64,000 bases of DNA from the NCBI RefSeq assembly GCF_003590945.1, contig NZ_QYUK01000011.1, positions 4,000,909-4,064,908 on the forward strand, in the 5' to 3' direction. The notes below the pieces were generated by a model. It was not told where the DNA came from, made no database searches, and saw only the letters and a program-made list of their open reading frames with translations. This document shows positions 1-64,000 of the stretch, one piece after another. The translations under genes and the position numbers were made by a program. The stretch is from Oleomonas cavernae. GTDB taxonomy: Bacteria > Pseudomonadota > Alphaproteobacteria > Zavarziniales > Zavarziniaceae. Every line of letters begins with the position of its first letter. Within the stretch, counting starts at the first letter, position 1.

Positions 1-567
1 GACAGGGGATATTTTCGCCCGGAACAGGGCCTCCGAGACATAGATGTTGCCCAGGCCCGCGACCACCTTCTGGTCCAGCAGCGCGGCCTTGATCGGCGTC
101 CGGCGCCCGGCCAGGGCCGCCGACAGGGTCGCCCCGTCGAAGCTGTTGCCCAAGGGCTCGGGCCCGATGTCCTTCAGCAGGGGATGGGCGTCCAGCGTGT
201 CGCGGTGGTCCATCACCATCAGGCCGAAGCGGCGATGGTCGTTGAACACCACCCAGACCCCGCCCTCGGCCTTCAGGCGCAGATGGTCGTGGGTGCCGGC
301 TTCCGGCCAATCGCCGGCGCCCACATGCATCCGCCCCGACATGCCCAGGTGGCCGATCACCACCGCGCCGTCGTCCAGTTCGATCAGCAGATACTTGGCC
401 CGCCGCCTGATGGTCACGATCCGCCGCCCGGTCAGGCGTTCGGCGAAGCGCTCGGGAAAGGGCAGGCGCAGGTCGGGCCGGCGCACCTCGACCTGTGTCA
501 GGCGCCGGCCTTCCAGCGCGCGGGCGAGGCCGCGGCAAACGGTTTCGACTTCGGGCAGTTCGGGCAT
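1..567 (-). CDS. mutM: Formamidopyrimidine-DNA glycosylase, 3' end cut off by the window
   Basis: This is a base-excision repair glycosylase/AP lyase that removes 8-oxoguanine and other oxidised purines. The first 189 residues are visible. The N-terminus is MPELPEVET, so Pro2 (the catalytic nucleophile of the family) and Glu3 are present. The family's catalytic lysine is seen as Lys58 in RRAKYLL. The FNDHRRFG segment and the motif [16 protein letters not shown] are also typical. The C-terminal zinc finger lies beyond base 1. The start ATG is at 567. The sigma-54 regulator lies 32 bp upstream on the same strand, so some read-through is possible. In many alphaproteobacteria mutM neighbours ubiE, as here after an accessory insertion. 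Confidence 0.96.
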
Positions 568-599
568 GGCGCGAGCATAGCCACAACCCGAACGCCCCG

Positions 600-2504
600 T
601 CAGCCCCTCACGCGATAGGCCGTGGGCCGGATGCCCAGGGTCTTGAGGCGCGAGGCCAGGGTGGTGGGCTTGATGCCCAGCCGCTCGGCCGCCCCGCCGG
701 GCCCGGAAACCTTGCCGCCGGCGGCCCGCAAGGCGCCGACCAGGCTGGCCTCGTCGCGTGCCCGGCGGTCCTCCTCCGTCAGAATCGGCGCCGCCTCCCC
801 CAGCGGTGCCGTCGCAACCTCGACCTTCGGGGTGCCGTCGCCGGGCAGGTCCAGGCGCAGGCGGCCGTCGCGCGCCAGGATCACGCCGCGCTCGATGACA
901 TTCTCCAGCTCGCGGACGTTGCCCGGCCAGTCGTAGCGGCACAGCCGGCGCACGTCGCCCTGGCTCAGGGTCAGCTTGCCCGCCCCCGCCTTGCGGCCCG
1001 GCCGGTCCAGGAAGTGCAGCGCCAGCAGCGGAATATCCTCGGGCCGTTCGCGCAGCGGCACGGAATGGATCGGGAAGACGTTCAGCCGGAAGAAGAGGTC
1101 GCGGCGGAAGCGGCCGCGCTTCACCTCGGCTTCGAGGTCGCGGTTGGTGGCGGCGATCACCCGCACGTCGACGGCGCGCGTGCGCGCCTCGCCGACCCGC
1201 TCGAACTGGCCCTCCTGGAGCACCCGCAGCAGCTTGCCCTGGAGGTCGAGGGGGATCTCGCCCACCTCGTCCAGGAAGATGGTGCCGCCGCCGGCCAGCT
1301 CGAAGCGGCCGATGCGGTCGCGCAGGGCGCCGGTGAAGGCGCCGCGGCTGTGGCCGAAGAATTCGCTCTCGAACAGCTCGCGCGGGATCGCCGCGCAGTT
1401 GACCCGGATCAGCGGCCGGGCCGAGCGGTCGCTGGCCTGGTGGATGGCGCGCGCGATCAACTCCTTGCCGGTCCCCGATTCGCCGGTGATCAGGACCGAG
1501 GCGTCGGTGGGCGCCACCAGCTCGACCTGGCGCAGGATGGTCTGGATCTGGGCGCTGGTGCCGATGATGCCGCGGTGGTTGCCCTCCCGCCGGATCTCTT
1601 CCTGAAGATAGGCATTCTCCAGTTCCAGCCGCTTGTGCAGGGCATCGACCTCGTCGTGGGCGGCGCGCAGGCGCTCCTCCGCCTCGCGCCGCTGGCCGAT
1701 GTCGCGGAAGACGACCACGGCCCCCACCACCTCGCCGCGGTCGCGGATCGGCGTGCTGGTGTACTCGACCCACAGGGGGCGGCCGTCGCGGCGCCAGAAC
1801 ACCTCGTTGGCCACCTGGTGCACGGCGCCGTCGCGGAAGGCCGCATAGATCGGGCAGTCACCCTGCGGGTAGAGCGAGCCGTCGGCGTGATGGTGGTGCA
1901 CCGTCGCGTGCATGTCGGTGCCCACCAGTTCCTCCGCCGACCAGCCCAGCATGCGCTCGGCCGCCGGGTTGACGAAGGTCGTGGTGCCTTCGGCGTTCAC
2001 GCCGTAGATGCCCTCGCCTACCGCCCGCAGGATGAGCTGGTTCTCGCGCTCCAGATCCCGGAAGAAACGGGCCACCCGCTGCCATTCGGCGATGCCGCCC
2101 TGCATATAGAACTGGGCATCGGCATCGGTGTCGCGCCGCCGCCGCTCGTCGAGGTCGGTCAGGCCGACCAGCATCAACGGGCCCTCGGCGGTATCGATCC
2201 TGGTGCCGGCATATTCCAGGCGCACCGCACGGCCCTCGGCGCTGCGCGGGGTCAGGTTGCGGGTCCACCAGAACCCCTTGGCCAGGGCGGCCTGGGTGAA
2301 GACGATCAGGGCCGGCATCTGGCCGGGGTGAAGGGCGGAAAAGCGGGTGTCGCCGCCCGGCGCCAGCCCCAGCAGGCGGCAGGCCGCCGGGTTGGCCTCC
2401 ACCACAAGATCGGCGAAGGGATCGACCATCAGCAGGGGCTCGGGGCTGGCCTGCAGGGCGAGCGCGGCAAGTTGACTCTGGCCCATTTCACGAAATTTCG
2501 TCAT
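600..2504 (-). CDS. Sigma-54-dependent PAS-domain activator, likely regulator of cyanase
   Basis: This is a 634-residue bacterial enhancer-binding protein. Two PAS-type sensor regions (roughly residues 10-120 and 155-280) and a short linker helix lead into an AAA+ ATPase. The Walker A motif GESGTGKE starts near residue 341, the sigma-54 contact loop GAFTGA is near 388-393, and the Walker B motif reads [11 protein letters not shown] Fis-type helix-turn-helix ends the protein. PAS sensing plus GAFTGA means it should open sigma-54 promoters by ATP hydrolysis. The gene is divergent from cynS, which has a consensus -24/-12 promoter and three palindromes between the genes, so cynS is the obvious target (inference). 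One palindrome covers codons 2-5. Translation might instead start at Met7 (2486), which would put that site outside the coding region. The ligand is unknown; cyanate or nitrogen status is plausible. Confidence 0.93.
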
Positions 2505-2539
2505 CAGGAAACGATATTTCGTAACTTACGATATTTCGT
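2490..2539. promoter_or_regulatory. Three 12-bp palindromes, probable enhancer sites of the sigma-54 activator
   Basis: Copies of ACGAWATTTCGT lie at 2490-2501, 2511-2522 and 2528-2539. The first copy is the perfect palindrome ACGAAATTTCGT. The other two read ACGATATTTCGT. Start-to-start spacings are 21 and 17 bp. The cluster lies 60-110 bp upstream of the cynS -24 element, the usual place for enhancer-binding protein sites. It also covers the start of the regulator gene, so the regulator may control its own expression. Confidence 0.75.
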
Positions 2540-2598
2540 GATGGCCGGCCAGGGGCAAATCGCCCGGAAAGCCGCGACGATGCCGCGCTTTCCCCTTC

Positions 2599-2613
2599 TG
2601 GCACGGCCCTTGC
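2599..2613 (+). promoter_or_regulatory. Sigma-54 (-24/-12) promoter of cynS
   Basis: The sequence TGGCACGGCCCTTGC matches the RpoN consensus TGGCACG-N4-TTGC exactly. The GG at 2600-2601 and the GC at 2612-2613 are separated by the required 10 bp. Transcription would start near 2624-2626, about 24 bp before the cynS ATG. It faces cynS, and the divergent gene encodes a GAFTGA-containing activator. Confidence 0.88.
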
Positions 2614-2648
2614 GCTTGAAGTGGCAGGGTAGAACAGAGGGTGATCCC

Positions 2649-3134
2649 ATGAAGCGTGAAGACCTGACCGAGAAGATCCTGGACATCAAGCGCGAGAAGG
2701 GCTGGACCTGGAAATCCATCGCCGAGGCGATCGGCGGCCATTCCCCCGTGCTGATCACCGCGGCCCTGCTGGGCCAGATGAAGCTGACCAAGGCCCAGGC
2801 GACCGAGGCGGCCAAGCTGTTCGAGCTTTCCCTGGGCGAGGAGCGGATGCTGAACGAGGTGCCCTATCGCGGCTCATTCCAGGCCCCGCCCACGGATCCG
2901 CTGATCTACCGTTTCTACGAGCTGGTGATGGTCTACGGCACCACCTGGAAGGAACTGATCCAGGAAGAATTCGGCGACGGCATCATGTCGGCGATCGACT
3001 TCGATTTCGAGATGGAGCGTCTGCCGGATCCCCGTGGCGACCGGGTCAAGATGACCATGTCGGGCAAGTTCCTGCCCTACAAATACTACGGTGCCACGGG
3101 CAATTCCCCGGCCTACGGCTACAAGGAGGACTGA
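2649..3134 (+). CDS. cynS: Cyanate hydratase (cyanase)
   Basis: Cyanase converts cyanate and bicarbonate to ammonia and CO2, which detoxifies cyanate and frees nitrogen. The protein has 161 residues, close to the usual 156. It has the N-terminal helical DNA-binding-like fold and the cyanase catalytic domain. The family's active-site residues are all present: Arg88 and Glu91 in LIYRFYE, and Ser114 in MSAIDFD. They keep the spacing of the E. coli residues 96, 99 and 122. The ATG at 2649 follows the purine-rich GAACAGAGGGTG. The gene stands alone, without a carbonic anhydrase or transporter beside it, and is preceded by a sigma-54 promoter. It is convergent with the esterase gene, with only 4 bp between the stops. 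Confidence 0.97.
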   Translation: MKREDLTEKILDIKREKGWTWKSIAEAIGGHSPVLITAALLGQMKLTKAQATEAAKLFELSLGEERMLNEVPYRGSFQAPPTDPLIYRFYELVMVYGTTWKELIQEEFGDGIMSAIDFDFEMERLPDPRGDRVKMTMSGKFLPYKYYGATGNSPAYGYKED

Positions 3135-3138
3135 GCGC

Positions 3139-4335
3139 TCAAGCCGCGGCCCGGTTCGCCAGGGCCGCATAGGCCGCCATCTCGAACTGGGCATAGGCCA
3201 TCAGCGACGGCATGTCGCCGTAAGGCAGGACCTGGGAGGCATAGAAGCCGCCGATGCCGTTCTGCCGGTCGATCCAGTAGTAGAGATTGGCGATGCCCGA
3301 CCAGGCGAGGGTGTTGGCGGGACGCCCGGTCGGCATCGGCTGGTCGTTCAGCATGAAGCTGTAGGCCCAGGACATGGTCTGGCCGGGCAGGAACTGGATC
3401 TCCAGCGCCATCTCCGGCATCACGCTGGGCAATTCCCGCAGCTTGAGTTCGCCCAGGCCGTTGCCCTCGGCCATCCTGACCGTCTCGGGCTTCAGCACCC
3501 GGCCGTTGGGACCGGCCCCGTCGTTCAGCCACATGCGGATGAAGCGGCAATAGTCGCCGACGGTCGCATAGAGGCCGTGGCCACCCATGTCGACTTCCGG
3601 ATCGGCCGGCAGCAGCGGCTCGGGGATCGGCGCCAGCGAGCCGTCGGCCCCGCGCTGGTGCACCAGGGCCAGGCGCTGGCGCATCGACGGCGTCAGGGTG
3701 AAGCCGGTGTCGGCCATGCCCAGCGGCTCGAAGATCCGCTCCTTCATGACCTGGCCCAGACGCTGGCCGGTGATCCCTTCGACCACCTGGCCGCACCAGT
3801 CGATGTTCATGCCGTATTCCCACTGCTCGCCCGGATCGGCGATCAGGTGCGATTGCAGCGACAGGCGGGTGCAGCCGATGATGCTGGCCCGGCCGGTGGC
3901 CGCCGCCTCGTCGAACAGGCGCTGGTTCGAGAATTCGTAGCCGAAGCCCGCGGTGTGCAGCATCAGCATGCGGGTGGTGATCTCGCGCCGGGGTGCCCGC
4001 AGGCGCGGCCGGCCATCGGCGTCCAGGCCTTCCAGCACCTTGACCTTGGCGATTTCGGGGGCATAGCGGCTGGCCGGGGCGTCGAGGTCCAGGCGCCCCT
4101 CCTCGACCAGTTGCAGCACCGCCGTCCCCGTGATCGCCTTCGAGCACGAGAAGATGGCAAACACCGTGTCGGTGGTCATCGGCTGATTGCTGCCCAGCAC
4201 CCGCACGCCCGCCGCCCCCTCGTAGGTGGTGCCCTGGGCGTCGGTGAGCATGGCGACGATCCCGGGGATCGCCGGGGTGCCCTGGACCGATTGCGCCAGG
4301 ATGGCGTCGGCCGTCGTCTTGAAACCGCTGTTCAT
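3139..4335 (-). CDS. Class C beta-lactamase-fold serine hydrolase (family VIII esterase-like)
   Basis: This is a 398-residue serine hydrolase of the beta-lactamase/penicillin-binding-protein fold. Numbered from the ATG, the SxxK motif is Ser63-Cys-Ser-Lys66 (SCSK) and the conserved tyrosine is Tyr174 in WEYGMN. A late WSG segment probably replaces the KTG box. Proteins of this type are often carboxylesterases rather than true beta-lactamases. I see no signal peptide, which favours a cytoplasmic esterase. The start is ATG at 4335, with GGAGGA six bases upstream. An in-frame TTG one codon earlier is less likely. The natural substrate cannot be told from sequence. Confidence 0.85.
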   Translation of the reverse strand: MNSGFKTTADAILAQSVQGTPAIPGIVAMLTDAQGTTYEGAAGVRVLGSNQPMTTDTVFAIFSCSKAITGTAVLQLVEEGRLDLDAPASRYAPEIAKVKVLEGLDADGRPRLRAPRREITTRMLMLHTAGFGYEFSNQRLFDEAAATGRASIIGCTRLSLQSHLIADPGEQWEYGMNIDWCGQVVEGITGQRLGQVMKERIFEPLGMADTGFTLTPSMRQRLALVHQRGADGSLAPIPEPLLPADPEVDMGGHGLYATVGDYCRFIRMWLNDGAGPNGRVLKPETVRMAEGNGLGELKLRELPSVMPEMALEIQFLPGQTMSWAYSFMLNDQPMPTGRPANTLAWSGIANLYYWIDRQNGIGGFYASQVLPYGDMPSLMAYAQFEMAAYAALANRAAA

Positions 4336-4495
4336 CAAGCTTCCTCCGCTACTTCTTGTTATGGCGGCAGCTTAGCCGCGCCGGGCCGCGCGCGCACCCT
4401 CGAATGGGTGGGGCGCGGGCCTTGCGCCGAAAGGCCGCTGAAGAGCCGCCGCGCAACGCTGGCGAGGCCCGCGCCGGGACGCTATGGTTCGCGCC

Positions 4496-5263
4496 ATGAC
4501 ACAGGACGACGCGATCAATTCGGCCGAGAAGGTCACCCATTTCGGCTTCGAGACCGTGGCCGAGGCCGACAAGGCGCGCCGGGTGCGCGGCGTCTTCGAT
4601 GCCGTGGCCAAGCGCTATGACATCATGAACGACCTGATGTCGGGCGGCGTACACCGGCTGTGGAAGGCGGCGCTGATCGACTGGATGAACCCGGCCAAGG
4701 GCACCCACCTGCTGGACGTGGCGGGCGGCACCGGCGACATCGCCTGCCGCTTCCTGGACCGGACCGGGCCGGATGCCCGGGTGACTGTGGTCGACATCAA
4801 TGCCGAAATGGAGTTGGTGGGCCGCGACCGCGCCATCGACCAGGGCCGCCTCAACATCGGCTGGGCCGTCGGCGATGCCGAGAAGCTGCCGGTCAAGGAC
4901 CGCTCGGTCGACTACGTCACCATCGCCTTCGGCATCCGCAACGTGACCCGCATCCCCCTGGCGCTGAAAGAGATGCGCCGAGTGCTGAAGCCGGGCGGCC
5001 GCTTCATCTGCCTGGAATTCTCCAAGGTGGTGATCCCCGGCCTCGACCAGATCTATGAGGAATATTCCTTCAAGGCGATCCCGCGCATCGGCAAGCTGGT
5101 CACCGGCAACGCCGATGCCTACCAGTACCTGGTCGAAAGCATCCGCCGCTTCCCCGATCAGGACACGTTTGCCAAAATGATCGCCGAGGCGGGGTTCGAG
5201 CGCGTCCAGGTCCGCAACCTGACCGGCGGCGTCGCCGCCCTGCATTCCGGCTGGCGCCTGTAG
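4496..5263 (+). CDS. ubiE: Demethylmenaquinone/2-methoxy-6-polyprenyl-1,4-benzoquinol methyltransferase
   Basis: UbiE is the SAM-dependent C-methyltransferase of ubiquinone (and menaquinone) synthesis. The 255-residue protein begins with the typical THFGFETV segment. It has the SAM-binding glycine motif [12 protein letters not shown], the UbiE signatures [18 protein letters not shown] and AFGIRNV, and the C-terminal [14 protein letters not shown] 4496 gives the usual family N-terminus. An in-frame ATG at 4484 would add four residues. The gene stops 3 bp before ubiB, so the two are almost certainly co-transcribed. The 160 bp upstream, shared with the divergent esterase gene, must hold both promoters; I saw no clear consensus. 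Confidence 0.97.
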
Positions 5264-5266
5264 CCG

Positions 5267-6829
5267 ATGTTCAAAGCCCTGCGTCATGCCCTGCGCCTGT
5301 TCCGCGTCGCCCGCCGGCTGGCCGTCCATGACGCGCTGTTTCCGGCCGAACTGACGGAAGAACTGCCGCTCTCGGCCCGGGTCGGGCGCAAGCTGCTCTC
5401 CATCCGCCTGTTCAGCCGCGGCCATCCCGAACTGGAGGGCAAGAGCCAGGGCGAACGCCTGGCCGTGGCCCTGGGCAGCTTGGGCCCCACCTATATCAAG
5501 CTGGGCCAGAGCCTGGCCGCCCGGCCCGACCTGGTCGGCGACCAGGTCGCCCGCGCCCTGATGCAATTGCAGGACCGGGTGCCACCCTTCCCGGCCAGCG
5601 AAGCCCGCCAGATCATCGAATACGAGCTGATGCGCCCGATCGGCGAGGCCTTCGCCTCGATCGACGAGGTCCCCGTCGCCGCCGCCTCGATCGCCCAGGT
5701 CCATTTCGGCGTAACCCACGAAGGCCGCGAAGTGGCCGTCAAGGTGCTGCGGCCGGGCATCGAGATCGCCTTCCGCCGCGACCTCGATGCCCTGGCCTGG
5801 GCCGCCGACCTGGCCGAGCGCTATGTGGCACCGCTGAAGCGCCTGCGCCCGCGCGAAATCGTCCGCATCCTGTCCGATGTCTCGTTCCTGGAGATGGACC
5901 TGCGCCTGGAGGCGGCCGCCGCCTCCGAACTCGGCCTGACCCTGAACGCCGAAGGCGGCGTCACCGTGCCGGCGGTCGACTGGACGCGCACCGCAAGGCG
6001 GGTCCTGACCGTCGACCGGGTGCGCGGCATTCCCATCGGCGACCGCGAGGCCCTGGTCGCCGCCGGCCACGATCCCAAGGTGCTGGCGACCCGGCTGATG
6101 CAGAGTTTCCTCGACCAGGCGCTGGGCAACGGCTTCTTTCACGCCGACCTGCACCAGGGCAACCTGTTCGTGGTCGAGAACGGCACCATCGTCGCGGTCG
6201 ATTTCGGCATCATGGGCCGCCTGGGCAAGCCTATGCGCCGCTTCATGGCCGAGACCCTGTTCGGCTTCATCACCGCCGACTACATGCGCGTCGCCCGGGT
6301 CCATGCCGAGGCGGGCATCCTGCCGCCGACCAAGTCGGTCGAGCTGTTTTCCCAGGCCCTGCGCTCGATCGGCGAGCCGATCCTGGGCCGCGCCACCCGC
6401 GACATCTCGATCGCCCGGCTGTTGCAGCAGTTGTTCCTGGTGACCGACACCTTCGCCATGGAAACCCAGCCCGACCTCCTGCTGCTGCAAAAGACCATGG
6501 TGGTGGTCGAGGGTGTGGGCGGCATGCTCGACCCCACCATGAACATCTGGGAAGTGGCGCGGCCGGTGGTCGAACGCTGGATGGTCTCGACCTTCTCGCC
6601 CGAGCACCGCCTGATGGACGCGGCCGAAGGCGCCGCCGGCCTGATGCGCCGCCTGCCCGCCATGCTCGACAAGCTGGAAAAACTGGGCGGCCAGATCACC
6701 GAGAGCGGCCTGCGCCTGCACCCGGAAACCGCCAAGGCGATCGCCGACGGCCAGGCCAAGGCCCAGCGCCGCCTGTGGTGGGCGGTGATCGCGCTCGCCG
6801 CCGCCGTGGTCGTGATCGCGCTGACCTGA
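5267..6829 (+). CDS. ubiB: Ubiquinone biosynthesis protein UbiB (ABC1/ADCK-type atypical kinase/ATPase)
   Basis: UbiB is a membrane-associated member of the protein-kinase-like ABC1 family needed for ubiquinone synthesis, thought to mobilise lipid intermediates by ATP hydrolysis. The 520-residue protein carries the family-defining KxGQ motif (KLGQ, near residues 78-81). It also has the QDRVPPFPASEAR region, the AAASIAQVH nucleotide-binding segment, the catalytic-loop sequence NGFFHADLHQGN and the metal-binding VAVDFGIMG. The extreme C-terminus is a hydrophobic membrane anchor. It follows ubiE directly. Length and motifs are those of a full-length enzyme. Confidence 0.96.
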   Translation: MFKALRHALRLFRVARRLAVHDALFPAELTEELPLSARVGRKLLSIRLFSRGHPELEGKSQGERLAVALGSLGPTYIKLGQSLAARPDLVGDQVARALMQLQDRVPPFPASEARQIIEYELMRPIGEAFASIDEVPVAAASIAQVHFGVTHEGREVAVKVLRPGIEIAFRRDLDALAWAADLAERYVAPLKRLRPREIVRILSDVSFLEMDLRLEAAAASELGLTLNAEGGVTVPAVDWTRTARRVLTVDRVRGIPIGDREALVAAGHDPKVLATRLMQSFLDQALGNGFFHADLHQGNLFVVENGTIVAVDFGIMGRLGKPMRRFMAETLFGFITADYMRVARVHAEAGILPPTKSVELFSQALRSIGEPILGRATRDISIARLLQQLFLVTDTFAMETQPDLLLLQKTMVVVEGVGGMLDPTMNIWEVARPVVERWMVSTFSPEHRLMDAAEGAAGLMRRLPAMLDKLEKLGGQITESGLRLHPETAKAIADGQAKAQRRLWWAVIALAAAVVVIALT

Positions 6830-6834
6830 CGGGC

Positions 6835-7851
6835 TCAGTCCCTTCGCGCCTGGCGGCGGAAATCGGACGGTGCCAGCCCTTCCCAGCGCTTGAAGGCCCG
6901 CCGGAAATTGGCCAGCTCGCCGTAGCCCAGCGTATAGGCGATCTCGTCGATGCTCAGATGGGACGACTTCAGGTGTTCCATGGCCAGGGTGTGCCGCACA
7001 TCGTCCAGGACCTCCCGGAACGAGGTGCCCTCCGCCACCAGCCGGCGGTGCAGGGTGCGCGGGGTCATGTTGAACAGGCGCGCCACCACGGTAAGCGTGG
7101 GATAGCCGCCCTGCCGGTCGAGCAGCAGCCGGCGCAGGCGGGCGGCCAGCGACATCTGGCGCGTGAGCTTGTCGAGTTCGCGCTGGCAGATCTGGCGGGC
7201 ATCCTCGAAGGCGGCGGGATCGGCCATGCGCAGGGGCGTGTCGATCAGGTCGAGGGGGATGGCGAACCCGGCCCATGAGGTGCCATAGGCGAGGTCGGCC
7301 TTGAACAGCGCCCGCGCCAGGTCCGCATGGGCCGGCGCCGGGAAGGGGAAGGCGATGCCCTCGACCGGGCTCGTGCCTAGGCAGACCGTCTCGATCATGT
7401 TCTTGATCGTGAGAATGACCGCCTCCAGCACGACCACGCGCAACTCCCCCAGGGGCTCCACCTCTTCGAACAGGACCCGCATCGACCGTCCGCTCGCCGC
7501 CAGGCGGACCGTGACCAGCGAGGTGCGCACCGGCAGGTAGCGCTGGACGAGATCGATCGCCTGGCGAAGCGTGCCGCTGTTCATGGCGGCATAACCCAGC
7601 ATGCCGTGGGCGCTGGCGGTCAGGCGGTCGCCGACCAGGAGGCCCAGCGCCGGTTCGCGCGTGGTGTCCAGACCATCGCGCACCAGTTGCCGGAACCGCT
7701 CGAAAGAAAGCTCGAAAGCCGGGTCGGCGATCTGGGCGCGGGTCAGGCCGCTCAGGGCCAGCCATTGGGCGACGTCGCCGCCGCAGTCCGCGATCTGCTC
7801 CGCGATCTGGCGGACATAGTGGATGGCCAGCGGAAACTGCCGTGGGGTCAT
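6835..7851 (-). CDS. AraC-family regulator, probable activator of the divergent AlkB-type monooxygenase gene
   Basis: This 338-residue protein has an N-terminal ligand domain of the OruR/ArgR type (about residues 20-205). A C-terminal AraC double helix-turn-helix is recognisable in VARLFNMTPRTLHRRL and IAYTLGYGELANFRRAFKRWEG. Regulators of this layout often control neighbouring catabolic genes. It is divergent from the ferredoxin/FNR/AlkB fusion gene, with 115 bp between the starts. That gap holds a TGTCAA direct repeat. Control of the monooxygenase in response to a hydrophobic substrate is an inference from position. The stop is 5 bp from the convergent end of ubiB. Confidence 0.88.
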   Translation of the reverse strand: MTPRQFPLAIHYVRQIAEQIADCGGDVAQWLALSGLTRAQIADPAFELSFERFRQLVRDGLDTTREPALGLLVGDRLTASAHGMLGYAAMNSGTLRQAIDLVQRYLPVRTSLVTVRLAASGRSMRVLFEEVEPLGELRVVVLEAVILTIKNMIETVCLGTSPVEGIAFPFPAPAHADLARALFKADLAYGTSWAGFAIPLDLIDTPLRMADPAAFEDARQICQRELDKLTRQMSLAARLRRLLLDRQGGYPTLTVVARLFNMTPRTLHRRLVAEGTSFREVLDDVRHTLAMEHLKSSHLSIDEIAYTLGYGELANFRRAFKRWEGLAPSDFRRQARRD

Positions 7852-7861
7852 GGCGCCGGAT

Positions 7862-7888
7862 TGTCAAAAAATACCCCCTTCCTGTCAA
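7862..7888. promoter_or_regulatory. Direct repeat TGTCAA x2, candidate AraC-type operator
   Basis: TGTCAA occurs at 7862-7867 and 7883-7888, exactly 21 bp (two helical turns) apart. AraC-family proteins usually bind such tandem sites. It lies just upstream of the regulator start codon (7851) and 79 bp before the monooxygenase ATG. The repeat unit is only six bases, so chance is not excluded. Confidence 0.4.
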
Positions 7889-7966
7889 TGCCTCACCTCC
7901 CGGACAGACGGGCCCTGGCCTATTCCCCTAAGGGTCAGGAACCCACCCAACAGAGAGGGAAAAGCG

Positions 7967-10188
7967 ATGCTTCAGCAGCGGGAGGAAACAGCCAGGCTGA
8001 CCGTCGAGGTCAACGGCCAGGCCATCGGGATCGAGCCGACCGAGACCATCCTGCAGGCGGCCCTGCGCGAGGGGATGGCCTTCCCCTATAGCTGCCGGGT
8101 CGGCGGCTGCGCCAGTTGCAAGTGCAAGCTGGTGGACGGCCAGGTGAAGGAACTGACCGAGACCACCTATATCCTGAGCGACGAGGACCTGGACGAGGGC
8201 TTCATCCTGGCCTGCCAGAGCGTGCCCAGGACGAATGTGAAGATCGCCGTCGACCTGCCCGAACAGGCCGCGCGGCGCCGGGTGGCGGGCAAGGTGGTCG
8301 CGCAGGAGCGCCTGACCCACGACATCACCCGCCTGCGCCTGGCCCTGGACGAACCGCTCGATTACAAGCCGGGGCAATTCGCCGACCTGGCCTTCGCTGC
8401 CCTGCCCGGCATCAGCCGCAGCTATTCCTTCGCGACACCGCCCGGTGCAGACGGCGTGGTCGAATTCTTCGTCCGCAAGGTGCCGGGCGGGTGTTCTCGT
8501 CCCGGGCCAACGACGGTGATGTCATCGGCGAGACCATGACGGTGGAAGGGCCGTCGGGCGATTTCTGGCTGCGGCCGGGCAGCGCCCCCCTGCTGCTGGT
8601 CGCCGGCGGCAGCGGGCTGGCGCCGATCCTGGCCCTGCTGCGGGCAGCGGCCGACGAGGGCTGCGCGCGGCCGGTGACCCTGCTGTTCGGTGCCCGCACG
8701 CAGCGCGACCTCTATGCCCTGGAGGAGATCCGCGCCATCGAGCGTGCCTGGAAGGGGCCGTTCCGCTTCACCCCCGTGCTCTCGGAGGCGGCGGCCGACG
8801 GCGCCTGGGCCGGTGCGCGCGGGCTGGTCACCGACCATCTGCTGGACGGTCTCGACACCAGCGCCCAGGTCTACCTGTGCGGTCCGCCGGCCATGATCGA
8901 CGCGGCGGAGGCGACGCTGCGGGAACGCGGCGTGACACAACGGCAGATCCATGCCGACCGCTTCCTGACCCGGGAGGACCTGGCCAATCGCGCCAGGCCC
9001 GCCGAGGCGCACAGCGGGGTCGAGGCCGGGATCTTCGACTACCTGAAATTCTTCCTGTTCCATGCCGTCGGCCTGTTCGCGGCCACCACGATCGTGGCGG
9101 GCGGCGCCTGGCCCACCTATGGGCTGCTGGGCACGCTGGCCTTCTACCTGATCGGCGATGCCATTTCGGGCGACGATACCTCGACGCCGCGTTACACCCG
9201 GCCGGGAATCCTGACCGTGCAGCTATGGCTGGCGTTGCCCTTGCTGAGCCTCATCGTCTTCGCGGCGATCTGGAGTGTCAGCCCGGGCGATCCGCTGGGC
9301 TTCGGCGCCCTGGTCACCCTGCTGACCGGGTTCGACGCGATCGCGGCGCGCGGCGCCACCTTCTGGGGCCACCACGTGTCGACCGCCGTCATCACCGGGC
9401 TGACCATCGGCATGATCGGCACGATCACGGCCCATGAGCTGACGCACCGGACCTGGGACCGCGTCTCGATGTTCTTCGGGCGCTGGCTGCTGGCCTTCAG
9501 CTTCGACACCGTGTTCTCGATCGAGCATGTCTACGGCCATCACCGCTATGTCTCGACCGAGCATGACCCGGCCACCGCGCCGCGCGGCCGCAACGTCTAC
9601 TACCACGTCGTCGCCTCGACCCTGAAAAGCAACCTGAGCGCCTGGAAGATCGAGCGCCGCCGCCTGCTGCGCCGCGGGCTCGGCCTGTGGTCCTGGCACA
9701 ATGCCTTCCTGCGCGGCCACCTGATGAGCCTGGGCCTGGTCGCCCTGGCCTGGGCGATCGGCGGCCCGGTGGGGGCGGGCTTCTTCGTGGTCTGCGCCCT
9801 GTGGGGCAAGGCGCTGCTCGAGATCGTCAACTATATGGAGCACTATGGCATGGTGCGCGACCCGGCGACCCCGGTGCAGCCGCGCCATTCGTGGAACACG
9901 ACCAAGCGCATCAGTTCCTGGTCGATGTTCAACCTGACGCGCCACTCGCACCACCATGCCCAGGGCGAGGTGCCCTACCAGGACCTGCGGCCTTTCCCCG
10001 AGGCACCGACCATGATCGGCGGCTACCTGACCACGATCGCCGTCGCCATGATCCCGCCCCTGTGGCATGCGCTGATGACGCCCAAGGTGCTGGCCTGGGA
10101 CCACGCCTATGCCAACGACGGCGAGCGGGAACTGGCCCGGCGCGCCAATGCCCGCAGCGGCATCGCCGCCTTCCAGCGGGCGGCCTGA
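7967..10188 (+). CDS. Ferredoxin-ferredoxin reductase-AlkB-type monooxygenase fusion (apparent frameshift near 8489)
   Basis: After adding one base this is a single 740-residue polypeptide that carries a whole monooxygenase electron chain. Residues 1-95 are a plant-type [2Fe-2S] ferredoxin (Cys43, Cys48, Cys51, Cys83). Next comes an FAD/NAD reductase with RSYSF, GGSGLAPI and YLCGPP. The C-terminal half is an integral-membrane di-iron hydroxylase with the AlkB histidine boxes HELTHR, EHVYGHH, NYMEHYG and RHSHHHA. It should hydroxylate alkanes or alkyl side chains without a separate rubredoxin. The frame breaks at the GGG of 8489-8491: before it the protein reads VRKVPGG, after it VFSS. One missing G restores the frame and no domain is lost. 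The start ATG follows GAGAGGGA. The divergent AraC gene is the likely regulator. Confidence 0.88.
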
Positions 10189-10211
10189 CGGCGAGGCCGG
10201 GCGGGGCCGCC

Positions 10212-10835
10212 CTATCGGCGGCCCTGTTCGGCTTCGCCGGGCGACGGCTCGGGCGAGGGTGTCGCCGCGGCAGGCGCGGACAGTTCGCGCTTGATGCAGT
10301 CGCGCCACACCGTCACCGCTTCATTGCTGCCCGCCAGCGGCCATTTGATGATCAGGCCGGCCAGATCGTCGGCGCCGACGCTGAGGGTCTGGCCATGGGT
10401 GAAGGCCTTGAGGAACTCGTCGCTTTGGGTGGCCGCCAGCGACATCGACAAGGTGGTGCCGACCTGCTGGGCCCGCCCGGCGCGATAGGCGATGCCGTCG
10501 ATCAACAGCACCGCCCGCCGCTCCAGCCGCAAACCGCCGGTGTCCGGCAGTTCCGGCCCACGGACGCCCAGGTACAGTTCGCGGGAGACATTGGCCGGGG
10601 TGGCCGCGATCCACAGCCGGCGGTCGCCCTTGCCGGTCTGCATCAGGGTGCACACATTATAGCTCTGGCCCTGGCTGTCGCGCATGGCGCCGGCGCCCAC
10701 CTGCCAGTTTTCGGGCAAGGTCGTGGTGGCATGGGGCGCCGTCGCGCTGGCCGCGACAGGTGTCGATTCGTCGACGCAGGCAGCCAGGCCGGCGGCCAGA
10801 CCGGCGACCAGGGCGAAGCGGATGGCTGTGCGCAT
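10212..10835 (-). CDS. Putative lipoprotein of unknown function
   Basis: The 207-residue protein has a lipoprotein signal: a basic start (MRTAIR), a hydrophobic stretch and the lipobox LAAC with the acceptor at Cys20. Asp and Glu follow two and three residues later at most, so inner-membrane retention is possible but uncertain. The rest is a soluble domain that I do not recognise, with two further cysteines and a Pro/Ala/Ser-rich C-terminal tail. Its stop lies 24 bp from the convergent monooxygenase stop. No function is assigned. Confidence 0.75.
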   Translation of the reverse strand: MRTAIRFALVAGLAAGLAACVDESTPVAASATAPHATTTLPENWQVGAGAMRDSQGQSYNVCTLMQTGKGDRRLWIAATPANVSRELYLGVRGPELPDTGGLRLERRAVLLIDGIAYRAGRAQQVGTTLSMSLAATQSDEFLKAFTHGQTLSVGADDLAGLIIKWPLAGSNEAVTVWRDCIKRELSAPAAATPSPEPSPGEAEQGRR

Positions 10836-11000
10836 GTTTTCCCCGAAAATCCCCGTCTCGCTCTATGAAACCGGCCACGCTGGGTCAACGGCAATCTTCG
10901 CCGAAAGATCCTCCGTTTTCGTTTGGGCGTTTTTGTTGATGTCCACCATAATGACGTATAAAAGGCGAATCCTCGACGCCAACCGGCGCAAGGCAGGCTC

Positions 11001-12221
11001 ATGGCCGATAAACACATCCTCCTGGTCATCGGTGGCGGCATCGCGGCTTACAAGTCGCTGGAATTGATCAGGCGCCTGCGCGAGCGCGGCATCGGCGTGC
11101 GCGCCATCCTGACCCGGGCCGGCAGCGAATTCGTCACGCCCCTGTCGGTCTCGGCCCTGACCGGCGACAAGGTCTACGGCGACCTGTTCTCGCTGACCGA
11201 TGAGGCCGAGATGGGCCACATCGAACTGAGCCGGGCCGCCGACCTGCTGGTGGTCGCCCCGGCCACCGCCGACCTGATGGCCAAGATGGCCAACGGGCAT
11301 GCCGACGACCTGGCCTCGACCGCCCTGCTCGCCACCGACAAGCGTGTGCTGATCGCCCCGGCCATGAACGTGCGCATGTGGGAACATGCGGCGACCCGGC
11401 GGAACCTGAAGCAGTTGACCGCCGACGGCGTCATGGTCGTCGGCCCCAATGACGGCGACATGGCCTGCGGCGAATACGGCCCCGGCCGCATGGCCGAGCC
11501 CCATGAAATCCTGGGCCGCATCCTGGCCTTCTACGAGGGCGAGGCGAACAGGCCGCTGGACGGCCGCCATGTCATCGTCACCTCGGGCCCGACCCACGAG
11601 CCGATCGACCCGGTGCGCTACATCGCCAATCGCTCGTCGGGCAAGCAGGGCCATGCCCTGGCCGCCGCCCTGGCCCGCCTGGGCGCGCGGGTGACGCTGG
11701 TCTCGGGCCCGGTGACCGAACCCGATCCCACGGGGGTTCAGACCATCCATGTCGAGACCGCGCGGGACATGGCCCAGGCCGTCGAGGACGCCCTGCCGGC
11801 CAGCGTCGCGGTCTGTGCCGCCGCGGTCGCCGACTGGCGGGTCGACGGCGAGGCCGGCCAGAAGATCAAGAAGGACGGCAGCGGTGCCGTCCCCACCCTG
11901 TCGCTGGTGGAGAACCCCGACATCCTGGCCTCGCTGTCGCGGCGCAACCAGGGCCGGCCGGCCCTGGTGATCGGCTTTGCCGCCGAGACCGAGAAGGTGG
12001 TCGACCATGCCCGCGCCAAGCTGGCGCGCAAGGGCTGCGACTGGATCGTCGCCAACGACGTGGGCTCTGGTCCCGACGGCGGCGTCATGGGCTCCACCGA
12101 CAACACCGTTCACATCGTCACCGGCGAGGGTATCGAGTCCTGGCCCAAGCTGTCCAAGATTGAAGTGGCGGCGCGCCTGGCGGCGCGCATCGCGCTAACC
12201 GTGAAGGAACGAAACATCTGA
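11001..12221 (+). CDS. coaBC: Bifunctional phosphopantothenoylcysteine decarboxylase/phosphopantothenate-cysteine ligase
   Basis: CoaBC carries out two steps of coenzyme A synthesis: joining cysteine to phosphopantothenate, then FMN-dependent decarboxylation. The 406-residue protein has the CoaC domain first, with the active-site residues His73 (GHIELSR), Asn123 (PAMN) and Cys156 (ACGEYGPGRM). These match E. coli His75, Asn125 and Cys158. The CoaB ligase domain follows from about residue 185 (TSGPTHEPIDPVR, NRSSGKQG). The start ATG 11001 lies downstream of AGGCAGG. The stop overlaps the ATG of the Rrf2 gene by one base (TGATG), which suggests translational coupling. A TATAAA at 10957-10962 is a possible -10 element. 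Confidence 0.97.
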   Translation: MADKHILLVIGGGIAAYKSLELIRRLRERGIGVRAILTRAGSEFVTPLSVSALTGDKVYGDLFSLTDEAEMGHIELSRAADLLVVAPATADLMAKMANGHADDLASTALLATDKRVLIAPAMNVRMWEHAATRRNLKQLTADGVMVVGPNDGDMACGEYGPGRMAEPHEILGRILAFYEGEANRPLDGRHVIVTSGPTHEPIDPVRYIANRSSGKQGHALAAALARLGARVTLVSGPVTEPDPTGVQTIHVETARDMAQAVEDALPASVAVCAAAVADWRVDGEAGQKIKKDGSGAVPTLSLVENPDILASLSRRNQGRPALVIGFAAETEKVVDHARAKLARKGCDWIVANDVGSGPDGGVMGSTDNTVHIVTGEGIESWPKLSKIEVAARLAARIALTVKERNI

Positions 12222-12688
12222 TGTTACGCCTGTCGCGCAAGATGCTGTTCGCCCTCGAAGCCGTGGTCGACATCGCCTACAACGCCCGGCCCGAGCCCGT
12301 GCAATCGAAAGAGATCACGCGCCGCCAGGGCATCCCCCAGCGCTATCTCGAGCAGGTGATGCAGCAACTGGTCCATGCCGGCGTGCTGAAAGGCGTGCGC
12401 GGGCCCAAGGGCGGCTATCGCCTGGCGCGCGAGCGCCGCCGCATCACGGTGGGCGAGATCATTCGCGTGGTCGGCGCCATCGAGAACGCGGAGGACGAGG
12501 AGGACGGCGGCGAGGGCCAGCCCATGACCTCGGACCTGGGGCGCAAGGTGGTCCAGCCATTGTGGAGCGAACTGCACGAGACCATCATGCTCAAGCTTGA
12601 TTCGATCACGGTCGAGGATCTGTGCCGGCGGGCCGAAGGTGCCGGCGTGCACTCGGAAGGCCGCGAGCGCATGGACTTCTCGATCTGA
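12221..12688 (+). CDS. Rrf2-family transcriptional regulator, likely of cysteine/sulfur metabolism
   Basis: This 155-residue winged-helix regulator shows the Rrf2 signature [35 protein letters not shown]. IscR and NsrR ligate a [2Fe-2S] cluster with three closely spaced cysteines. This protein has only one cysteine, near the C-terminus, so it should not carry such a cluster. It resembles the CymR/CysR type that senses cysteine metabolism. It sits between coaBC, which consumes cysteine, and cysK, which makes it. The overlap with coaBC and the 26-bp gap to cysK suggest one transcript. Its target sites were not identified. Confidence 0.88.
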
Positions 12689-12714
12689 GTTTGGATTTCC
12701 TGGGAGGAATGATG

Positions 12715-13674
<960 letters not shown>

Positions 13675-13687
13675 TTACCCAAAAAAA

Positions 13688-13797
13688 CGTCATGGCCGGG
13701 CGAAGTCCCGGCCATCCACGTCGCCAAGCAGCCTATGCTGTCAACGGATGTGGCTCGTCCCGACGTGGATGACCGGGACGAGCCCGGTCATGACGAC
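13688..13797. repeat. Paired palindromic repeat (REP/BIME-like), family C
   Basis: Two related hairpins face each other. The first, around 13692-13714, is ATGGCCGGG-CGAAGT-CCCGGCCAT. The second, around 13768-13791, is ATGACCGGGACGAGCCCGGTCAT. The flanks GTCATG/CCACGTC and GACGTGG/CATGACG are inverted copies, so the whole unit folds as a large cruciform. It lies between the convergent cysK and acr3 genes and could end both transcripts. I know similar GTCATGGCCGGG units from alphaproteobacterial genomes. Confidence 0.8.
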
Positions 13798-13837
13798 TTG
13801 AAGGCAACGCTCGTGTGACGCGGAACAGCCCGGTCAT

Positions 13838-14896
13838 CTATCGCGGGGATTCGGCGGGGCGGGCGGCAGCCAGCGCGCCGCGTTCGTACCAGCCCTGGCT
13901 CGCATTGACGATGCGCACCACCGACAGCATCACCGGCACCTCGATCAGCACGCCGACCACGGTCGCCAGCGCAGCGCCTGAATCGAAGCCGAACAGGCTG
14001 ATGGCGGCGGCCACCGCCAGTTCGAAGAAATTGCTGGCGCCGATCAGGGCCGAGGGGCCGGCGACGCAGTGCTGCTCGCCGGCCAGGCGGTTCAGCAGAT
14101 AGGCAAGGCCGGCGTTGAAATAGACCTGGATCAGGATCGGCACCGCCAGCAGGGCGATGACCAGGGGCTGGGCCAGGATCTGTTCGCCCTGGAAGCCGAA
14201 CAGCAGCACCAGGGTTGCCAGCAGCGAGACCAGCGACACGGGCTGCAGCCTTGCCAGCAGACGCCTGAGCCCCGCCTCGCCGCCCGACGCCAGGACCACC
14301 CGGCGCACCAGTTGCGCGACGATCACCGGCACCACGATATAGAGCGCGACCGACAGCACCAGCGTGTCCCACGGCACCGTGATCGCCGAGAGGCCCAGCA
14401 GGAAGCCGACAATCGGCGCGAAGGCGAAGACCATGATGGTGTCGTTGAGCGCCACCTGGCTCAAGGTGAAATGCGGCTCGCCCCGGGTCAGGTTCGACCA
14501 GACGAAGACCATGGCGGTGCAAGGCGCCGCCGCCAGGATGATCAGGCCGGCGATATAGGAACCGATCTGGTCACCCGGCAGCCAGGGCGCGAACAGGTAA
14601 CCGATGAAGAGCCAGCCCAGCGCCGCCATCGAGAACGGCTTGACCGCCCAGTTGATGAACAAGGTGACGCCGATGCCGCGCCAGTGTGCCTTGACCTGGC
14701 CCAGGGCGGCGAAATCGATGCGTAGCAGCATCGGGATAATCATCAGCCAGATCAGCACGGCGACGGGCAGGTTCACCTTGGCGACTTCGGCCCCGCCGAT
14801 CACCTGGAAGACGCCGGGCAGGAAGTGCCCCAGGGCCACCCCGGCGACGATGCACAGGGCGACCCACAGGGTAAGCCAGCGTTCGAACAGCGACAT
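13838..14896 (-). CDS. ACR3-family arsenite efflux transporter
   Basis: This 352-residue integral membrane protein has about ten hydrophobic segments and exports arsenite. The conserved fourth-segment motif AAPCTAMVFVWS carries the family's essential cysteine, and a late GASNFFELAVA segment is also characteristic. It is of the ACR3 type, not the unrelated ArsB type, despite frequent mislabelling. The ATG at 14896 begins two bases after the arsC stop. It is the last gene of the arsR-arsC-acr3 operon. Confidence 0.95.
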   Translation of the reverse strand: MSLFERWLTLWVALCIVAGVALGHFLPGVFQVIGGAEVAKVNLPVAVLIWLMIIPMLLRIDFAALGQVKAHWRGIGVTLFINWAVKPFSMAALGWLFIGYLFAPWLPGDQIGSYIAGLIILAAAPCTAMVFVWSNLTRGEPHFTLSQVALNDTIMVFAFAPIVGFLLGLSAITVPWDTLVLSVALYIVVPVIVAQLVRRVVLASGGEAGLRRLLARLQPVSLVSLLATLVLLFGFQGEQILAQPLVIALLAVPILIQVYFNAGLAYLLNRLAGEQHCVAGPSALIGASNFFELAVAAAISLFGFDSGAALATVVGVLIEVPVMLSVVRIVNASQGWYERGALAAARPAESPR

Positions 14897-14898
14897 CC

Positions 14899-15426
14899 TC
14901 AGGCGGCCGGATGACGCGCGCTTGAAGCCCCGTCGCCGCGGCCAATCTCGTGCAGGTGGGTCTGCAGGGACAGGCGGTCGAGGCTGGCGACCGGCAGGGC
15001 GGCGAAGGTGCTGATCCGGTTCTTGAGATAGCGGAAGGCGGCAACGAAGGCTGCTTCCTTCTGGATCTCGGTCCCTTGCGCGGCGGCGGGGTCCTCGATC
15101 CCCCAATGGGCGGTCATCGGCTGGCCCGGCCAGATCGGGCAGACTTCGCCGGCGGCATCGTCGCAGACGGTAAAGACGAAATCCATGTGCGGCGCCCCGG
15201 GTACCGCGAACTCGTCCCAGGACTTGCTGCGCAGGTCGTCGGTCGGGTAGTCCATGCTGGCCAGCACCTTGACGGCCAGGGGATTGACCCCGCCCTTGGG
15301 GAAGCTGCCGGCCGAGTGGGCATTGAAGCGGCCGGCGCCGTCCCGGCGCAGGATGCTCTCGGCCATGATCGAGCGGGCGGAATTGCCGGTGCAGAGGAAG
15401 AGCACGTTGAAGATGTGGTCAGACAT
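14899..15426 (-). CDS. arsC: Arsenate reductase, thioredoxin-coupled type
   Basis: ArsC reduces arsenate to arsenite, the form exported by ACR3. The 175-residue protein belongs to the low-molecular-weight tyrosine phosphatase fold. It has the P-loop Cys12-x5-Arg18 (CTGNSAR) and the resolving pair Cys88 and Cys96 in TVCDDAAGEVCP, as in thioredoxin-linked ArsC. The last 30 residues or so, beyond the FRYLKNRI helix, extend past the usual end. The start overlaps the arsR stop by 8 bases, so the genes are translationally coupled. Confidence 0.95.
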   Translation of the reverse strand: MSDHIFNVLFLCTGNSARSIMAESILRRDGAGRFNAHSAGSFPKGGVNPLAVKVLASMDYPTDDLRSKSWDEFAVPGAPHMDFVFTVCDDAAGEVCPIWPGQPMTAHWGIEDPAAAQGTEIQKEAAFVAAFRYLKNRISTFAALPVASLDRLSLQTHLHEIGRGDGASSARHPAA

Positions 15427-15790
15427 CGGCGGTCTCCATGATGCAGCAGGTGGTGGTGGCGAGAGGTTCGGGCACGGGCGCGCAGAGCTCCGGCCGGCCC
15501 TGGCAGCAGTCGTTGGTCAGGAAGCCCACGAGGCGGTGGAAGCCCTCCAGGTCGGCGCGATAGAAGATGGTCCGGCCCTGGCGGTCGGCTTGGGCGAGCC
15601 CGGCCCGGCTGAGGATGGCGAGATGGCTCGACATGGTGTTGTGGGGCACGCCGCAGGTGGTCGCGATCTCGCCGGCCGGAATGCCTTGGGGGTGCGCCGC
15701 CAGGAGGGCCCGGAAGACCTTCAGCCGGGTCCGCTGGGCCAGCGCGCCGAGGGCGTCGATCGCGCCCAATTCGTCGATACTTGTGGACAT
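15419..15790 (-). CDS. arsR: ArsR-family arsenite-responsive repressor
   Basis: This 123-residue winged-helix repressor releases DNA when arsenite binds. The recognition helix is in VPHNTMSSHLAILSRAGL. The cysteines Cys95, Cys96 and Cys103 (NDCCQGRPELC) match the C-terminal As(III) site described for Acidithiobacillus ferrooxidans ArsR (Cys95/96/102). A further Cys115-Cys116 pair sits near the end. The chosen start is ATG 15790. A start further upstream (15817) would lie within the promoter described below. It leads the arsC-acr3 operon. Confidence 0.94.
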   Translation of the reverse strand: MSTSIDELGAIDALGALAQRTRLKVFRALLAAHPQGIPAGEIATTCGVPHNTMSSHLAILSRAGLAQADRQGRTIFYRADLEGFHRLVGFLTNDCCQGRPELCAPVPEPLATTTCCIMETADV

Positions 15791-15796
15791 ATCGAC

Positions 15797-15825
15797 CTTA
15801 TAGATCCGCCGGGCCATGAATGCAA
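15797..15825 (-). promoter_or_regulatory. Consensus sigma-70 promoter of arsR, possibly giving a leaderless mRNA
   Basis: On the minus strand TTGCAT (15825-15820) is followed after exactly 17 bp by TATAAG (15802-15797). Initiation six to seven bases downstream would fall at or one base before the arsR ATG (15790). The transcript would therefore have no or almost no leader. ArsR probably binds over the -10 region, which is AT-rich (TCTATAAGGTCGATATG). Confidence 0.65.
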
Positions 15826-15827
15826 CC

Positions 15828-15857
15828 GGCAACGGCGGCCCTGCGGCCGCCGTTGCC
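15828..15857 (-). terminator. 13-bp perfect hairpin between pstS and arsR
   Basis: GGCAACGGCGGCC at 15828-15840 and GGCCGCCGTTGCC at 15845-15857 are perfect complements around a four-base loop. It begins 8 bp after the pstS stop. There is no T-run beyond it on the minus strand, so it may terminate weakly or protect the pstS mRNA 3' end. Confidence 0.6.
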
Positions 15858-15865
15858 AAAGTCGA

Positions 15866-16897
15866 TCAGAACGCCGAGGTGTCGAGCGAGTCCAGGCCCT
15901 TGGCCACCGCCCGCTGCTTGGCGAGTTCGTCGGCCGAAAGCAGGATCAGGCCCTTGCCCTCGAGGTAGCCGTTGGCGGCAATGGCACGGTCCGAGAAGAA
16001 CTCGGCGATATATTCGGCGATGCCGGGCACGTCGCCGACCTGATACTTCTTCACATAGAAGTACAGCGAGCGGGACACCGGGTAGGCGCCGCCCTGGATG
16101 TTCTCGTAGGTCGGCTGCTTGCCGTCAACGGTGGCGCCCTTGATCTTGTCCTGGTTTTCCTCGAGGAAGCTGTAGCCGAAGACACCGACGGCGATCGGGT
16201 TGGCGACCAGCTTCTGGACGATCAGGTTGTCGTTCTCGCCGGCTTCGACGTAACCGCCGTCTTCGCGGATCTTCTGGCAGGCCTTGCCGGTGATCAGGTC
16301 CTTGTTCTCGGCCACTTCCTTGCAGCCCTCGTCCATCACCAGCTCGTTGAAGGCGTCGCGGGTGCCTGACGTCGGCGGCGGGCCCAGCACTTCGATCTTT
16401 TCAGCCGGCAGGCTGGGGTCGATCTCGTTCCAGGTCTTGTAGGGATTGTCGACGACGTCGCCATCGACCACGACCTCGGCGGCCAGCGCCTTCCAGATCT
16501 GGGCGCGGGTCAGCTTGAACGCCGGCGCGCTCTTGGCATTGGCCAGCACGATGCCGTCATAGCCGATCTTCAGCTCGACGATGTCCTGGACGCCGTTGGC
16601 CTGGCACTGGTCGATCTCGCTGCGCTTGATGCGGCGCGAGGCATTGGCGATGTCGGGGTAGTTCTCGCCGACGCCCGCGCAGAACAGCTTCAGGCCGCCG
16701 CCGGTGCCGGTCGACTCGACGATCGGGGTCTTGAACGCGCCGCCCTTGCCGAAGGTCTCGGCCACGGCGGTGGCAAAGGGGAACACGGTCGACGAACCGA
16801 CGACGCGGATCTGGTCGCGGGCCTGCGCGGTCGCGGCAAAGCCCGTGGCGAGGATGGCAGCCGTGGCGACGGCCGCGAGAGCGGATTTGACGGTCAT
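15866..16897 (-). CDS. pstS: Phosphate ABC transporter substrate-binding protein
   Basis: This is the periplasmic phosphate-binding component of the Pst high-affinity importer. The 343-residue precursor has a clear Sec signal (charged start, hydrophobic core, cleavage probably after AQA near residue 26). The mature protein begins DQIRVVGSSTVFPF and includes the phosphate-contact segments VGSSTVFP, STGTGGG and PTSGTRDAF. No pstC, pstA or pstB gene is next to it, so the membrane components must be encoded elsewhere. A Pho box lies upstream. The ars operon follows, which makes sense because arsenate enters through phosphate transporters. Confidence 0.94.
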   Translation of the reverse strand: MTVKSALAAVATAAILATGFAATAQARDQIRVVGSSTVFPFATAVAETFGKGGAFKTPIVESTGTGGGLKLFCAGVGENYPDIANASRRIKRSEIDQCQANGVQDIVELKIGYDGIVLANAKSAPAFKLTRAQIWKALAAEVVVDGDVVDNPYKTWNEIDPSLPAEKIEVLGPPPTSGTRDAFNELVMDEGCKEVAENKDLITGKACQKIREDGGYVEAGENDNLIVQKLVANPIAVGVFGYSFLEENQDKIKGATVDGKQPTYENIQGGAYPVSRSLYFYVKKYQVGDVPGIAEYIAEFFSDRAIAANGYLEGKGLILLSADELAKQRAVAKGLDSLDTSAF

Positions 16898-16946
16898 GGA
16901 CGGTCTCCCAGGAGTCAGGACGACGGGGCGACGCTACGCCCGCCGC

Positions 16947-16975
16947 GTGACCGATCCGTTGCACCTTGGTGACAG
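16947..16975 (-). promoter_or_regulatory. Pho box upstream of pstS
   Basis: Read on the minus strand, CTGTCAC (16975-16969), GTGCAAC (16964-16958) and CGGTCAC (16953-16947) repeat with exactly 11-bp periodicity. This is the hallmark of PhoB tandem half-sites (consensus CTGTCAT). The cluster ends 50 bp before the pstS ATG and lies just downstream of phoR, so pstS is probably induced at low phosphate from its own promoter. Confidence 0.7.
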
Positions 16976-16993
16976 ATCGATGGCGCCGCGCAC

Positions 16994-18352
16994 TCAGTCC
17001 CGCGCGGGCAGATAGACCGTGAAGGTCGTGCCCTGGCCCAGGGTCGAATCGATGGTCAGGGCGCCGCGGTGGCGGTTCAGGATGTGCTTGACGATGGCGA
17101 GGCCCAGGCCGGTACCGCCCAGGTCGCGGCTGCGCGCCGTGTCGACCCGGTAGAAGCGCTCGGTCAGGCGCGGCAGGTGCTCGCGCGCGATGCCCGGCCC
17201 CTGGTCGCTGATCGCGATCGCCACCGGCCGGGCCCGGCCGGGCCAGCCGGCGCGCGAGGGGACGTGGTCGATGACGCGGGCGTCGATGTGCACGGTGCCG
17301 CCCTGGCGGCCGTATTTGATGGCGTTGTCGATCAGGTTGGTGAAGACCTGTTCCAGCTCGCCCTCGTCGCCGATCACCGGCGGCAAATCGGCGGGCAGGA
17401 TCAGATCGACGCTGGCCTGGCGGGCCTGGGCCCGGAAATCCAGCGCCTTGACCACCCGGCGGATCAGGACATCGACCGAGACGGGCTCGGCCGGCGGCGT
17501 GTGCTCGGTCAGTTCCACCCGCGACAGCGACAGCAGGTCGCCGACCAGCCGGGTCATGCGGGCGACCTGTTCCGCCATGGTCTTCAGGAAGCGCTCGCGC
17601 GCCACACTGTCGTCCCTGGCCGGGCCCAGCAGGGTTTCGATGTAACCGCCCAGGGCCGCCAGCGGCGTGCGGATCTCGTGGCTGGCATTGGCGACGAAAT
17701 CGGCGCGCATCCGCTCCACCCGCTTGGACTGGGTCAGGTCGCGGAACACCAGGGCGACCGCCACGCCGTCGGGCGACGGCTTGGCGAAGGCGGCGATGCG
17801 GCAGGTCAGTTCGCGCGCCACCGGCACCGGCAGCGACAATTCGATTTCGACCGGCGGCTCGGCACCGCTGGCGACCCCTTCGGCGGCCTCCAGCACTTCC
17901 GGGTGGCGCAGCATGGCGGCCAGCGGCCGGCCCGCCGGCTCGTCGCCGAACAGGGCGCGGGCGGCGCGGTTGGCATGATGCACGGTCAGGCCGCGATCGA
18001 GCAGGATCAGCGGATCGGGCAGCAGGTCGAGTACGGCACGGTGGCCGCGCTGGGCCTCGGCCCGTTCGCGGATCTCCCGGCCCAGGCTGTCCTCCAGCCG
18101 GGCGATGACCGTCTCGAGATCGCCCTCGGCCGAGACCGCCGTAACCTCCGGCGCCACGACCGGCGACCGGGCCCACTGGCGAAGGCGGGCAACGGCCGCG
18201 AAGGCGGCCAGCACCACGCCGACACCGCCGGCGATCGCCGAGACCGGCCGCAGGTCGCCGGCCACGGCCAATAGCGCCAGCACGGCGATGCCGGGGATGG
18301 CGCAGGCGCCGACGGCGACGGCCAAGCTGTCGGCCCGAAGCTTGAACGCCAC
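16994..18352 (-). CDS. phoR: PhoR-like phosphate-regulon sensor histidine kinase
   Basis: The 452-residue membrane sensor kinase starts with two hydrophobic segments (about residues 8-55). A PAS domain follows (LLPDPLILLDRGLTVHHANRAA). The HisKA box FVANASHEIRTPL holds the phosphorylated histidine, and the ATPase boxes are NLIDNAIKYG, ISDQGPGI and GGTGLGLAIVKHI. This architecture matches PhoR, which phosphorylates PhoB. No phoB or phoU gene is in the window. The apparent start is GTG 18352, only 12 bp after the maeB stop. The next gene downstream is pstS with its own Pho box, which supports the PhoR assignment. Confidence 0.85.
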   Translation of the reverse strand: MAFKLRADSLAVAVGACAIPGIAVLALLAVAGDLRPVSAIAGGVGVVLAAFAAVARLRQWARSPVVAPEVTAVSAEGDLETVIARLEDSLGREIRERAEAQRGHRAVLDLLPDPLILLDRGLTVHHANRAARALFGDEPAGRPLAAMLRHPEVLEAAEGVASGAEPPVEIELSLPVPVARELTCRIAAFAKPSPDGVAVALVFRDLTQSKRVERMRADFVANASHEIRTPLAALGGYIETLLGPARDDSVARERFLKTMAEQVARMTRLVGDLLSLSRVELTEHTPPAEPVSVDVLIRRVVKALDFRAQARQASVDLILPADLPPVIGDEGELEQVFTNLIDNAIKYGRQGGTVHIDARVIDHVPSRAGWPGRARPVAIAISDQGPGIAREHLPRLTERFYRVDTARSRDLGGTGLGLAIVKHILNRHRGALTIDSTLGQGTTFTVYLPARD

Positions 18353-18364
18353 CCCGGCCGGCCC

Positions 18365-20626
18365 TTACCGCGCCATATAGGCAGTGAGCGCCGCCAGGTT
18401 GACGAGATCGGACACGGCCGTGCCCAAGGGCACGATCTGCACCGGCCGGGAGAGGCCGACCAGCAGCGGGCCGATCACCGTGGCGCCGCCCAGTTCCTTC
18501 ATGATCTTGGCGGCCGTCAGCGAGGCGTCGAGCGACGGCATGATCAGGACATTGGCCGGTTCCGACAGGCGGCTGAACGGGTAGAGCGCCATCAACTGCC
18601 GGTTCAGCGCCGTGTCGATCATCATCTCGCCGTCGTATTCGAAGTCGGTCTCCAGGCCGTCCAGGATCGCGACGGCATTGCGCACCACCTGCGCCGAGGC
18701 ACGGGGCCGGTTACCGAAGTTAGAATAGGACAGGAAGGCGACGCGCGGCTCCTGCCCCAAGCGCCGCACCACGTCCGCCGACTGGCGGGCGATGTCGGCC
18801 AGGTCCTGAGCCGTCGGCTGTTCCTCGACCGCGGTGTCGGCGATATAGACCGTCCGCCCCTTGGACAGCACCACCGACAGGCCGAACACCCGCCGGCCCT
18901 GGACCGGATCGATCACCCGGCGCACATCTTCCAGCACCGAGGCATAGGACCGGGTCAGGCCGGTCACCATGGCATCGGCGTCGCCGGTCGCCACCATGCA
19001 GGCGGCGAAGATGTTGCGGTCGTTGTTCACCAGCCGGCTGCAATCGCGGTGCAGCAGGCCGTGGCGCCGCTGGCGGCCGTAGAGCAGGTCAGTATAGCGG
19101 TTGTTATGGGTCGAGTTGCGGGCGTTGTGGATTTCCAGCCCCGCCTCGGCATCGAGGCCCATGGCATCGATGGTTTCGCGGATGCGCTCCTCGCGCCCCA
19201 CCAGGACCGGCGTGCCATAGCCGGAATTGCGGAAGGCCAGGGCCGCGCGGATGGTCTTCTCCTCCTCGCCTTCGGCGAAGACGACGCGCTTGGGCACCGT
19301 ACGCACCTCGTCGAAGACCCGCTGGAACAGGGCCACCGCCGGGTCGAGCCGGGCGGACAGCTCGTTGCGGTAGGTCTTCATGTCGACGATCGGCCGCCGC
19401 GCCACGCCCGAGTCCATCGCCGCCTTGGCCACGGCCGGCGGGATATGGCTGATCAGGCGCGGGTCGAAGGGCACCGGGATGATGTACTTGGGTCCATACT
19501 GCGGCCGGCTGCCGGCGTAAGCCGCGGCGACCTCGTCGGGCACATCCTCGCGGGCCAGCGCCGCGATCGCCTTGGCCGCGGCCAGCTTCATCTCGTCGTT
19601 GATGGTGCGGGCACGCACGTCGAGTGCGCCGCGGAAGATATAGGGGAAACCCAGGACGTTGTTCACCTGGTTGGGATAGTCGGAACGGCCCGTCGCCACG
19701 ATGGCGTCGCCGCGCACCGCTTCCACTTCCTCGGGCGTGATTTCCGGATCCGGGTTGGCCATGGCGAAGATGATCGGATGGGGCGCCATGCTGGCGACCA
19801 TCTCGCGCGTCATCGCGCCCTTCACCGACAGGCCTAGGAACACGTCGGCGCCCTTGACCGCCTCTTCCAGGCTGCGCAGGGGCGTGTCGACCGCATGGGC
19901 CGATTTCCACTGGTTCATGCCCTCGGTGCGGCCCTTGTAGATCACGCCCTTGCTGTCGCACAGGATCGCGTTCTCGCCCGGCAGGCCCAGGCGCTTGACC
20001 AGCTCGATGCAGGCGATCGAGGCGGCACCCGCGCCGTTGACCACGACGCGGATGTCCTTCAGCGACTTGCCGGTCAGGTCCAGGGCGTTGATCAGCCCGG
20101 CGGCGGCGATGATCGCGGTGCCGTGCTGGTCGTCATGGAACACCGGAATGTCCATCAGCTCGCGCAGGCGGCTTTCGATGATGAAGCACTCGGGCGCCTT
20201 GATATCCTCGAGGTTGATGCCGCCGAAGCTGGGGCCTAGGTAGCGCACCGCGCTGATGAATTCTTCCACGTCCTCGGTATCGACCTCGAGATCGATCGAA
20301 TCGACGTCGGCGAAGCGCTTGAACAGGACCGCCTTGCCCTCCATCACCGGCTTGGAGGCGAGCGCGCCCAGGTTGCCCAGCCCCAGGATCGCCGTGCCGT
20401 TCGAGATCACGGCGACCAGGTTGCCCTTGGTGGTGTAATCATAGGCGGTCGAAGGGTCGGCGGCGATCGCGTGAACCGGGACGGCGACGCCGGGGGAATA
20501 GGCCAGGCTCAGGTCGCGCTGAGTTGCCATGGGCTTGGTGGCGATGATTTCGAGTTTGCCGGGGCGGCCCTGGGCATGAAACAGCAGGGCTTCTTCATCC
20601 GAAACAGCGGTACGCTTGGTGCTCAT
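18365..20626 (-). CDS. maeB: NADP-dependent malic enzyme with phosphotransacetylase-like C-terminal domain
   Basis: MaeB decarboxylates malate to pyruvate with reduction of NADP. The 753-residue protein has an N-terminal malic enzyme half to about residue 430. There, AYSPGVAVP, IPVFHDDQHGTAI and the Rossmann motif VVNGAGAASIA are clear. The C-terminal half resembles phosphate acetyltransferase, which in this family acts as a regulatory acetyl-CoA-sensing domain. Its length is that of full MaeB proteins. ATG 20626 is the start. The gap to phoR is only 12 bp, so a joint transcript is possible even though the functions look unrelated. Confidence 0.95.
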   Translation of the reverse strand: MSTKRTAVSDEEALLFHAQGRPGKLEIIATKPMATQRDLSLAYSPGVAVPVHAIAADPSTAYDYTTKGNLVAVISNGTAILGLGNLGALASKPVMEGKAVLFKRFADVDSIDLEVDTEDVEEFISAVRYLGPSFGGINLEDIKAPECFIIESRLRELMDIPVFHDDQHGTAIIAAAGLINALDLTGKSLKDIRVVVNGAGAASIACIELVKRLGLPGENAILCDSKGVIYKGRTEGMNQWKSAHAVDTPLRSLEEAVKGADVFLGLSVKGAMTREMVASMAPHPIIFAMANPDPEITPEEVEAVRGDAIVATGRSDYPNQVNNVLGFPYIFRGALDVRARTINDEMKLAAAKAIAALAREDVPDEVAAAYAGSRPQYGPKYIIPVPFDPRLISHIPPAVAKAAMDSGVARRPIVDMKTYRNELSARLDPAVALFQRVFDEVRTVPKRVVFAEGEEEKTIRAALAFRNSGYGTPVLVGREERIRETIDAMGLDAEAGLEIHNARNSTHNNRYTDLLYGRQRRHGLLHRDCSRLVNNDRNIFAACMVATGDADAMVTGLTRSYASVLEDVRRVIDPVQGRRVFGLSVVLSKGRTVYIADTAVEEQPTAQDLADIARQSADVVRRLGQEPRVAFLSYSNFGNRPRASAQVVRNAVAILDGLETDFEYDGEMMIDTALNRQLMALYPFSRLSEPANVLIMPSLDASLTAAKIMKELGGATVIGPLLVGLSRPVQIVPLGTAVSDLVNLAALTAYMAR

Positions 20627-20766
20627 ATTCCTGTCCGATCGACGCGGGGGTGGCCCGCCCTATCCTCTTCAATACTGGCGCGCCGCGCCGGAGGGCGGAC
20701 TATCCTCGCCTTTCCGTTTATTGTCCAGTGACAGTTAAAATCTTTTCATTTAATTCTCGATACCCC

Positions 20767-21954
20767 TCAGTTCCGGCGCTGGAGCAGCCAGAACGCCCCG
20801 CCCGCCAGCAGGCCCCAGAAGGCCGCGCCGATGCCCCCGAACGACAGGCCCGAGGCCGTGACCAGGAAGGTGATCAGCACCGCCTCCCGTTCGGCCGGGT
20901 TGGCCAGGGCATTGCCCAGGGCGCCGGCGAAGGCGCCGATCAGGGCGAGGCCCGCCACCGCCTGGATCAGGATCGGCGGCGCCGCGGCGGCGACCGCCGC
21001 CGCCAGGGTCGCGACCATGCCGATGACGATATAGGCCAGCCCCGCCGCCACCGCCGCCAGCCAGCGCCGGCCGGGATCGGCGGCCGCATCCGGCCCCGCG
21101 CACATGGCCGCGGTGATGGCGGCAAGGTTGACCGCGAAGCCGCCGAAGGGGGCGGTGACCAGAGACATGGCCCCGGTCGAGACGAACAGCGGCCCCGGCT
21201 CGGGCCGGTAGCCGTTGGATTGCAGCACGGCGAGGCCCGGCACGTTCTGCGAGGCCATGGTGACCAGGAACAGGGGCAGGCCGATGCCGATGATCGCCTT
21301 CAGGTCGAACACCGGCGCGGTCAGCACCAGATGCGGCATCAGGTCGGCGCCGGCCGGCAGGTTGGCGGCGGCGCTGCCGTCGATCATGACCATGGCGATG
21401 GTCACGGCCAAGGCGACCGGCATGGCCCACAGCCGGTTGAGGCGAATCATCAAGGCCCAGGCCAGCACGATCGGCAGGGCCAGCAGGGGCAAGGCCCCCA
21501 CCGCCTTGAACGGCGCCAGGCACAGGCTGAGCAGGACGCCGGCCAGCATGCCGCCGGCCAGCGAGGGCGGAATCGCGGCAACCAGGCGGCCGAAGGGCTT
21601 GGCCAGCCCGGCGATCACCACCAGCCCCCCGGCCACCAGGAAGGCGCCTACCGCGACGGCGAACCCGCCCTCGGGCGCAGCCGTCGAGGCCAGCAAGGCC
21701 GCCCCCGGGGTGGCCCAGGCGATGCTGATCGGCATGCGCTGCCACAGGCTGAGGATCACCCCCAGCAGGCCCATCCCCAGACACAGGGCCAGCAGGCCCG
21801 AGGCGGCCTCCAGCGGCGTCGCCCCCATGGCGCGCAGCCCTTCCAGCACCACGGTGAAGGAGGAGGCGAAGCCCACCACGGCCGCCATCAGGCCGGCGGT
21901 GACCGGGCGGACCCATTCCTTCGCCGCGCCGCCGATTTCCCCTGCCTGCGCCAT
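20767..21954 (-). CDS. BenE-family (benzoate/H+ symporter-like) membrane transporter
   Basis: This 395-residue protein has about 11-12 hydrophobic segments. It has the BenE family pattern, including the GVILSLWQRMPISIAWATPGAALL segment, MASQNVPGLAVLQ and the late GGIGAAFWGLLAGG. The family contains benzoate transporters and related proteins of unknown substrate (for example E. coli YdcO), so benzoate itself is not assured. It is divergent from a GntR/FCD regulator gene with a palindromic operator between them. No aromatic degradation genes are nearby. Confidence 0.9.
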   Translation of the reverse strand: MAQAGEIGGAAKEWVRPVTAGLMAAVVGFASSFTVVLEGLRAMGATPLEAASGLLALCLGMGLLGVILSLWQRMPISIAWATPGAALLASTAAPEGGFAVAVGAFLVAGGLVVIAGLAKPFGRLVAAIPPSLAGGMLAGVLLSLCLAPFKAVGALPLLALPIVLAWALMIRLNRLWAMPVALAVTIAMVMIDGSAAANLPAGADLMPHLVLTAPVFDLKAIIGIGLPLFLVTMASQNVPGLAVLQSNGYRPEPGPLFVSTGAMSLVTAPFGGFAVNLAAITAAMCAGPDAAADPGRRWLAAVAAGLAYIVIGMVATLAAAVAAAAPPILIQAVAGLALIGAFAGALGNALANPAEREAVLITFLVTASGLSFGGIGAAFWGLLAGGAFWLLQRRN

Positions 21955-21998
21955 CGTGGCCCCTTACGCAAACCTATCCAATCGCGCCAAAATAAGTA

Positions 21999-22012
21999 GA
22001 TTGGATCCAATC
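21999..22012. promoter_or_regulatory. 14-bp palindrome in the benE/gntR intergenic region
   Basis: GATTGGATCCAATC is a perfect palindrome, 22 bp before the GntR start codon and 45 bp from the benE start. A half-site, ATCCAATCG, recurs at about 21975. FCD-type GntR proteins commonly bind short AT-flanked palindromes of this kind, so it is the likely operator for both genes. Confidence 0.65.
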
Positions 22013-22033
22013 GCCAATGCAAAACGCGCAACC

Positions 22034-22713
22034 ATGACCCGTGCCACGCCCCTTGCCCAACTGATCGACGCCGCCCGGCCGCGCTTCCGCACCGCCTGCG
22101 CCTTCGTCGAAGCCACCCTGCGCGACGCCATCCTGACCGGCGCCCTGCCCGGCGGCACCCCCTGCGCCAGGAGGAGCTGGCGGCCGCCTTCGCGGTCAGC
22201 CGCATGCCGGTGCGCGAGGCCCTGCGGCAGTTGGAGGCCCAGGCCCTGGTCGACTTCGCCCCGCACAAGGGCGCGGTGGTGACCGACATCTCGGCCCAGG
22301 ATGCGGCGGACAACTACGCCATCCGCGCCGCCCTGGAACCCGCCGCCCTGCGCCTGTCCCTGCCGGCCCTGAGCGCGGACGATTTCGCCCGGGCCGAGGG
22401 CCTGCTGGCCGAGATGGACACCGAACTGGACCTGCCCCGCCTGGGCGACCTCAACCGCCGTTTCCACCTGACGCTATACGCCAGGGCCGGCCGGCCGCGC
22501 CTGATCGCCCTGGTCGAACAGCACCTGGCAGCGGCCGACCGCTATCTGCGCTTCCACTTCGCCGCCCTGGGCCGCGAGCACATGGCCCAGGACGAACACA
22601 CCGCCCTGCTCGCCGCCTGCCGCGCCGGCGACGGCGATGCCGCCGCCCGCATCCTCACCACCCACATCGAAACCGCCGCCGCCAACATGCAGGCCTTCTT
22701 CGCCCGGCGGTAG
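22034..22713 (+). CDS. GntR-family (FCD) regulator of benE, apparent frameshift at 22158-22162
   Basis: With one base restored this is a 226-residue GntR regulator. The winged-helix part runs over the break: [11 protein letters not shown] before it, and [25 protein letters not shown] after it in the next frame. The FCD ligand domain follows, with the metal-binding type motif [11 protein letters not shown] and later histidines. The break is in a run of five C's, and one missing C rejoins the frames without loss. ATG 22034 lies just beyond the palindromic operator. It probably represses benE until a carboxylate ligand binds (inference). Confidence 0.85.
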
Positions 22714-22729
22714 ACAAGCCATGCGACCA

Positions 22730-22748
22730 GGTAGCAATATTTGCTACC
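22730..22748. promoter_or_regulatory. Inverted repeat upstream of the RHH antitoxin gene
   Basis: GGTAGCAA and TTGCTACC form a perfect 8-bp inverted repeat around TAT. The site lies 14 bp before the antitoxin ATG and probably overlaps its promoter. RHH antitoxins repress their own operons through such palindromes. Confidence 0.65.
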
Positions 22749-22762
22749 AAAGGAGACAGGCT

Positions 22763-23062
22763 ATGCCCGACATCCAGAAGATCAGCGTCGCCCTGACCGG
22801 CGAACAGGTCGCCGCCCTGAAGGCCGCGGTCGAGACCGGCGAATACGCCACCACCAGCGAAATCATCCGCGAGGCCCTGCGCGACTGGCAGTTCAAACGC
22901 GACCTGCGCCAGGAGGACATCAAGCGGCTGCGCGCCCTGTGGGACGAAGGCAAGGCAAGCGGGCCGGCCGGACCTCTCGATTTCGCTGAACTGCGCGCCG
23001 AGGCCAGGAAGCGCAATGCGTCTCGGACAAAGGCATTGCGTGGTTCGACAGGCTCACCATGA
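22763..23062 (+). CDS. ParD/CopG-type ribbon-helix-helix antitoxin without a visible toxin
   Basis: The 99-residue protein begins [20 protein letters not shown] and carries the ParD motif [16 protein letters not shown], a ribbon-helix-helix dimer for DNA binding. The following charged helix is the usual toxin-binding tail. AAAGGAGA precedes the ATG. No ParE gene follows. Instead, the last codons (ending RGSTGSP) are read from an interspersed palindromic repeat, so the original stop seems lost or displaced. A chromosomal orphan or a decayed parDE pair are both possible. Confidence 0.85.
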
Positions 23063-23118
23063 GGAAAATCTTACTGCCATAAAGACTCCCCTCATCCTGA
23101 GCCTGTCGAAGGACGCAC
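23038..23118. repeat. Interspersed palindromic repeat, family A copy 1
   Basis: The left arm GCGTGGTTCGACAGGCTCA...ATGAGG and the right arm CCTCAT...TGAGCCTGTCGAAGGACGC are inverted copies separated by about 23 AT-rich bases. Related copies lie at 50092-50172, 53571-53648 and, in a longer form, 37522-37634. The repeat starts inside the antitoxin gene and ends 64 bp before mutS. Confidence 0.9.
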
Positions 23119-23182
23119 GGCATTCGTGCCACGCAAATCCGACCCGTGACGCCGCCGCCCTCAGCCCTTAGAGTGCGGCGCC

Positions 23183-25903
23183 ATGTCGGTTGAGCCCCTG
23201 AATATCGAATCGGAAAACCTCGAGAGCCCGGACCTGTCGGGCGCCTCGCCCATGATGGTGCAGTACCTGGCGATCAAGGCGGCGCACCCGGGCAGCCTGC
23301 TGTTCTACCGCATGGGCGATTTCTACGAATTGTTCTTCGAGGATGCGGAAGCCGCCTCGGCCGCGCTGGACATCACCTTGACCAAGCGCGGCAAGCATCT
23401 GGGCCAGGACATCGCCATGTGCGGCGTGCCCGTCCATGCCGCCGACGCCTATCTCTCGCGCCTGATCCGCAAGGGCTTCAAGGTCGCCATCGGCGAGCAG
23501 GTGGAAGACCCGGCGGAGGCCAAGAAGCGCGGCGGCAAGAGCGTCGTCAAGCGCGAGGTGGTGCGCATCGTCACGCCGGGTACCCTGACCGAGGAAACCC
23601 TGCTCGACGCCCGCGCCAACAATCTGCTGGCCGCGATCGGCGGGGCCGAGGGGCGCCTGGGCCTGGCCTGGGCCGACGTCTCGACCGGCCTGTTCGAGGT
23701 CACCGCAATCGAGGCCGAACAACTGGGCGCCGAGCTGGCACGCCTGGCGCCGGGCGAGATCCTGCTGTCGGACCGGCGCTTCGACGATCCCGCGATCAAG
23801 GCGCTGGACGGCGCCATCGACGACCGCATCACCCCGCTGCCGGCATCGCGCTTCGATTCGACCGCGGGCGAGCGCAGGCTGAAGGAGATCTTCGCCGTCG
23901 GTACCCTGGATGGTTACGGCGCCTTCTCGCGCGCCGAACTCTCGGCCCTGGGCGCCGTCATCGCCTATGTCGAGCTGACCCAGAAAGGCCGCCTCGCCCG
24001 CCTGCGCCCGCCCCGGCGGGTCGCGGCCGGTTCCACCATGGCGATCGACGCCGCGACCAGGCGCAGCCTGGAAATCACCCAAGGCCCGGACGGCGGGCGC
24101 AGCGGCAGCCTGCTCGCCGTGATCGACGAGACCGTGACCGGTGCCGGCGCCCGCCTGCTGCGCTTCCATCTCTCGGCGCCGTTGACCCAGGTGGCGGCGA
24201 TCGAGCAGCGCCTGGACATGGTCGACCATCTGCTGCGCCAGGCCGATCTGCGCCGGTCGCTGCGCGCCGCCTTGCGTCGCCTGCCCGACCTGGAGCGCGC
24301 GCTGGCCCGCCTGGCACTGGGCCGCGGCGGCCCGCGCGATCTGGCCGCCATCGGCGCGGGGCTGGGCCTGCTGCCCGAGGTCGCCCGCCTGTTTAGCGCG
24401 GCCGACCTCAACCCGCCGCCCGCCGGCCTGATCGCCGCCCTGAACCGGTTCGGCGACCATGGCGAACTGGCCGCCATGCTGGCTGCCGCCATCGTGGCCG
24501 AGCCGCCGGCCCTGGCCCGTGACGGCGGCTTCATCGCCGCCGGCCACTACCCCGCCCTGGACGAGGAACGCCGCCTGCGCGACGAGGGCCGCCGCCTGGT
24601 CGCCGCCCTCGAGGCGCGCCTGAAGGGCGATACCGGCATCGGCGCCCTGAAGGTCCGCCACAATAACGTGCTGGGTTACCACATCGAGGTGACCCCGCTC
24701 CATGCCGACAAGCTCGGCGCCGACAGCCGCTTCATCCATCGCCAGACGCTGGGCAGCGCGGTGCGCTTCACCACGGTGGAACTGAGCGAGTTGGCGGACC
24801 GCATCGCGCGGGCCGGCGACAAGGCGATCGCCATGGAGGTCGAGCTGTTCGACGGCCTGGTGGCCCGGGTCCTGGCCGCCGCCGGCACGATTGCCGACGC
24901 CGCCTTGGGGCTGGCCGAAATCGATGTCGCCGCCGCCCTCGCCGAACTGGCCGAGAAGCGCCGCTACACCAGGCCCCGGGTCGAAGACAGCACCGCCTTT
25001 TCGATCGAGGCCGGCCGCCACCCGGTGGTCGAGGCCGGTTTCGGGGCCGGGCGCGAGGGCGATTTCGTCGCCAACGACTGCGACCTTGGCCCCGGCAACC
25101 GGCTGTGGCTGCTGACCGGCCCCAACATGGCCGGCAAGTCCACCTTCCTGCGCCAGAACGCGCTGATCGCGGTGATGGCGCAGATGGGCAGCTTCGTGCC
25201 CGCCGCCAGCGCCCGGATCGGCGTGGTCGACCGCCTGTTCAGCCGGGTGGGCGCGGCCGACGACCTGGCCCGCGGCCGCTCCACCTTCATGGTCGAAATG
25301 GTCGAGGCGGCGGCGATCCTCAACCAGGCGACCCCGCGCAGCCTGGTCATCCTGGACGAGCTGGGCCGCGGCACCGCGACCTATGACGGCCTCTCCATCG
25401 CCTGGGCCGCAATCGAGCAGTTGCACGATGTCAACCGGAGCCGCGCCCTCTTCGCCACCCATTATCACGAGCTGACCATCCTGGCCGAAAGACTCGCCGA
25501 GGTCGCCGCGCACACGGTCAAGGTGCGGGAATGGAAGGGCGACGTGGTCTTCCTGCACGAGGTGGTGCGCGGCACCGCCGACCGTTCCTACGGCATCCAG
25601 GTCGCCAGGCTGGCCGGCCTGCCGCCGGCCGTCATCGCCAGGGCCGAGGATGTCCTGCACCGCCTGGAATCGGGGGCGGCGGCGCCCGGCGGCGGAAGGC
25701 CCGACATGGCCGCCCTGGCCGACGACCTGCCCCTGTTCGCCGCCCTGGCGGCACGGCCCCGGCCCGTGCAAGCAGCACCCGCCGATCCCGCCGCCGCGGC
25801 CACGCTCGACGCGGTCAAGACCCTTGATCCCGACGCCATGACCCCGCGCGAGGCGCTGGACGCGCTTTACCGCCTGAAGGCCCTGGGCCACACGGATCGT
25901 TAA
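23183..25903 (+). CDS. mutS: DNA mismatch repair protein MutS
   Basis: MutS recognises mismatches and starts methyl-independent or MutL-driven repair. The 906-residue protein has the mismatch-binding Phe-x-Glu in [10 protein letters not shown]. The lever/clamp domains follow. The ABC-type ATPase has Walker [10 protein letters not shown] (near residues 646-654), signature region GRSTFMVEM and Walker [12 protein letters not shown], with the HYHEL switch segment. It ends with the Asp/Pro-rich tail [18 protein letters not shown] found in many full-length MutS proteins. ATG 23183 follows GAGTGCGGCGCC, a weak binding site. Confidence 0.97.
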
Positions 25904-25943
25904 CCCTGTCCTGCCACCCTGCCCAGGATTGCAGGAGGCTTTC

Positions 25944-26698
25944 ATGGGTATCGCCCAGGTGGTCGGCGCCTTTCCCCGCCGTCCCTTCACCCTTTCCCCT
26001 ATTACGAGCGGCGGCGCATTGCTGTTGCCTTGGTGGTCATGCTGCCGCTGTGCCTGTTCGCTATCTACCTGGTGACCGGTGGCGGGCTGGGCAGGATCAT
26101 GGCGGACCTGGAGATCGCGCAGGCGCCGGTGACGGTCGTCCCAACCCGACCGCCAGTGGGCGAGTGCCGCACCATCTTCGTGGTCTCGGGCTGCTGGATG
26201 TCGGTCGCCTACGAGGTCGACGGCGTGCCCTATGTGCGCGACCTCACCCATGTCTGGTTCGGCCGCATCATGGGCGAGGTGCCGATGGAATTCGTGCGCA
26301 GCGCCGATGACCCGTCTCTGGTTACCACCCGCTACGCCCTGGACCGGCAAGGCCTGGAACTGCTCGCGTTCGGTCTGTTCGCCACGCTGGCGGTGGTTCT
26401 GCTGATCCAGATCCCGCTGGTGATCAGCCGCAGCCTGCAGCGCGCCCGGCAGGTGCGGATGCTGGGCGGGCGGCCCCTGCGCCTGCGCCCGACCGTCCTG
26501 CTCAACGAGCGTCGCGGCACCAGCCGCCTGCTCGGGGAATATCCCCTGACCGTGCGCGACCAGAGCAGGCAATGGATCTTCCTCATCGAACCGGTCGAGC
26601 ATCGGGGCGGCGAGCCCCGGGTCTATCTGGACGAAGCCCTGCGGCGGCTGGACCTGAGCCGCGCGGAACGGCGCTTGCTCGCCGCGGCCGCGCGCTGA
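25944..26698 (+). CDS. Unknown two-segment membrane protein, apparent frameshift near its start
   Basis: The main frame gives hydrophobic segment IAVALVVMLPLCLFAIYLV, then a loop of about 90 residues with two cysteines. A second segment (LLAFGLFATLAVVLLIQIPLV) is followed by a basic cytoplasmic C-terminal domain of some 75 residues. This is compatible with a DUF3592-like protein, but I cannot name a function. The only good start is ATG 25944 after GCAGGAGGC, in another frame. One extra base near 25983-25985 would join MGIAQVVGAFPRRP to PYYERRRIAVA and give 251 residues. If there is no error, the protein would have to start at TTG 26030. It lies between mutS and a hairpin terminator. Confidence 0.7.
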
Positions 26699-26761
26699 TA
26701 GGCTTGGCCCATGGATCTGCATCGGCAAACGGCGGTCGCCCGGCAAGGCGGCCGAATTAAC

Positions 26762-26788
26762 AACCCGGCCTGAACGCCAGGCCGGGTT
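26762..26788 (+). terminator. Rho-independent-like hairpin after the unknown membrane protein
   Basis: AACCCGGCCT (26762-26771) and AGGCCGGGTT (26779-26788) pair perfectly over 10 bp with a seven-base loop. The following bases CGTCGCCGTTTCG contain only short T-runs. It stands 64 bp after the preceding stop and 65 bp before the next ATG. Confidence 0.6.
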
Positions 26789-26852
26789 CGTCGCCGTTTC
26801 GTTCAGATCCGGCATCGCCAATCGATGCCCCGCCACAAGGATTGTGGAAACC

Positions 26853-27350
26853 ATGCCCGCCACCCTGAATCTGGCCACCCTGCATCTGGTCTGCGGCAAG
26901 ATCGCCGCGGGCAAATCCACCCTTTGCGCCCGCCTGTCGGCCATGCCCGGCACCGTCCTGATCAGCGAGGATCACTGGCTGGCCCGGCTCTATCCCGGCG
27001 AGCAAGCCTCGGTCGCCGACTATGTCCGCAACGCCGCGCGCCTGCGCTCGGTCATGGGCGGCCATGTCGAGACCCTGCTGCGGGCCGGCCTGTCGGTGGT
27101 GCTCGACTTCCCCGCCAACACCCTGGCCAACCGGCAATGGATGCGCAGCATCTTCGAGGCGGCCGGAGCCGACCACCAGCTGCACTATCTCGATGTCCCC
27201 GATGCCGTGTGCAAGGCTCGGCTCAAGGCCCGCAACCTGGCCGGCGCGCATGACTTCGCCGCCAGCGAGGCGGAATTCGACCTGATCACCAGCTACTTCG
27301 TCGCCCCCACCGCCGCGGAAGGCTTCAACTTGGCAATCTTGGAGAATTAG
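26853..27350 (+). CDS. P-loop kinase-like ATP-binding protein (AAA_33/zeta-like fold)
   Basis: This 165-residue small P-loop protein has Walker A GKIAAGKST at residues 15-23, close to the N-terminus. SEDHW near residue 42 is likely a substrate- or metal-binding acid, followed by a SVVLDFPAN strand with an Asp, and an arginine-rich lid (KARLKARN). Proteins of this layout phosphorylate small molecules or sugars, but the substrate is not evident. ATG 26853 is preferred, with a GTG at 26844 as alternative. A repeat motif shared with the downstream SDR promoter begins at the end of this gene. Confidence 0.8.
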   Translation: MPATLNLATLHLVCGKIAAGKSTLCARLSAMPGTVLISEDHWLARLYPGEQASVADYVRNAARLRSVMGGHVETLLRAGLSVVLDFPANTLANRQWMRSIFEAAGADHQLHYLDVPDAVCKARLKARNLAGAHDFAASEAEFDLITSYFVAPTAAEGFNLAILEN

Positions 27351-27360
27351 GCAAGAATGG
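27340..27360 (+). promoter_or_regulatory. Candidate AraC-type site upstream of the AraC gene
   Basis: TGGAGAATTAGGCAAGAATG resembles two sites in front of the SDR gene (TGGAGGATCGGGCAAGAA and TGGAGGATCGGGCAATAA). It overlaps the stop of the kinase gene and lies about 75 bp before the AraC start. A weaker relative (ATATCGGCAAATCC) occurs around 27402. Confidence 0.5.
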
Positions 27361-27433
27361 CGGCCAACCGGGATATCCGTGGCCGGGCGCCTTCCGGTAA
27401 TATCGGCAAATCCTCGCCCTCAGGAGCATTGCC

Positions 27434-28337
27434 GTGACCGGTGCGAACGAACTGGCCGCCCTGATCGGGCAATACACCGATCAGGACGGCGTTGCCGCGA
27501 CCGCGATCCCCCGCGTCTCGCTGATCCGGGCCTCGCGGCCTAGCGCGCCGATCCATGCCCTGCAGGAACCGGCCCTGTGCATTGTCGCTCAGGCCGCAAG
27601 CAGGTCATCCTGGGCGACCAGGTCCATTTCTATGGCGGGCGAAGTTCCTGGTCGTGTCGGTCGACGTGCCCGTGGTCGGCCAGGTGATCGAAGCGACGCC
27701 GGCGCAGCCCTACCTGTGTTTCCGCCTCGATCTCGACGCCGGCATGCTGGGGGCGATGATGATGGAACTGGGCCTGGACCGGGCCGCCGCCGGCGACACG
27801 CCGGGCACCAGCCTGGCGCTGAGCGACGTCACCCCTGAACTGCTGGACGCGGCGATCCGCCTGGTGCGCCTGCTGGCCAACCCGCGCGACATCCCGGTCC
27901 TGGCGCCCCTGGCCGAGCGGGAAATCCTCTATCGCCTGTTCCTCGGCGACCAGGGCCCGCGCCTGTGCCAGATCGCCAAGACCGAAAGCAAGCTGCAGCA
28001 GGTGAACCGGGCGATCGGCTGGATCAAGCGCCATTTCAGCGAGGCCATCCGCATCGAAGACGTCGCCGCCCAGGCCCGCATGAGCCCCTCGGCATTACAC
28101 CTGCATTTCAAGGCGGTCACCTCGATGAGCCCGCTGCAATACCAGAAGCAGTTGCGCCTGCAGGAGGCGCGCCGCCTGATGCTGGGCCAGGCCATGGATG
28201 CGGCCACCGCCGGCTTCAACGTGGGCTATGAAAGCCCGTCCCAGTTCAGCCGCGAATACAGCCGCCTGTTCGGCGCCCCGCCCCTGCGCGACATGGCCCG
28301 CCTGCGCGCCGTGCCCGATGCTGGGGTACCGGTCTGA
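27434..28337 (+). CDS. AraC-family regulator of the SDR cassette, two apparent frameshifts
   Basis: After adding two bases this is a 301-residue regulator. The N-terminal AraC_N cupin-like domain reads LIRASRPSAPIHALQEPALCIVAQ, then a short stretch in a second frame (RKQVILGDQVHFYGG), then FLVVSVDVPVVGQVIEATP in a third. The breaks are near 27592 (GG) and 27642 (AA), and each is a one-base deletion. The C-terminal double helix-turn-helix is intact: IRIEDVAAQARMSPSALHLHFK and AATAGFNVGYESPSQFSREYSRLFG. The start is GTG 27434. Regulators of this subfamily are commonly found next to short-chain dehydrogenases, as here. Confidence 0.85.
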
Positions 28338-28355
28338 ACCCTGCCGCCCGCACTT

Positions 28356-28421
28356 TGGAGGATCGGGCAAGAACGGTGTAGCCCTGGTCTAACGCTTGCC
28401 TGGAGGATCGGGCAATAATCG
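28356..28421 (+). promoter_or_regulatory. Two direct repeats in front of the SDR gene
   Basis: TGGAGGATCGGGCAAGAA begins at 28356 and TGGAGGATCGGGCAATAA at 28401, 45 bp apart. They share 17 of 18 bases. The second lies 55 bp before the SDR start codon. Together with the related site upstream of the AraC gene they are likely binding sites of that regulator. Confidence 0.65.
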
Positions 28422-28475
28422 TCCCTGTCACCGCGACGGACCGTCCGCCGCCGGATCGCAGCAAGGGACCCGACC

Positions 28476-29209
28476 ATGTCGAGCATCGAGGGAAAAGTCA
28501 TCGCCATCACCGGGGCCAGCAGCGGCATCGGCGAAGCCGCCGCCCGTGAACTGGCGCGCCGCGGCGCCCATGTCGTGCTGGGTGCCCGGCGCACCGACCG
28601 GTTGGAGAGCCTGGCGGCCGAGATCAGCGCGGCCGGCGGCTCGGCCCGCTTCCGGGCGCTGGACGTCACCAGCCGCGCCGACACCGAGGCCTTCATCGGC
28701 TTTGCCGTTGAGTCCTTCGGCCAGGTCGACGTCATCGTCAACAATGCCGGGTCATGCCCCTGTCGCGCTTGAGCGAACTCAAGGTCGAGGAATGGGAGCG
28801 GATGATCGACGTGAACATCCGCGGCGTGCTGAACGGCATCGCCGCAGGCCTGCCGGTGATGAAGGCCCAGGGCTGGGGCCAGTTCATCAATGTCGCCTCG
28901 ATCGGCGCCCATCGGGTGGTGCCCACCGCGGCGATCTATTGCGCCACCAAATACGCCGTCTGGGCGATTTCCGACGGCCTGCGCCAGGAAAACGACGACA
29001 TCCGCGTCACCACCATCTCGCCCGGCGTCACCACCTCGGAACTGGCCGATTCGATCACCGATCCCGGCGCGCGCGCCGCCATGCAGGAATACCGCAAGAT
29101 CGCGATCGGCCCCGACGCCATCGCCCGCGCCATTGCCTTTGCCGTCGAACAGCCGGCCGATGTCGACGTCAACGAGATCATCGTCCGCCCCACCGCCGGC
29201 CTCAATTGA
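28476..29209 (+). CDS. Short-chain dehydrogenase/reductase, apparent frameshift at 28749-28751
   Basis: With one base restored this is a 244-residue classical SDR. The coenzyme motif TGASSGIG is near residue 13, with Arg-rich residues after the second strand (GARRTDR) suggesting NADP. NNAG follows at the frame break. The catalytic residues are Ser in NVASIG and the Tyr-x3-Lys of YCATKYA. In one frame the protein ends shortly after NNAG. In the other it resumes VMPLSRLSELKVEEW, and one missing G in GGGG explains this. The substrate is unknown. It lies in an AraC-SDR-monooxygenase cassette. Confidence 0.87.
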
Positions 29210-29237
29210 CCCCCCAAGACCCATGAGGATTTCGACC

Positions 29238-29498
29238 ATGCCCCAACCGATCAATCTCGCCTTTGTCCGGGCCAAGGCCGGCCAGGCTGAGGAACTGGGC
29301 CGCCGCCTGCACGCCCTGGCCCAGCCCCCGCACCGGGCGGCCAGCAGCCCGGACTTCGATATCCGCCGCTCGGCCAAGGATCCGCAGCTGTGGCTGGTCG
29401 CCCGTCATTCGACACCGTCCGACCTGCACAGCTTCATCAGCGAGGCGCCGGCCCTGATCGACGTCTCGGTTCCTTTCGAGGTCTCGATGAGCACCTGA
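29238..29498 (+). CDS. Putative quinol monooxygenase-like (ABM-fold) small protein
   Basis: This 86-residue protein resembles the antibiotic biosynthesis monooxygenase fold. It starts INLAFVRAKAGQAEELGRRL, has a central HRAASSPDFDIRRSAKDPQLWLVARH strand pair and ends with an S-x-L-H-SFISEAPAL helix. Such proteins act as small cofactor-free oxygenases or as accessory proteins. GAGGA lies eight bases before ATG 29238. An in-frame ATG at 29223 is possible. It follows the SDR stop by 28 bp, so the two are likely co-transcribed. Confidence 0.7.
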   Translation: MPQPINLAFVRAKAGQAEELGRRLHALAQPPHRAASSPDFDIRRSAKDPQLWLVARHSTPSDLHSFISEAPALIDVSVPFEVSMST

Positions 29499-29609
29499 AA
29501 AGACCGCGGGGCGGCGCCAGCCCCGCCCTGGCGTCAATTCTGCCATCGCCCCGTCGACGGCGGACTGGCCATGCCTTACCTATAGGGGCGGAAAGAGCCC
29601 GAGGAACGC

Positions 29610-32426
29610 ATGGATATCGCCGTCAAGCATCGCCGCACGATCATCGACCGCAAGGAGCTGGTCGAGACGCTTGATGCCATGGCCGCCGAGAAACTGGGCA
29701 ACGCCGCCACGCGCATCCGCCTGGTGCAGATCTTCAAGGCCGCCCTGGCCGCCGGCCGGGCCGAATGCCGCCGCCGCCTGGAAGCGACCGAGGCGACCGG
29801 CCGCGAGACCGCCGCCGGCCTGTGCTTCCTGGTCGACCAGATCATCCGCACCCTGCACGACTTCACCGTCGGCCATTTCTATCCGATCGTGAACCCGACG
29901 GCGGGCGAGCGCCTGGACCTGATCGCCCTGGGCGGCTATGGCCGGGGCGAGCTGGCGCCGGGTTCGGACGTCGACCTCCTGTTCCTGCTGCCCTACAAGG
30001 AGACGCCCTGGCACGAGCAGGTGATCGAATTCATGCTCTACCTGCTGTGGGACCTGGGGCTGAAGGTCGGCCATGCCACCCGTTCGGTCGACGAGTGCAT
30101 CCGCCTGGCCAAGCAGGACCAGACTATCCGCACCGCCATGCTGGAGATGCGCTGGCTGTGGGGCGACCAGTTGCTCTATGCCGAACTGAAAGACCGCTTC
30201 ACCCGCGACGTCATGGCGGGCAGCGGGACCGACTTCCTGCAAGCCAAGCTGACCGAGCGCGACGACCGCCACCGCCGCATGGGCGATTCCCGCTACACGG
30301 TCGAGCCCAACCTGAAGGAGGGCAAGGGCGGCCTGCGCGACCTGCACACCCTGTGGTGGATCGCCAAATACATCCACAAGGTGGACGACGCCGCCGACCT
30401 GGTCGGCAAGGGCGTGCTCTCGGCCGATGAATACCGCCGCTTCGTCAAGGCCGAGAATTTCCTGTGGGATGTGCGCTGTCACCTGCACTTCGTCACCGGC
30501 CGGCCCGAGGAACGCCTGACCTTCGATGTCCAGCCCGAACTGGCCAGGCGCCTGGGCTATACCGACCACGCCGGCACCAAGGGTGTCGAGCGCTTCATGA
30601 AGCACTACTTCCTGGTGGCCAAGGACGTCGGCAGCCTGACCCGCATCTTCTGCGCCAACCTGGAAGAGCAGGCGCGCGGGCGCTCGTCGCGGCTGAAGCT
30701 GCTGCGGATCCCCAAGCGCGCCAAGAAACTGGAAGGCTTCCTCCAGGAAGGCAACCGGCTGAGCGTCATCGAGGACACCCAGTTCGAGCTTGCCCCCATC
30801 GACATGATCCGCCTGTTCGAGGTGGCCCAGCGCCAGGAACTGGACATCCACCCCCATGCGCTGCACCTGATTACGCGCAACCTGAAGCGGATCGACGCCA
30901 CCCTGCGCGCCGACCCCGAGGCCAACCGACTGTTCCTGGACATCCTGACCAGCCGCAAGGACCCCGAGACTGCCCTGCGCCGCCTCAACGAGGCCGGGGT
31001 CTTCGGCCGCTTCGTGCCCGATTTCGGCCGTGTCGTCGCCCAGATGCAATATGACATGTATCATGTCTACACGGTCGACGAGCACACCATCCGGGCGATC
31101 GGCGTGCTGCATCAAATCGAGTCCGGGCAACTGGCCGAGGAACACCCGGTGGCCGACGAGATCGTCGCCAAGATCCTGTCGCGCCGGGTGCTGTACTGCG
31201 CCGTGCTGATCCACGACATCGCCAAGGGCCGCGGCCGCGACCATTCGGTGGTGGGGGCCGAGATCGCCGAGCGGCTGTGCCCGCGCTTCGGCCTGACCGA
31301 GGCCGAGACCGAGACCGTCGCCTGGCTGGTGCGCTACCACCTGGCGATGTCGAACACCGCTTTCAAGCGCGACATCACCGATCCCAAGACGGTGCAGGAT
31401 TTCGCCGAACTGGTGCAGAGCCCCGAGCGGCTTCGCCTGCTGATCGTGCTGACCGTCGCCGATATCCGCGCCGTGGGGCCGGGCATCTGGAACGGCTGGA
31501 AGGGCCAGTTGCTGCGCACCCTCTATCACGAGACCGAGCCTTTGCTGTCGGGTGGCCATGTCACCGCCGGGCGCGACCGGCTGGCCCGCGGCCACGCCGA
31601 GGTGAGCGCGCGGCTCAAGGACTGGCGCCAGGACGAGATCGAGGCCTTCTTCCGCCGCTGCCCCGACAGCTACTTCCTGTCGACCGACGCCCCCTCGATC
31701 GAGCGCCATGCCCGCCTGATCCGCGAAGCCGACCGCGACAATGCCCCGCTCACCCTGGCGACCCGCATCGACCGCTTCCGCGCCGTGACCGAGGTGACGC
31801 TCTATACTGCCGACCACGCCGGCCTGTTCGCCCGCGTGACCGGGGCGATCTCGGTTTGCGGGGCATCGATCGTCGACGCCAAGATCTTCACGACCCATGA
31901 CGGCATGGCGCTCGACGTGTTTACCATCCAGGACGCCGAGGGCGACCCGTTCGACCGGCCCGAACGCCTGGCCAAGCTCTCTACCACCATCGAGCAGGTG
32001 CTGATGGGCAGCGTGCGCCCGCGCGAGATTCTGGAAGGCCGGGCGGCACCGTCGAAGCGGACCATGAACTTCACCGTGGTGCCCCGGGTGCTGATCGACA
32101 ACAACGCCTCGACCCGCATGACGGTGATCGAGGTCAACGGCCGCGACCGGCCGGGCCTGCTGTTCGAGCTGACCCGCGCCCTGTTCGGCCTGAACCTGAC
32201 CATCCGCTCGGCCCATATCGCAACCTATGGCGAACGCGCGGTCGACGTCTTCTATGTCTCCGACCTGTTCGGCCACAAGGTGCGCCACGGCGGCAAGCTC
32301 AAAGCCATCGAGCGGCGCCTGATCGACGTGCTGACGCCGCCGCCCGCCGGCAGCGTGACGGTCGTCGGCGCCGGCCCCGCCGGGGCGGACACCGCGGCCC
32401 GGCCGCGCCGCGCCGCGACCCGCTGA
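29610..32426 (+). CDS. glnD: Bifunctional [protein-PII] uridylyltransferase/uridylyl-removing enzyme
   Basis: GlnD senses glutamine and adds or removes UMP on PII proteins, setting the nitrogen response. The 938-residue protein has a nucleotidyltransferase domain with GGYGRGELAPGSDVDLL (metal-binding Asp120 and Asp122). The HD hydrolase domain has His535-Asp536 in LIHDIAKGRGRDHS. Two C-terminal ACT domains bind glutamine (TEVTLYTADHAGLFARV and MTVIEVNGRDRPGLLFEL). GAGGAACGC precedes the ATG. It is followed by murJ after 18 bp. Confidence 0.97.
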   Translation: MDIAVKHRRTIIDRKELVETLDAMAAEKLGNAATRIRLVQIFKAALAAGRAECRRRLEATEATGRETAAGLCFLVDQIIRTLHDFTVGHFYPIVNPTAGERLDLIALGGYGRGELAPGSDVDLLFLLPYKETPWHEQVIEFMLYLLWDLGLKVGHATRSVDECIRLAKQDQTIRTAMLEMRWLWGDQLLYAELKDRFTRDVMAGSGTDFLQAKLTERDDRHRRMGDSRYTVEPNLKEGKGGLRDLHTLWWIAKYIHKVDDAADLVGKGVLSADEYRRFVKAENFLWDVRCHLHFVTGRPEERLTFDVQPELARRLGYTDHAGTKGVERFMKHYFLVAKDVGSLTRIFCANLEEQARGRSSRLKLLRIPKRAKKLEGFLQEGNRLSVIEDTQFELAPIDMIRLFEVAQRQELDIHPHALHLITRNLKRIDATLRADPEANRLFLDILTSRKDPETALRRLNEAGVFGRFVPDFGRVVAQMQYDMYHVYTVDEHTIRAIGVLHQIESGQLAEEHPVADEIVAKILSRRVLYCAVLIHDIAKGRGRDHSVVGAEIAERLCPRFGLTEAETETVAWLVRYHLAMSNTAFKRDITDPKTVQDFAELVQSPERLRLLIVLTVADIRAVGPGIWNGWKGQLLRTLYHETEPLLSGGHVTAGRDRLARGHAEVSARLKDWRQDEIEAFFRRCPDSYFLSTDAPSIERHARLIREADRDNAPLTLATRIDRFRAVTEVTLYTADHAGLFARVTGAISVCGASIVDAKIFTTHDGMALDVFTIQDAEGDPFDRPERLAKLSTTIEQVLMGSVRPREILEGRAAPSKRTMNFTVVPRVLIDNNASTRMTVIEVNGRDRPGLLFELTRALFGLNLTIRSAHIATYGERAVDVFYVSDLFGHKVRHGGKLKAIERRLIDVLTPPPAGSVTVVGAGPAGADTAARPRRAATR

Positions 32427-32444
32427 AGGATCCCGTCCCGCGCC

Positions 32445-33989
32445 ATGGCTCTGCTCCGGTCCGTCGCCACCATCGGCAGCTTCACCATGGGCAGCCGGAT
32501 TCTGGGCTTTGTCCGCGATACGCTGTTTGCCGCCGTGCTGGGCGCCGGTGTCGCGGCGGACTGCTTCATCATCGCCTTCCGATTGCCCAATTTCCTGCGC
32601 GCGATGTTTGCCGAGGGGGCCTTCAATGCGGCCTTCGTGCCGCTCTATTCCCGGCTGCTGAGCGGGCCCGACGGCGAAACCAGGGCGGCCTATTTCGCCG
32701 GCCAGATCGGCACCCTGCTGACCCTGGTGGTGACCTGCTTCGTCGCCCTGGTGATGGTCTTCACCAACGAGGCGATGCACGTCCTGGCGCCGGGTTTCAC
32801 CGCCGATCCGGCCAAGTTCGCCCTGGCGGTGGAACTCACCCGGCTGACCTTCCCCTATCTTGCCTATATCAGCCTGGTCTCGCTCATGGGGGCGATCCTC
32901 AACGCCCATCACCGCTTCGCCGCCCCGGCGGGCACGCCGATCGTGATGAACCTGATCCTGATCGGCGCGCTGATCGGCCCGGCCCGGCATTTCGAGCCGG
33001 CCCACGCCCAGGCGGTGGCGGTGACCATCGCCGGCATGGCGCAATTCCTGTGGCTGGCCGTCTCGCTGCAGCGCGCGGGCCTGTCGCTGCGCCTCTACCG
33101 GCCGCGCGTCAGCCCCGAAATCAGGCGCTTCTTCACCCTGCTGATGCCCGCCGTGCTGGGGGCGGGTGTCTATCAGGTAAACGTCTTCGTCGACATGATC
33201 CTGTCGTCGCTGCTGCCTTCGGGCGCGGTCTCGTTCCTGTTCTATGCCGACCGGCTCAACCAGTTGCCCTTGGGCGTGATCGGCATCGCCGTCTCGACGG
33301 CGCTGCTGCCGATCCTCTCGCGCCAGCTTGCCAAGGGCGACATGGAGCAGGCGCTGCACAGCCAGAACCGGGCGCTGGAAGGGGCCTTGCTGCTGACCCT
33401 GCCGGCGGCGGCGGCCCTGGTCACCCTGCCCGAGACGATCATCGGTGTCCTGTTCCAGCACGGTGCCTTCACCGCCGGCGATACCAGGGCGACGGCCGAT
33501 GCCCTGGCCATGTTCGCCCTGGGCCTGCCCGCCTTCGTCGCGACCAAGGTGTTCACGCCCGGCTTCCATGCCCGCGAGGACACCCGCACCCCGGTACGCC
33601 TGGCGATCATCGCCATGATCGCCAACCTGGTGGTCGCCTTGTCGCTGCTGTGGTCGCTGGAACATGTGGGCCTGGCCATCGCCACCACGGTCGCGGCCTG
33701 GGTCAATGTCGGGCAACTGGGCCTGACCTCGCACCGCCGCGGCTATTTCGTGCCCGATACCCGGCTGATCACGCGCAGCCTGCGCCTGGTCCTGGCGACG
33801 GCGGTGATGGTGGTCGTCCTGCTGGGCCTGGAATATCTGGCCCGGCCCTTCTTCGCCCGCGACCTGTTGTGGCGGATCGGTACCCTGCTGTTCCTGGTCG
33901 GCAGCGGCGGCCTGGCCTTCCTGCTGGCGGCGCTGGCGACCGGGGCGATCGGGCTCGCCGACCTCAAGCGGCTGCTTCGCTTTGGTTGA
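32445..33989 (+). CDS. murJ: Lipid II flippase MurJ (MviN family)
   Basis: MurJ moves lipid II across the inner membrane for peptidoglycan synthesis. The 514-residue protein is almost entirely hydrophobic, with about 14 membrane segments. It begins with the family pattern SVATIGSFTMGSRILGFVRDTLFAAVLG and has FRLPNFLRAMFAEGAFNAAFVPLY, in which charged residues line the cavity. Other typical segments are NVFVDMILSSLLPSGAVSFLFYADRLNQLPLGVIGIAVSTALLP (overlapping the central pore) and VLFQHGAFT. The position between glnD and trpS is common in Rhodospirillales-like genomes. Confidence 0.95.
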   Translation: MALLRSVATIGSFTMGSRILGFVRDTLFAAVLGAGVAADCFIIAFRLPNFLRAMFAEGAFNAAFVPLYSRLLSGPDGETRAAYFAGQIGTLLTLVVTCFVALVMVFTNEAMHVLAPGFTADPAKFALAVELTRLTFPYLAYISLVSLMGAILNAHHRFAAPAGTPIVMNLILIGALIGPARHFEPAHAQAVAVTIAGMAQFLWLAVSLQRAGLSLRLYRPRVSPEIRRFFTLLMPAVLGAGVYQVNVFVDMILSSLLPSGAVSFLFYADRLNQLPLGVIGIAVSTALLPILSRQLAKGDMEQALHSQNRALEGALLLTLPAAAALVTLPETIIGVLFQHGAFTAGDTRATADALAMFALGLPAFVATKVFTPGFHAREDTRTPVRLAIIAMIANLVVALSLLWSLEHVGLAIATTVAAWVNVGQLGLTSHRRGYFVPDTRLITRSLRLVLATAVMVVVLLGLEYLARPFFARDLLWRIGTLLFLVGSGGLAFLLAALATGAIGLADLKRLLRFG

Positions 33990-34047
33990 CCGGCCGGTGC
34001 CGGGCGCGCCATAACACCTCGCGACAACAGCAACGAGCACCTCACCC

Positions 34048-35046
34048 ATGTCGAAGCCCCGCGTCTTTTCCGGTGTCCAGCCCACCGGCAACCTGCATCT
34101 GGGAAATTACCTGGGCGCCATCCGCAACTGGGTGAAGCTGCAGCACGACCACGAGTGCATCTATTGCGTCGTCGATCTCCACGCCATCACAGTCTGGCAG
34201 GATCCGGCCGACCTGACCCGCGCCATCCGCGAGGTCGCGGCCAGCCTGATCGCCGCCGGCATCGATCCCACGACCTCGATCCTGTTCAACCAGTCCAAGG
34301 TCTCGGCCCATGCCGAAACCGCCTGGATCTTCAATTGCGTGGCCCGCATGGGCTGGCTCAACCGCATGACCCAGTTCAAGGAAAAGGCCGGCAAGGACCG
34401 TGAGAATGCCTCGGTCGGCCTGTTCGCCTATCCCAATCTGATGGCGGCCGACATCCTGGCCTACAAGGCGACCCACGTGCCCGTGGGCGAGGACCAGAAG
34501 CAGCACCTGGAGTTGGCCCGCGACATCGCCCAGAAGTTCAACCACGACTTCGGCGTCGAACATTTCCCGGCGCCCGACCCGCTGATCTTGGGGGAAGCGA
34601 CCCGCGTCATGTCGCTGCGCGACGGCACCAAGAAAATGTCCAAGTCGGACCCGTCCGACCAGTCGCGCATCAACCTGACCGACAGTCCCGACGACATCGA
34701 ACAGAAGATCCGCCGCGCCAAGACAGATCCCCTGCCCCTGCCCGAGACGGTCGAGGAGGTGGCTGCGCGGCCCGAGGCGGCCAACCTGATGACGATCTAC
34801 GCCGCGCTGGCCGACGAGAGCCTGGCGGATGTCGTGGCCGCCTTTGCCGGCAAGCAGTTTTCGGACTTCAAGCGCGCCCTGACCGAACGCGCGGTCAGCG
34901 TGCTCTCGCCCATCACGGGCGAGATGCGCCGCCTGGTGGCCGATCCCGGCTATGTCGACGGGGTGCTGCGCCAGGGCGGCGAGCGGGCGGCGGCGATCGC
35001 CGCACCGATCCTGGCCGAGACCAAGCGGATCGTCGGCTTCCTCTGA
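34048..35046 (+). CDS. trpS: Tryptophanyl-tRNA synthetase
   Basis: This class I synthetase charges tRNA-Trp. The 332-residue protein has the HIGH-type motif HLGN at residues 17-20 ([12 protein letters not shown]) and KMSKS at 196-200. It also has the tryptophan-pocket region [14 protein letters not shown] and [16 protein letters not shown]. Length fits bacterial TrpRS. It is followed by a palindromic repeat that separates it from a convergent gene. Confidence 0.97.
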
Positions 35047-35051
35047 GTTCA

Positions 35052-35193
35052 TCCCCTCTCCGCCGCTTGCGGGGGAGAGGGAGGGGCCTGTCGCGTGAGC
35101 GACGGGAGGGTGAGGTGGTCGCGGGCACAGTCGCGCCCTAAGCCGACCACCCACCTCACCCAACCCTCTCCCCCCTTGAAGGGCGGAGAGGGC
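35052..35193. repeat. Palindromic repeat, family B copy 1 (CCTCTCC/GGAGAGG type), likely two-way terminator
   Basis: Two hairpins, CCCTCTCCGCCGCTTGCG...GGGAGAGG and CCTCTCCCCCCTTGAAGGGCGGAGAGG, flank an inner inverted pair GTGAGGTGGTCG/CGACCACCCACCTCAC. The right hairpin is followed by CTCTTTCT. The element fills the space between the convergent trpS and HTH genes. Shorter relatives are at 50193-50237 and 54373-54404. Confidence 0.85.
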
Positions 35194-35198
35194 TCTTT

Positions 35199-35708
35199 CT
35201 ACTTCTTCTTCTTCGCGACCTTCTTCGCCGGCTTGGCCGCGGCGGGCTTGGCCTTCGCCGCCTTGGTCGCGGGCTTGGCAGCAGCCTTGGCGACGGCGGC
35301 GGCGGGCTTGGCCGCCGGCTTGGCCTTGGTCACCTTCGCCACCGGCTTGGCCGAAGGCTTCGCCGCCTTGGGGGCGGGCTTGGGCGTCGGGTTGGCCGGC
35401 TTGGAGCTGGCATGCGGGATCTTGGCGAGGATCTTGGACAGCGCCTGCTCGGTCTGGTGCAGGTCGTAGGCGATCTGCTGTTCCAGCCATTCGCGGGCCG
35501 AGGTGCCGGTAACCTTGGCAATGCGGAGCGCCATGTCGGCGGTCAGATTGCGGCGGAAATTCACCAGCTGGTTGATGGTGCGGCGGGAAACGCCGGTCAG
35601 CTTCGCCAGTTGATCCTGGGTCAGGCCCAGCTTTGCCAGCACCGCATCGGCGATGTTGACGCCGGGATGAGACGGCCCGACAACCGTATTCTTGCCTTTA
35701 GCGGCCAT
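35199..35708 (-). CDS. HigA-like helix-turn-helix protein with a histone-H1-like tail
   Basis: The 169-residue protein has two parts. Residues 14-85 are a HigA/VapI-type HTH domain (HPG, GLTQDQLAKLTGVSRRTINQLV, LTADMALRIAKVTGTSAREWL). Residues 103-169 are a Lys/Ala/Pro tail with 21 lysines and no acidic residue, made of KPAAK-like repeats and ending KKVAKKKK, as in bacterial H1-like proteins and AlgP. No HigB toxin is adjacent. A nucleoid or DNA-condensing role is plausible but inferred. The start is ATG 35708. A frame-open extension upstream is less likely. The repeated tail DNA may be prone to length variation. Confidence 0.82.
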   Translation of the reverse strand: MAAKGKNTVVGPSHPGVNIADAVLAKLGLTQDQLAKLTGVSRRTINQLVNFRRNLTADMALRIAKVTGTSAREWLEQQIAYDLHQTEQALSKILAKIPHASSKPANPTPKPAPKAAKPSAKPVAKVTKAKPAAKPAAAVAKAAAKPATKAAKAKPAAAKPAKKVAKKKK

Positions 35709-35976
35709 GTGCTTCGTGCCCCCTGTCGCGTTCCGAATAGAATTTGCCCGGGCAACCACCCCGTGCGGTTCAACCGGGATTGAGGTTCCGGCGTGCTCTC
35801 GCTACCGGCAAACCCGCGCCGTTTACACCACGGCATTACATAAGGTAACCCCGATCGCACCTAAATGCCTAGACCATTTGAGTTACATAAGCAATGGATA
35901 CCGCGTTGCGGCACGACTTGACCCGGCCCGCGACCTCGTGACTATTGGCACCGATACTGCAAACCAGGGGGCGATC
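35709..35976. other. Divergent intergenic region of 268 bp
   Basis: This region separates the HTH/H1-tail gene (minus) from the DUF2333 gene (plus), so it must hold both promoters. It is less GC-rich than its surroundings, for example GAATAGAATTTG near 35736 and GAGTTACATAAGCAATGG near 35880. No consensus promoter, operator or RNA structure stood out. Confidence 0.5.
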
Positions 35977-36954
35977 ATGGCCGGCAGCAAGGTCTTCACG
36001 GAGGGTGGCGGCGGCCGTTTCAGCGGCCTGTGGCGCCGCCGCTGGGTTTGGCAAACCCTTGGAATCATTATCGCCGCGATCCTCCTGCTGTACTATCCCA
36101 TCGGCATGCTGATCGCCCACAAGGTCGACGACGACTTGTCCTTCGCGCCTGCAACATCGATGGTCCCCCCCGGTGCCAGCCGGGCCGTGGCGGTCGCCGC
36201 CGCCCTGGTCGACCGCGAGGTGAATGTGAACGGCTGGGTCGCCAACGACCCGTTCTTCTTCCCGTCGGGCGCGCTCGACAACATGCCGAACTTCCAGCAG
36301 GGCATCGTCGATGCGGTGGCGACCTTCGCCATCGAGCTGCGCGACCAGATCGGCCGCGTGCGCGGCTCGGGCGAAGTCGACAAGGACCTGGCCGAGGCGT
36401 TGAGCACCTTGCAGTACTCCGGTACCAAGTGGGTCTTCGACCTCTCCACCTCGATCCTGCCGACCGCAACCTCCGAGGCACAGTACCGCGCCGGCATTCG
36501 CGCGCTGAACGCCTACAACGCGAATGTCGCCGCCGGCAAGGCGGTGTTCGACCGGCGGGCCGACAACCTGCAGGCCGCGATCTCCCGCATCGCGCTCGAC
36601 GTCGGCTCGATCTCGGCCGCCCTCGACAAGCAGATCCGCGACGAGAGCGGCAACATCTTCGATTTCACCTGCGACGACCTGTTCTACCGAGTGAAGGGCG
36701 AGGCCTATGGCTACTTCCTGATCATGAAGGGCCTGCGCCAGGACTTCGACCAGATCATCACCGAGCGCGGCCTGGCGCCGCTTTGGGACGAAGCCATCGC
36801 CAGCCTCGAGGAGACGGCGATGTTCCATCCCATCATGGTCTGGAACGGCCAGCTCGACGGCCAGTTCCTGCCCAACCATCTGGTCGCCCAGGGCTTCTTC
36901 CTGCTGCGGGCGCGCACCCAACTGCGCGAGATCGCCGCGATCCTCGACAAGTGA
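35977..36954 (+). CDS. DUF2333-family membrane-anchored protein
   Basis: The 325-residue protein has a short basic cytoplasmic start, one membrane segment (TLGIIIAAILLLYYPIGMLIA) and a large periplasmic domain. Aromatic-rich conserved segments include NGWVANDPFFFPSGALDNMPNFQQGI, DDLFYRVKGEAYGYFLIMKGLRQDF and the C-terminal PNHLVAQGFFLLRARTQLREIAAIL. This matches the DUF2333 family, which has no known function. ATG 35977 is preceded by AGGGGG. A universal stress gene follows 49 bp downstream, so the two may form an operon. Confidence 0.82.
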   Translation: MAGSKVFTEGGGGRFSGLWRRRWVWQTLGIIIAAILLLYYPIGMLIAHKVDDDLSFAPATSMVPPGASRAVAVAAALVDREVNVNGWVANDPFFFPSGALDNMPNFQQGIVDAVATFAIELRDQIGRVRGSGEVDKDLAEALSTLQYSGTKWVFDLSTSILPTATSEAQYRAGIRALNAYNANVAAGKAVFDRRADNLQAAISRIALDVGSISAALDKQIRDESGNIFDFTCDDLFYRVKGEAYGYFLIMKGLRQDFDQIITERGLAPLWDEAIASLEETAMFHPIMVWNGQLDGQFLPNHLVAQGFFLLRARTQLREIAAILDK

Positions 36955-37003
36955 GGCGCGGCGATGGCACCATCTGGATCGATCCAGCCAGAGCGAGCCT
37001 GAC

Positions 37004-37507
37004 ATGAGCGAGACCACGCCCGCGGTGCCGCCAGGCGCCGATAGCGTCCGCAAGTTCCTGGTGGTGGTGGACGACACGCCCGAGTGTCGCCTGGCCCTGC
37101 GCTATGCCGCGCGCCGCGCGCTCAAGACCAAGGGCATGGTCGCCCTGCTGTTCGTGATCGAGCCGCCGTCCGACATGCCGCAATGGCTGGGGGTCGCCCA
37201 GATCATGCGCGACGAGGCCCGCGACGAGGCCGAGGCGGTGCTTCACGACCTGGCCGAGGATGTCCAGCGGGTGGCCGGCATGATCCCGGAACTGATCATC
37301 CGCGAGGGCGTGCGCCGGGAGCAGTTGCTGAAGCTGATCGAGGAAGATCCCACGATCCGCATCCTGGTGCTGGGCGCCGGCACCGGATCGGAGGGGCCGG
37401 GCCCCCTGGTCTCGGCCCTGGCCGGCCAGATGTCCGGCACCTTCCGCGTGCCGATCACCATCGTGCCGGGCAAGCTGTCGCCGGCCGAGGTCGACGACCT
37501 GGCCTGA
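37004..37507 (+). CDS. Universal stress protein, UspA family
   Basis: The 167-residue Usp-fold protein starts with the strand RKFLVVVDDTPECRLAL. Near the C-terminus it has the phosphate-binding type segment VLGAGTGSEGPGPLVSALAGQMSGTFRVPITIV. The usual ATP motif G-x2-G-x9-G-S/T is loosely kept, so ATP binding is possible. Usp genes next to nifU-like genes are common in this lineage, though here a minus-strand cyclase gene separates them. Confidence 0.88.
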   Translation: MSETTPAVPPGADSVRKFLVVVDDTPECRLALRYAARRALKTKGMVALLFVIEPPSDMPQWLGVAQIMRDEARDEAEAVLHDLAEDVQRVAGMIPELIIREGVRREQLLKLIEEDPTIRILVLGAGTGSEGPGPLVSALAGQMSGTFRVPITIVPGKLSPAEVDDLA

Positions 37508-37521
37508 TCGCACGGCCATGG

Positions 37522-37634
37522 TGCGTCCTTCGAGACGGCCCTCCGGGCCTCCTCAGGATGAGGAGAATCTTAATGGCAAAAAAACCTCCTCATTCTGAGG
37601 AGCCACTCGCAGAGTGGCGTCTCGAAGGACGCAC
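37522..37634. repeat. Interspersed palindromic repeat, long variant of family A (copy 2)
   Basis: The ends TGCGTCCTTCGAGACG and CGTCTCGAAGGACGCA are inverted. An inner pair CTCAGGATGAGGAG/CTCCTCATTCTGAG surrounds AATCTTAATGGCAAAAAAAC. The core resembles the other family A copies, but the arms carry extra GC stems (GGCCCTCCGGGCC and CCACTCGCAGAGTGG). It separates the convergent usp and cyclase genes. Confidence 0.88.
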
Positions 37635-37661
37635 AATGCCTGTCCCACACGCCGGCCGGCT

Positions 37662-38963
37662 CTAGCTGCCGTCATCGACCGTGAAGATTTCCGTGGGCTC
37701 GCGGCGGCCGCGCAGGACGTGCTGGCCGAGTGACCGCAGGTTTCCCTCGTCGCCCAGCGTGCGGGCGAAGGCCTGGGTTGCCAGCAGCGGCCGCTCCAGC
37801 ACCTTGGTCAGGGCCTCGACCCGGGCGACCTCGTTCACGGCCGCGCCGATCACGGTGAAATCCAGCCGCTCGCTCGAGCCGATATTGCCATAGACGACGT
37901 CGCCGAAATTCAGCGCGAAGCCGACCTTCAGCCCGGCCGGCCCCAGGGCCGTCGGAAGTTCCTCGATCGCGGCGACGCCGGCCAGGGCCGCCTGCGCGGC
38001 GGCCAGCGCGCGGCGGCAGGCGTCGCCGGCCTCGCCGCCGGTCCCCGTGCCCTCGTCGGCCGGGAAGATGGCCAGGCAGCCGTCGCCCATGAACTTCAGC
38101 ACCTCGCCGCCATGGGCGTGAACCGCCAGGGTCACCACGTCGAAATAGGTATCGAGCAGGGCGATCACCTCGCCCGGCTTGGCCCGGTCCGACAGCCGGG
38201 TGAAGCCGCGCATGTCGCAGGTCATGATCGCGGCGCGGATGGTGCTGCCCTCGCCCCGCCGGACCGAGCCGGTCACCACGCGCCGGGCCGCATCACGTCC
38301 CAGGTACAGCGACAGCAGGCTGTCGAGCAGGGCGCGCTGGGCCGTGATCTCGAAGCGCATGGCCACCAGCGGCACGGCACTGTCCAGCCGGGCGAGGTCG
38401 TCGTCGGTGAAGCCGCCGGGCCGGTCGGTCGCAAAGGAGATGAACGAGCGCCTGGTGGTGGCGAAGTCGAGCGGGCGGATCAGGTAGTCCGTCGCCCCTT
38501 CGGCCGCCAGGTCTTCCAGGACGGGAAAATCATAAGGCCCCGAATGGTGTTCCAGCCGGCGGCGGAAACCGTGGGCGCCCAGGTGGATCAGGCGCACCGG
38601 GCTCCTGAGGTAGAAGTCCGAGGTCTGCACCTCAAAGCCGCGCGAGATGACCTCGACCCCCGTCTCCCGGTCCCAGACGAAGGTCCGGGCATAGATCTGC
38701 GGGTGGAGCATCAAGATGCCGGACGTCACCTTGAAGATCGGCAGGCCGGCCCTGAACAGGGTATTGGCGAATTCGCCGATCAGGTTCGGCGGGTCCAGCC
38801 GGGCGGTGGCCGCCGCCATGAGAAAGGCCGCCACCGGCCCCTCGGCGGTGCCGGCCGGCAGGGAGGGCAGGGGCCCGCGCGCCGCGATCTGGGCCGCGGC
38901 TGTCAGGGTCTCGTCCCAGATTTCGTCCTGGGGAATGGTGGTGGCGCGGGCGGGCTGTGACAT
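37662..38963 (-). CDS. Class III adenylate/guanylate cyclase with an N-terminal sensor-like region
   Basis: The 433-residue protein has a C-terminal class III cyclase catalytic domain (about residues 240-415). The metal-binding Asp is in MTCDMRGFTRLSD. The segment GGEVLKFMGDGCLAIFP supplies the substrate lysine and second metal Asp, and ERLDFTVIGAAVNEVARVE the transition-state residues. All appear intact, so it should make cAMP (a Lys/Asp-type pocket) rather than be degenerate. The first 240 residues are soluble and not clearly a named domain, perhaps GAF-like. It sits against the direction of the otherwise plus-strand cluster. Confidence 0.9.
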   Translation of the reverse strand: MSQPARATTIPQDEIWDETLTAAAQIAARGPLPSLPAGTAEGPVAAFLMAAATARLDPPNLIGEFANTLFRAGLPIFKVTSGILMLHPQIYARTFVWDRETGVEVISRGFEVQTSDFYLRSPVRLIHLGAHGFRRRLEHHSGPYDFPVLEDLAAEGATDYLIRPLDFATTRRSFISFATDRPGGFTDDDLARLDSAVPLVAMRFEITAQRALLDSLLSLYLGRDAARRVVTGSVRRGEGSTIRAAIMTCDMRGFTRLSDRAKPGEVIALLDTYFDVVTLAVHAHGGEVLKFMGDGCLAIFPADEGTGTGGEAGDACRRALAAAQAALAGVAAIEELPTALGPAGLKVGFALNFGDVVYGNIGSSERLDFTVIGAAVNEVARVEALTKVLERPLLATQAFARTLGDEGNLRSLGQHVLRGRREPTEIFTVDDGS

Positions 38964-39062
38964 GGCTGCGTTGCAGGTCTTCCTGATTCCTTGATCTTAA
39001 GCGAGGCATCCGCCATGTAGAGTTAAATCTTGACCGCCTCGTGTCCAAAAGGACCAGCGCCC

Positions 39063-39608
39063 ATGTTCATCCAGACCGAATCCACCCCCAACCCGGCCAC
39101 CCTCAAGTTCCTGCCCGGCCGCGACGTGATGACCGCGGGCACGGTGAACTTCCCCAACGCGACCGCCGCCCAGCGCTCGCCCCTGGCCCGCCGCCTGTTC
39201 GGCGTCGACGGCGTCACCGGCGTGTTCTTCGGCAGCGACTTCGTCACCGTGACCAAGGGCGACAGCGGCTGGGACGAGCTGAAGCCGGCCATTCTCGGCG
39301 CCATCGTCGAGCATTTCGCCAGCGGCGACGCCATCCTCGAGGAGACCGCGCCGACGGCGGCGGCCGCGAGCGAGCCCGATTCCGAGATCGTCGAGCAGAT
39401 CAAGGAAATCCTGGAAACCCGGGTGCGCCCGGCCGTGGCCCAGGACGGCGGCGACATCATTTTCGACAGTTTCGAGGAAGGCGTGGTCTATCTCCACCTG
39501 CAGGGCTCGTGCGCCGGCTGCCCCAGCTCGACCGCGACCCTGAAGTCGGGCATCGAAAACATGCTGCGCCACTACATTCCCGAAGTGCTGGAAGTCCGCG
39601 CCGTCTGA
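39063..39608 (+). CDS. NifU-like/NfuA-type iron-sulfur scaffold protein
   Basis: The 181-residue protein has the N-terminal Nfu_N domain (MFIQTESTPNPATLKFLPG) and a C-terminal NifU domain. The latter has the Cys150-x2-Cys153 motif (GSCAGCPSS), which binds a bridging [4Fe-4S] cluster in the dimer and passes it to target enzymes. This two-domain layout is the standard alphaproteobacterial and mitochondrial NFU1 form. ATG 39063 gives the canonical N-terminus. Confidence 0.95.
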   Translation: MFIQTESTPNPATLKFLPGRDVMTAGTVNFPNATAAQRSPLARRLFGVDGVTGVFFGSDFVTVTKGDSGWDELKPAILGAIVEHFASGDAILEETAPTAAAASEPDSEIVEQIKEILETRVRPAVAQDGGDIIFDSFEEGVVYLHLQGSCAGCPSSTATLKSGIENMLRHYIPEVLEVRAV

Positions 39609-39722
39609 CCCAGCCGTTCAGTCTGCCGGCAAAGGCCCGATAATTGTCCCGGGCGTCGCGATCGCGGCGTCCGGGACTGTCGTTTCAGTCGTGTCAACCC
39701 ACCAACATTCTGTGAGGTCTCA

Positions 39723-40313
39723 ATGAGCGGGGCATTGAACGATACGGCGCTGGACCAGCTTTTCCGGACGGCGCGCACCCACAACGGCTTCAAGCCCGAA
39801 CCGATCCCCGAGGCGACCCTGCGCGCGCTCTACGATCTGCTTAAGTGGGGCCCGACCAGCGCCAACTGCTCGCCCGCCCGCTTCATCTTCGTGATCTCGC
39901 CCGAGGCCAAGGAAAAGCTCAAGCCCGCCCTGTCGGCCGGCAACCTGGCCAAGACCATGAGCGCGCCGGCCACGGTGATCGTGGCCCACGACCTCGATTT
40001 CGGCCAGCGCCTGGGCGTGCTGTTCCCCCATGCGCCGGGGGCCAAGGACTGGTTCGCCGACCCCGTCGTCGAACAGACCACCGCCTTCCGCAACGGCACC
40101 CTGCAGGGCGCCTACCTGATCATGGCCGCGCGCAGCTTAGGGTTGGACACCGGCGCCATGTCGGGCTTCGACAATGCGACGGTCGATGCCGCCTTCTTCG
40201 CCGGCACGCGCATCAAGTCGAACTTCCTGATCAACCTCGGGATCGGCGATCCGTCCGCCCTGTTCGAGCGCAGCCCCCGCCTCGCCTTCGAGGACGCCTG
40301 CACCATCGCCTGA
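39723..40313 (+). CDS. Nitroreductase-family protein, RutE/malonic semialdehyde reductase-like
   Basis: This 196-residue flavin-dependent reductase resembles RutE, with the N-terminal [37 protein letters not shown] and the later [25 protein letters not shown] segment. RutE reduces malonic semialdehyde in uracil breakdown. No other rut gene is present, so the enzyme may have another substrate. It is probably in an operon with tsaB, 15 bp downstream. Confidence 0.88.
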
Positions 40314-40328
40314 GCCTGGGGCCCGGCC

Positions 40329-40987
40329 GTGATCGTTCTCGCCTTCGATTGCGCCACCGGGCCGACCTCGGTCGTGCTGTGGCAGGACGGCCGGATCCTG
40401 GCGCGCAGCGATGATCCGCGGCCCCAGGGCCAGGCCGAATCCCTGGTGCCGATGATCGGCGCGGTGCTGGACCGCGCCGGCCTCCGCCCCGCGGACGTCG
40501 ACCGGATCGGCGTCACCCTGGGCCCCGGCAGTTTCACCGGCGTGCGGATCTCGCTGGCCGCGGCCCGGGGCCTGGCGCTGGCCACCGGGGCGCCGATCTT
40601 CGGCGCCTCGACCCTGGAAATCCTGGCGGCGGCCTTGCCGGCGGTGGCCGGTCCCACCCTGGCCACCCTCGATGCCGGGCGCGGCGAGGTCTATGCCCAG
40701 CTTTTCGCCCCGACGGCACGCCCCTGGGCGAACCGGCTGCCGTGGCCCTGTCCGTCGTGGCGTCCCAGGTTCCCGCCGGGCATTTGCGCCTGGCCGGCAG
40801 CGGGGCGGCCCTGGTGGCGGCGGCGCTGGACCGCGACGGCGACCTGCACCTGGAACCGTCGGCGTCGCCCGATGCCGCGGTGCTGGCGCAATGGGTGGCG
40901 TCACGCCCGCCCCCCGCCCGATCGGCGCCTGCCCCCGAGCCGATCTATCTGCGCGCGCCCGACGCCAAGCTGCCGGTCGCACCATGA
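40329..40987 (+). CDS. tsaB: tRNA threonylcarbamoyladenosine synthesis protein TsaB, apparent frameshift at 40708-40711
   Basis: TsaB partners TsaD and TsaE to make t6A37 on ANN-decoding tRNAs and is usually essential. The N-terminal ASKHA half is clear (MIVLAFDCATGPTSVVL, VTLGPGSFTGVRISLAAARGLAL, TLDAGRGEVYAQLF). The frame then breaks in CCCC at 40708-40711 and continues as DGTPLGEP... to the normal end EPIYLRAPDAKLP. One missing C restores 219 residues. Essentiality makes a sequencing error likely. The stop overlaps the rimI ATG (ATGA). Confidence 0.9.
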
Positions 40988-41451
40988 CCGCGGCGCGCCT
41001 GGCCCTGGCCGGCGATATCCCGGCGATGGCGATGCTGCACGCCGCCGCCTTTCGCGACGCCGCCTGGGACGAGGCCATGATGGCCAGGCTCCTGGCCATG
41101 CCGGGCGCCTTTGCCCAGATTGCCGGGAGCGACGGTTTCGCCCTGCTGCGCACCGCTGCCGACGAACTCGAGGTCATGACCGTCGCGGTGGCAGCAGGGG
41201 CGCGCCGGCAGGGCGTCGCCCGCCGCCTGCTGGAGGCCGGGCTGTGCGAAGGGGTGCTGAGGGGCGCCCGCACCGCGTTCCTGGAGGTCGCCGTCGACAA
41301 TCCCGGGGCCATCGCGCTTTACGAGGCGATCGGCTTTACTGAAACGGGACGGCGCCGCGGCTATTACCGGCGGCCCGACGGCACCGCCGTCGACGCCCTT
41401 GTCATGGCGCGGCAGGTCGGCGACTTGGCCGCGGGCCGCAACGGCAAATAA
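40984..41451 (+). CDS. rimI: Ribosomal-protein-alanine N-acetyltransferase (GNAT family)
   Basis: The 155-residue GNAT acetyltransferase has the acetyl-CoA loop VAAGARRQGVARRLLEAGL and the C-terminal AFLEVAVDNPGAIALYEAIGFTETGRRRGYYRR, the RimI pattern. RimI acetylates the N-terminal alanine of S18 in E. coli; other targets are possible. The ATG overlaps the tsaB stop by four bases, the conserved tsaB-rimI coupling, which supports the tsaB frame assignment. Confidence 0.93.
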   Translation: MTAARLALAGDIPAMAMLHAAAFRDAAWDEAMMARLLAMPGAFAQIAGSDGFALLRTAADELEVMTVAVAAGARRQGVARRLLEAGLCEGVLRGARTAFLEVAVDNPGAIALYEAIGFTETGRRRGYYRRPDGTAVDALVMARQVGDLAAGRNGK

Positions 41452-41648
41452 TCGCCCCCAATTCCGCCGACGACTTGGGTGCATGCAGATTTCCGGTCGG
41501 GCCTTTTGGGGCATCGTCTGAAATTCGGGACTTGAGCCCGACTAAATTCAAAGAAGAATAAATTGATTTCGACAGTCCCTGCCTCTATAGGAAATATGGT
41601 TCATATGATTCGGTATGAATCGTGTGCTTTCATGAAAGGATCCAGGCG

Positions 41649-42077
41649 ATGAGCGACGAAACGGCGGCGCATAGCGAAATTCTGTCTCTGACAGCGGAAA
41701 TCGTGGCGTCCCACGTCTCGAACAATTCGGTGCCTGTTTCGGAGTTGCCGCAGCTCATCCAGCAGGTCTATGCCACCCTCGCCAATATTGGCGCGCCGAA
41801 GGTCGAGCCGGCGCCGGTCCGCCCGCAGCCTGCCGTGCCGGTGAAGAAGTCGATCACGCCCGACTACATCATCTGCCTGGAAGACGGCAAGAAGCTGAAG
41901 ATGCTGAAGCGTCATCTCAAGACCGCTTACGACATGACGCCGGAAGAATATCGCGCGCGCTGGGACCTGCCGCCCGAATATCCGATGGTGGCCCCCAATT
42001 ACGCCGAGCAGCGGCGTGATCTGGCCAAGAAAATCGGCCTGGGCACCTCGCGTCGCAAGCGCACCCGCCGCGGCTGA
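41649..42077 (+). CDS. Ros/MucR-family transcriptional regulator
   Basis: The 142-residue protein has the Ros/MucR fold: an N-terminal oligomerisation region (ILSLTAEIVASHVSNNSVPVSELPQLI), then the zinc-finger-like DNA-binding part YIICLEDGKKLKMLKRHLKTAYDMTPEEYRARWDLP. Only Cys76 and His89 of the usual Cys2His2 ligands are kept; Asp79 replaces the second Cys and the second His is absent. It may therefore fold without zinc, as reported for some Ml proteins. The 197 bp upstream are AT-rich (41545-41630), typical of auto-regulated mucR promoters. A basic RRKRTRRG tail ends the protein. Confidence 0.92.
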   Translation: MSDETAAHSEILSLTAEIVASHVSNNSVPVSELPQLIQQVYATLANIGAPKVEPAPVRPQPAVPVKKSITPDYIICLEDGKKLKMLKRHLKTAYDMTPEEYRARWDLPPEYPMVAPNYAEQRRDLAKKIGLGTSRRKRTRRG

Positions 42078-42262
42078 TTTCGGCGGCGATTGGCATCCCG
42101 ATCTGCCCGATTGAGCGGGCTGATCGGGATTTTGCGTATCATTCGCAGTTATCATTGAATATTTGATCGCCGCAGCGCCGTATTTTTTGCGTGGCGGGGT
42201 GACGCGGCCGCCGTGGCGCGGCATACTGCCCGCGATTCACCTTGAGACAACCCCATCGGCCC

Positions 42263-42733
42263 ATGCGCGACCGTATCGAAAATATCTGTCTGGCCAAGGG
42301 CATGCGGATGACGGACCAGCGCCGCGTGATCGCGCGCGTGCTGTCGGAGTCGACCGACCACCCGGATGTCGAGGAACTCTATCGGCGGGCGATCGCGCTC
42401 GACCCCAAGATTTCGATCGCCACGGTCTATCGCACGGTGCGCCTGTTCGAGGAGGCCGGCATCCTCGAACGGCACGATTTCCGTGACGGCCGCTCGCGCT
42501 ACGAGGAAGTGCCCGACTCCCACCACGATCATCTGATCGACCTGTCGACCGGCAAGGTGATCGAGTTCCGCAACGAAGATATCGAGAAGCTGCAGGAATT
42601 CGTCGCCAAGGAACTGGGTTTCCGCCTGGTCGACCACCGGCTGGAGCTCTACGGCGTGCCGATCGACCGGGCCAACAAGGCGGAACTCGAAAAGGCACAC
42701 GAGCTGCTCGCCCGGGCAGGACGCCGGGAATGA
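42263..42733 (+). CDS. fur: Fur-family metalloregulator (Fur/Mur)
   Basis: The 156-residue protein has the Fur winged helix (MRMTDQRRVIARVL, ISIATVYRTVRLFEEAGILERHDF) and the metal-binding DSHHDHLIDLSTGKVIEF segment. It lacks the CxxC structural zinc pairs of E. coli Fur, as alphaproteobacterial Fur/Mur proteins usually do. It may sense iron or manganese. The stop overlaps the plsC start (ATGA), so the two are translationally coupled. ATG 42263 is chosen over an upstream TTG. Confidence 0.92.
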   Translation: MRDRIENICLAKGMRMTDQRRVIARVLSESTDHPDVEELYRRAIALDPKISIATVYRTVRLFEEAGILERHDFRDGRSRYEEVPDSHHDHLIDLSTGKVIEFRNEDIEKLQEFVAKELGFRLVDHRLELYGVPIDRANKAELEKAHELLARAGRRE

Positions 42734-43680
42734 CACAGGCGGCCGCCGGCGCGCCGGCGGACAAGCCCGCCAAGGGCGGCAAGCGTTCCGGCATCGGCCG
42801 CAGCCGGCCCAACAACCCCTATGATTTCTCGCAAGGCCCCCTGCCCGACCTGCCCAAGGCCGTGGCCCCGGGCCGCGGCCGCACCGCCCGCCTGCGTGCC
42901 GTCCTGCGCCTGGCCCTGTTCCTGGTCACCCTGGTGGTGATGATCCCGGTGCAACTCCTGGCCCTGCTGCTCGACCGCAAGGTTTCGGTCGCGGTGCCCT
43001 TCTTCTTTCACAAGATGCTGTGCCGGATCTTAGGGGTACGCGTCGTCGTGCACGGCCGGCGCCACCGGCGCAGCGCGGTGCTGTTCATCGCCAATCATTC
43101 CTCGTGGCTGGACATCCCTGTGATGTCAGCGGTCATCCCGGCCAGCTTCGTCGCCAAGAGCGAGATCCAGGGCTGGCCGATCTTCGGCTTCCTGGCCAAG
43201 CTGCAACGCACCGTCTTCGTCGAGCGCGAACGGCGCAGCCGCACGGCCGAGAGCCGCGACGTGCTGGTGCAACGCCTGGAGGGCGGTGACAACCTGATCC
43301 TGTTCCCCGAGGGCACCTCGTCCGATGGTAACCGGATACTACCCTTCAAGAGCGCGCTGTTCGGCGCCGCCGAGATCGAGGTGCCGCGGCGCGACGGCAG
43401 CCGCGGCCCGGTCGTGGTGCAGCCGGTCACGGTCAGCTATACCAAGCTCCAGGGCATGCCCATGGGGCGCGACTACCGCCCCTTCTTCACCTGGTTCGGC
43501 GACATGGAACTGGTGCCCCACCTGCTCCAGGCGCTCAGCTTTGGCCCGATCACCGCCGAGGTCGAATTCCACGCCCCCCTGACCGTGGCCGAGGCCGGCA
43601 GCCGCAAGGCCCTGGCGCGCCACTGCGAAACCGTGATCCGCGCCGGCCACGGCCGCCAGATCCAGGGCATGTTCGACTGA
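42730..43680 (+). CDS. 1-acyl-sn-glycerol-3-phosphate acyltransferase (PlsC family)
   Basis: The 316-residue protein converts lysophosphatidic acid to phosphatidic acid or acylates a related lipid. The catalytic His123-x4-Asp128 is in NHSSWLD, and the substrate-binding box FPEGTSSDGNRI follows. A basic, disordered N-terminal stretch of about 55 residues precedes a hydrophobic segment (LALFLVTLVVMIPVQLLALLL). The gene follows fur with a four-base overlap, as in many relatives. Confidence 0.93.
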   Translation: MTQAAAGAPADKPAKGGKRSGIGRSRPNNPYDFSQGPLPDLPKAVAPGRGRTARLRAVLRLALFLVTLVVMIPVQLLALLLDRKVSVAVPFFFHKMLCRILGVRVVVHGRRHRRSAVLFIANHSSWLDIPVMSAVIPASFVAKSEIQGWPIFGFLAKLQRTVFVERERRSRTAESRDVLVQRLEGGDNLILFPEGTSSDGNRILPFKSALFGAAEIEVPRRDGSRGPVVVQPVTVSYTKLQGMPMGRDYRPFFTWFGDMELVPHLLQALSFGPITAEVEFHAPLTVAEAGSRKALARHCETVIRAGHGRQIQGMFD

Positions 43681-43869
43681 AGCCGCCAGTGCGGCCGCGA
43701 CCCCGCCAACCTTGACTCCGCGGCCCCCCAACCCTAAAGGTTGTAGCTGTTGATTACGCCCCGCTGTCGGGTGGGCTGGCATTGATCGCGCGGCTTGGAG
43801 GACCCATATCCAGGGGCTTCAGACGCGATTGCCGCCCGGTGCGGTTATGGGCAGGGAAGCAGGCTCTCG

Positions 43870-45213
43870 GTGGCCAAAAGACTCTGTATTAAGACGTATG
43901 GTTGCCAGATGAACGTCTACGACTCCGGTCGTATGGCCGATTTGCTGGCGCCGTTGGGCTACGCTGCGGTCGACGATGCGGCCGAGGCCGATCTCGTCAT
44001 CCTCAATACCTGCCACATCCGGGAAAAGGCCGCCGAAAAGGTCTATTCCGACGTCGGCCGCCTGCGCGACCTGCGCCTGGAGCGCGAAGCGCGCGGCGAA
44101 GGCTCGATCACCATCGCCGTCGCCGGCTGCACCGCCCAGGCCGAAGGCGCCGAGATCATGCGCCGGGCCCCGGCGGTCGACCTGGTGGTCGGCCCCCAGG
44201 CCTATCACCGCCTGCCCGAGCTGATCGCCCGCGCCCACCGCACCAAGGGCGAGGCGCTGGATACCGATTTCCCGGTCGATTCCAAGTTCGACGGCCTGCC
44301 GGCACAGACCCGGGTCGAAGGCTCGGCCGCCTTCCTGACCATCCAGGAAGGCTGCGACAAATTCTGCACCTTCTGCGTCGTGCCCTATACCCGCGGGGCC
44401 GAGGCCTCGCGCCCGGCCGCCGCGGTCCTGGCCGAGGCGCGGCACCTGGCCTCGCTGGGCGCGCGGGAAATCACCCTGCTGGGGCAGAACGTGAATGCCT
44501 ATGGCGCCGGCGAGGGCTGGTCCCTGGGCCGGCTGGTTCGCGCCCTGGCCGAAATCCCGGGGCTGGAGCGCATCCGCTACACCACCTCGCACCCGCGCGA
44601 CATGGACGACGAGTTGATCGAGGCCCACGCCCAGGTGCCGGCGCTGATGCCGTTCCTGCACCTGCCGGTGCAGTCGGGCGCCGACCGCATCCTGGACGCC
44701 ATGAACCGCCGCCATACCGCCGACGATTACCGCCGGGTGATCGAGCGCCTGCGCAAGGCGCGGCCCGATATCGCCCTGTCGTCCGACTTCATCGTCGGCT
44801 TCCCGGGCGAGAGCGAGGCGGAATTCCAGGCCACCGTCGACCTCGTGGCCGAGATCGGCTTTGCCCAGGCCTACAGCTTCAAGTACAGCCCGCGCCCCGG
44901 CACCCCCGCCTCCATGATGGCGGATTGCCTGCCCGACGACGTCAAGTCGGAACGGCTCGCCCGCCTGCAGGCGGCGATCGCCAAAGGCCAGCGCCAGTTC
45001 AACGAGGCCTGCGTTGGCCGGGTCCTGCCCGTGCTGTTCGACCGGCCCGGCCGCCACCCCGGCCAGGCCGTGGGCCGCAGCCCCTATATGCAGGGGGTCC
45101 ATGCCGACCTGCCGGCGGAGCTGATGGGCCGGATCGTCGACGTCGCCATTACCTCGGCGCATCCCAACAGCCTGGGCGGACGCCTGGTCGGCGCCACCGA
45201 GGCGGCGGCCTGA
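43870..45213 (+). CDS. miaB: tRNA-2-methylthio-N6-dimethylallyladenosine synthase
   Basis: MiaB is a radical-SAM methylthiotransferase that adds a methylthio group to i6A37 of tRNA. The three N-terminal cluster cysteines are in YGCQMN, NTCHIRE and AGCTAQ. The radical-SAM Cys-x3-Cys-x2-Cys is in [16 protein letters not shown]-terminal TRAM domain ends near GGRLVG. The frame is open from TTG 43795, but family N-termini begin near [13 protein letters not shown], so GTG 43870 (downstream of GGAAGCAGG) is preferred. The phoH gene begins 14 bp after the stop. Confidence 0.96.
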
Positions 45214-45227
45214 GAGCGCACGACCCC

Positions 45228-46235
45228 ATGCCCACACTCAAACCCTCGTCCGAGCGCCGCGAAGACGGTGACGGCCGGCGTCCGATGATCATCGACTTTC
45301 CCGACAACCGGCTGCTGCGCCACCTGTTCGGCGAGCACGACGTGCACCTGGCGCGCATCGAGAGCGCCCTGGGCGTCTCGGTCTCGTCGCGCGGCAACCG
45401 CATCGCCATCACCGGCGAACTGCCGGCGGCCGCGACCGCCCGGCGCGCCCTGAAAGACCTCTACAAGCGGCTCGAGGGCGGGCACGAGATCACGCCGGGC
45501 GACGTCGACGGCGCCGTCCGCCTGGCCCAGGCGGCGGAATCCCACGATCCGCCCCAGACCGCCGCCGTCCCCGGCATTCGCACCGGCCGGCGCACCATCC
45601 TGGCCCGCTCGCCCATGCAGGCCGCCTATCTCGAGGCGCTGGGCCGCAACGAACTGGTGTTCGGGCTGGGCCCGGCCGGCACCGGCAAGACCTATCTGGC
45701 GGTCGCCGTCGCCGTGGCCATGCTGCTGGACCGCCGGGTCGACCGCCTGGTGCTGTCGCGCCCGGCCGTCGAAGCCGGCGAACGCCTGGGGTTTCTGCCC
45801 GGCGACATGAAGGAAAAGGTCGACCCCTATCTGCGCCCGCTCTACGACGCGCTGCACGACATGCTGCCGCCGGGCGAGGTCACGCGGCGCCTGGAATCGG
45901 GCGAGATCGAGGTGGCGCCGCTCGCCTTCATGCGCGGCCGGACGCTCGCCAATTCCTTCGTCATCCTGGACGAGGCGCAGAACACCACCGCCGGCCAGAT
46001 GAAGATGTTCCTGACCCGCCTGGGCGAGAACGGCCGCATGGCGGTGACCGGCGATCCCAGCCAGATCGACCTGCCGCCGGGCGTACGTTCCGGCCTGACC
46101 GAAGCGGTCGAAACCCTGGAGGGTGTCGACGGCATCGGCTTCGTGCGCTTCGGCGAAGGTGATGTGGTCCGTCACCCGCTGGTCGCCAAGATCGTCCGGG
46201 CCTACCGCCTGCGCGAAGAGGCGCCGCGCCCATGA
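45228..46235 (+). CDS. PhoH-family ATPase (PhoL type)
   Basis: The 335-residue protein has an N-terminal KH-like region and a PhoH ATPase domain. Walker A is GPAGTGKT, Walker [10 protein letters not shown], with the [16 protein letters not shown] and [11 protein letters not shown] segments. PhoH proteins are RNA-associated ATPases or helicases that work near YbeY. The stop overlaps the start of the 7TM-HD gene (ATGA). ATG 45228 gives the standard family length. Confidence 0.95.
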
Positions 46236-48697
46236 GCGCCGGCACCGCCAACCCCACCGACCCGGCCGAAGCTTCGGACCTGGTGCGGGCACGGGCCCTG
46301 CTGTCGGCCACGGCGATCCGCGCCCTGGCGGAAGACCGCTGGACCCGCTGGCGGCCCTGGCTCGATGCGCCGGTGTTCGCGCTCCTGGTGGTCGGCCTGA
46401 CCCTGATCTTCACGCCGGCCGGCCAATCCGTCCGGCCGATCCCGCCGCTCGATACCATCGCCTCGGAGACCGTGCGCGCCGAACGGGCCGTCTCGGTCGA
46501 GGACAAGGCCGCCACCGATGCCCGCCGGGCCGCCGCGGCCGAGGCCAGCCTGCCCGTCTTCGACTACGACCCCGAGCTTTACCTCACCCTGGCCAAGCGC
46601 GTCACCGAGGCCTTCGAGCAGATGGCCGCCCGCGCCCGGGAAATGACCCTGGCCCCGGCCCAGCGCCGCGCCGCCTTCCAGGAGGCACTGGGCCGGCCGG
46701 TGCCCCAGGTCACCTTCGATGCCCTGGAGCGGCTGGACAGCCCGGCCGATGCGGCGGCGGCGATCGGCTATCTGCTGAACCTCGGCCTCGACCGCATGGT
46801 CGCCGGCGACCGGGGCGACCTGCCGGCCGAAGGCCCGATCAATGTCCAGGACCTGCAGCGCGACCGGCTGGAGAAGGCCCTGGTCGCCGGGGTCATGGAC
46901 GTGGCCCAGATCCGCCGCCTGATCCAGGCCCGGGCGGGCGATGCGCCCTACGGCAGCGCGCGCGGCGTGCGCGGCTTCATCGTCGACACGGCCATCGCGC
47001 TGGCTGCGCCCAATCTGCTGTCGAACCCGCAGAAGACCCAGACCCTGCGCGCCAAGGCCGCGGTCGCCGTGGAACCGGTGATGGTTCGCATCGCGGTGGG
47101 CGAGGTCGTGATCCGCGAGGGCGACCGCGTCACCAAGACCGCGCAGGACCGCCTGCGCCTGCTGAACGAGGGCGGCGCCCAGCGCTCGGCGCTGAGCGAG
47201 ACCCTGGCGGTGGGCGCCCTGATCCTGGGCCTGACGCTGCTGGGCGGCAGCTTCTTCCGCGCCTCGCGCACCCCTTCGCACCTGGGGCGCAAGCAGATCT
47301 ACATGACGCTGTCCGTGCTGGCCGGCACCGCCCTGATCGGCATCGCCTGCTGGTACGCCGGGCGTGGCGTCGCCGTCGGCCTGGGGTTCCCGGCCGATGC
47401 GGCGACCTTCCTGCCACCGGTCGCCATCGCCACCGTGGTGGTCGCCCTGGTGGTCGACACCCGCACCAGCCTGCTGGTGGGGATCGGCCTGGCCCTGCTG
47501 ATGGCCTACCGGGTCGGGGGCGACATCTGGGTGCTGGCCCATTACCTGGTCGCCGTGCTGGCCGCCGGCATGACCGCCAGGCGCGGGCGCCGCCGCTCCG
47601 ACATTCTCAAGATCGGTCTGACGGTCGCGGCGGCGCAACTCGTGCTGGTGCCGATCATGGTGGTGCTGGACACCACCGTGCCGCCGGCCGAGCTCAGCTA
47701 TTTCGCGGCCAGCGCCGTCGCCGGCGTGGTCGGTGCCCTGCTCACCGCGGCCTTCACCACCGCGGGCCTGCCCTTGCTGGAATGGATCTTCGACGAGACC
47801 ACCGACATGCGGCTGCTGGAACTCGCCTCGGCCGACAACCCGCTGCTCAAGCAACTGGCGCTGCGCTCGCCCGGCACCTATTACCACTCGGTGATGATGG
47901 CCAACCTGGCCGAGACGGCGGCCGAGGCGATCGGCGGCAACGGCCTGCAATGCCGGGTGATGGCGCTCTATCACGACCTGGGCAAGATGGAACGGCCCAG
48001 TTACTTCGCCGAGAACCAGCGCGGCGGCAACATTCACGACCGCCTGCCGCCGGAACTCTCCGCCCGCATCATCTTCGCCCATATCAAGGACGGCATCGAC
48101 ATCGCCCGCAAGCACCACCTGGGCCGCCCGGTGCTGGACGCGATCACCCAGCACCAGGGCACCACCTTGCTGCGCGTCTTCTACCAGCGCGCGGTCGAGC
48201 GGGCGCAGGCCACGGGCGAGACCGTGAACGAGGCGGAATTCCGCTATCCAGGGCCCCGTCCCGCGACCCGGGAATCCGGCATCCTGATGCTGGCCGACAC
48301 GGTCGAGGCGGCGACCCGGGCCCTGAAGGAGCCCAAGCCCGCCGACGTGCGCGAGCGCGTCGCCAAGGTGATCAGCGAAAAGATCGCCGACCACCAGCTC
48401 GACGACTGCGCCCTGACCATGAAGGACTTGGCCAAGGTCGAGGCCGCCTTTGTGCGCGTCCTGACCCTGGGCGTCTATCACACCCGCATCGAGTACCCGC
48501 CGCTGATGCCCCCTGTCCCCAAGAAGGAGCCGACCCCGGATCGCCGCCATGACGACGCCAACGCCGCCACGGGCGACACCGCCGCGAACCGCCCCCCAGG
48601 GCCGACGACGATCGGTCCCGGCCAATCCTCCCAAGGGCAGCCCCCCCAAGGTCAGTCTCCGTCTCGAGGATCGGGCCTGGGCACGCGCGCTTCCTGA
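46232..48697 (+). CDS. 7TM-HD (HDIG) phosphohydrolase, PgpH/YqfF-like
   Basis: As read, the protein has 821 residues: one N-terminal membrane segment (FALLVVGLTLIFTP), a large extracytoplasmic 7TMR-HDED domain and a bundle of further membrane segments. The cytoplasmic HD domain has His552 (YYHSVM) and His581-Asp582 (LYHDLGKM), plus later AHIKDG and THQ-like histidines. Firmicute relatives hydrolyse cyclic di-AMP. Whether this organism makes c-di-AMP is unknown. The last 49 residues are low-complexity and overlap ybeY by 149 bp. One missing base near 48534-48537 would instead end it at 48552, overlapping the ybeY ATG by four bases, giving 773 residues. Confidence 0.9.
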   Translation: MSAGTANPTDPAEASDLVRARALLSATAIRALAEDRWTRWRPWLDAPVFALLVVGLTLIFTPAGQSVRPIPPLDTIASETVRAERAVSVEDKAATDARRAAAAEASLPVFDYDPELYLTLAKRVTEAFEQMAARAREMTLAPAQRRAAFQEALGRPVPQVTFDALERLDSPADAAAAIGYLLNLGLDRMVAGDRGDLPAEGPINVQDLQRDRLEKALVAGVMDVAQIRRLIQARAGDAPYGSARGVRGFIVDTAIALAAPNLLSNPQKTQTLRAKAAVAVEPVMVRIAVGEVVIREGDRVTKTAQDRLRLLNEGGAQRSALSETLAVGALILGLTLLGGSFFRASRTPSHLGRKQIYMTLSVLAGTALIGIACWYAGRGVAVGLGFPADAATFLPPVAIATVVVALVVDTRTSLLVGIGLALLMAYRVGGDIWVLAHYLVAVLAAGMTARRGRRRSDILKIGLTVAAAQLVLVPIMVVLDTTVPPAELSYFAASAVAGVVGALLTAAFTTAGLPLLEWIFDETTDMRLLELASADNPLLKQLALRSPGTYYHSVMMANLAETAAEAIGGNGLQCRVMALYHDLGKMERPSYFAENQRGGNIHDRLPPELSARIIFAHIKDGIDIARKHHLGRPVLDAITQHQGTTLLRVFYQRAVERAQATGETVNEAEFRYPGPRPATRESGILMLADTVEAATRALKEPKPADVRERVAKVISEKIADHQLDDCALTMKDLAKVEAAFVRVLTLGVYHTRIEYPPLMPPVPKKEPTPDRRHDDANAATGDTAANRPPGPTTIGPGQSSQGQPPQGQSPSRGSGLGTRAS

Positions 48698-49175
48698 GGT
48701 GCGCCCCATGCTGACCCGCGCCGCCAAAGCCGCCTTCGCCGCCGGGCGCGGGCATCTGCCGGTGCTCGACCAGGCGGCCGGCCCGCTGGAAATCGACCTG
48801 ACCTTGAGCAGCGACGAGGTCGTGCGCCGCCTGAACCACCAATGGCGCGGCAAGGACAAGCCGACCAACGTGCTGTCCTTCCCCGGCATCGACGCCGCCG
48901 GCCTGGCGCGCCTGCCCAAGGCCGCGCCCTGCCCGCTGGGCGACGTCATCCTGGCCCTGGGCACCTGCACGCAGGAAGCCGCCGAGCAGCGCAAGACCCT
49001 GGCCGCCCATGCCCAGCACCTGGTCGTCCACGGGGTTCTGCACCTGCTGGGTTACGACCACGAGGACGAGGGGCAAGCCCAGGAGATGGAAGGCCTGGAA
49101 CGGCAGGTCCTGGCCGGCCTGGGCGTCGCCGACCCTTACGCCCTCGCGGACCACCCTGCGGAGGCGGTCCGATGA
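48549..49175 (+). CDS. ybeY: Endoribonuclease YbeY (16S rRNA maturation)
   Basis: YbeY is a zinc-dependent RNase for 16S rRNA 3' end processing and ribosome quality control. The active-site motif HGVLHLLGYDH supplies three histidines, and KPTNVLSFP is conserved. The 208-residue form has a Pro-rich 35-residue N-terminal extension before the usual start of the domain (VSLRLEDRAW). An in-frame ATG at 48708 would cut into the domain, so 48549 is kept. It ends with a four-base overlap with the corC-like gene. Confidence 0.94.
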   Translation: MTTPTPPRATPPRTAPQGRRRSVPANPPKGSPPKVSLRLEDRAWARALPEVRPMLTRAAKAAFAAGRGHLPVLDQAAGPLEIDLTLSSDEVVRRLNHQWRGKDKPTNVLSFPGIDAAGLARLPKAAPCPLGDVILALGTCTQEAAEQRKTLAAHAQHLVVHGVLHLLGYDHEDEGQAQEMEGLERQVLAGLGVADPYALADHPAEAVR

Positions 49176-50074
49176 GCGACAGCGGCAGTTCGAGCAGGCC
49201 CCCGCGCGACGCCAACATGAGCGGCTGGCTCAACTGGCTGAAAGGCATCGCCCGGGGCAAGCCCGAGCAGTCCCTGCGCGAGAGCCTGGAAGACATCATC
49301 GACGAGCACGAGGAAGCGGCCGCCCACGCCCCCGACCAGGGCGAGCGCGAGATGATCCGCAACCTGCTGGAATTCGGCGAGATGTCGGTCGACGACATCA
49401 TGGTGCCCCGCGCCGACATCTATGCCGTGGCCAACACCATTTCGCTGGACGAGCTGGTCGCGACCTTCGTCGAATGCGAGCATTCGCGCCTGGTCGTCTA
49501 CAGCGAGTCGCTCGACGATGTAATCGGCATGGTCCATGTCAAGGACGTGCTGCGTTACTGGGCCAGGCGCGACAAGTTCCAGATCCAGGCGATCCTCAAG
49601 CCGGTGCTGTTCGTGCCCCCGTCCCTGTCCCTGCGCGAAGTCCTGGCCCGCATCCAGGAGGAGCATTCGCACCTGGCCATCGTGATCGACGAATACGGCG
49701 GCACCGACGGCCTGCTGACGATCGAGGACCTGGTCGAGGAAATCGTCGGCGACATCGAGGACGAACACGACGAGGTCGAGGCCCCGATGTTCCACATCGG
49801 CGCGGACGGCGTCGTCGATGCCGATGCGCGGACCCCGGTCGAGGACGTCGAGGCCGCCCTGGAAACCCGCCTGGCCCTGGAAGACCTGGAAGAGGACATC
49901 GACACCCTGGGCGGGCTGGTGGTGTCGTTGGCCGGCCGGGTGCCCGAGGCGGGCGACCGGGTGAGCCATCCCAGCGGCATCGAATTCGAGGTGGTCGACG
50001 CCGACCCGCGCCAGCTCAAGCGCCTGCGCATCCACCGCCCCGAAGTCGAGGCCGCGGCGGCCGAAGCGGGATGA
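49172..50074 (+). CDS. CorC/HlyC-type protein with tandem CBS domains
   Basis: The 300-residue soluble protein has two CBS domains (MSVDDIMVPRADIYAV, HSRLVVYSESLDDVIGMVHVKDVL; then PSLSLREVLARIQEEHSHLAIVIDEYGGTDGLLTIEDLVEEIVGDI) and a C-terminal CorC_HlyC FAD-like fold (DTLGGLVVSLAGRVPEAGDRV). Members help in Mg2+/Co2+ handling or have been called haemolysin C. It starts at ATG 49172, overlapping ybeY. The phoH-ybeY-corC-lnt order is conserved in proteobacteria. Confidence 0.94.
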   Translation: MSDSGSSSRPPRDANMSGWLNWLKGIARGKPEQSLRESLEDIIDEHEEAAAHAPDQGEREMIRNLLEFGEMSVDDIMVPRADIYAVANTISLDELVATFVECEHSRLVVYSESLDDVIGMVHVKDVLRYWARRDKFQIQAILKPVLFVPPSLSLREVLARIQEEHSHLAIVIDEYGGTDGLLTIEDLVEEIVGDIEDEHDEVEAPMFHIGADGVVDADARTPVEDVEAALETRLALEDLEEDIDTLGGLVVSLAGRVPEAGDRVSHPSGIEFEVVDADPRQLKRLRIHRPEVEAAAAEAG

Positions 50075-50091
50075 TGCAGGCCCGCCGATCC

Positions 50092-50172
50092 TGCGTCCTT
50101 CGACAAGCTCAGGATGAGGAAAGTTTTTGTGGCAATAAGATTGTCCTCATGGTGAGCCTGTCGAACCACGCA
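50092..50172. repeat. Interspersed palindromic repeat, family A copy 3
   Basis: TGCGTCCTTCGACAAGCTCA...ATGAGGA and TCCTCATGGTGAGCCTGTCGAACCACGCA are the inverted arms. They surround a short AT-rich centre (AAGTTTTTGTGGCAATAAGA). It lies between corC and lnt, in reverse orientation to the copies at 23038 and 53571. Confidence 0.9.
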
Positions 50173-50192
50173 ACCCGACCGATCCCAGGTAG

Positions 50193-50237
50193 CCCTCTCC
50201 GCCCTTCAGGGGGGAGAGGGTGGGGTGAGGTGGGTGG
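50193..50237 (+). repeat. Palindromic repeat, family B copy 2
   Basis: CCCTCTCCGCCC...GGGGGGAGAGGG forms a hairpin followed by TGGGGTGAGGTGGGTGG, as in the larger copy at 35052-35193. It lies directly before lnt, which may therefore need its own promoter. Confidence 0.8.
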
Positions 50238-50285
50238 CTGGCGAAAAGTGCGATCTGTCCCGTCGGTTTGGAGCGACCGTCGATC

Positions 50286-51833
50286 ATGACCCATCTCATC
50301 GAGACGATCGCCGGCCTGGCCGGCTGGCGACGCGCGCTGGTGGCAGTGCTCGCCGGGGCCCTGTCGGTGCCGGCCTTGCCGCCGTTCAACGTCTGGCCGG
50401 CGCTGTTCGTCACCCTGCCGGTGCTGGTGCTGCTGGTCGACGGGGCCGGATCGTGGCGGCGGGCGGCGGTCGCCGGCTGGTGGTGGTCGCTGGGCCATTT
50501 CGTCGCCGGCCTCTATTGGATCGGCATCGCCCTGATGGTCGATCCCGAGCGCTTCGCCTGGCTGCTGCCCTTTGCCGACCTGGGCCTGCCGGCGGTCTTC
50601 GCCGTCTTTCCGGCGGCGGCGGTCGCCCTGGGTTACGCCCTGGGCCGGCGCGGCGCGGGGCTGCTGTTTGCCCTGGCGGGCGCCTGGGTGCTGGGCGAAT
50701 TCGCCCGCGGCCACGTCCTGACCGGCTTTCCCTGGAACCCGCTGGCGGCGATCTGGATCGAAACGCCATCGGTTGCCCAGGCGGCCGCCGTCGTGGGCGC
50801 CTACGGCCTCAGCGGCGCAACCTTCCTCGTGGCCGGCCTGCCGGCCCTGTTCCTGCGGCCGGCGCCGGGGCGGGCTGTCGCAACGGTTGCGGCCGCCGCG
50901 GTCGCCGTCGCCGTGGTCGGCTTCGGCAGCGCGCGGCTGCCCGACGGCGCCGCGGCGCGGGCCGAACCCGCCCTGCGCATCCGCCTGGTCCAGGGCAATA
51001 TCGACCAGCGCCTGAAACATTCCGACGCGGCCCGGGCCGAGCATTTCGAGCGCCACATGCTGCTGTCGCAGCGCGCCGCCGCGGACGGCCGGCCCCCGCG
51101 CGTGGTGGTATGGCCCGAGACCGCCCTGCCCTACACCCTGGCGGCCAGCCCGGGCCTGGGCCAAATATTGGGCTCGCTCGTCGGCGAGGACGGCATCGCC
51201 CTGATCGGCGCCGTCCGCATCGAAGAGGACGCGCAGGGCTTCAGGGCCTGGAACAGCCTCCATGCCATCCGCCCTGACGGCACGGTCGCCGGCACCTATG
51301 ACAAGCATCATCTGGTGCCCTTCGGCGAATATCTGCCCCTGCGCGGGATCCTGGGCACCATCGGCCTCGACAAGCTGGCGGTCGGCGCGGTCGATTTCTC
51401 CAGCGGCCCGGGGCCGCAGGGCCTGGACCTGCCGGGCCTGCCCCGCGTCCTGCCCCTGATCTGCTACGAGGCGATCTTTCCCGAGGCGGCGATCGATGGC
51501 GGGGGCCGGCCCGCCTGGCTGGTCAACGTGACCAACGATGCCTGGTTCGGCACCTCCAGCGGCCCGCCGCAGCACCTGGCCGCGGCGCGGCTGCGGGCGA
51601 TCGAGCAGGGCCTGCCGCTGATGCGCGCGGCCAACACCGGCATCTCGGCGGCGATCGACCCTTACGGCCGGGTCGAGCAAGCCCTGGGCCTGGGCGTCGC
51701 CGGAATCATCGATGCCGACCTGCCCGCGGCCTTGCCGCCCACGTTGTTTTCGCGGGCCGGCAGCCTTGCGCCGCTGCTCCCGGCACTCGTCCTGCTGGGC
51801 CTTGGCCTCGCCCTGCGGCGGCGGTCGGCTTGA
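50286..51833 (+). CDS. lnt: Apolipoprotein N-acyltransferase
   Basis: Lnt adds the third acyl chain to lipoproteins in the inner membrane. The 515-residue protein has about seven N-terminal membrane segments and a periplasmic nitrilase-like domain. That domain has the catalytic triad: Glu in VVWPETALPY, Lys in YDKHHLVPFGEY and Cys in PLICYEAIFPE. A final membrane segment follows. ATG 50286 is chosen; an in-frame TTG at 50268 is less likely. Palindromic repeats separate it from corC. Confidence 0.95.
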   Translation: MTHLIETIAGLAGWRRALVAVLAGALSVPALPPFNVWPALFVTLPVLVLLVDGAGSWRRAAVAGWWWSLGHFVAGLYWIGIALMVDPERFAWLLPFADLGLPAVFAVFPAAAVALGYALGRRGAGLLFALAGAWVLGEFARGHVLTGFPWNPLAAIWIETPSVAQAAAVVGAYGLSGATFLVAGLPALFLRPAPGRAVATVAAAAVAVAVVGFGSARLPDGAAARAEPALRIRLVQGNIDQRLKHSDAARAEHFERHMLLSQRAAADGRPPRVVVWPETALPYTLAASPGLGQILGSLVGEDGIALIGAVRIEEDAQGFRAWNSLHAIRPDGTVAGTYDKHHLVPFGEYLPLRGILGTIGLDKLAVGAVDFSSGPGPQGLDLPGLPRVLPLICYEAIFPEAAIDGGGRPAWLVNVTNDAWFGTSSGPPQHLAAARLRAIEQGLPLMRAANTGISAAIDPYGRVEQALGLGVAGIIDADLPAALPPTLFSRAGSLAPLLPALVLLGLGLALRRRSA

Positions 51834-51894
51834 CCCGCTCTGTTCCCCTCGGCATACAAGGTTATGCGCCCGGCCCGCCCGGCGAGGAGAATAC

Positions 51895-52305
51895 ATGCCG
51901 GATCCGGTCGACCTTTACATCGGCACCCGCGTCAAATTGCGCCGGACCTTGATCGGCATGAGCCAGCAGGCCCTGGGTGATGCCCTGGGCATCACCTTCC
52001 AGCAGATCCAGAAATACGAACGGGGCGCCAACCGCATCGGCGCCGGGCGCCTGCGCCTGATCGCCGGCGCGCTGGACGTGCCGCTGACCTATTTCTTCGA
52101 CGGCTACAACGACCTGCCGCCGAGCGCCCGCGGCGCCCTGTCGGAACCGCCCGAGGTGCCCTTCGAGCACGAGCAGCAATTGAGCCAGAAGGAGTCGATC
52201 GACTTGCTGAAGGCCTATTATGAGATCAAGGATCCCAAATTGCGCCGCCGGGTCATCGACCTGATCCGCGCCCTGGCCGAAACCGCCCGCAGCGCGGGTG
52301 CTTGA
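51895..52305 (+). CDS. XRE-family helix-turn-helix regulator
   Basis: The 136-residue protein has an XRE/SinR-like HTH ([60 protein letters not shown]) and a helical C-terminal dimer region ([30 protein letters not shown]). Close relatives between lnt and metK are frequent in alphaproteobacteria. I do not know their target. GAGGAGAAT lies just before the ATG. A 71-bp leader separates it from metK. Confidence 0.92.
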
Positions 52306-52376
52306 CCGGCAAGGCGCACCCTGCCAATAAACAATTTACCGTTGGGGCGCAGCATGGCGCCGGTTTTTACAAGGGA
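52306..52376 (+). promoter_or_regulatory. metK leader with a small hairpin and T-run
   Basis: Within 71 bp a GGCGC/GCGCC stem (52346-52350 and 52357-52361) with a six-base loop is followed by GG and five T's (52364-52368), resembling a weak intrinsic terminator just before metK. The upstream part CCAATAAACAATTTACCGTTGG can pair CCAA with TTGG. I could not match it to the SAM-II, SAM-V or SAM/SAH riboswitch consensus. Confidence 0.35.
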
Positions 52377-53549
52377 ATGATCGTGGCGCGCTCGAACTAC
52401 CTGTTCACCTCGGAGTCCGTTTCCGAAGGCCACCCCGACAAGGTCTGTGACCGTATCTCCGATTCGATCGTCGATCTGTTCCTGGGTGCCGACCCGCAAG
52501 CCCGCGTCGCCCTCGAAACCCTGACCACCACCAACCTGATCGTCCTGGCCGGCGAAGTGCGCAGCGCCACCCCGATCCACCACGAGCAGATGGTCGAGGC
52601 CGCGCGCAGCGCGGTGAAGGACATCGGCTACGAGCAGGACGGTTTCCACTGGAGACACGCCGAGGTCATCTGCCGCGTCCATGAACAGTCGGCCGACATT
52701 GCCCAGGGCGTCGATGCCGCCGGCAACAAGGACGAGGGCGCCGGCGACCAGGGCATCATGTTCGGCTATGCCTGCCGCGAGTCCGACGCGCTGATGCCGG
52801 CGCCGATCATTCTCTCGCACCGGATCCTGAAAAGCCTGGCCACCGATCGCCATGGCGGCAACAAGAACCTGGGCCCCGATGCCAAGAGCCAGGTGACCCT
52901 CGCCTACGAGAACGGCAAGCCGGTGCGGGCCACCTCGGTCGTGGTTTCGACCCAGCATGCCGACGGCCTGAGCCAGGAAGAAGTCCGCGAGATCGTCCGC
53001 CCGCATGTGCTGAAGGTCCTGCCCGACGGCTGGATGTGCCCCGAGGCGGAATTCTATGTGAACCCCACGGGCAAGTTCGTCATCGGCGGCCCGGACGGCG
53101 ACGCCGGCCTGACGGGCCGCAAGATCATCGTCGACACCTACGGCGGTGCCGCCCCCCACGGCGGCGGCGCCTTCTCTGGCAAGGACCCGACCAAGGTCGA
53201 CCGTTCGGCCGCCTATGCCGCCCGCTATGTCGCCAAGAACGTGGTCGCCGCCGGCCTGTCCGAGCGTTGCACCATCCAGGTCGCCTATGCCATCGGCGTG
53301 TCCAAGCCGCTGGCCCTCTACGTCAACCTGCACGGCACCGGCGAGGTGGACGAGGCCCGCATCGAGAAGGCGATCATGGAGGTCATGGACCTGTCGCCCC
53401 GAGGCATCCGCGAGCACCTGAAGCTGAACCGCCCGATCTATGCCCGCACCGCGGCCTACGGCCACTTCGGCCGCGAGCCCGAGGCCGACGGCGGCTTCTC
53501 GTGGGAGAAGCTCGACCTGGTCGACGCGCTCAAGTCGGCGGTCCGCTGA
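52377..53549 (+). CDS. metK: S-adenosylmethionine synthase
   Basis: MetK makes S-adenosylmethionine from methionine and ATP. The 390-residue protein has [14 protein letters not shown], the loop [12 protein letters not shown] and the phosphate-binding signature [19 protein letters not shown], plus the conserved [12 protein letters not shown] 52377 with AAGGGA upstream gives [13 protein letters not shown], the usual N-terminus. The frame is open from 52302 without family similarity. A family A repeat follows the stop. Confidence 0.96.
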
Positions 53550-53570
53550 GGCCTGGACCACGGCATTACA

Positions 53571-53648
53571 TGGTTCGACAGGCTCACCATGAGGAGAAAC
53601 TTTTTGCCACAAAGATTCCCCTCATCCTGAGCCTGTCGAAGGACGCAC
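53571..53648. repeat. Interspersed palindromic repeat, family A copy 4
   Basis: TGGTTCGACAGGCTCACCAT...GAGG and CCTCAT...TGAGCCTGTCGAAGGACGCA are the inverted arms. It has the same orientation and nearly the same sequence as the copy at 23038-23118. It lies between metK and trmB, 17 bp before the trmB ATG, so it may affect trmB expression. Confidence 0.9.
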
Positions 53649-53664
53649 AACGGTTCTGCAAGCC

Positions 53665-54366
53665 ATGACGGACACCGCCCCGCTCCGGCGCAAGATCTAC
53701 GGCCGGCGCACCGGCCACAAGCTGCGGGCCAAGCAGTCGGACCTGATGGGCAGTGTCCTGCCGCGCTTGGCCGTACCGCTGCCGGAACCGGGCGAGACGA
53801 TCGACCCCAGGAGCCTGTTTCCCCAACCGGTGCGCGCCGTCTGGTTCGAGATCGGCTTTGGCGGCGGCGAGCATCTGGCCGCCCAGGCGGAAGCCAACCC
53901 CGACGTCGGCCTGATCGGCGCCGAACCTTTCGTCAACGGCATGGCCAGCCTTTTGCGCCATGTCGACGAGCGGTCCTTGCGCAATGTCCGGGTGCTGGCC
54001 GACGATGCCCGCCTGCTGCTGGCGGGCCTTGCCCCCGGCAGCCTGGAGAAGGCCTTCCTGCTGTTCCCCGATCCCTGGCCCAAGTCGCGCCACTTCAAGC
54101 GTCGCTTCGTGCAGACCGAAACCCTCGACCTGCTGGCCCGGGCCCTGGCGGACGGCGGCGAATTCCGCGTCGCCAGCGATATCATGGGTTACATCGAGTG
54201 GACGCTGGGCGTGGCCATGAAGCACCCCGATTTCGAGTGGCTGGCGCAAGGCCCGGCCGACTGGCGCGCGCGAACCCCCGACTGGCCGCCCACCCGCTAC
54301 GAGGCCAAGGCGATCGCCGCCGGCCGCAAGCCAGCCTACCTGCGCTTCCGCCGCCGCCCGCGCTAA
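53665..54366 (+). CDS. trmB: tRNA (guanine-N7-)-methyltransferase
   Basis: TrmB methylates G46 of tRNAs. The 233-residue protein has the SAM motif WFEIGFGGGEHLAAQA, the catalytic-loop segment LLFPDPWPKSRHFKRRFV and the C-terminal TRYEAKAIAAGRKPAYLRFRR that is diagnostic for TrmB. The N-terminal YGRRTGHKLRAKQ is also typical. A strong terminator hairpin starts 7 bp after the stop. Confidence 0.96.
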   Translation: MTDTAPLRRKIYGRRTGHKLRAKQSDLMGSVLPRLAVPLPEPGETIDPRSLFPQPVRAVWFEIGFGGGEHLAAQAEANPDVGLIGAEPFVNGMASLLRHVDERSLRNVRVLADDARLLLAGLAPGSLEKAFLLFPDPWPKSRHFKRRFVQTETLDLLARALADGGEFRVASDIMGYIEWTLGVAMKHPDFEWLAQGPADWRARTPDWPPTRYEAKAIAAGRKPAYLRFRRRPR

Positions 54367-54372
54367 AAACGC

Positions 54373-54404
54373 CCTCTCCGCCGCTTGCGGCGGAGAGGAC
54401 TTTT
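54373..54404. terminator. 12-bp hairpin between convergent trmB and methyltransferase genes (family B copy 3)
   Basis: CCTCTCCGCCGC (54373-54384) and GCGGCGGAGAGG (54387-54398) pair perfectly around TT, followed by ACTTTT on the plus strand and preceded by a run of A's (T's on the minus strand). It can therefore stop transcription from both sides. The sequence is a short form of the family B repeat. Confidence 0.85.
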
Positions 54405-54409
54405 AAGGA

Positions 54410-55297
54410 TCAGGCCGGCTTCTCCAGGACCATCCAGAATTCGTTGTGGTCGCGCAGGGTGTCGTAGAGCCGCAGCGGCCGCAGGCGGCAATGGCCCAGG
54501 GCCACCAGCATGGCCATGATCGCGCGCATGCTGGCCGGGGTGAAATACCAGGCATGGACGTCGAGATAGCGGCCGGCCGAATTCCGGTAGAGTTCGAGGG
54601 CATGGGCCACGCGCTCGGTCGCCAGGGCGGGTGCCGGGCCGTGATCGCCCGCCCAATGGCGCACGCAGCCGTTGTGGGTGGTCAGGGCCACATGTTCGAT
54701 CACCGCCCGCAGCGTGTGCACGCGCCGCGCCGAGGCATGGGCGTCGAGCACGTCGGCGATGGTGCTCTCGGCGATGTAGTAGTCGAAGCAATAGCGCTTG
54801 TCGGGCACGATCACGAAATAGCGCCCGCCCGGCTTCAGGCGCCGCTCGACACAGGCCAGATGATGAATGAAGTCGGGGCTGTGCTCGATGTTGTGGCTGC
54901 TGACCACCACGTCGAAGGTCTCGCCGATGCTGTCGAGATCGCCGGTCGGCGAGACATGGTGAATGTCGGGGATGGTCGACGGGTCGAGGCCGTGCTCGCC
55001 CGCCCGCGCCACCAACTCGGGCTTGGTCAGGACATCGAAATAGCGCACCTGCGGCCCCGACAGGATGGGGGCGTTGAACGGGCCGATTTCCAGCGCGCTG
55101 AGGTGCGGGCGGATCAGCGCGGTGAAATCCCCCCGGCAGCGCAGGCTGTTGGTCCGGCGCCCCTCGGCCCGGCCCCACTGCCGGTAGTGGGACAGCAGCA
55201 ACTCGTCCGACATGACCGACAGGTCGGGATAGGTCGAGCGATAGCAGGCCGCATCGAATTCCAGCGGCAGGTCGTTTGCGGGGGGCAGCGCGTTCAT
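54410..55297 (-). CDS. SAM-dependent methyltransferase with an N-terminal glycan-enzyme-like motif
   Basis: The 295-residue protein has a class I methyltransferase core: LEIGPFNAPIL, DVVVSSHNIEHSPDFIHHLACVERRLKPGGRYFVIVPDKRYCFDYY. The first 50 residues contain FDAACYRSTYPDLS...LLSHYRQWGRAEGRR. I have seen this FxxxxYRxxYPDL/HYxxxGRxEGR pattern in proteins linked to polysaccharide or glycosyl transfer, so a sugar or glycan substrate is a reasonable guess. ATG 55297 is chosen over an upstream TTG. It is divergent from the rimP operon. Confidence 0.82.
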   Translation of the reverse strand: MNALPPANDLPLEFDAACYRSTYPDLSVMSDELLLSHYRQWGRAEGRRTNSLRCRGDFTALIRPHLSALEIGPFNAPILSGPQVRYFDVLTKPELVARAGEHGLDPSTIPDIHHVSPTGDLDSIGETFDVVVSSHNIEHSPDFIHHLACVERRLKPGGRYFVIVPDKRYCFDYYIAESTIADVLDAHASARRVHTLRAVIEHVALTTHNGCVRHWAGDHGPAPALATERVAHALELYRNSAGRYLDVHAWYFTPASMRAIMAMLVALGHCRLRPLRLYDTLRDHNEFWMVLEKPA

Positions 55298-55416
55298 GGG
55301 GCCTGATTCTGGGGCATTCGGGCGCCAAATCAACAGCCGCGCGGCGGCACCGACCGGCAATCCGGGGAAGGTACTTGAAAATTGCCGCGTTCCCCTGTAG
55401 ATCAGCGCTCACATAG

Positions 55417-55467
55417 CCCGAGTGTGACCCTCGGGATGAGACGGAAGCGGGCCACACGGCCCGCTTC
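55417..55467 (+). ncRNA. rimP leader with two hairpins (putative attenuator)
   Basis: The first hairpin is CCCGAG (55417-55422)/CTCGGG (55430-55435). The second is the perfect 10-bp stem GAAGCGGGCC (55444-55453)/GGCCCGCTTC (55458-55467) with loop ACAC, followed by GTCGTTTC. They lie 42-92 bp before rimP. Leader attenuators have been proposed upstream of rimP (rimP-leader class), and these hairpins would fit an anti-terminator/terminator pair that lets NusA control its own operon. I could not check the match. Confidence 0.55.
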
Positions 55468-55508
55468 GTCGTTTCAAAGACCCTGCCACTCAAGGATATC
55501 GCTGACGC

Positions 55509-56087
55509 ATGGAACTGACCGCCCGAATTGCCGCCTTGATCGAACCCTCGCTGTTGTCGATGGGCTTCCTTCTGGTGCGAGTCCGGTTCGGCGGCGCCAG
55601 GCGCCCGACCCTGCAGATCATGGCCGAGCGGCCCGACGGCACCATGAGTGTCGAGGATTGCGCCGAGGTCAGCCGGGCGGTATCGGCGATCCTGGACGTT
55701 GAAGACCCGATCACCAGCGAGTATGTCCTGGAAGTGTCGTCGCCCGGCATCGACCGGCCCTTGATGAAGCTCGAAGACTATCGCCGGTTCGGCGGCTACG
55801 AGGCCAAGATCGAGACGGTCCTGCCGGTCGAGGGGCGCAAGCGCTACCGTGGCCGCATTCGCGGGGTCGAGGGCGAGGATATCCTGGTCGAGGTCGACGG
55901 CACGCTCTACCGGCTGCCCTTCTCCCTGATCGGCGAGGCCCGCTTGGTCCTGACCGACGACCTGATCGAGGCCAGCCTCAAGGGTGCGCTGCCGCCGCCG
56001 GGTGTCGACGACGAAGACGAAGACGAAGATGAGAATACCGCGGCGCCCGGCGGCGACGCGGCCGCAACGAGCCAAGATCTAAGGTGA
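55509..56087 (+). CDS. rimP: Ribosome maturation factor RimP
   Basis: RimP helps assemble the 30S subunit. The 192-residue protein has the RimP N-terminal domain (ALIEPSLLSMGFLLVRVRFGG, SVEDCAEVSRAVSAILDVEDPITSEYVLEVSSPGIDRPL) and the SH3-like C-terminal domain. A long acidic tail (DDEDEDEDEN) is an extension. It opens the rimP-nusA-infB operon, with nusA beginning 5 bp downstream. Confidence 0.96.
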   Translation: MELTARIAALIEPSLLSMGFLLVRVRFGGARRPTLQIMAERPDGTMSVEDCAEVSRAVSAILDVEDPITSEYVLEVSSPGIDRPLMKLEDYRRFGGYEAKIETVLPVEGRKRYRGRIRGVEGEDILVEVDGTLYRLPFSLIGEARLVLTDDLIEASLKGALPPPGVDDEDEDEDENTAAPGGDAAATSQDLR

Positions 56088-56092
56088 CGACA

Positions 56093-57646
56093 ATGGCAGT
56101 CAGCGCGAACCGGCTGGAACTTCTGCAGATCGCCGACGCGGTCGCCCGCGAGAAATCGATCGACAAGTTCGTCGTCCTCGAGGCGATGGAAGAGGCGATC
56201 CAGAAGGCGGCCCGCTCGCGCTACGGCAGCGAGAACGAGATCCGCGCCGAAATCGACCCCAAGACCGGCGACATCCGCCTCTATCGCCTGCTCGAAGTGG
56301 TCGAGATGGTGGAGAACGACGCCACCCAGATCCCCCTGGAAGAGGCCCTGGCCCGCAACCCGGCCGCCCAGGTCGGTGACTTCCTGTCGGAAGCCCTGCC
56401 GCCGCTGGATTTCGGCCGCATCGCCGCCCAGACCGCCAAGCAGGTGATCGTGCAGAAGGTGCGCGATGCCGAGCGCGACCGCCAGTACGAGGAATACAAG
56501 GACCGCATCGGCGAGATCGTCAACGGCATCGTCAAGCGCGTCGAATACGGCAACGTGGTGGTCGACCTGGGCCGCGCCGAGGCGATCATGCGCCGCGACG
56601 AAGGCCTGCCGCGCGAGACCTTCCACAACGGCGACCGCGCCCGCGCCTATGTCTATGATGTGCGCCGCGAGGCCCGCGGCCCGCAGATCTTCCTCTCCCG
56701 CACCCATCCGCAGTTCATGGCCAAGCTGTTTGCCCAGGAAGTGCCGGAAGTCTATGACGGCGTGATCGAGATCAAGGCCGTGGCCCGCGATCCCTCCAGC
56801 CGCGCCAAGATCGCCGTGATCAGCCGCGACTCGTCGATCGACCCGGTCGGCGCCTGCGTCGGCATGCGCGGCAGCCGCGTCCAGGCCGTGGTCGGCGAAT
56901 TGCAGGGCGAGAAGATCGACATCATCGAATGGTCGCCCGATCCGGCGACCTTCATCGTCAACGCGCTGGCCCCCGCCGAAGTCTCCAAGGTGGTGCTGGA
57001 CGAGGACACCAAGCGCATCGAGGTGGTGGTGCCGGACGACCAGCTTTCGCTGGCCATCGGCCGCCGCGGCCAGAATGTCCGCCTGGCCTCGCAGCTCACC
57101 GGCTGGGACATCGACATCCTGACCGAGGCCGAAGAGTCGACAAGGCGCCAGGAAGAGTTCCGCGCCAAGTCCGAGATGTTCGCCCGCGACCTCGACGTCG
57201 AGGAGACCATCGCCCAGTTGCTGGCGGCCGAAGGCTTCACCTCGATCGAGGAAGTCGCCTATGTCGCCGAGGACGAGCTTTCGGGCATCCAGGGCTTCGA
57301 CGAGGAAATCGCCGGCGCCCTGCAGGCCCGCGCCCGCGAGAAGATCGACGAGCGCGATGCCCGCTTCGAGGTGGAACGCAAGGAGATGGGGGTCGAGGAC
57401 GCCGTCGCCGCGCTGCCGAACATGACCCCGTCGATGCTGGTGGTGCTGGGCAAGGCCGGCGTCAAGACACTGGACGACTTCGCCGATCTAGCGACGGACG
57501 AGCTGACCAGCCCCAAGGACGGGCTGCTGAAGGACTTCGATCTCGACGACGCGACCGCGACCGAAATGGTCATGGCCGCCCGCGCCCACTGGTTTGCCGA
57601 TGAGGAGGAGGACGATGAACAGACCTCCTCTGACGCCATCGCCTGA
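56093..57646 (+). CDS. nusA: Transcription termination/antitermination factor NusA
   Basis: NusA binds RNA polymerase and modulates pausing, termination and antitermination. The 517-residue protein has the N-terminal polymerase-binding domain and the S1 domain (about residues 130-200). Two KH domains follow ([20 protein letters not shown] and [20 protein letters not shown]), then two C-terminal helix-hairpin-helix repeats and an acidic end. ATG 56093 with AAGG eight bases upstream is preferred to GTG 56084. Confidence 0.97.
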
Positions 57647-58340
57647 CGCCCCGACGCCGTCGGCTGATGCGTCAGCCGACGACGGGCCGGGTCCGATCCG
57701 GCGTTGCATCGCGACAGGAGATAAGCTCCCGCGCGAGACGATGATCCGCTATGTCGTGAGCCCGGGCGGGGAGCTGGTGCCGGACCTCAAGGCCGTGCTG
57801 CCGGGCCGAGGTTTCTGGACCCAGGCCTCGCGCGCGGCGGTGGATCTTGCGCTGAAGAAGGGCCTGTTCCGCAAGGCGGCGGCGCGCGGCGGGCTGGACG
57901 GCCAGCTGACCCTGCCCGAAGGCCTGAGCGACCGGCTTGAACTGCTCTTGACCCGCCGGTGCCTGGATTTTCTGGGCCTGGCGCGGCGGGCCGGCGAGGT
58001 CATCGCTGGTTTCGACAAGATCGAGACCTATATACGAAAGTCGGCCCCTGGCCTGCCCCCCATTGGCGCGCTGCTGGCCGCCAGCGACGGTGCCGCGGAC
58101 GGCAAGCGAAAGCTGAAGCAACTGGCCCGCGACACACCGCGGATCGAGATCCTGACCTGCGCCGAATTGAGTTTGGCTTTGGGCCGGGAAAATGTCATAC
58201 ATGCTGCCTTCAAACCCGGCCGGTTGGCAGACCAATTTCTTGGCGAGGCACGGCGCCTCGCCGGGTTTCGTGTATTGGATGCAGCTTTTACCGCTGCGAA
58301 TGCCCTGGGTCGGGGCGTAGACGGAATGATCGATGAGTGA
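57615..58340 (+). CDS. YlxR-family (DUF448) protein fused to a ribosomal L7Ae-like domain
   Basis: The 241-residue protein has an N-terminal YlxR/DUF448 domain with the signature RRCIATGDKLPRETMIRYV and PGRGFWTQASRAAVDLAL. A C-terminal L7Ae/YlxQ-like RNA-binding domain has LDFLGLARRAGEVIAGFDK and ALLAASDGAADGKRKL. In Firmicutes these are separate genes (ylxR, ylxQ). The fusion is usual in alphaproteobacteria. It starts inside nusA (32-bp overlap) after GAGGAGGA and overlaps infB by eight bases. It probably binds RNA or RNase P. Confidence 0.94.
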   Translation: MNRPPLTPSPDAPTPSADASADDGPGPIRRCIATGDKLPRETMIRYVVSPGGELVPDLKAVLPGRGFWTQASRAAVDLALKKGLFRKAAARGGLDGQLTLPEGLSDRLELLLTRRCLDFLGLARRAGEVIAGFDKIETYIRKSAPGLPPIGALLAASDGAADGKRKLKQLARDTPRIEILTCAELSLALGRENVIHAAFKPGRLADQFLGEARRLAGFRVLDAAFTAANALGRGVDGMIDE

Positions 58341-61300
58341 CGTCAAGGATAACGACGAGAAGAAGCTGAGCCTCGGTGGCTCGCGCCCGACGCTTCAAAT
58401 GAAGAAGCCGTCCGTGGAAACCGGACAGGTGCGTCAAAGCTTCTCGCATGGCCGGTCGAAGCCGGTTCTCGTCGAGCATAAGCGCAAGCGCATGGTCGAA
58501 CCCGGCCATGGCACCCCGCCCCCGCGCCGGCCGCTGCCGCGGCGCCGGCGGCACCGCGCCCTGTCGCCCCCGTGGCCCCGGCCGCCAGCGCGCCTGTCGC
58601 CAGCAGCGCCCCGGCCCTCAGCACCCCCGCGCCCAGGCCGGCACCCGAGCCGGTTGTGGTCGAGGCGGCACCGTCGCCCGTCGCCGCCGCCCCTGCGGCC
58701 GAGACCGAGGCGAACCGCCCGGCACCCCGTGCCGAGGCCGGCCTGCCCCGCATCATCGAGGCCAGCGCGCCCGTGGTGCGTCCCAAGATCCTAGGCGAAG
58801 CCCCGGTGCGCCGGCCCGAAGCCGCGGCCACCCCGGCCCCGCAGGCGACCGGTCCCCGGCCCTCGCCCAACCAGGGCGCCCCCGCCACCGTCGTCCGCTC
58901 GGGCCAGAACGGCCGCGGCGCCCCGCCGGCCCGCGGCACCCAAACGGCGTCGCCGGTCCGCGGCGCCCAGCCGGCATCGCCGGCTCGCGGTGCCCAACCG
59001 GCACCGGCCGGACGCGGGCCGCAGCCCGCTGCCCCCGCGACCCCGCCGCGCCCCAGCGCCCAGGCCCAGACCAAGGGCCGGGTAGTGCTGCGCACCCTGA
59101 CGGACGAGGAAAAGGCCACCCGCTCGCGCGCCCTGGAGGGGGCCCGCGTCGCCGAGGAACGCGCCCGCCAGCTTGCCGAGATCGACGCCAAGCGCCGCCT
59201 GATCGACGATGCCCGCCAGGCCGAGGAACGGGCCGCGGCGGAACGCCGCCAGCAGGAAGAAGAGGCCCGCCGCAAGACCGACGAGGATGCCCGTCGCAAG
59301 GCCGAGGCCGAAGCCGCCCGTCGGCTGGAAAGCGAACCCGGCGCGGCCAGCCGCCCGGCCGCCGCCGACGACGACGCCACGACGGCCCGCCCGGCGACCA
59401 GCCGCGGCCCCGGCAGCCTGCCGCGCGTGCTCGACGACGAAGATCGCCCACGGCCCAAGCGCCCCGGCACCGGCGGCCCGCTGAAGGTCGCTCCCAAGGC
59501 TGCCGCGCCCAAGCCGACGCCCCGCGGCGACGACAAGCGCCGTTCCGGCCGCGTCAACGTGACCGCCGCCCTGGAAGGCGGCGACGAGCGCCAGCGCTCG
59601 CTCGCCTCCATGCGCCGCCGGATCGAGCGCGAAAAGCGCCAGATGCGCGGCATGGAGGAGAAGGTCAAGATCGTCCGCGACGTGGTGGTGCCTGAAATCA
59701 TCACGGTGCAGGAACTGGCCAACCGCATGGCCGAGCGCGGCGCCGACGTGATCAAGCAGTTGATGCGCCTGGGCGTGATGGCGACCATCAACCAGTCGAT
59801 CGATGCCGACACCGCCGAATTGGTGGTTCAGGAATTCGGCCACCGCTTCAAGCGCGTGTCCGATAGCGACGTCGAAATCGGCCTGGAAGGCGAAGTCGAC
59901 CACGACGATCACCTGGAGCCGCGTGCCCCGGTGGTGACCGTCATGGGCCACGTCGACCACGGCAAGACCTCGCTGCTCGACGCCCTGCGCTCGACCGACG
60001 TGGCCGCCGGCGAAGCGGGTGGCATCACCCAGCACATCGGCGCCTACCAGGTGAAGCTGTCGACCGGCCAGAAGATCACCTTCCTCGACACGCCCGGCCA
60101 CGAGGCCTTCACCGCCATGCGCGCCCGCGGCGCCAAGGCGACGGATATCGTGGTCCTGGTGGTTGCGGCCGACGACGGCATCATGCCCCAGACGATCGAG
60201 GCGATCCGCCATGCCCGGGCGGCCAACGTGCCGATGGTCGTGGCCATCAACAAGATCGACAAGCCCGACGCCAACCCCAACAAGGTGCGCCAGGCCCTGT
60301 TGCAGCATGAAGTGATCGTCGAGGAACTGGGCGGCGAGGTCCAGGCGATCGAGGTTTCGGCCAAGAGCCGGGTCGGCCTCGACAAGCTCGAAGAGGCGAT
60401 CCTGCTCCAGGCCGAAATCCTGGAACTGCGCGCCAATCCCGATCGCGACGCCGCCGGCGTGGTGATCGAGGCCAAGCTGGACCGTGGCCGCGGCCCGGTC
60501 GCGACCGTGCTGGTCCAGAAGGGCACGCTGAAGATCGGCGACATCTTCGTGGCCGGCGGCGAGTGGGGCAAGGTTCGCGCCCTGATCGACGACCACGGCA
60601 AGCAGCGCCCGTCGGCCGGCCCGTCCGAGCCGGTCGAAGTGCTGGGCCTGACCGGCGCGCCGGCGGCCGGCGACGAGTTCCAGGTGGTCGAGAGCGAAGT
60701 CCGCGCCCGCGAGGTCACGGCCTTCCGCCAGCGCCGCACCAAGGAACAGCGCGGCGTCACCGTGGCCCGGGCTTCGCTGGAACAGATGTTCTCGAAGATC
60801 AAGGAAGGCCAGGCCAAGGAACTGCCGGTCGTCATCAAGGCCGACGTCCAGGGCTCGCTGGAAGCGATCATCGGCTCGTTGACCAAGATGGGCACCGACG
60901 AGGTGGTGGTCCGCATCCTGCACGACGCGGTCGGTGGCATTACCGAGTCCGACGTCACCCTGGCCAAGGCCTCAAGCGCGCCGATCATCGCGTTCAACGT
61001 CCGCGCCAACAAGCAGGCGCGCGACATGGCCGACCATGAAGGCGTCGAGATCCGCTACTACTCGATCATCTACGACCTGGTCGACGACATCAAAGCCGCC
61101 CTCTCGGGCCTGCTGGCGCCGACGCTCAAGGAAACCTTCCTGGGCAACGCCCAGATCCGCGAGGTCTTCAACATCACGAAGACCGGCAAGGTGGCCGGCT
61201 GCCTGGTCACCGAGGGTCTGGTCAAGCGCGGTGCCAAGGTTCGCCTGATCCGCGACAACGTGGTGATCCACGAGGGCACCCTGTCGACCCTGCGCCGCTT

Positions 61301-61427
61301 CAAGGACGAGGTCAAAGAGGTCAAGGCCGGGTTCGAGTGCGGCATGGCCTTCGAGAACTACGAAGGCATCCAGATCGGCGACGTCATCGAGGCCTTCGAA
61401 ATCGAGGAAGTCGCGCGTACCCTCTAA
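58333..61427 (+). CDS. infB: Translation initiation factor IF-2, apparent frameshift at 58514-58523
   Basis: IF-2 delivers fMet-tRNA to the 30S subunit and is essential. The N-terminus is normal ([19 protein letters not shown], then [16 protein letters not shown]). The frame breaks in the C-runs at 58514-58523 within the Ala/Pro-rich linker and resumes [10 protein letters not shown]... One missing base restores 1031 residues. The charged coiled-coil region (about 250-330) and the G domain follow, with [15 protein letters not shown] and [10 protein letters not shown], then domains II-IV to the normal end [14 protein letters not shown]. Essentiality argues for a sequencing error. The ATG overlaps the ylxR stop. 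Confidence 0.95.
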
Positions 61428-61449
61428 AAGTACCGTCCTTCACGTCATC

Positions 61450-61482
61450 GGGCGGCAGCCACTGCCGCCCGTTTTCGTTTTC
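61450..61482 (+). terminator. Strong hairpin with T-rich tail between infB and rbfA
   Basis: GGGCGGCAG (61450-61458) pairs perfectly with CTGCCGCCC (61462-61470) around CCA, followed by GTTTTCGTTTTC. It has all features of an intrinsic terminator. It stands within an operon that is usually continuous, so it may reduce expression of rbfA and later genes or mark a processing site. Confidence 0.75.
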
Positions 61483-61499
61483 ACCTGAAAGGACAAGAG

Positions 61500-61952
61500 A
61501 TGTCCCGGGATCGGCCTTCTCCCCGCGGCGGCGACAATGCTGCCGACCATCGCGCCGGCAAGCCGGCCGGCCAGCGCCAGTTGCGGGTCGGCGAATTGCT
61601 GCGCCATACCCTGGTCGAGCTGTTGCGCCGCGACGTGATCCACGATCCGCACCTGACCGGCGTCGCCATCACCGTGTCCGAGGTCCGGGTCAGCCCCGAC
61701 CTGAAGAACGCGACCGTGTTCGCCCTGCCCCTGTCGGGCAAGAACACGGCCCAGGTGGTGGGCGCCCTCAATCACGCCGCCAGCTTCATCCGCGGGCAGA
61801 TTTCCAAGGGCACGGAGCTCAAGTTCACCCCTAAGCTGACCTTCGTCGGCGACGAGTCCTTCGACGAGGCGGACCGCATCCGCGCCCTGCTGTCGGCCCC
61901 CCGGGTCAAGCACGACCTGGAGGAAGCCGGCTGGGCCGATGACGAGGACTGA
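61500..61952 (+). CDS. rbfA: Ribosome-binding factor A
   Basis: RbfA is a KH-like factor for 16S rRNA and 30S maturation, important in the cold. The 150-residue protein has RQLRVGELLRHTLVELLRRDVIHDP, VTVSEVRVSPDLKNATVFALPL and the late IRGQISKGTELKFTPKLTFVGDESFDEADRI, all typical. A basic Gly-rich stretch of 20 residues precedes the domain. GAAAGGACAAGAG lies before ATG 61500. Confidence 0.95.
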   Translation: MSRDRPSPRGGDNAADHRAGKPAGQRQLRVGELLRHTLVELLRRDVIHDPHLTGVAITVSEVRVSPDLKNATVFALPLSGKNTAQVVGALNHAASFIRGQISKGTELKFTPKLTFVGDESFDEADRIRALLSAPRVKHDLEEAGWADDED

Positions 61953-61959
61953 ACCGCGC

Positions 61960-62427
61960 ATGAGTATCGAGTCCGTCCGTGCGTTCCTGGCCGCCAAGGC
62001 CCCCGATATCGAGATCCTGGAAACCCTGGAAAGTTCGGCGACCGTGCCCCTGGCCGCCGCCGCCCACGGTGTGGCACCGGGCCAGATCGCCAAGACCCTG
62101 TCCCTGCGCCTGGGCGAGCAGGTGGTGCTGGTCGTCGCCCGCGGCGATGCCCGCCTGGACAACAAGAAATCCAAGGCTGCCTTCGGCGCCAAGCCGCGCA
62201 TGCTCGACGCCCAGGAAGTGGCGGCCCTGACCGGCCATCCGGTGGGCGGCGTCTGCCCCTTCGGCCTGGCCACGCCGCTGCCGGTCTATTGCGACATCTC
62301 GCTCAAAGCCTTCGACGAGGTGGTGCCCGCCGCCGGCTCGACCAACAGCGCCCTGCGCATCAATCCCGACCGGCTGGCCGACCTGGTCGAGGCCAAATGG
62401 GTCGATGTCTGCCAGGACATCGGCTGA
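61960..62427 (+). CDS. YbaK/EbsC-family aminoacyl-tRNA deacylase
   Basis: The 155-residue protein has the YbaK domain, with the catalytic-type lysine Lys45 in GQIAKTLSLRL and the GHPVGGVCPFGL loop that binds the aminoacyl-adenosine. It also has STNSALRINPDRL. Such proteins remove wrongly charged amino acids (for example Cys or Ala from tRNA-Pro). It lies between rbfA and truB, a place where relatives often have no gene. ATG 61960 is used; ATG 61939, overlapping rbfA, is possible. Confidence 0.92.
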   Translation: MSIESVRAFLAAKAPDIEILETLESSATVPLAAAAHGVAPGQIAKTLSLRLGEQVVLVVARGDARLDNKKSKAAFGAKPRMLDAQEVAALTGHPVGGVCPFGLATPLPVYCDISLKAFDEVVPAAGSTNSALRINPDRLADLVEAKWVDVCQDIG

Positions 62428-62430
62428 GGC

Positions 62431-63366
62431 ATGGCCGGCAAACGCAGCAAACGCATCGTCAACGGCTGGGTCATCCTGGACAAGCCCCTGGGGCCGACCT
62501 CGACCCAGGCCCTGGGCAAGGTCCGCTGGGCCTTGAATGCGGCCAAGGGCGGCCATGGCGGCACCCTCGACCCGCTCGCCTCCGGCATTCTGCCGCTGGC
62601 CTTCGGCGAGGCGACCAAGGCCCTGCCCTATGTCGTCGACGCCACCAAGACCTATCGCTTCACCGTCCGCTTCGGCGTGGAAACCACCACGCTGGATGCC
62701 GAAGGCACGGTCACCCGGACCAGCGACCAGCGGCCCGAGACCGCGGCGATCGAGGCCGCACTGCCGGCCTTCCACGGCCTGATCGAGCAGGTCCCGCCGG
62801 CCTTTTCGGCCATCAAGGTGGATGGCGAGCGCGCCTACGACCTGGCCCGGGCCGGCGAGGCGGTCGAACTGGCCGCCCGCCCGGTCGAAATCCTGGGCCT
62901 GCGCATGCTCGACCGGCCCGATGCCGACCATGCCACCTTCGAGGTCGATTGCGGCAAGGGGACCTATGTCCGCTCGCTGGCGCGCGACATTTCGGCGGCG
63001 CTGGGCACGGTCGGCCATGTGGTGATGCTGCGGCGGACCCGGGTCGGGCCATTCGGCGAGGACATGGCGGTGAGCCTGGAGCGGGTCACGAATCTTGTGG
63101 AAAACGAGGGCGTTTTACTTCATACATCGCCCCCTGACGGCATTCTGCTGCCCGTCGTGACTGCGCTGGCCGACATCCCGGCGCTAGCCGTGACGGACGA
63201 AGACGCCCGAGCTCTGAAGGAGGGCCGGTCGATCGGAATGCCGGGCACCGTGCATCAGCGTGGTGAAGACAGCGTGGTTCGCCTGATGGCGCCACGCGGC
63301 CTCATCGCGTTGGGGCGGGTCGACGGCCCGCTTGTTCGCCCGGTGCGCGTTTTCAACCTTGATTGA
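62431..63366 (+). CDS. truB: tRNA pseudouridine(55) synthase
   Basis: TruB makes pseudouridine 55 in the T-loop of tRNA. The 311-residue protein has [20 protein letters not shown] and the catalytic Asp47 in [13 protein letters not shown]. Further motifs are [34 protein letters not shown] and [15 protein letters not shown]-terminal PUA-like part ends at VRVFNLD. It starts 3 bp after the YbaK gene and is followed by rpsO after 11 bp. Confidence 0.97.
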
Positions 63367-63377
63367 GGAGATCCTCG

Positions 63378-63647
63378 ATGTCGATTGCTGCAGAGCGCAA
63401 AGTCGCTCTTGTCAAAGAGTACGCCACCCACGAGGGCGACACCGGTTCGCCGGAAGTACAGGTCGCGGTCCTGACGGAACGCATCGTCAACCTCACGGAA
63501 CATTTCAAGGCCCACAAGAAGGACAACCACTCGCGTCGTGGCCTTCTGATGATGGTGTCCCAGCGCCGCAGCCTGCTCGACTACCTCAAGCGCAAGGACG
63601 CCAAGCGCTATGAGGCACTGATCGGTCGCCTGGGCCTGCGTAAGTAA
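63378..63647 (+). CDS. rpsO: 30S ribosomal protein S15
   Basis: S15 binds 16S rRNA early in 30S assembly. The 89-residue protein has the full S15 pattern: [54 protein letters not shown] and [15 protein letters not shown] 63378 follows TTGAGGAGATC. It lies directly after truB in the conserved truB-rpsO-pnp order. Confidence 0.98.
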
Positions 63648-63917
63648 CGATTTCGGGCGGACGATGCGTAACGCGCTCCGCCCAACGGCCAAACGGGGCC
63701 CGGACAGGACACCGCTCTTTTAAGCAGCGGTGGCCCGGTCCGGGCCCTTCGCTCATTCGGGGGGATGCCCGGAACATGCCGCGCGGGGCCTTTGTGGCCC
63801 GGGCGCGGTTCACCGGGTGCGCCGGCCAAGGCCGCCACCCACATGAAGGCGCGGGCGGCAGGGCCGTTCGCGAAGGGGGCCGGCGCAAGGGCGCAGGGCT
63901 CCTTGGAAGGAAGACAA
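63648..63917 (+). promoter_or_regulatory. Structured rpsO-pnp intergenic leader
   Basis: This 270-bp region has two large hairpins. The first pairs GGGCCCGGAC (63696-63705) with GTCCGGGCCC (63738-63747) and encloses an inner stem CACCGCT/AGCGGTG (63710-63716, 63726-63732). The second pairs CCGCGCGGGGCC (63779-63790) with GGCCCGGGCGCGG (63796-63808) and has a one-base bulge. In E. coli the pnp leader is cut by RNase III and then used for PNPase autoregulation. This structure may serve the same purpose. Confidence 0.65.
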
Positions 63918-64000
63918 ATGTTCACCATTCACCGCAAGGAACTGACCTGGGGTGGCCGCAAGCTGGTCCTGGAGACCGGCCGCATCGCGCGCCAGGCTGA
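63918..64000 (+). CDS. pnp: Polyribonucleotide nucleotidyltransferase, start only
   Basis: Only the first 27 codons are in the window. They read [21 protein letters not shown] and then RIARQAD, the standard PNPase N-terminus (first RNase PH domain). GGAAGGAAG lies upstream of ATG 63918. PNPase degrades RNA from the 3' end. Its position after rpsO is conserved. Confidence 0.93.

Follow-up and report, generated by a model that had tools for sequence, protein, structure and literature searches.

A HigA-type helix-turn-helix domain joined to a histone H1-like tail, without an adjacent toxin, in the order Zavarziniales

Introduction

A gene of Oleomonas cavernae raises the question of why a helix-turn-helix (HTH) domain of the kind found in antitoxins should carry a tail reminiscent of histone H1. 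The gene lies in a stretch of 64,000 nucleotides (contig NZ_QYUK01000011.1, positions 4,000,909 to 4,064,908), referred to below as the window. A preliminary description had traced the HTH domain to a HigA ancestor, had seen no adjacent toxin gene, and had proposed a nucleoid protein that targets an H1-type tail to specific sites. The integrity of the gene, its distribution, its surroundings and its possible DNA targets were analysed.

Results

A HigA-type HTH domain in an intact gene

The gene (35199–35708, minus strand) is translated into 169 residues from the ATG at 35708. The in-frame GTG located upstream at 35759, which would give 186 residues, was rejected as a start and is not needed, as the window protein and five full-length orthologues share the ATG and align from it. 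A structure model of the 169-residue protein consists of helices up to residue 96, with modest confidence (mean pLDDT 58, pTM 0.31). Searching with this low-confidence model, Foldseek yielded no match at E ≤ 0.001; the 19 best matches were HigA/GraA-family chains and YbaQ.

The ancestry proposed for the HTH domain (residues 12–88; 35445–35675, minus strand) was borne out by the NCBIfam HigA model TIGR02607, which matches these residues with 79.2 bits for a cut-off of 47.7. Pfam HTH_3 also matches (47.4), as do PDB chains of HigA and GraA by profile. The HTH belongs to the same family as that of the HigA/GraA antitoxins, such as Pseudomonas aeruginosa HigA (6jpi, 6lb3) and P. putida GraA (6fix). 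The second-best PDB match is Escherichia coli YbaQ (2eby), a HigA-like protein with the same HTH domain, the chain of which has 113 residues and therefore no room for a comparable tail. YbaQ is likewise an orphan, not known to have a HigB.

Within the order, residues 1–95 of the orthologues are 75–87% identical to the window protein, and dN/dS over the first 98 codons is 0.14–0.32. The base-contacting residues Thr40, Asp43 and Arg49 of HigA correspond to T44, Q47 and R53, which are invariant in the order; this equivalence assumes an ungapped offset, implied by the equal length of the matched ranges. A phage or viral origin was rejected: the best relative on a viral contig lacks a tail, and its 47% identity covers part of the domain.

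A basic, disordered tail of conserved composition

The Lys/Ala/Pro tail (residues 103–169; 35202–35402, minus strand) stands out by its composition, low pLDDT and repetitive DNA. Its 67 residues comprise 21 Lys and no Asp or Glu; counted from residue 99, the tail has 71 residues and a net charge of +21. By comparison, the predicted proteome of the window averages 2.7% Lys, and no other predicted gene exceeds 9 Lys in a stretch of 67 residues. The structure model has a pLDDT below 50 over nearly all of the tail, which is predicted to be disordered. A long, strongly basic, disordered tail rich in Lys, Ala and Pro is what defines bacterial H1-like proteins, and the composition and charge agree with the H1-like character first ascribed to it.

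In the five genomes of the order where it was measured, the tail spans about 71 to 148 residues from residue 99, that of the window being the shortest. All five are free of stops, contain 80–88% Lys, Ala and Pro, and have net charges of +21 to +34. The absence of acidic residues stated in the preliminary description holds for this species and not for the four other measured tails, which contain 3–10 Asp and Glu.

The DNA encoding the tail is internally repetitive, which offers slippage as a route for changes in length. This repetitiveness and the twofold difference in length between species could suggest that the tail is a functionless, neutral by-product of repeat slippage. Such an origin is already disfavoured and has very little probability left, as composition, charge and open frame persist in all seven genomes of the order, across two genera and at dS of up to 0.7. 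In a simulation of drift by simple random substitution, 0.3 substitutions per site left on average 58% Lys, Ala and Pro, 15% Lys and 1.6 stops. Since the natural tails retain both the composition and the open frame that simulated drift loses, the composition looks to be under selection, sequence and length being free to vary.

Similar tails are found on proteins of other kinds. Actinobacterial HU typically carries a PAKKA tail and has few acidic residues (PMC5683647), and Lys-rich tails bind DNA in mycobacterial HupB and HbhA (PMC10665949). In HupB and Mycobacterium tuberculosis HbhA, as here, a Lys-rich tail is carried by, or forms, a DNA-binding nucleoid protein; the difference is that these are a sequence-independent HU fold or a tail alone, in place of a HigA-type HTH. 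AlgP and PhaF of Pseudomonas have a long C-terminal domain of Lys/Ala/Pro repeats, which has been likened to histone H1 and is reported to bind DNA (PMC9239181). These tails resemble the one described here, whereas no HigA-type HTH is reported in AlgP or PhaF, the roles of which are granule spacing and regulation.

This likeness brings in the main rival to a role on DNA. The KPAA repeat domain of AlgP is required for positioning polyphosphate granules, and PhaF, with a C-terminus homologous to that of AlgP, organises PHA granules (PMC9239181). By analogy, the tail might chiefly interact with a granule or a polyanion other than DNA (polyphosphate, RNA or a PHA granule), which the protein would tether or space on the nucleoid with the HTH as a DNA anchor. 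This is rather unlikely, as neither Pfam nor NCBIfam matched a granule-binding domain such as a phasin in the protein, no granule gene is adjacent, and the HTH by itself provides a role on DNA.

A fixed locus in the order

The protein was sought in relatives, as the preliminary description had advised, and a Lys/Ala/Pro tail was found beside trpS in all seven genomes analysed for the order (six of Zavarzinia and one of a sister genus). Full-length tailed orthologues are present in four other Zavarzinia genomes and in the genome of the sister genus; they include those of Z. marina, Z. aquatilis, a Zavarzinia MAG and an alphaproteobacterial MAG. In the seventh genome (G003), a similarity search gave no clear orthologue. 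A real absence was dismissed: trpS lies there on a contig of 4932 bp, which stops 343 bp past trpS, inside the tail. The reading frame at the end of this contig contains KKAAPKKAEPKPAAKKAEPKPVAKKAAPKK and finishes with KKASKKK and a stop, so that the genome is counted among the seven. Neither of the outcomes that could have undone the initial proposal was therefore encountered, the tail being present in close relatives and being no product of a frameshift or assembly artefact, as its frame is open and its composition kept across the order. The gene encodes a real, lineage-wide two-domain protein.

The gene is flanked by trpS (34048–35046, plus strand; PF00579), which is convergent and also adjoins it in L006 and G003, and by a divergent gene for a DUF2333 protein (35977–36954, plus strand; PF10095), a homologous frame of which is found at the corresponding position in L002 and L006. 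A protein with an adenylate/guanylate cyclase catalytic domain (PF00211) is encoded nearby at 37662–38963 on the minus strand. GC-rich nested inverted repeats fill the space that separates trpS from the tail gene (35054–35192). As a related 18-mer recurs at 50210–50227, the inverted repeat may be a dispersed palindromic element. All Rfam matches in the region were below gathering scores and were discarded; most were to animal microRNA families, in a GC-rich hairpin.

Outside the order, a wider survey covered sampled and partly overlapping sets from the class (385 genomes) and the phylum (398 genomes). In other Pseudomonadota, 33 homologues were matched by profile at E ≤ 1e-14. They all stop 7–22 residues from the matched stretch, and none has a Lys/Ala/Pro tail. 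Eleven of 12 more distant relatives were checked and lack such a tail. The closest of these by identity is a 99-residue protein from a Chloroflexi MAG, the gene of which sits behind a 94-residue reading frame resembling HigB by eye. As the 33 matches outside the order are all without the tail, the fusion looks restricted to the order within the genomes searched by HTH similarity, an approach that does not reach unrelated HTH–tail fusions.

Absence of a toxin partner

In a HigBA module, HigB adjoins HigA. Here the neighbours are trpS and the DUF2333 gene, and a search of the genome with Pfam PF05015 (HigB) returned five matches, the nearest of which is 51 kb away. The lack of an adjacent toxin gene was thus confirmed, and the gene is an orphan HigA. 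Unlike the HigA/GraA antitoxins, the protein combines this lack with a tail of about 70–148 residues and a fixed chromosomal locus in the order.

The genome holds at least four HigB–HigA-type pairs, at G000:C11:4087839–4088307 (23.4 kb past the end of the window), 3160837–3161385, 1207700–1208211 and 2736569–2736942. Two further HigA-family genes (1669485–1669703 and 1882521–1882754) have no listed PF05015 match adjoining them. With an antitoxin-family HTH above the cut-off and HigB homologues elsewhere in the genome, the protein might be imagined as a lone antitoxin acting in trans against one of these toxins, the tail being incidental or a stabiliser. This is highly improbable, as the four loci where HigB matches exceed the cut-off all have a separate HigA of their own, the closest HigA tested from the same genome is only 41% identical to the tailed protein, and the orphan keeps a single fixed position in both genera.

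A candidate operator upstream of the gene

The 268-bp divergent intergenic region contains a conserved 18-bp element, TGTAACnCAAnnnGTCTA (35870–35887, minus strand), which reads TAAC-N7-GTCT. Fourteen fixed positions are identical in the six readable genomes, each of which has a single copy. In the published operators, GraA reads a TAAC half-site within AAATTAACGAATAACGTTAAGCATTCAGCT (PMC6393540), and the P. aeruginosa HigA palindrome TTAAC GTTAA contains TAAC (PMC6987408). A one-dimer footprint TAAC-N7-GTTA was derived here from the GraA operator. The element shares the TAAC half-site with these operators and has similar spacing, which makes it a candidate self-operator of the tailed HigA, a lead and not a proof, the likeness having been spotted after the fact.

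The element could instead serve another regulator or belong to the DUF2333 promoter. It is weakly palindromic, its right half-site being GTCT and not GTTA, and it is closer to the DUF2333 start (about 90 bp) than to the HTH start (about 160 bp). This alternative has considerable weight but falls short of even, as each of the six readable genomes has the element and the HTH gene together, in one copy, and a TAnnnT hexamer follows the element at a constant 21–22 bp on the way to the HTH gene, whereas no hexamer at a fixed distance was seen in the DUF2333 direction in the six aligned genomes. In the window, a possible −10 hexamer, TACCTT (35842–35847, minus strand), lies 22 bp past the element; its assignment is weak, as a promoter scan found no consensus sigma-70 promoter. 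Near this −10 region (35842–35887), five of six genomes have an inverted GTTA motif, some 32 bp beyond TAAC in the element. The motif, GGTTAC in three genomes and GTTAC or GTTAA in two more, may be a second operator half-site.

A search with a looser pattern found no conserved second target. A wider regulon was rejected, as no additional match is common to different species and several are located within reading frames. The proposed targeting to specific sites may therefore amount to little more than autoregulation, the sole conserved candidate site being the gene's own promoter, with one copy per genome.

Discussion

As the protein is free of a toxin and its tail is present in every genome analysed for the order, the tailed HigA is probably a regulator or DNA-packaging protein that has become fixed. 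On balance, we lean towards a domesticated, toxin-free HigA descendant fixed at the trpS–DUF2333 locus, acting as an autoregulating transcription factor or as a nucleoid-associated protein. The weak palindrome of the element, the lack of a conserved second target, the acidic residues in the other tails and the modest confidence of the model count against this reading.

Through the HTH half, a dimer probably contacts DNA at HigA-type sites, which would include at least the gene's own promoter and so result in autoregulation. By analogy with other polycationic tails, the disordered Lys/Ala/Pro segment would add sequence-independent DNA binding, which could raise the affinity, or bridge or locally condense DNA. 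The outcome would be a low-specificity transcription factor or a nucleoid-associated protein. In a bolder version, which we regard as doubtful, the order would have converted an antitoxin of the plasmid-addiction type into a nucleoid protein resembling a linker histone, with the HTH nucleating binding at a defined site, from which the tail would spread over or condense the surrounding DNA.

Lys/Ala/Pro tails on HU, AlgP and PhaF are already known, and so are orphan HigA-like regulators. What appears new is the joining of both parts in one protein: the literature searched for antitoxins or XRE proteins bearing a tail of this type contained no report of it. Present in a single copy throughout the lineage, and with one candidate operator in each genome, the fusion would be a clean case for the domestication of a toxin–antitoxin antidote, and the same case lets one ask what an H1-like tail gives to a sequence-specific DNA-binding protein.
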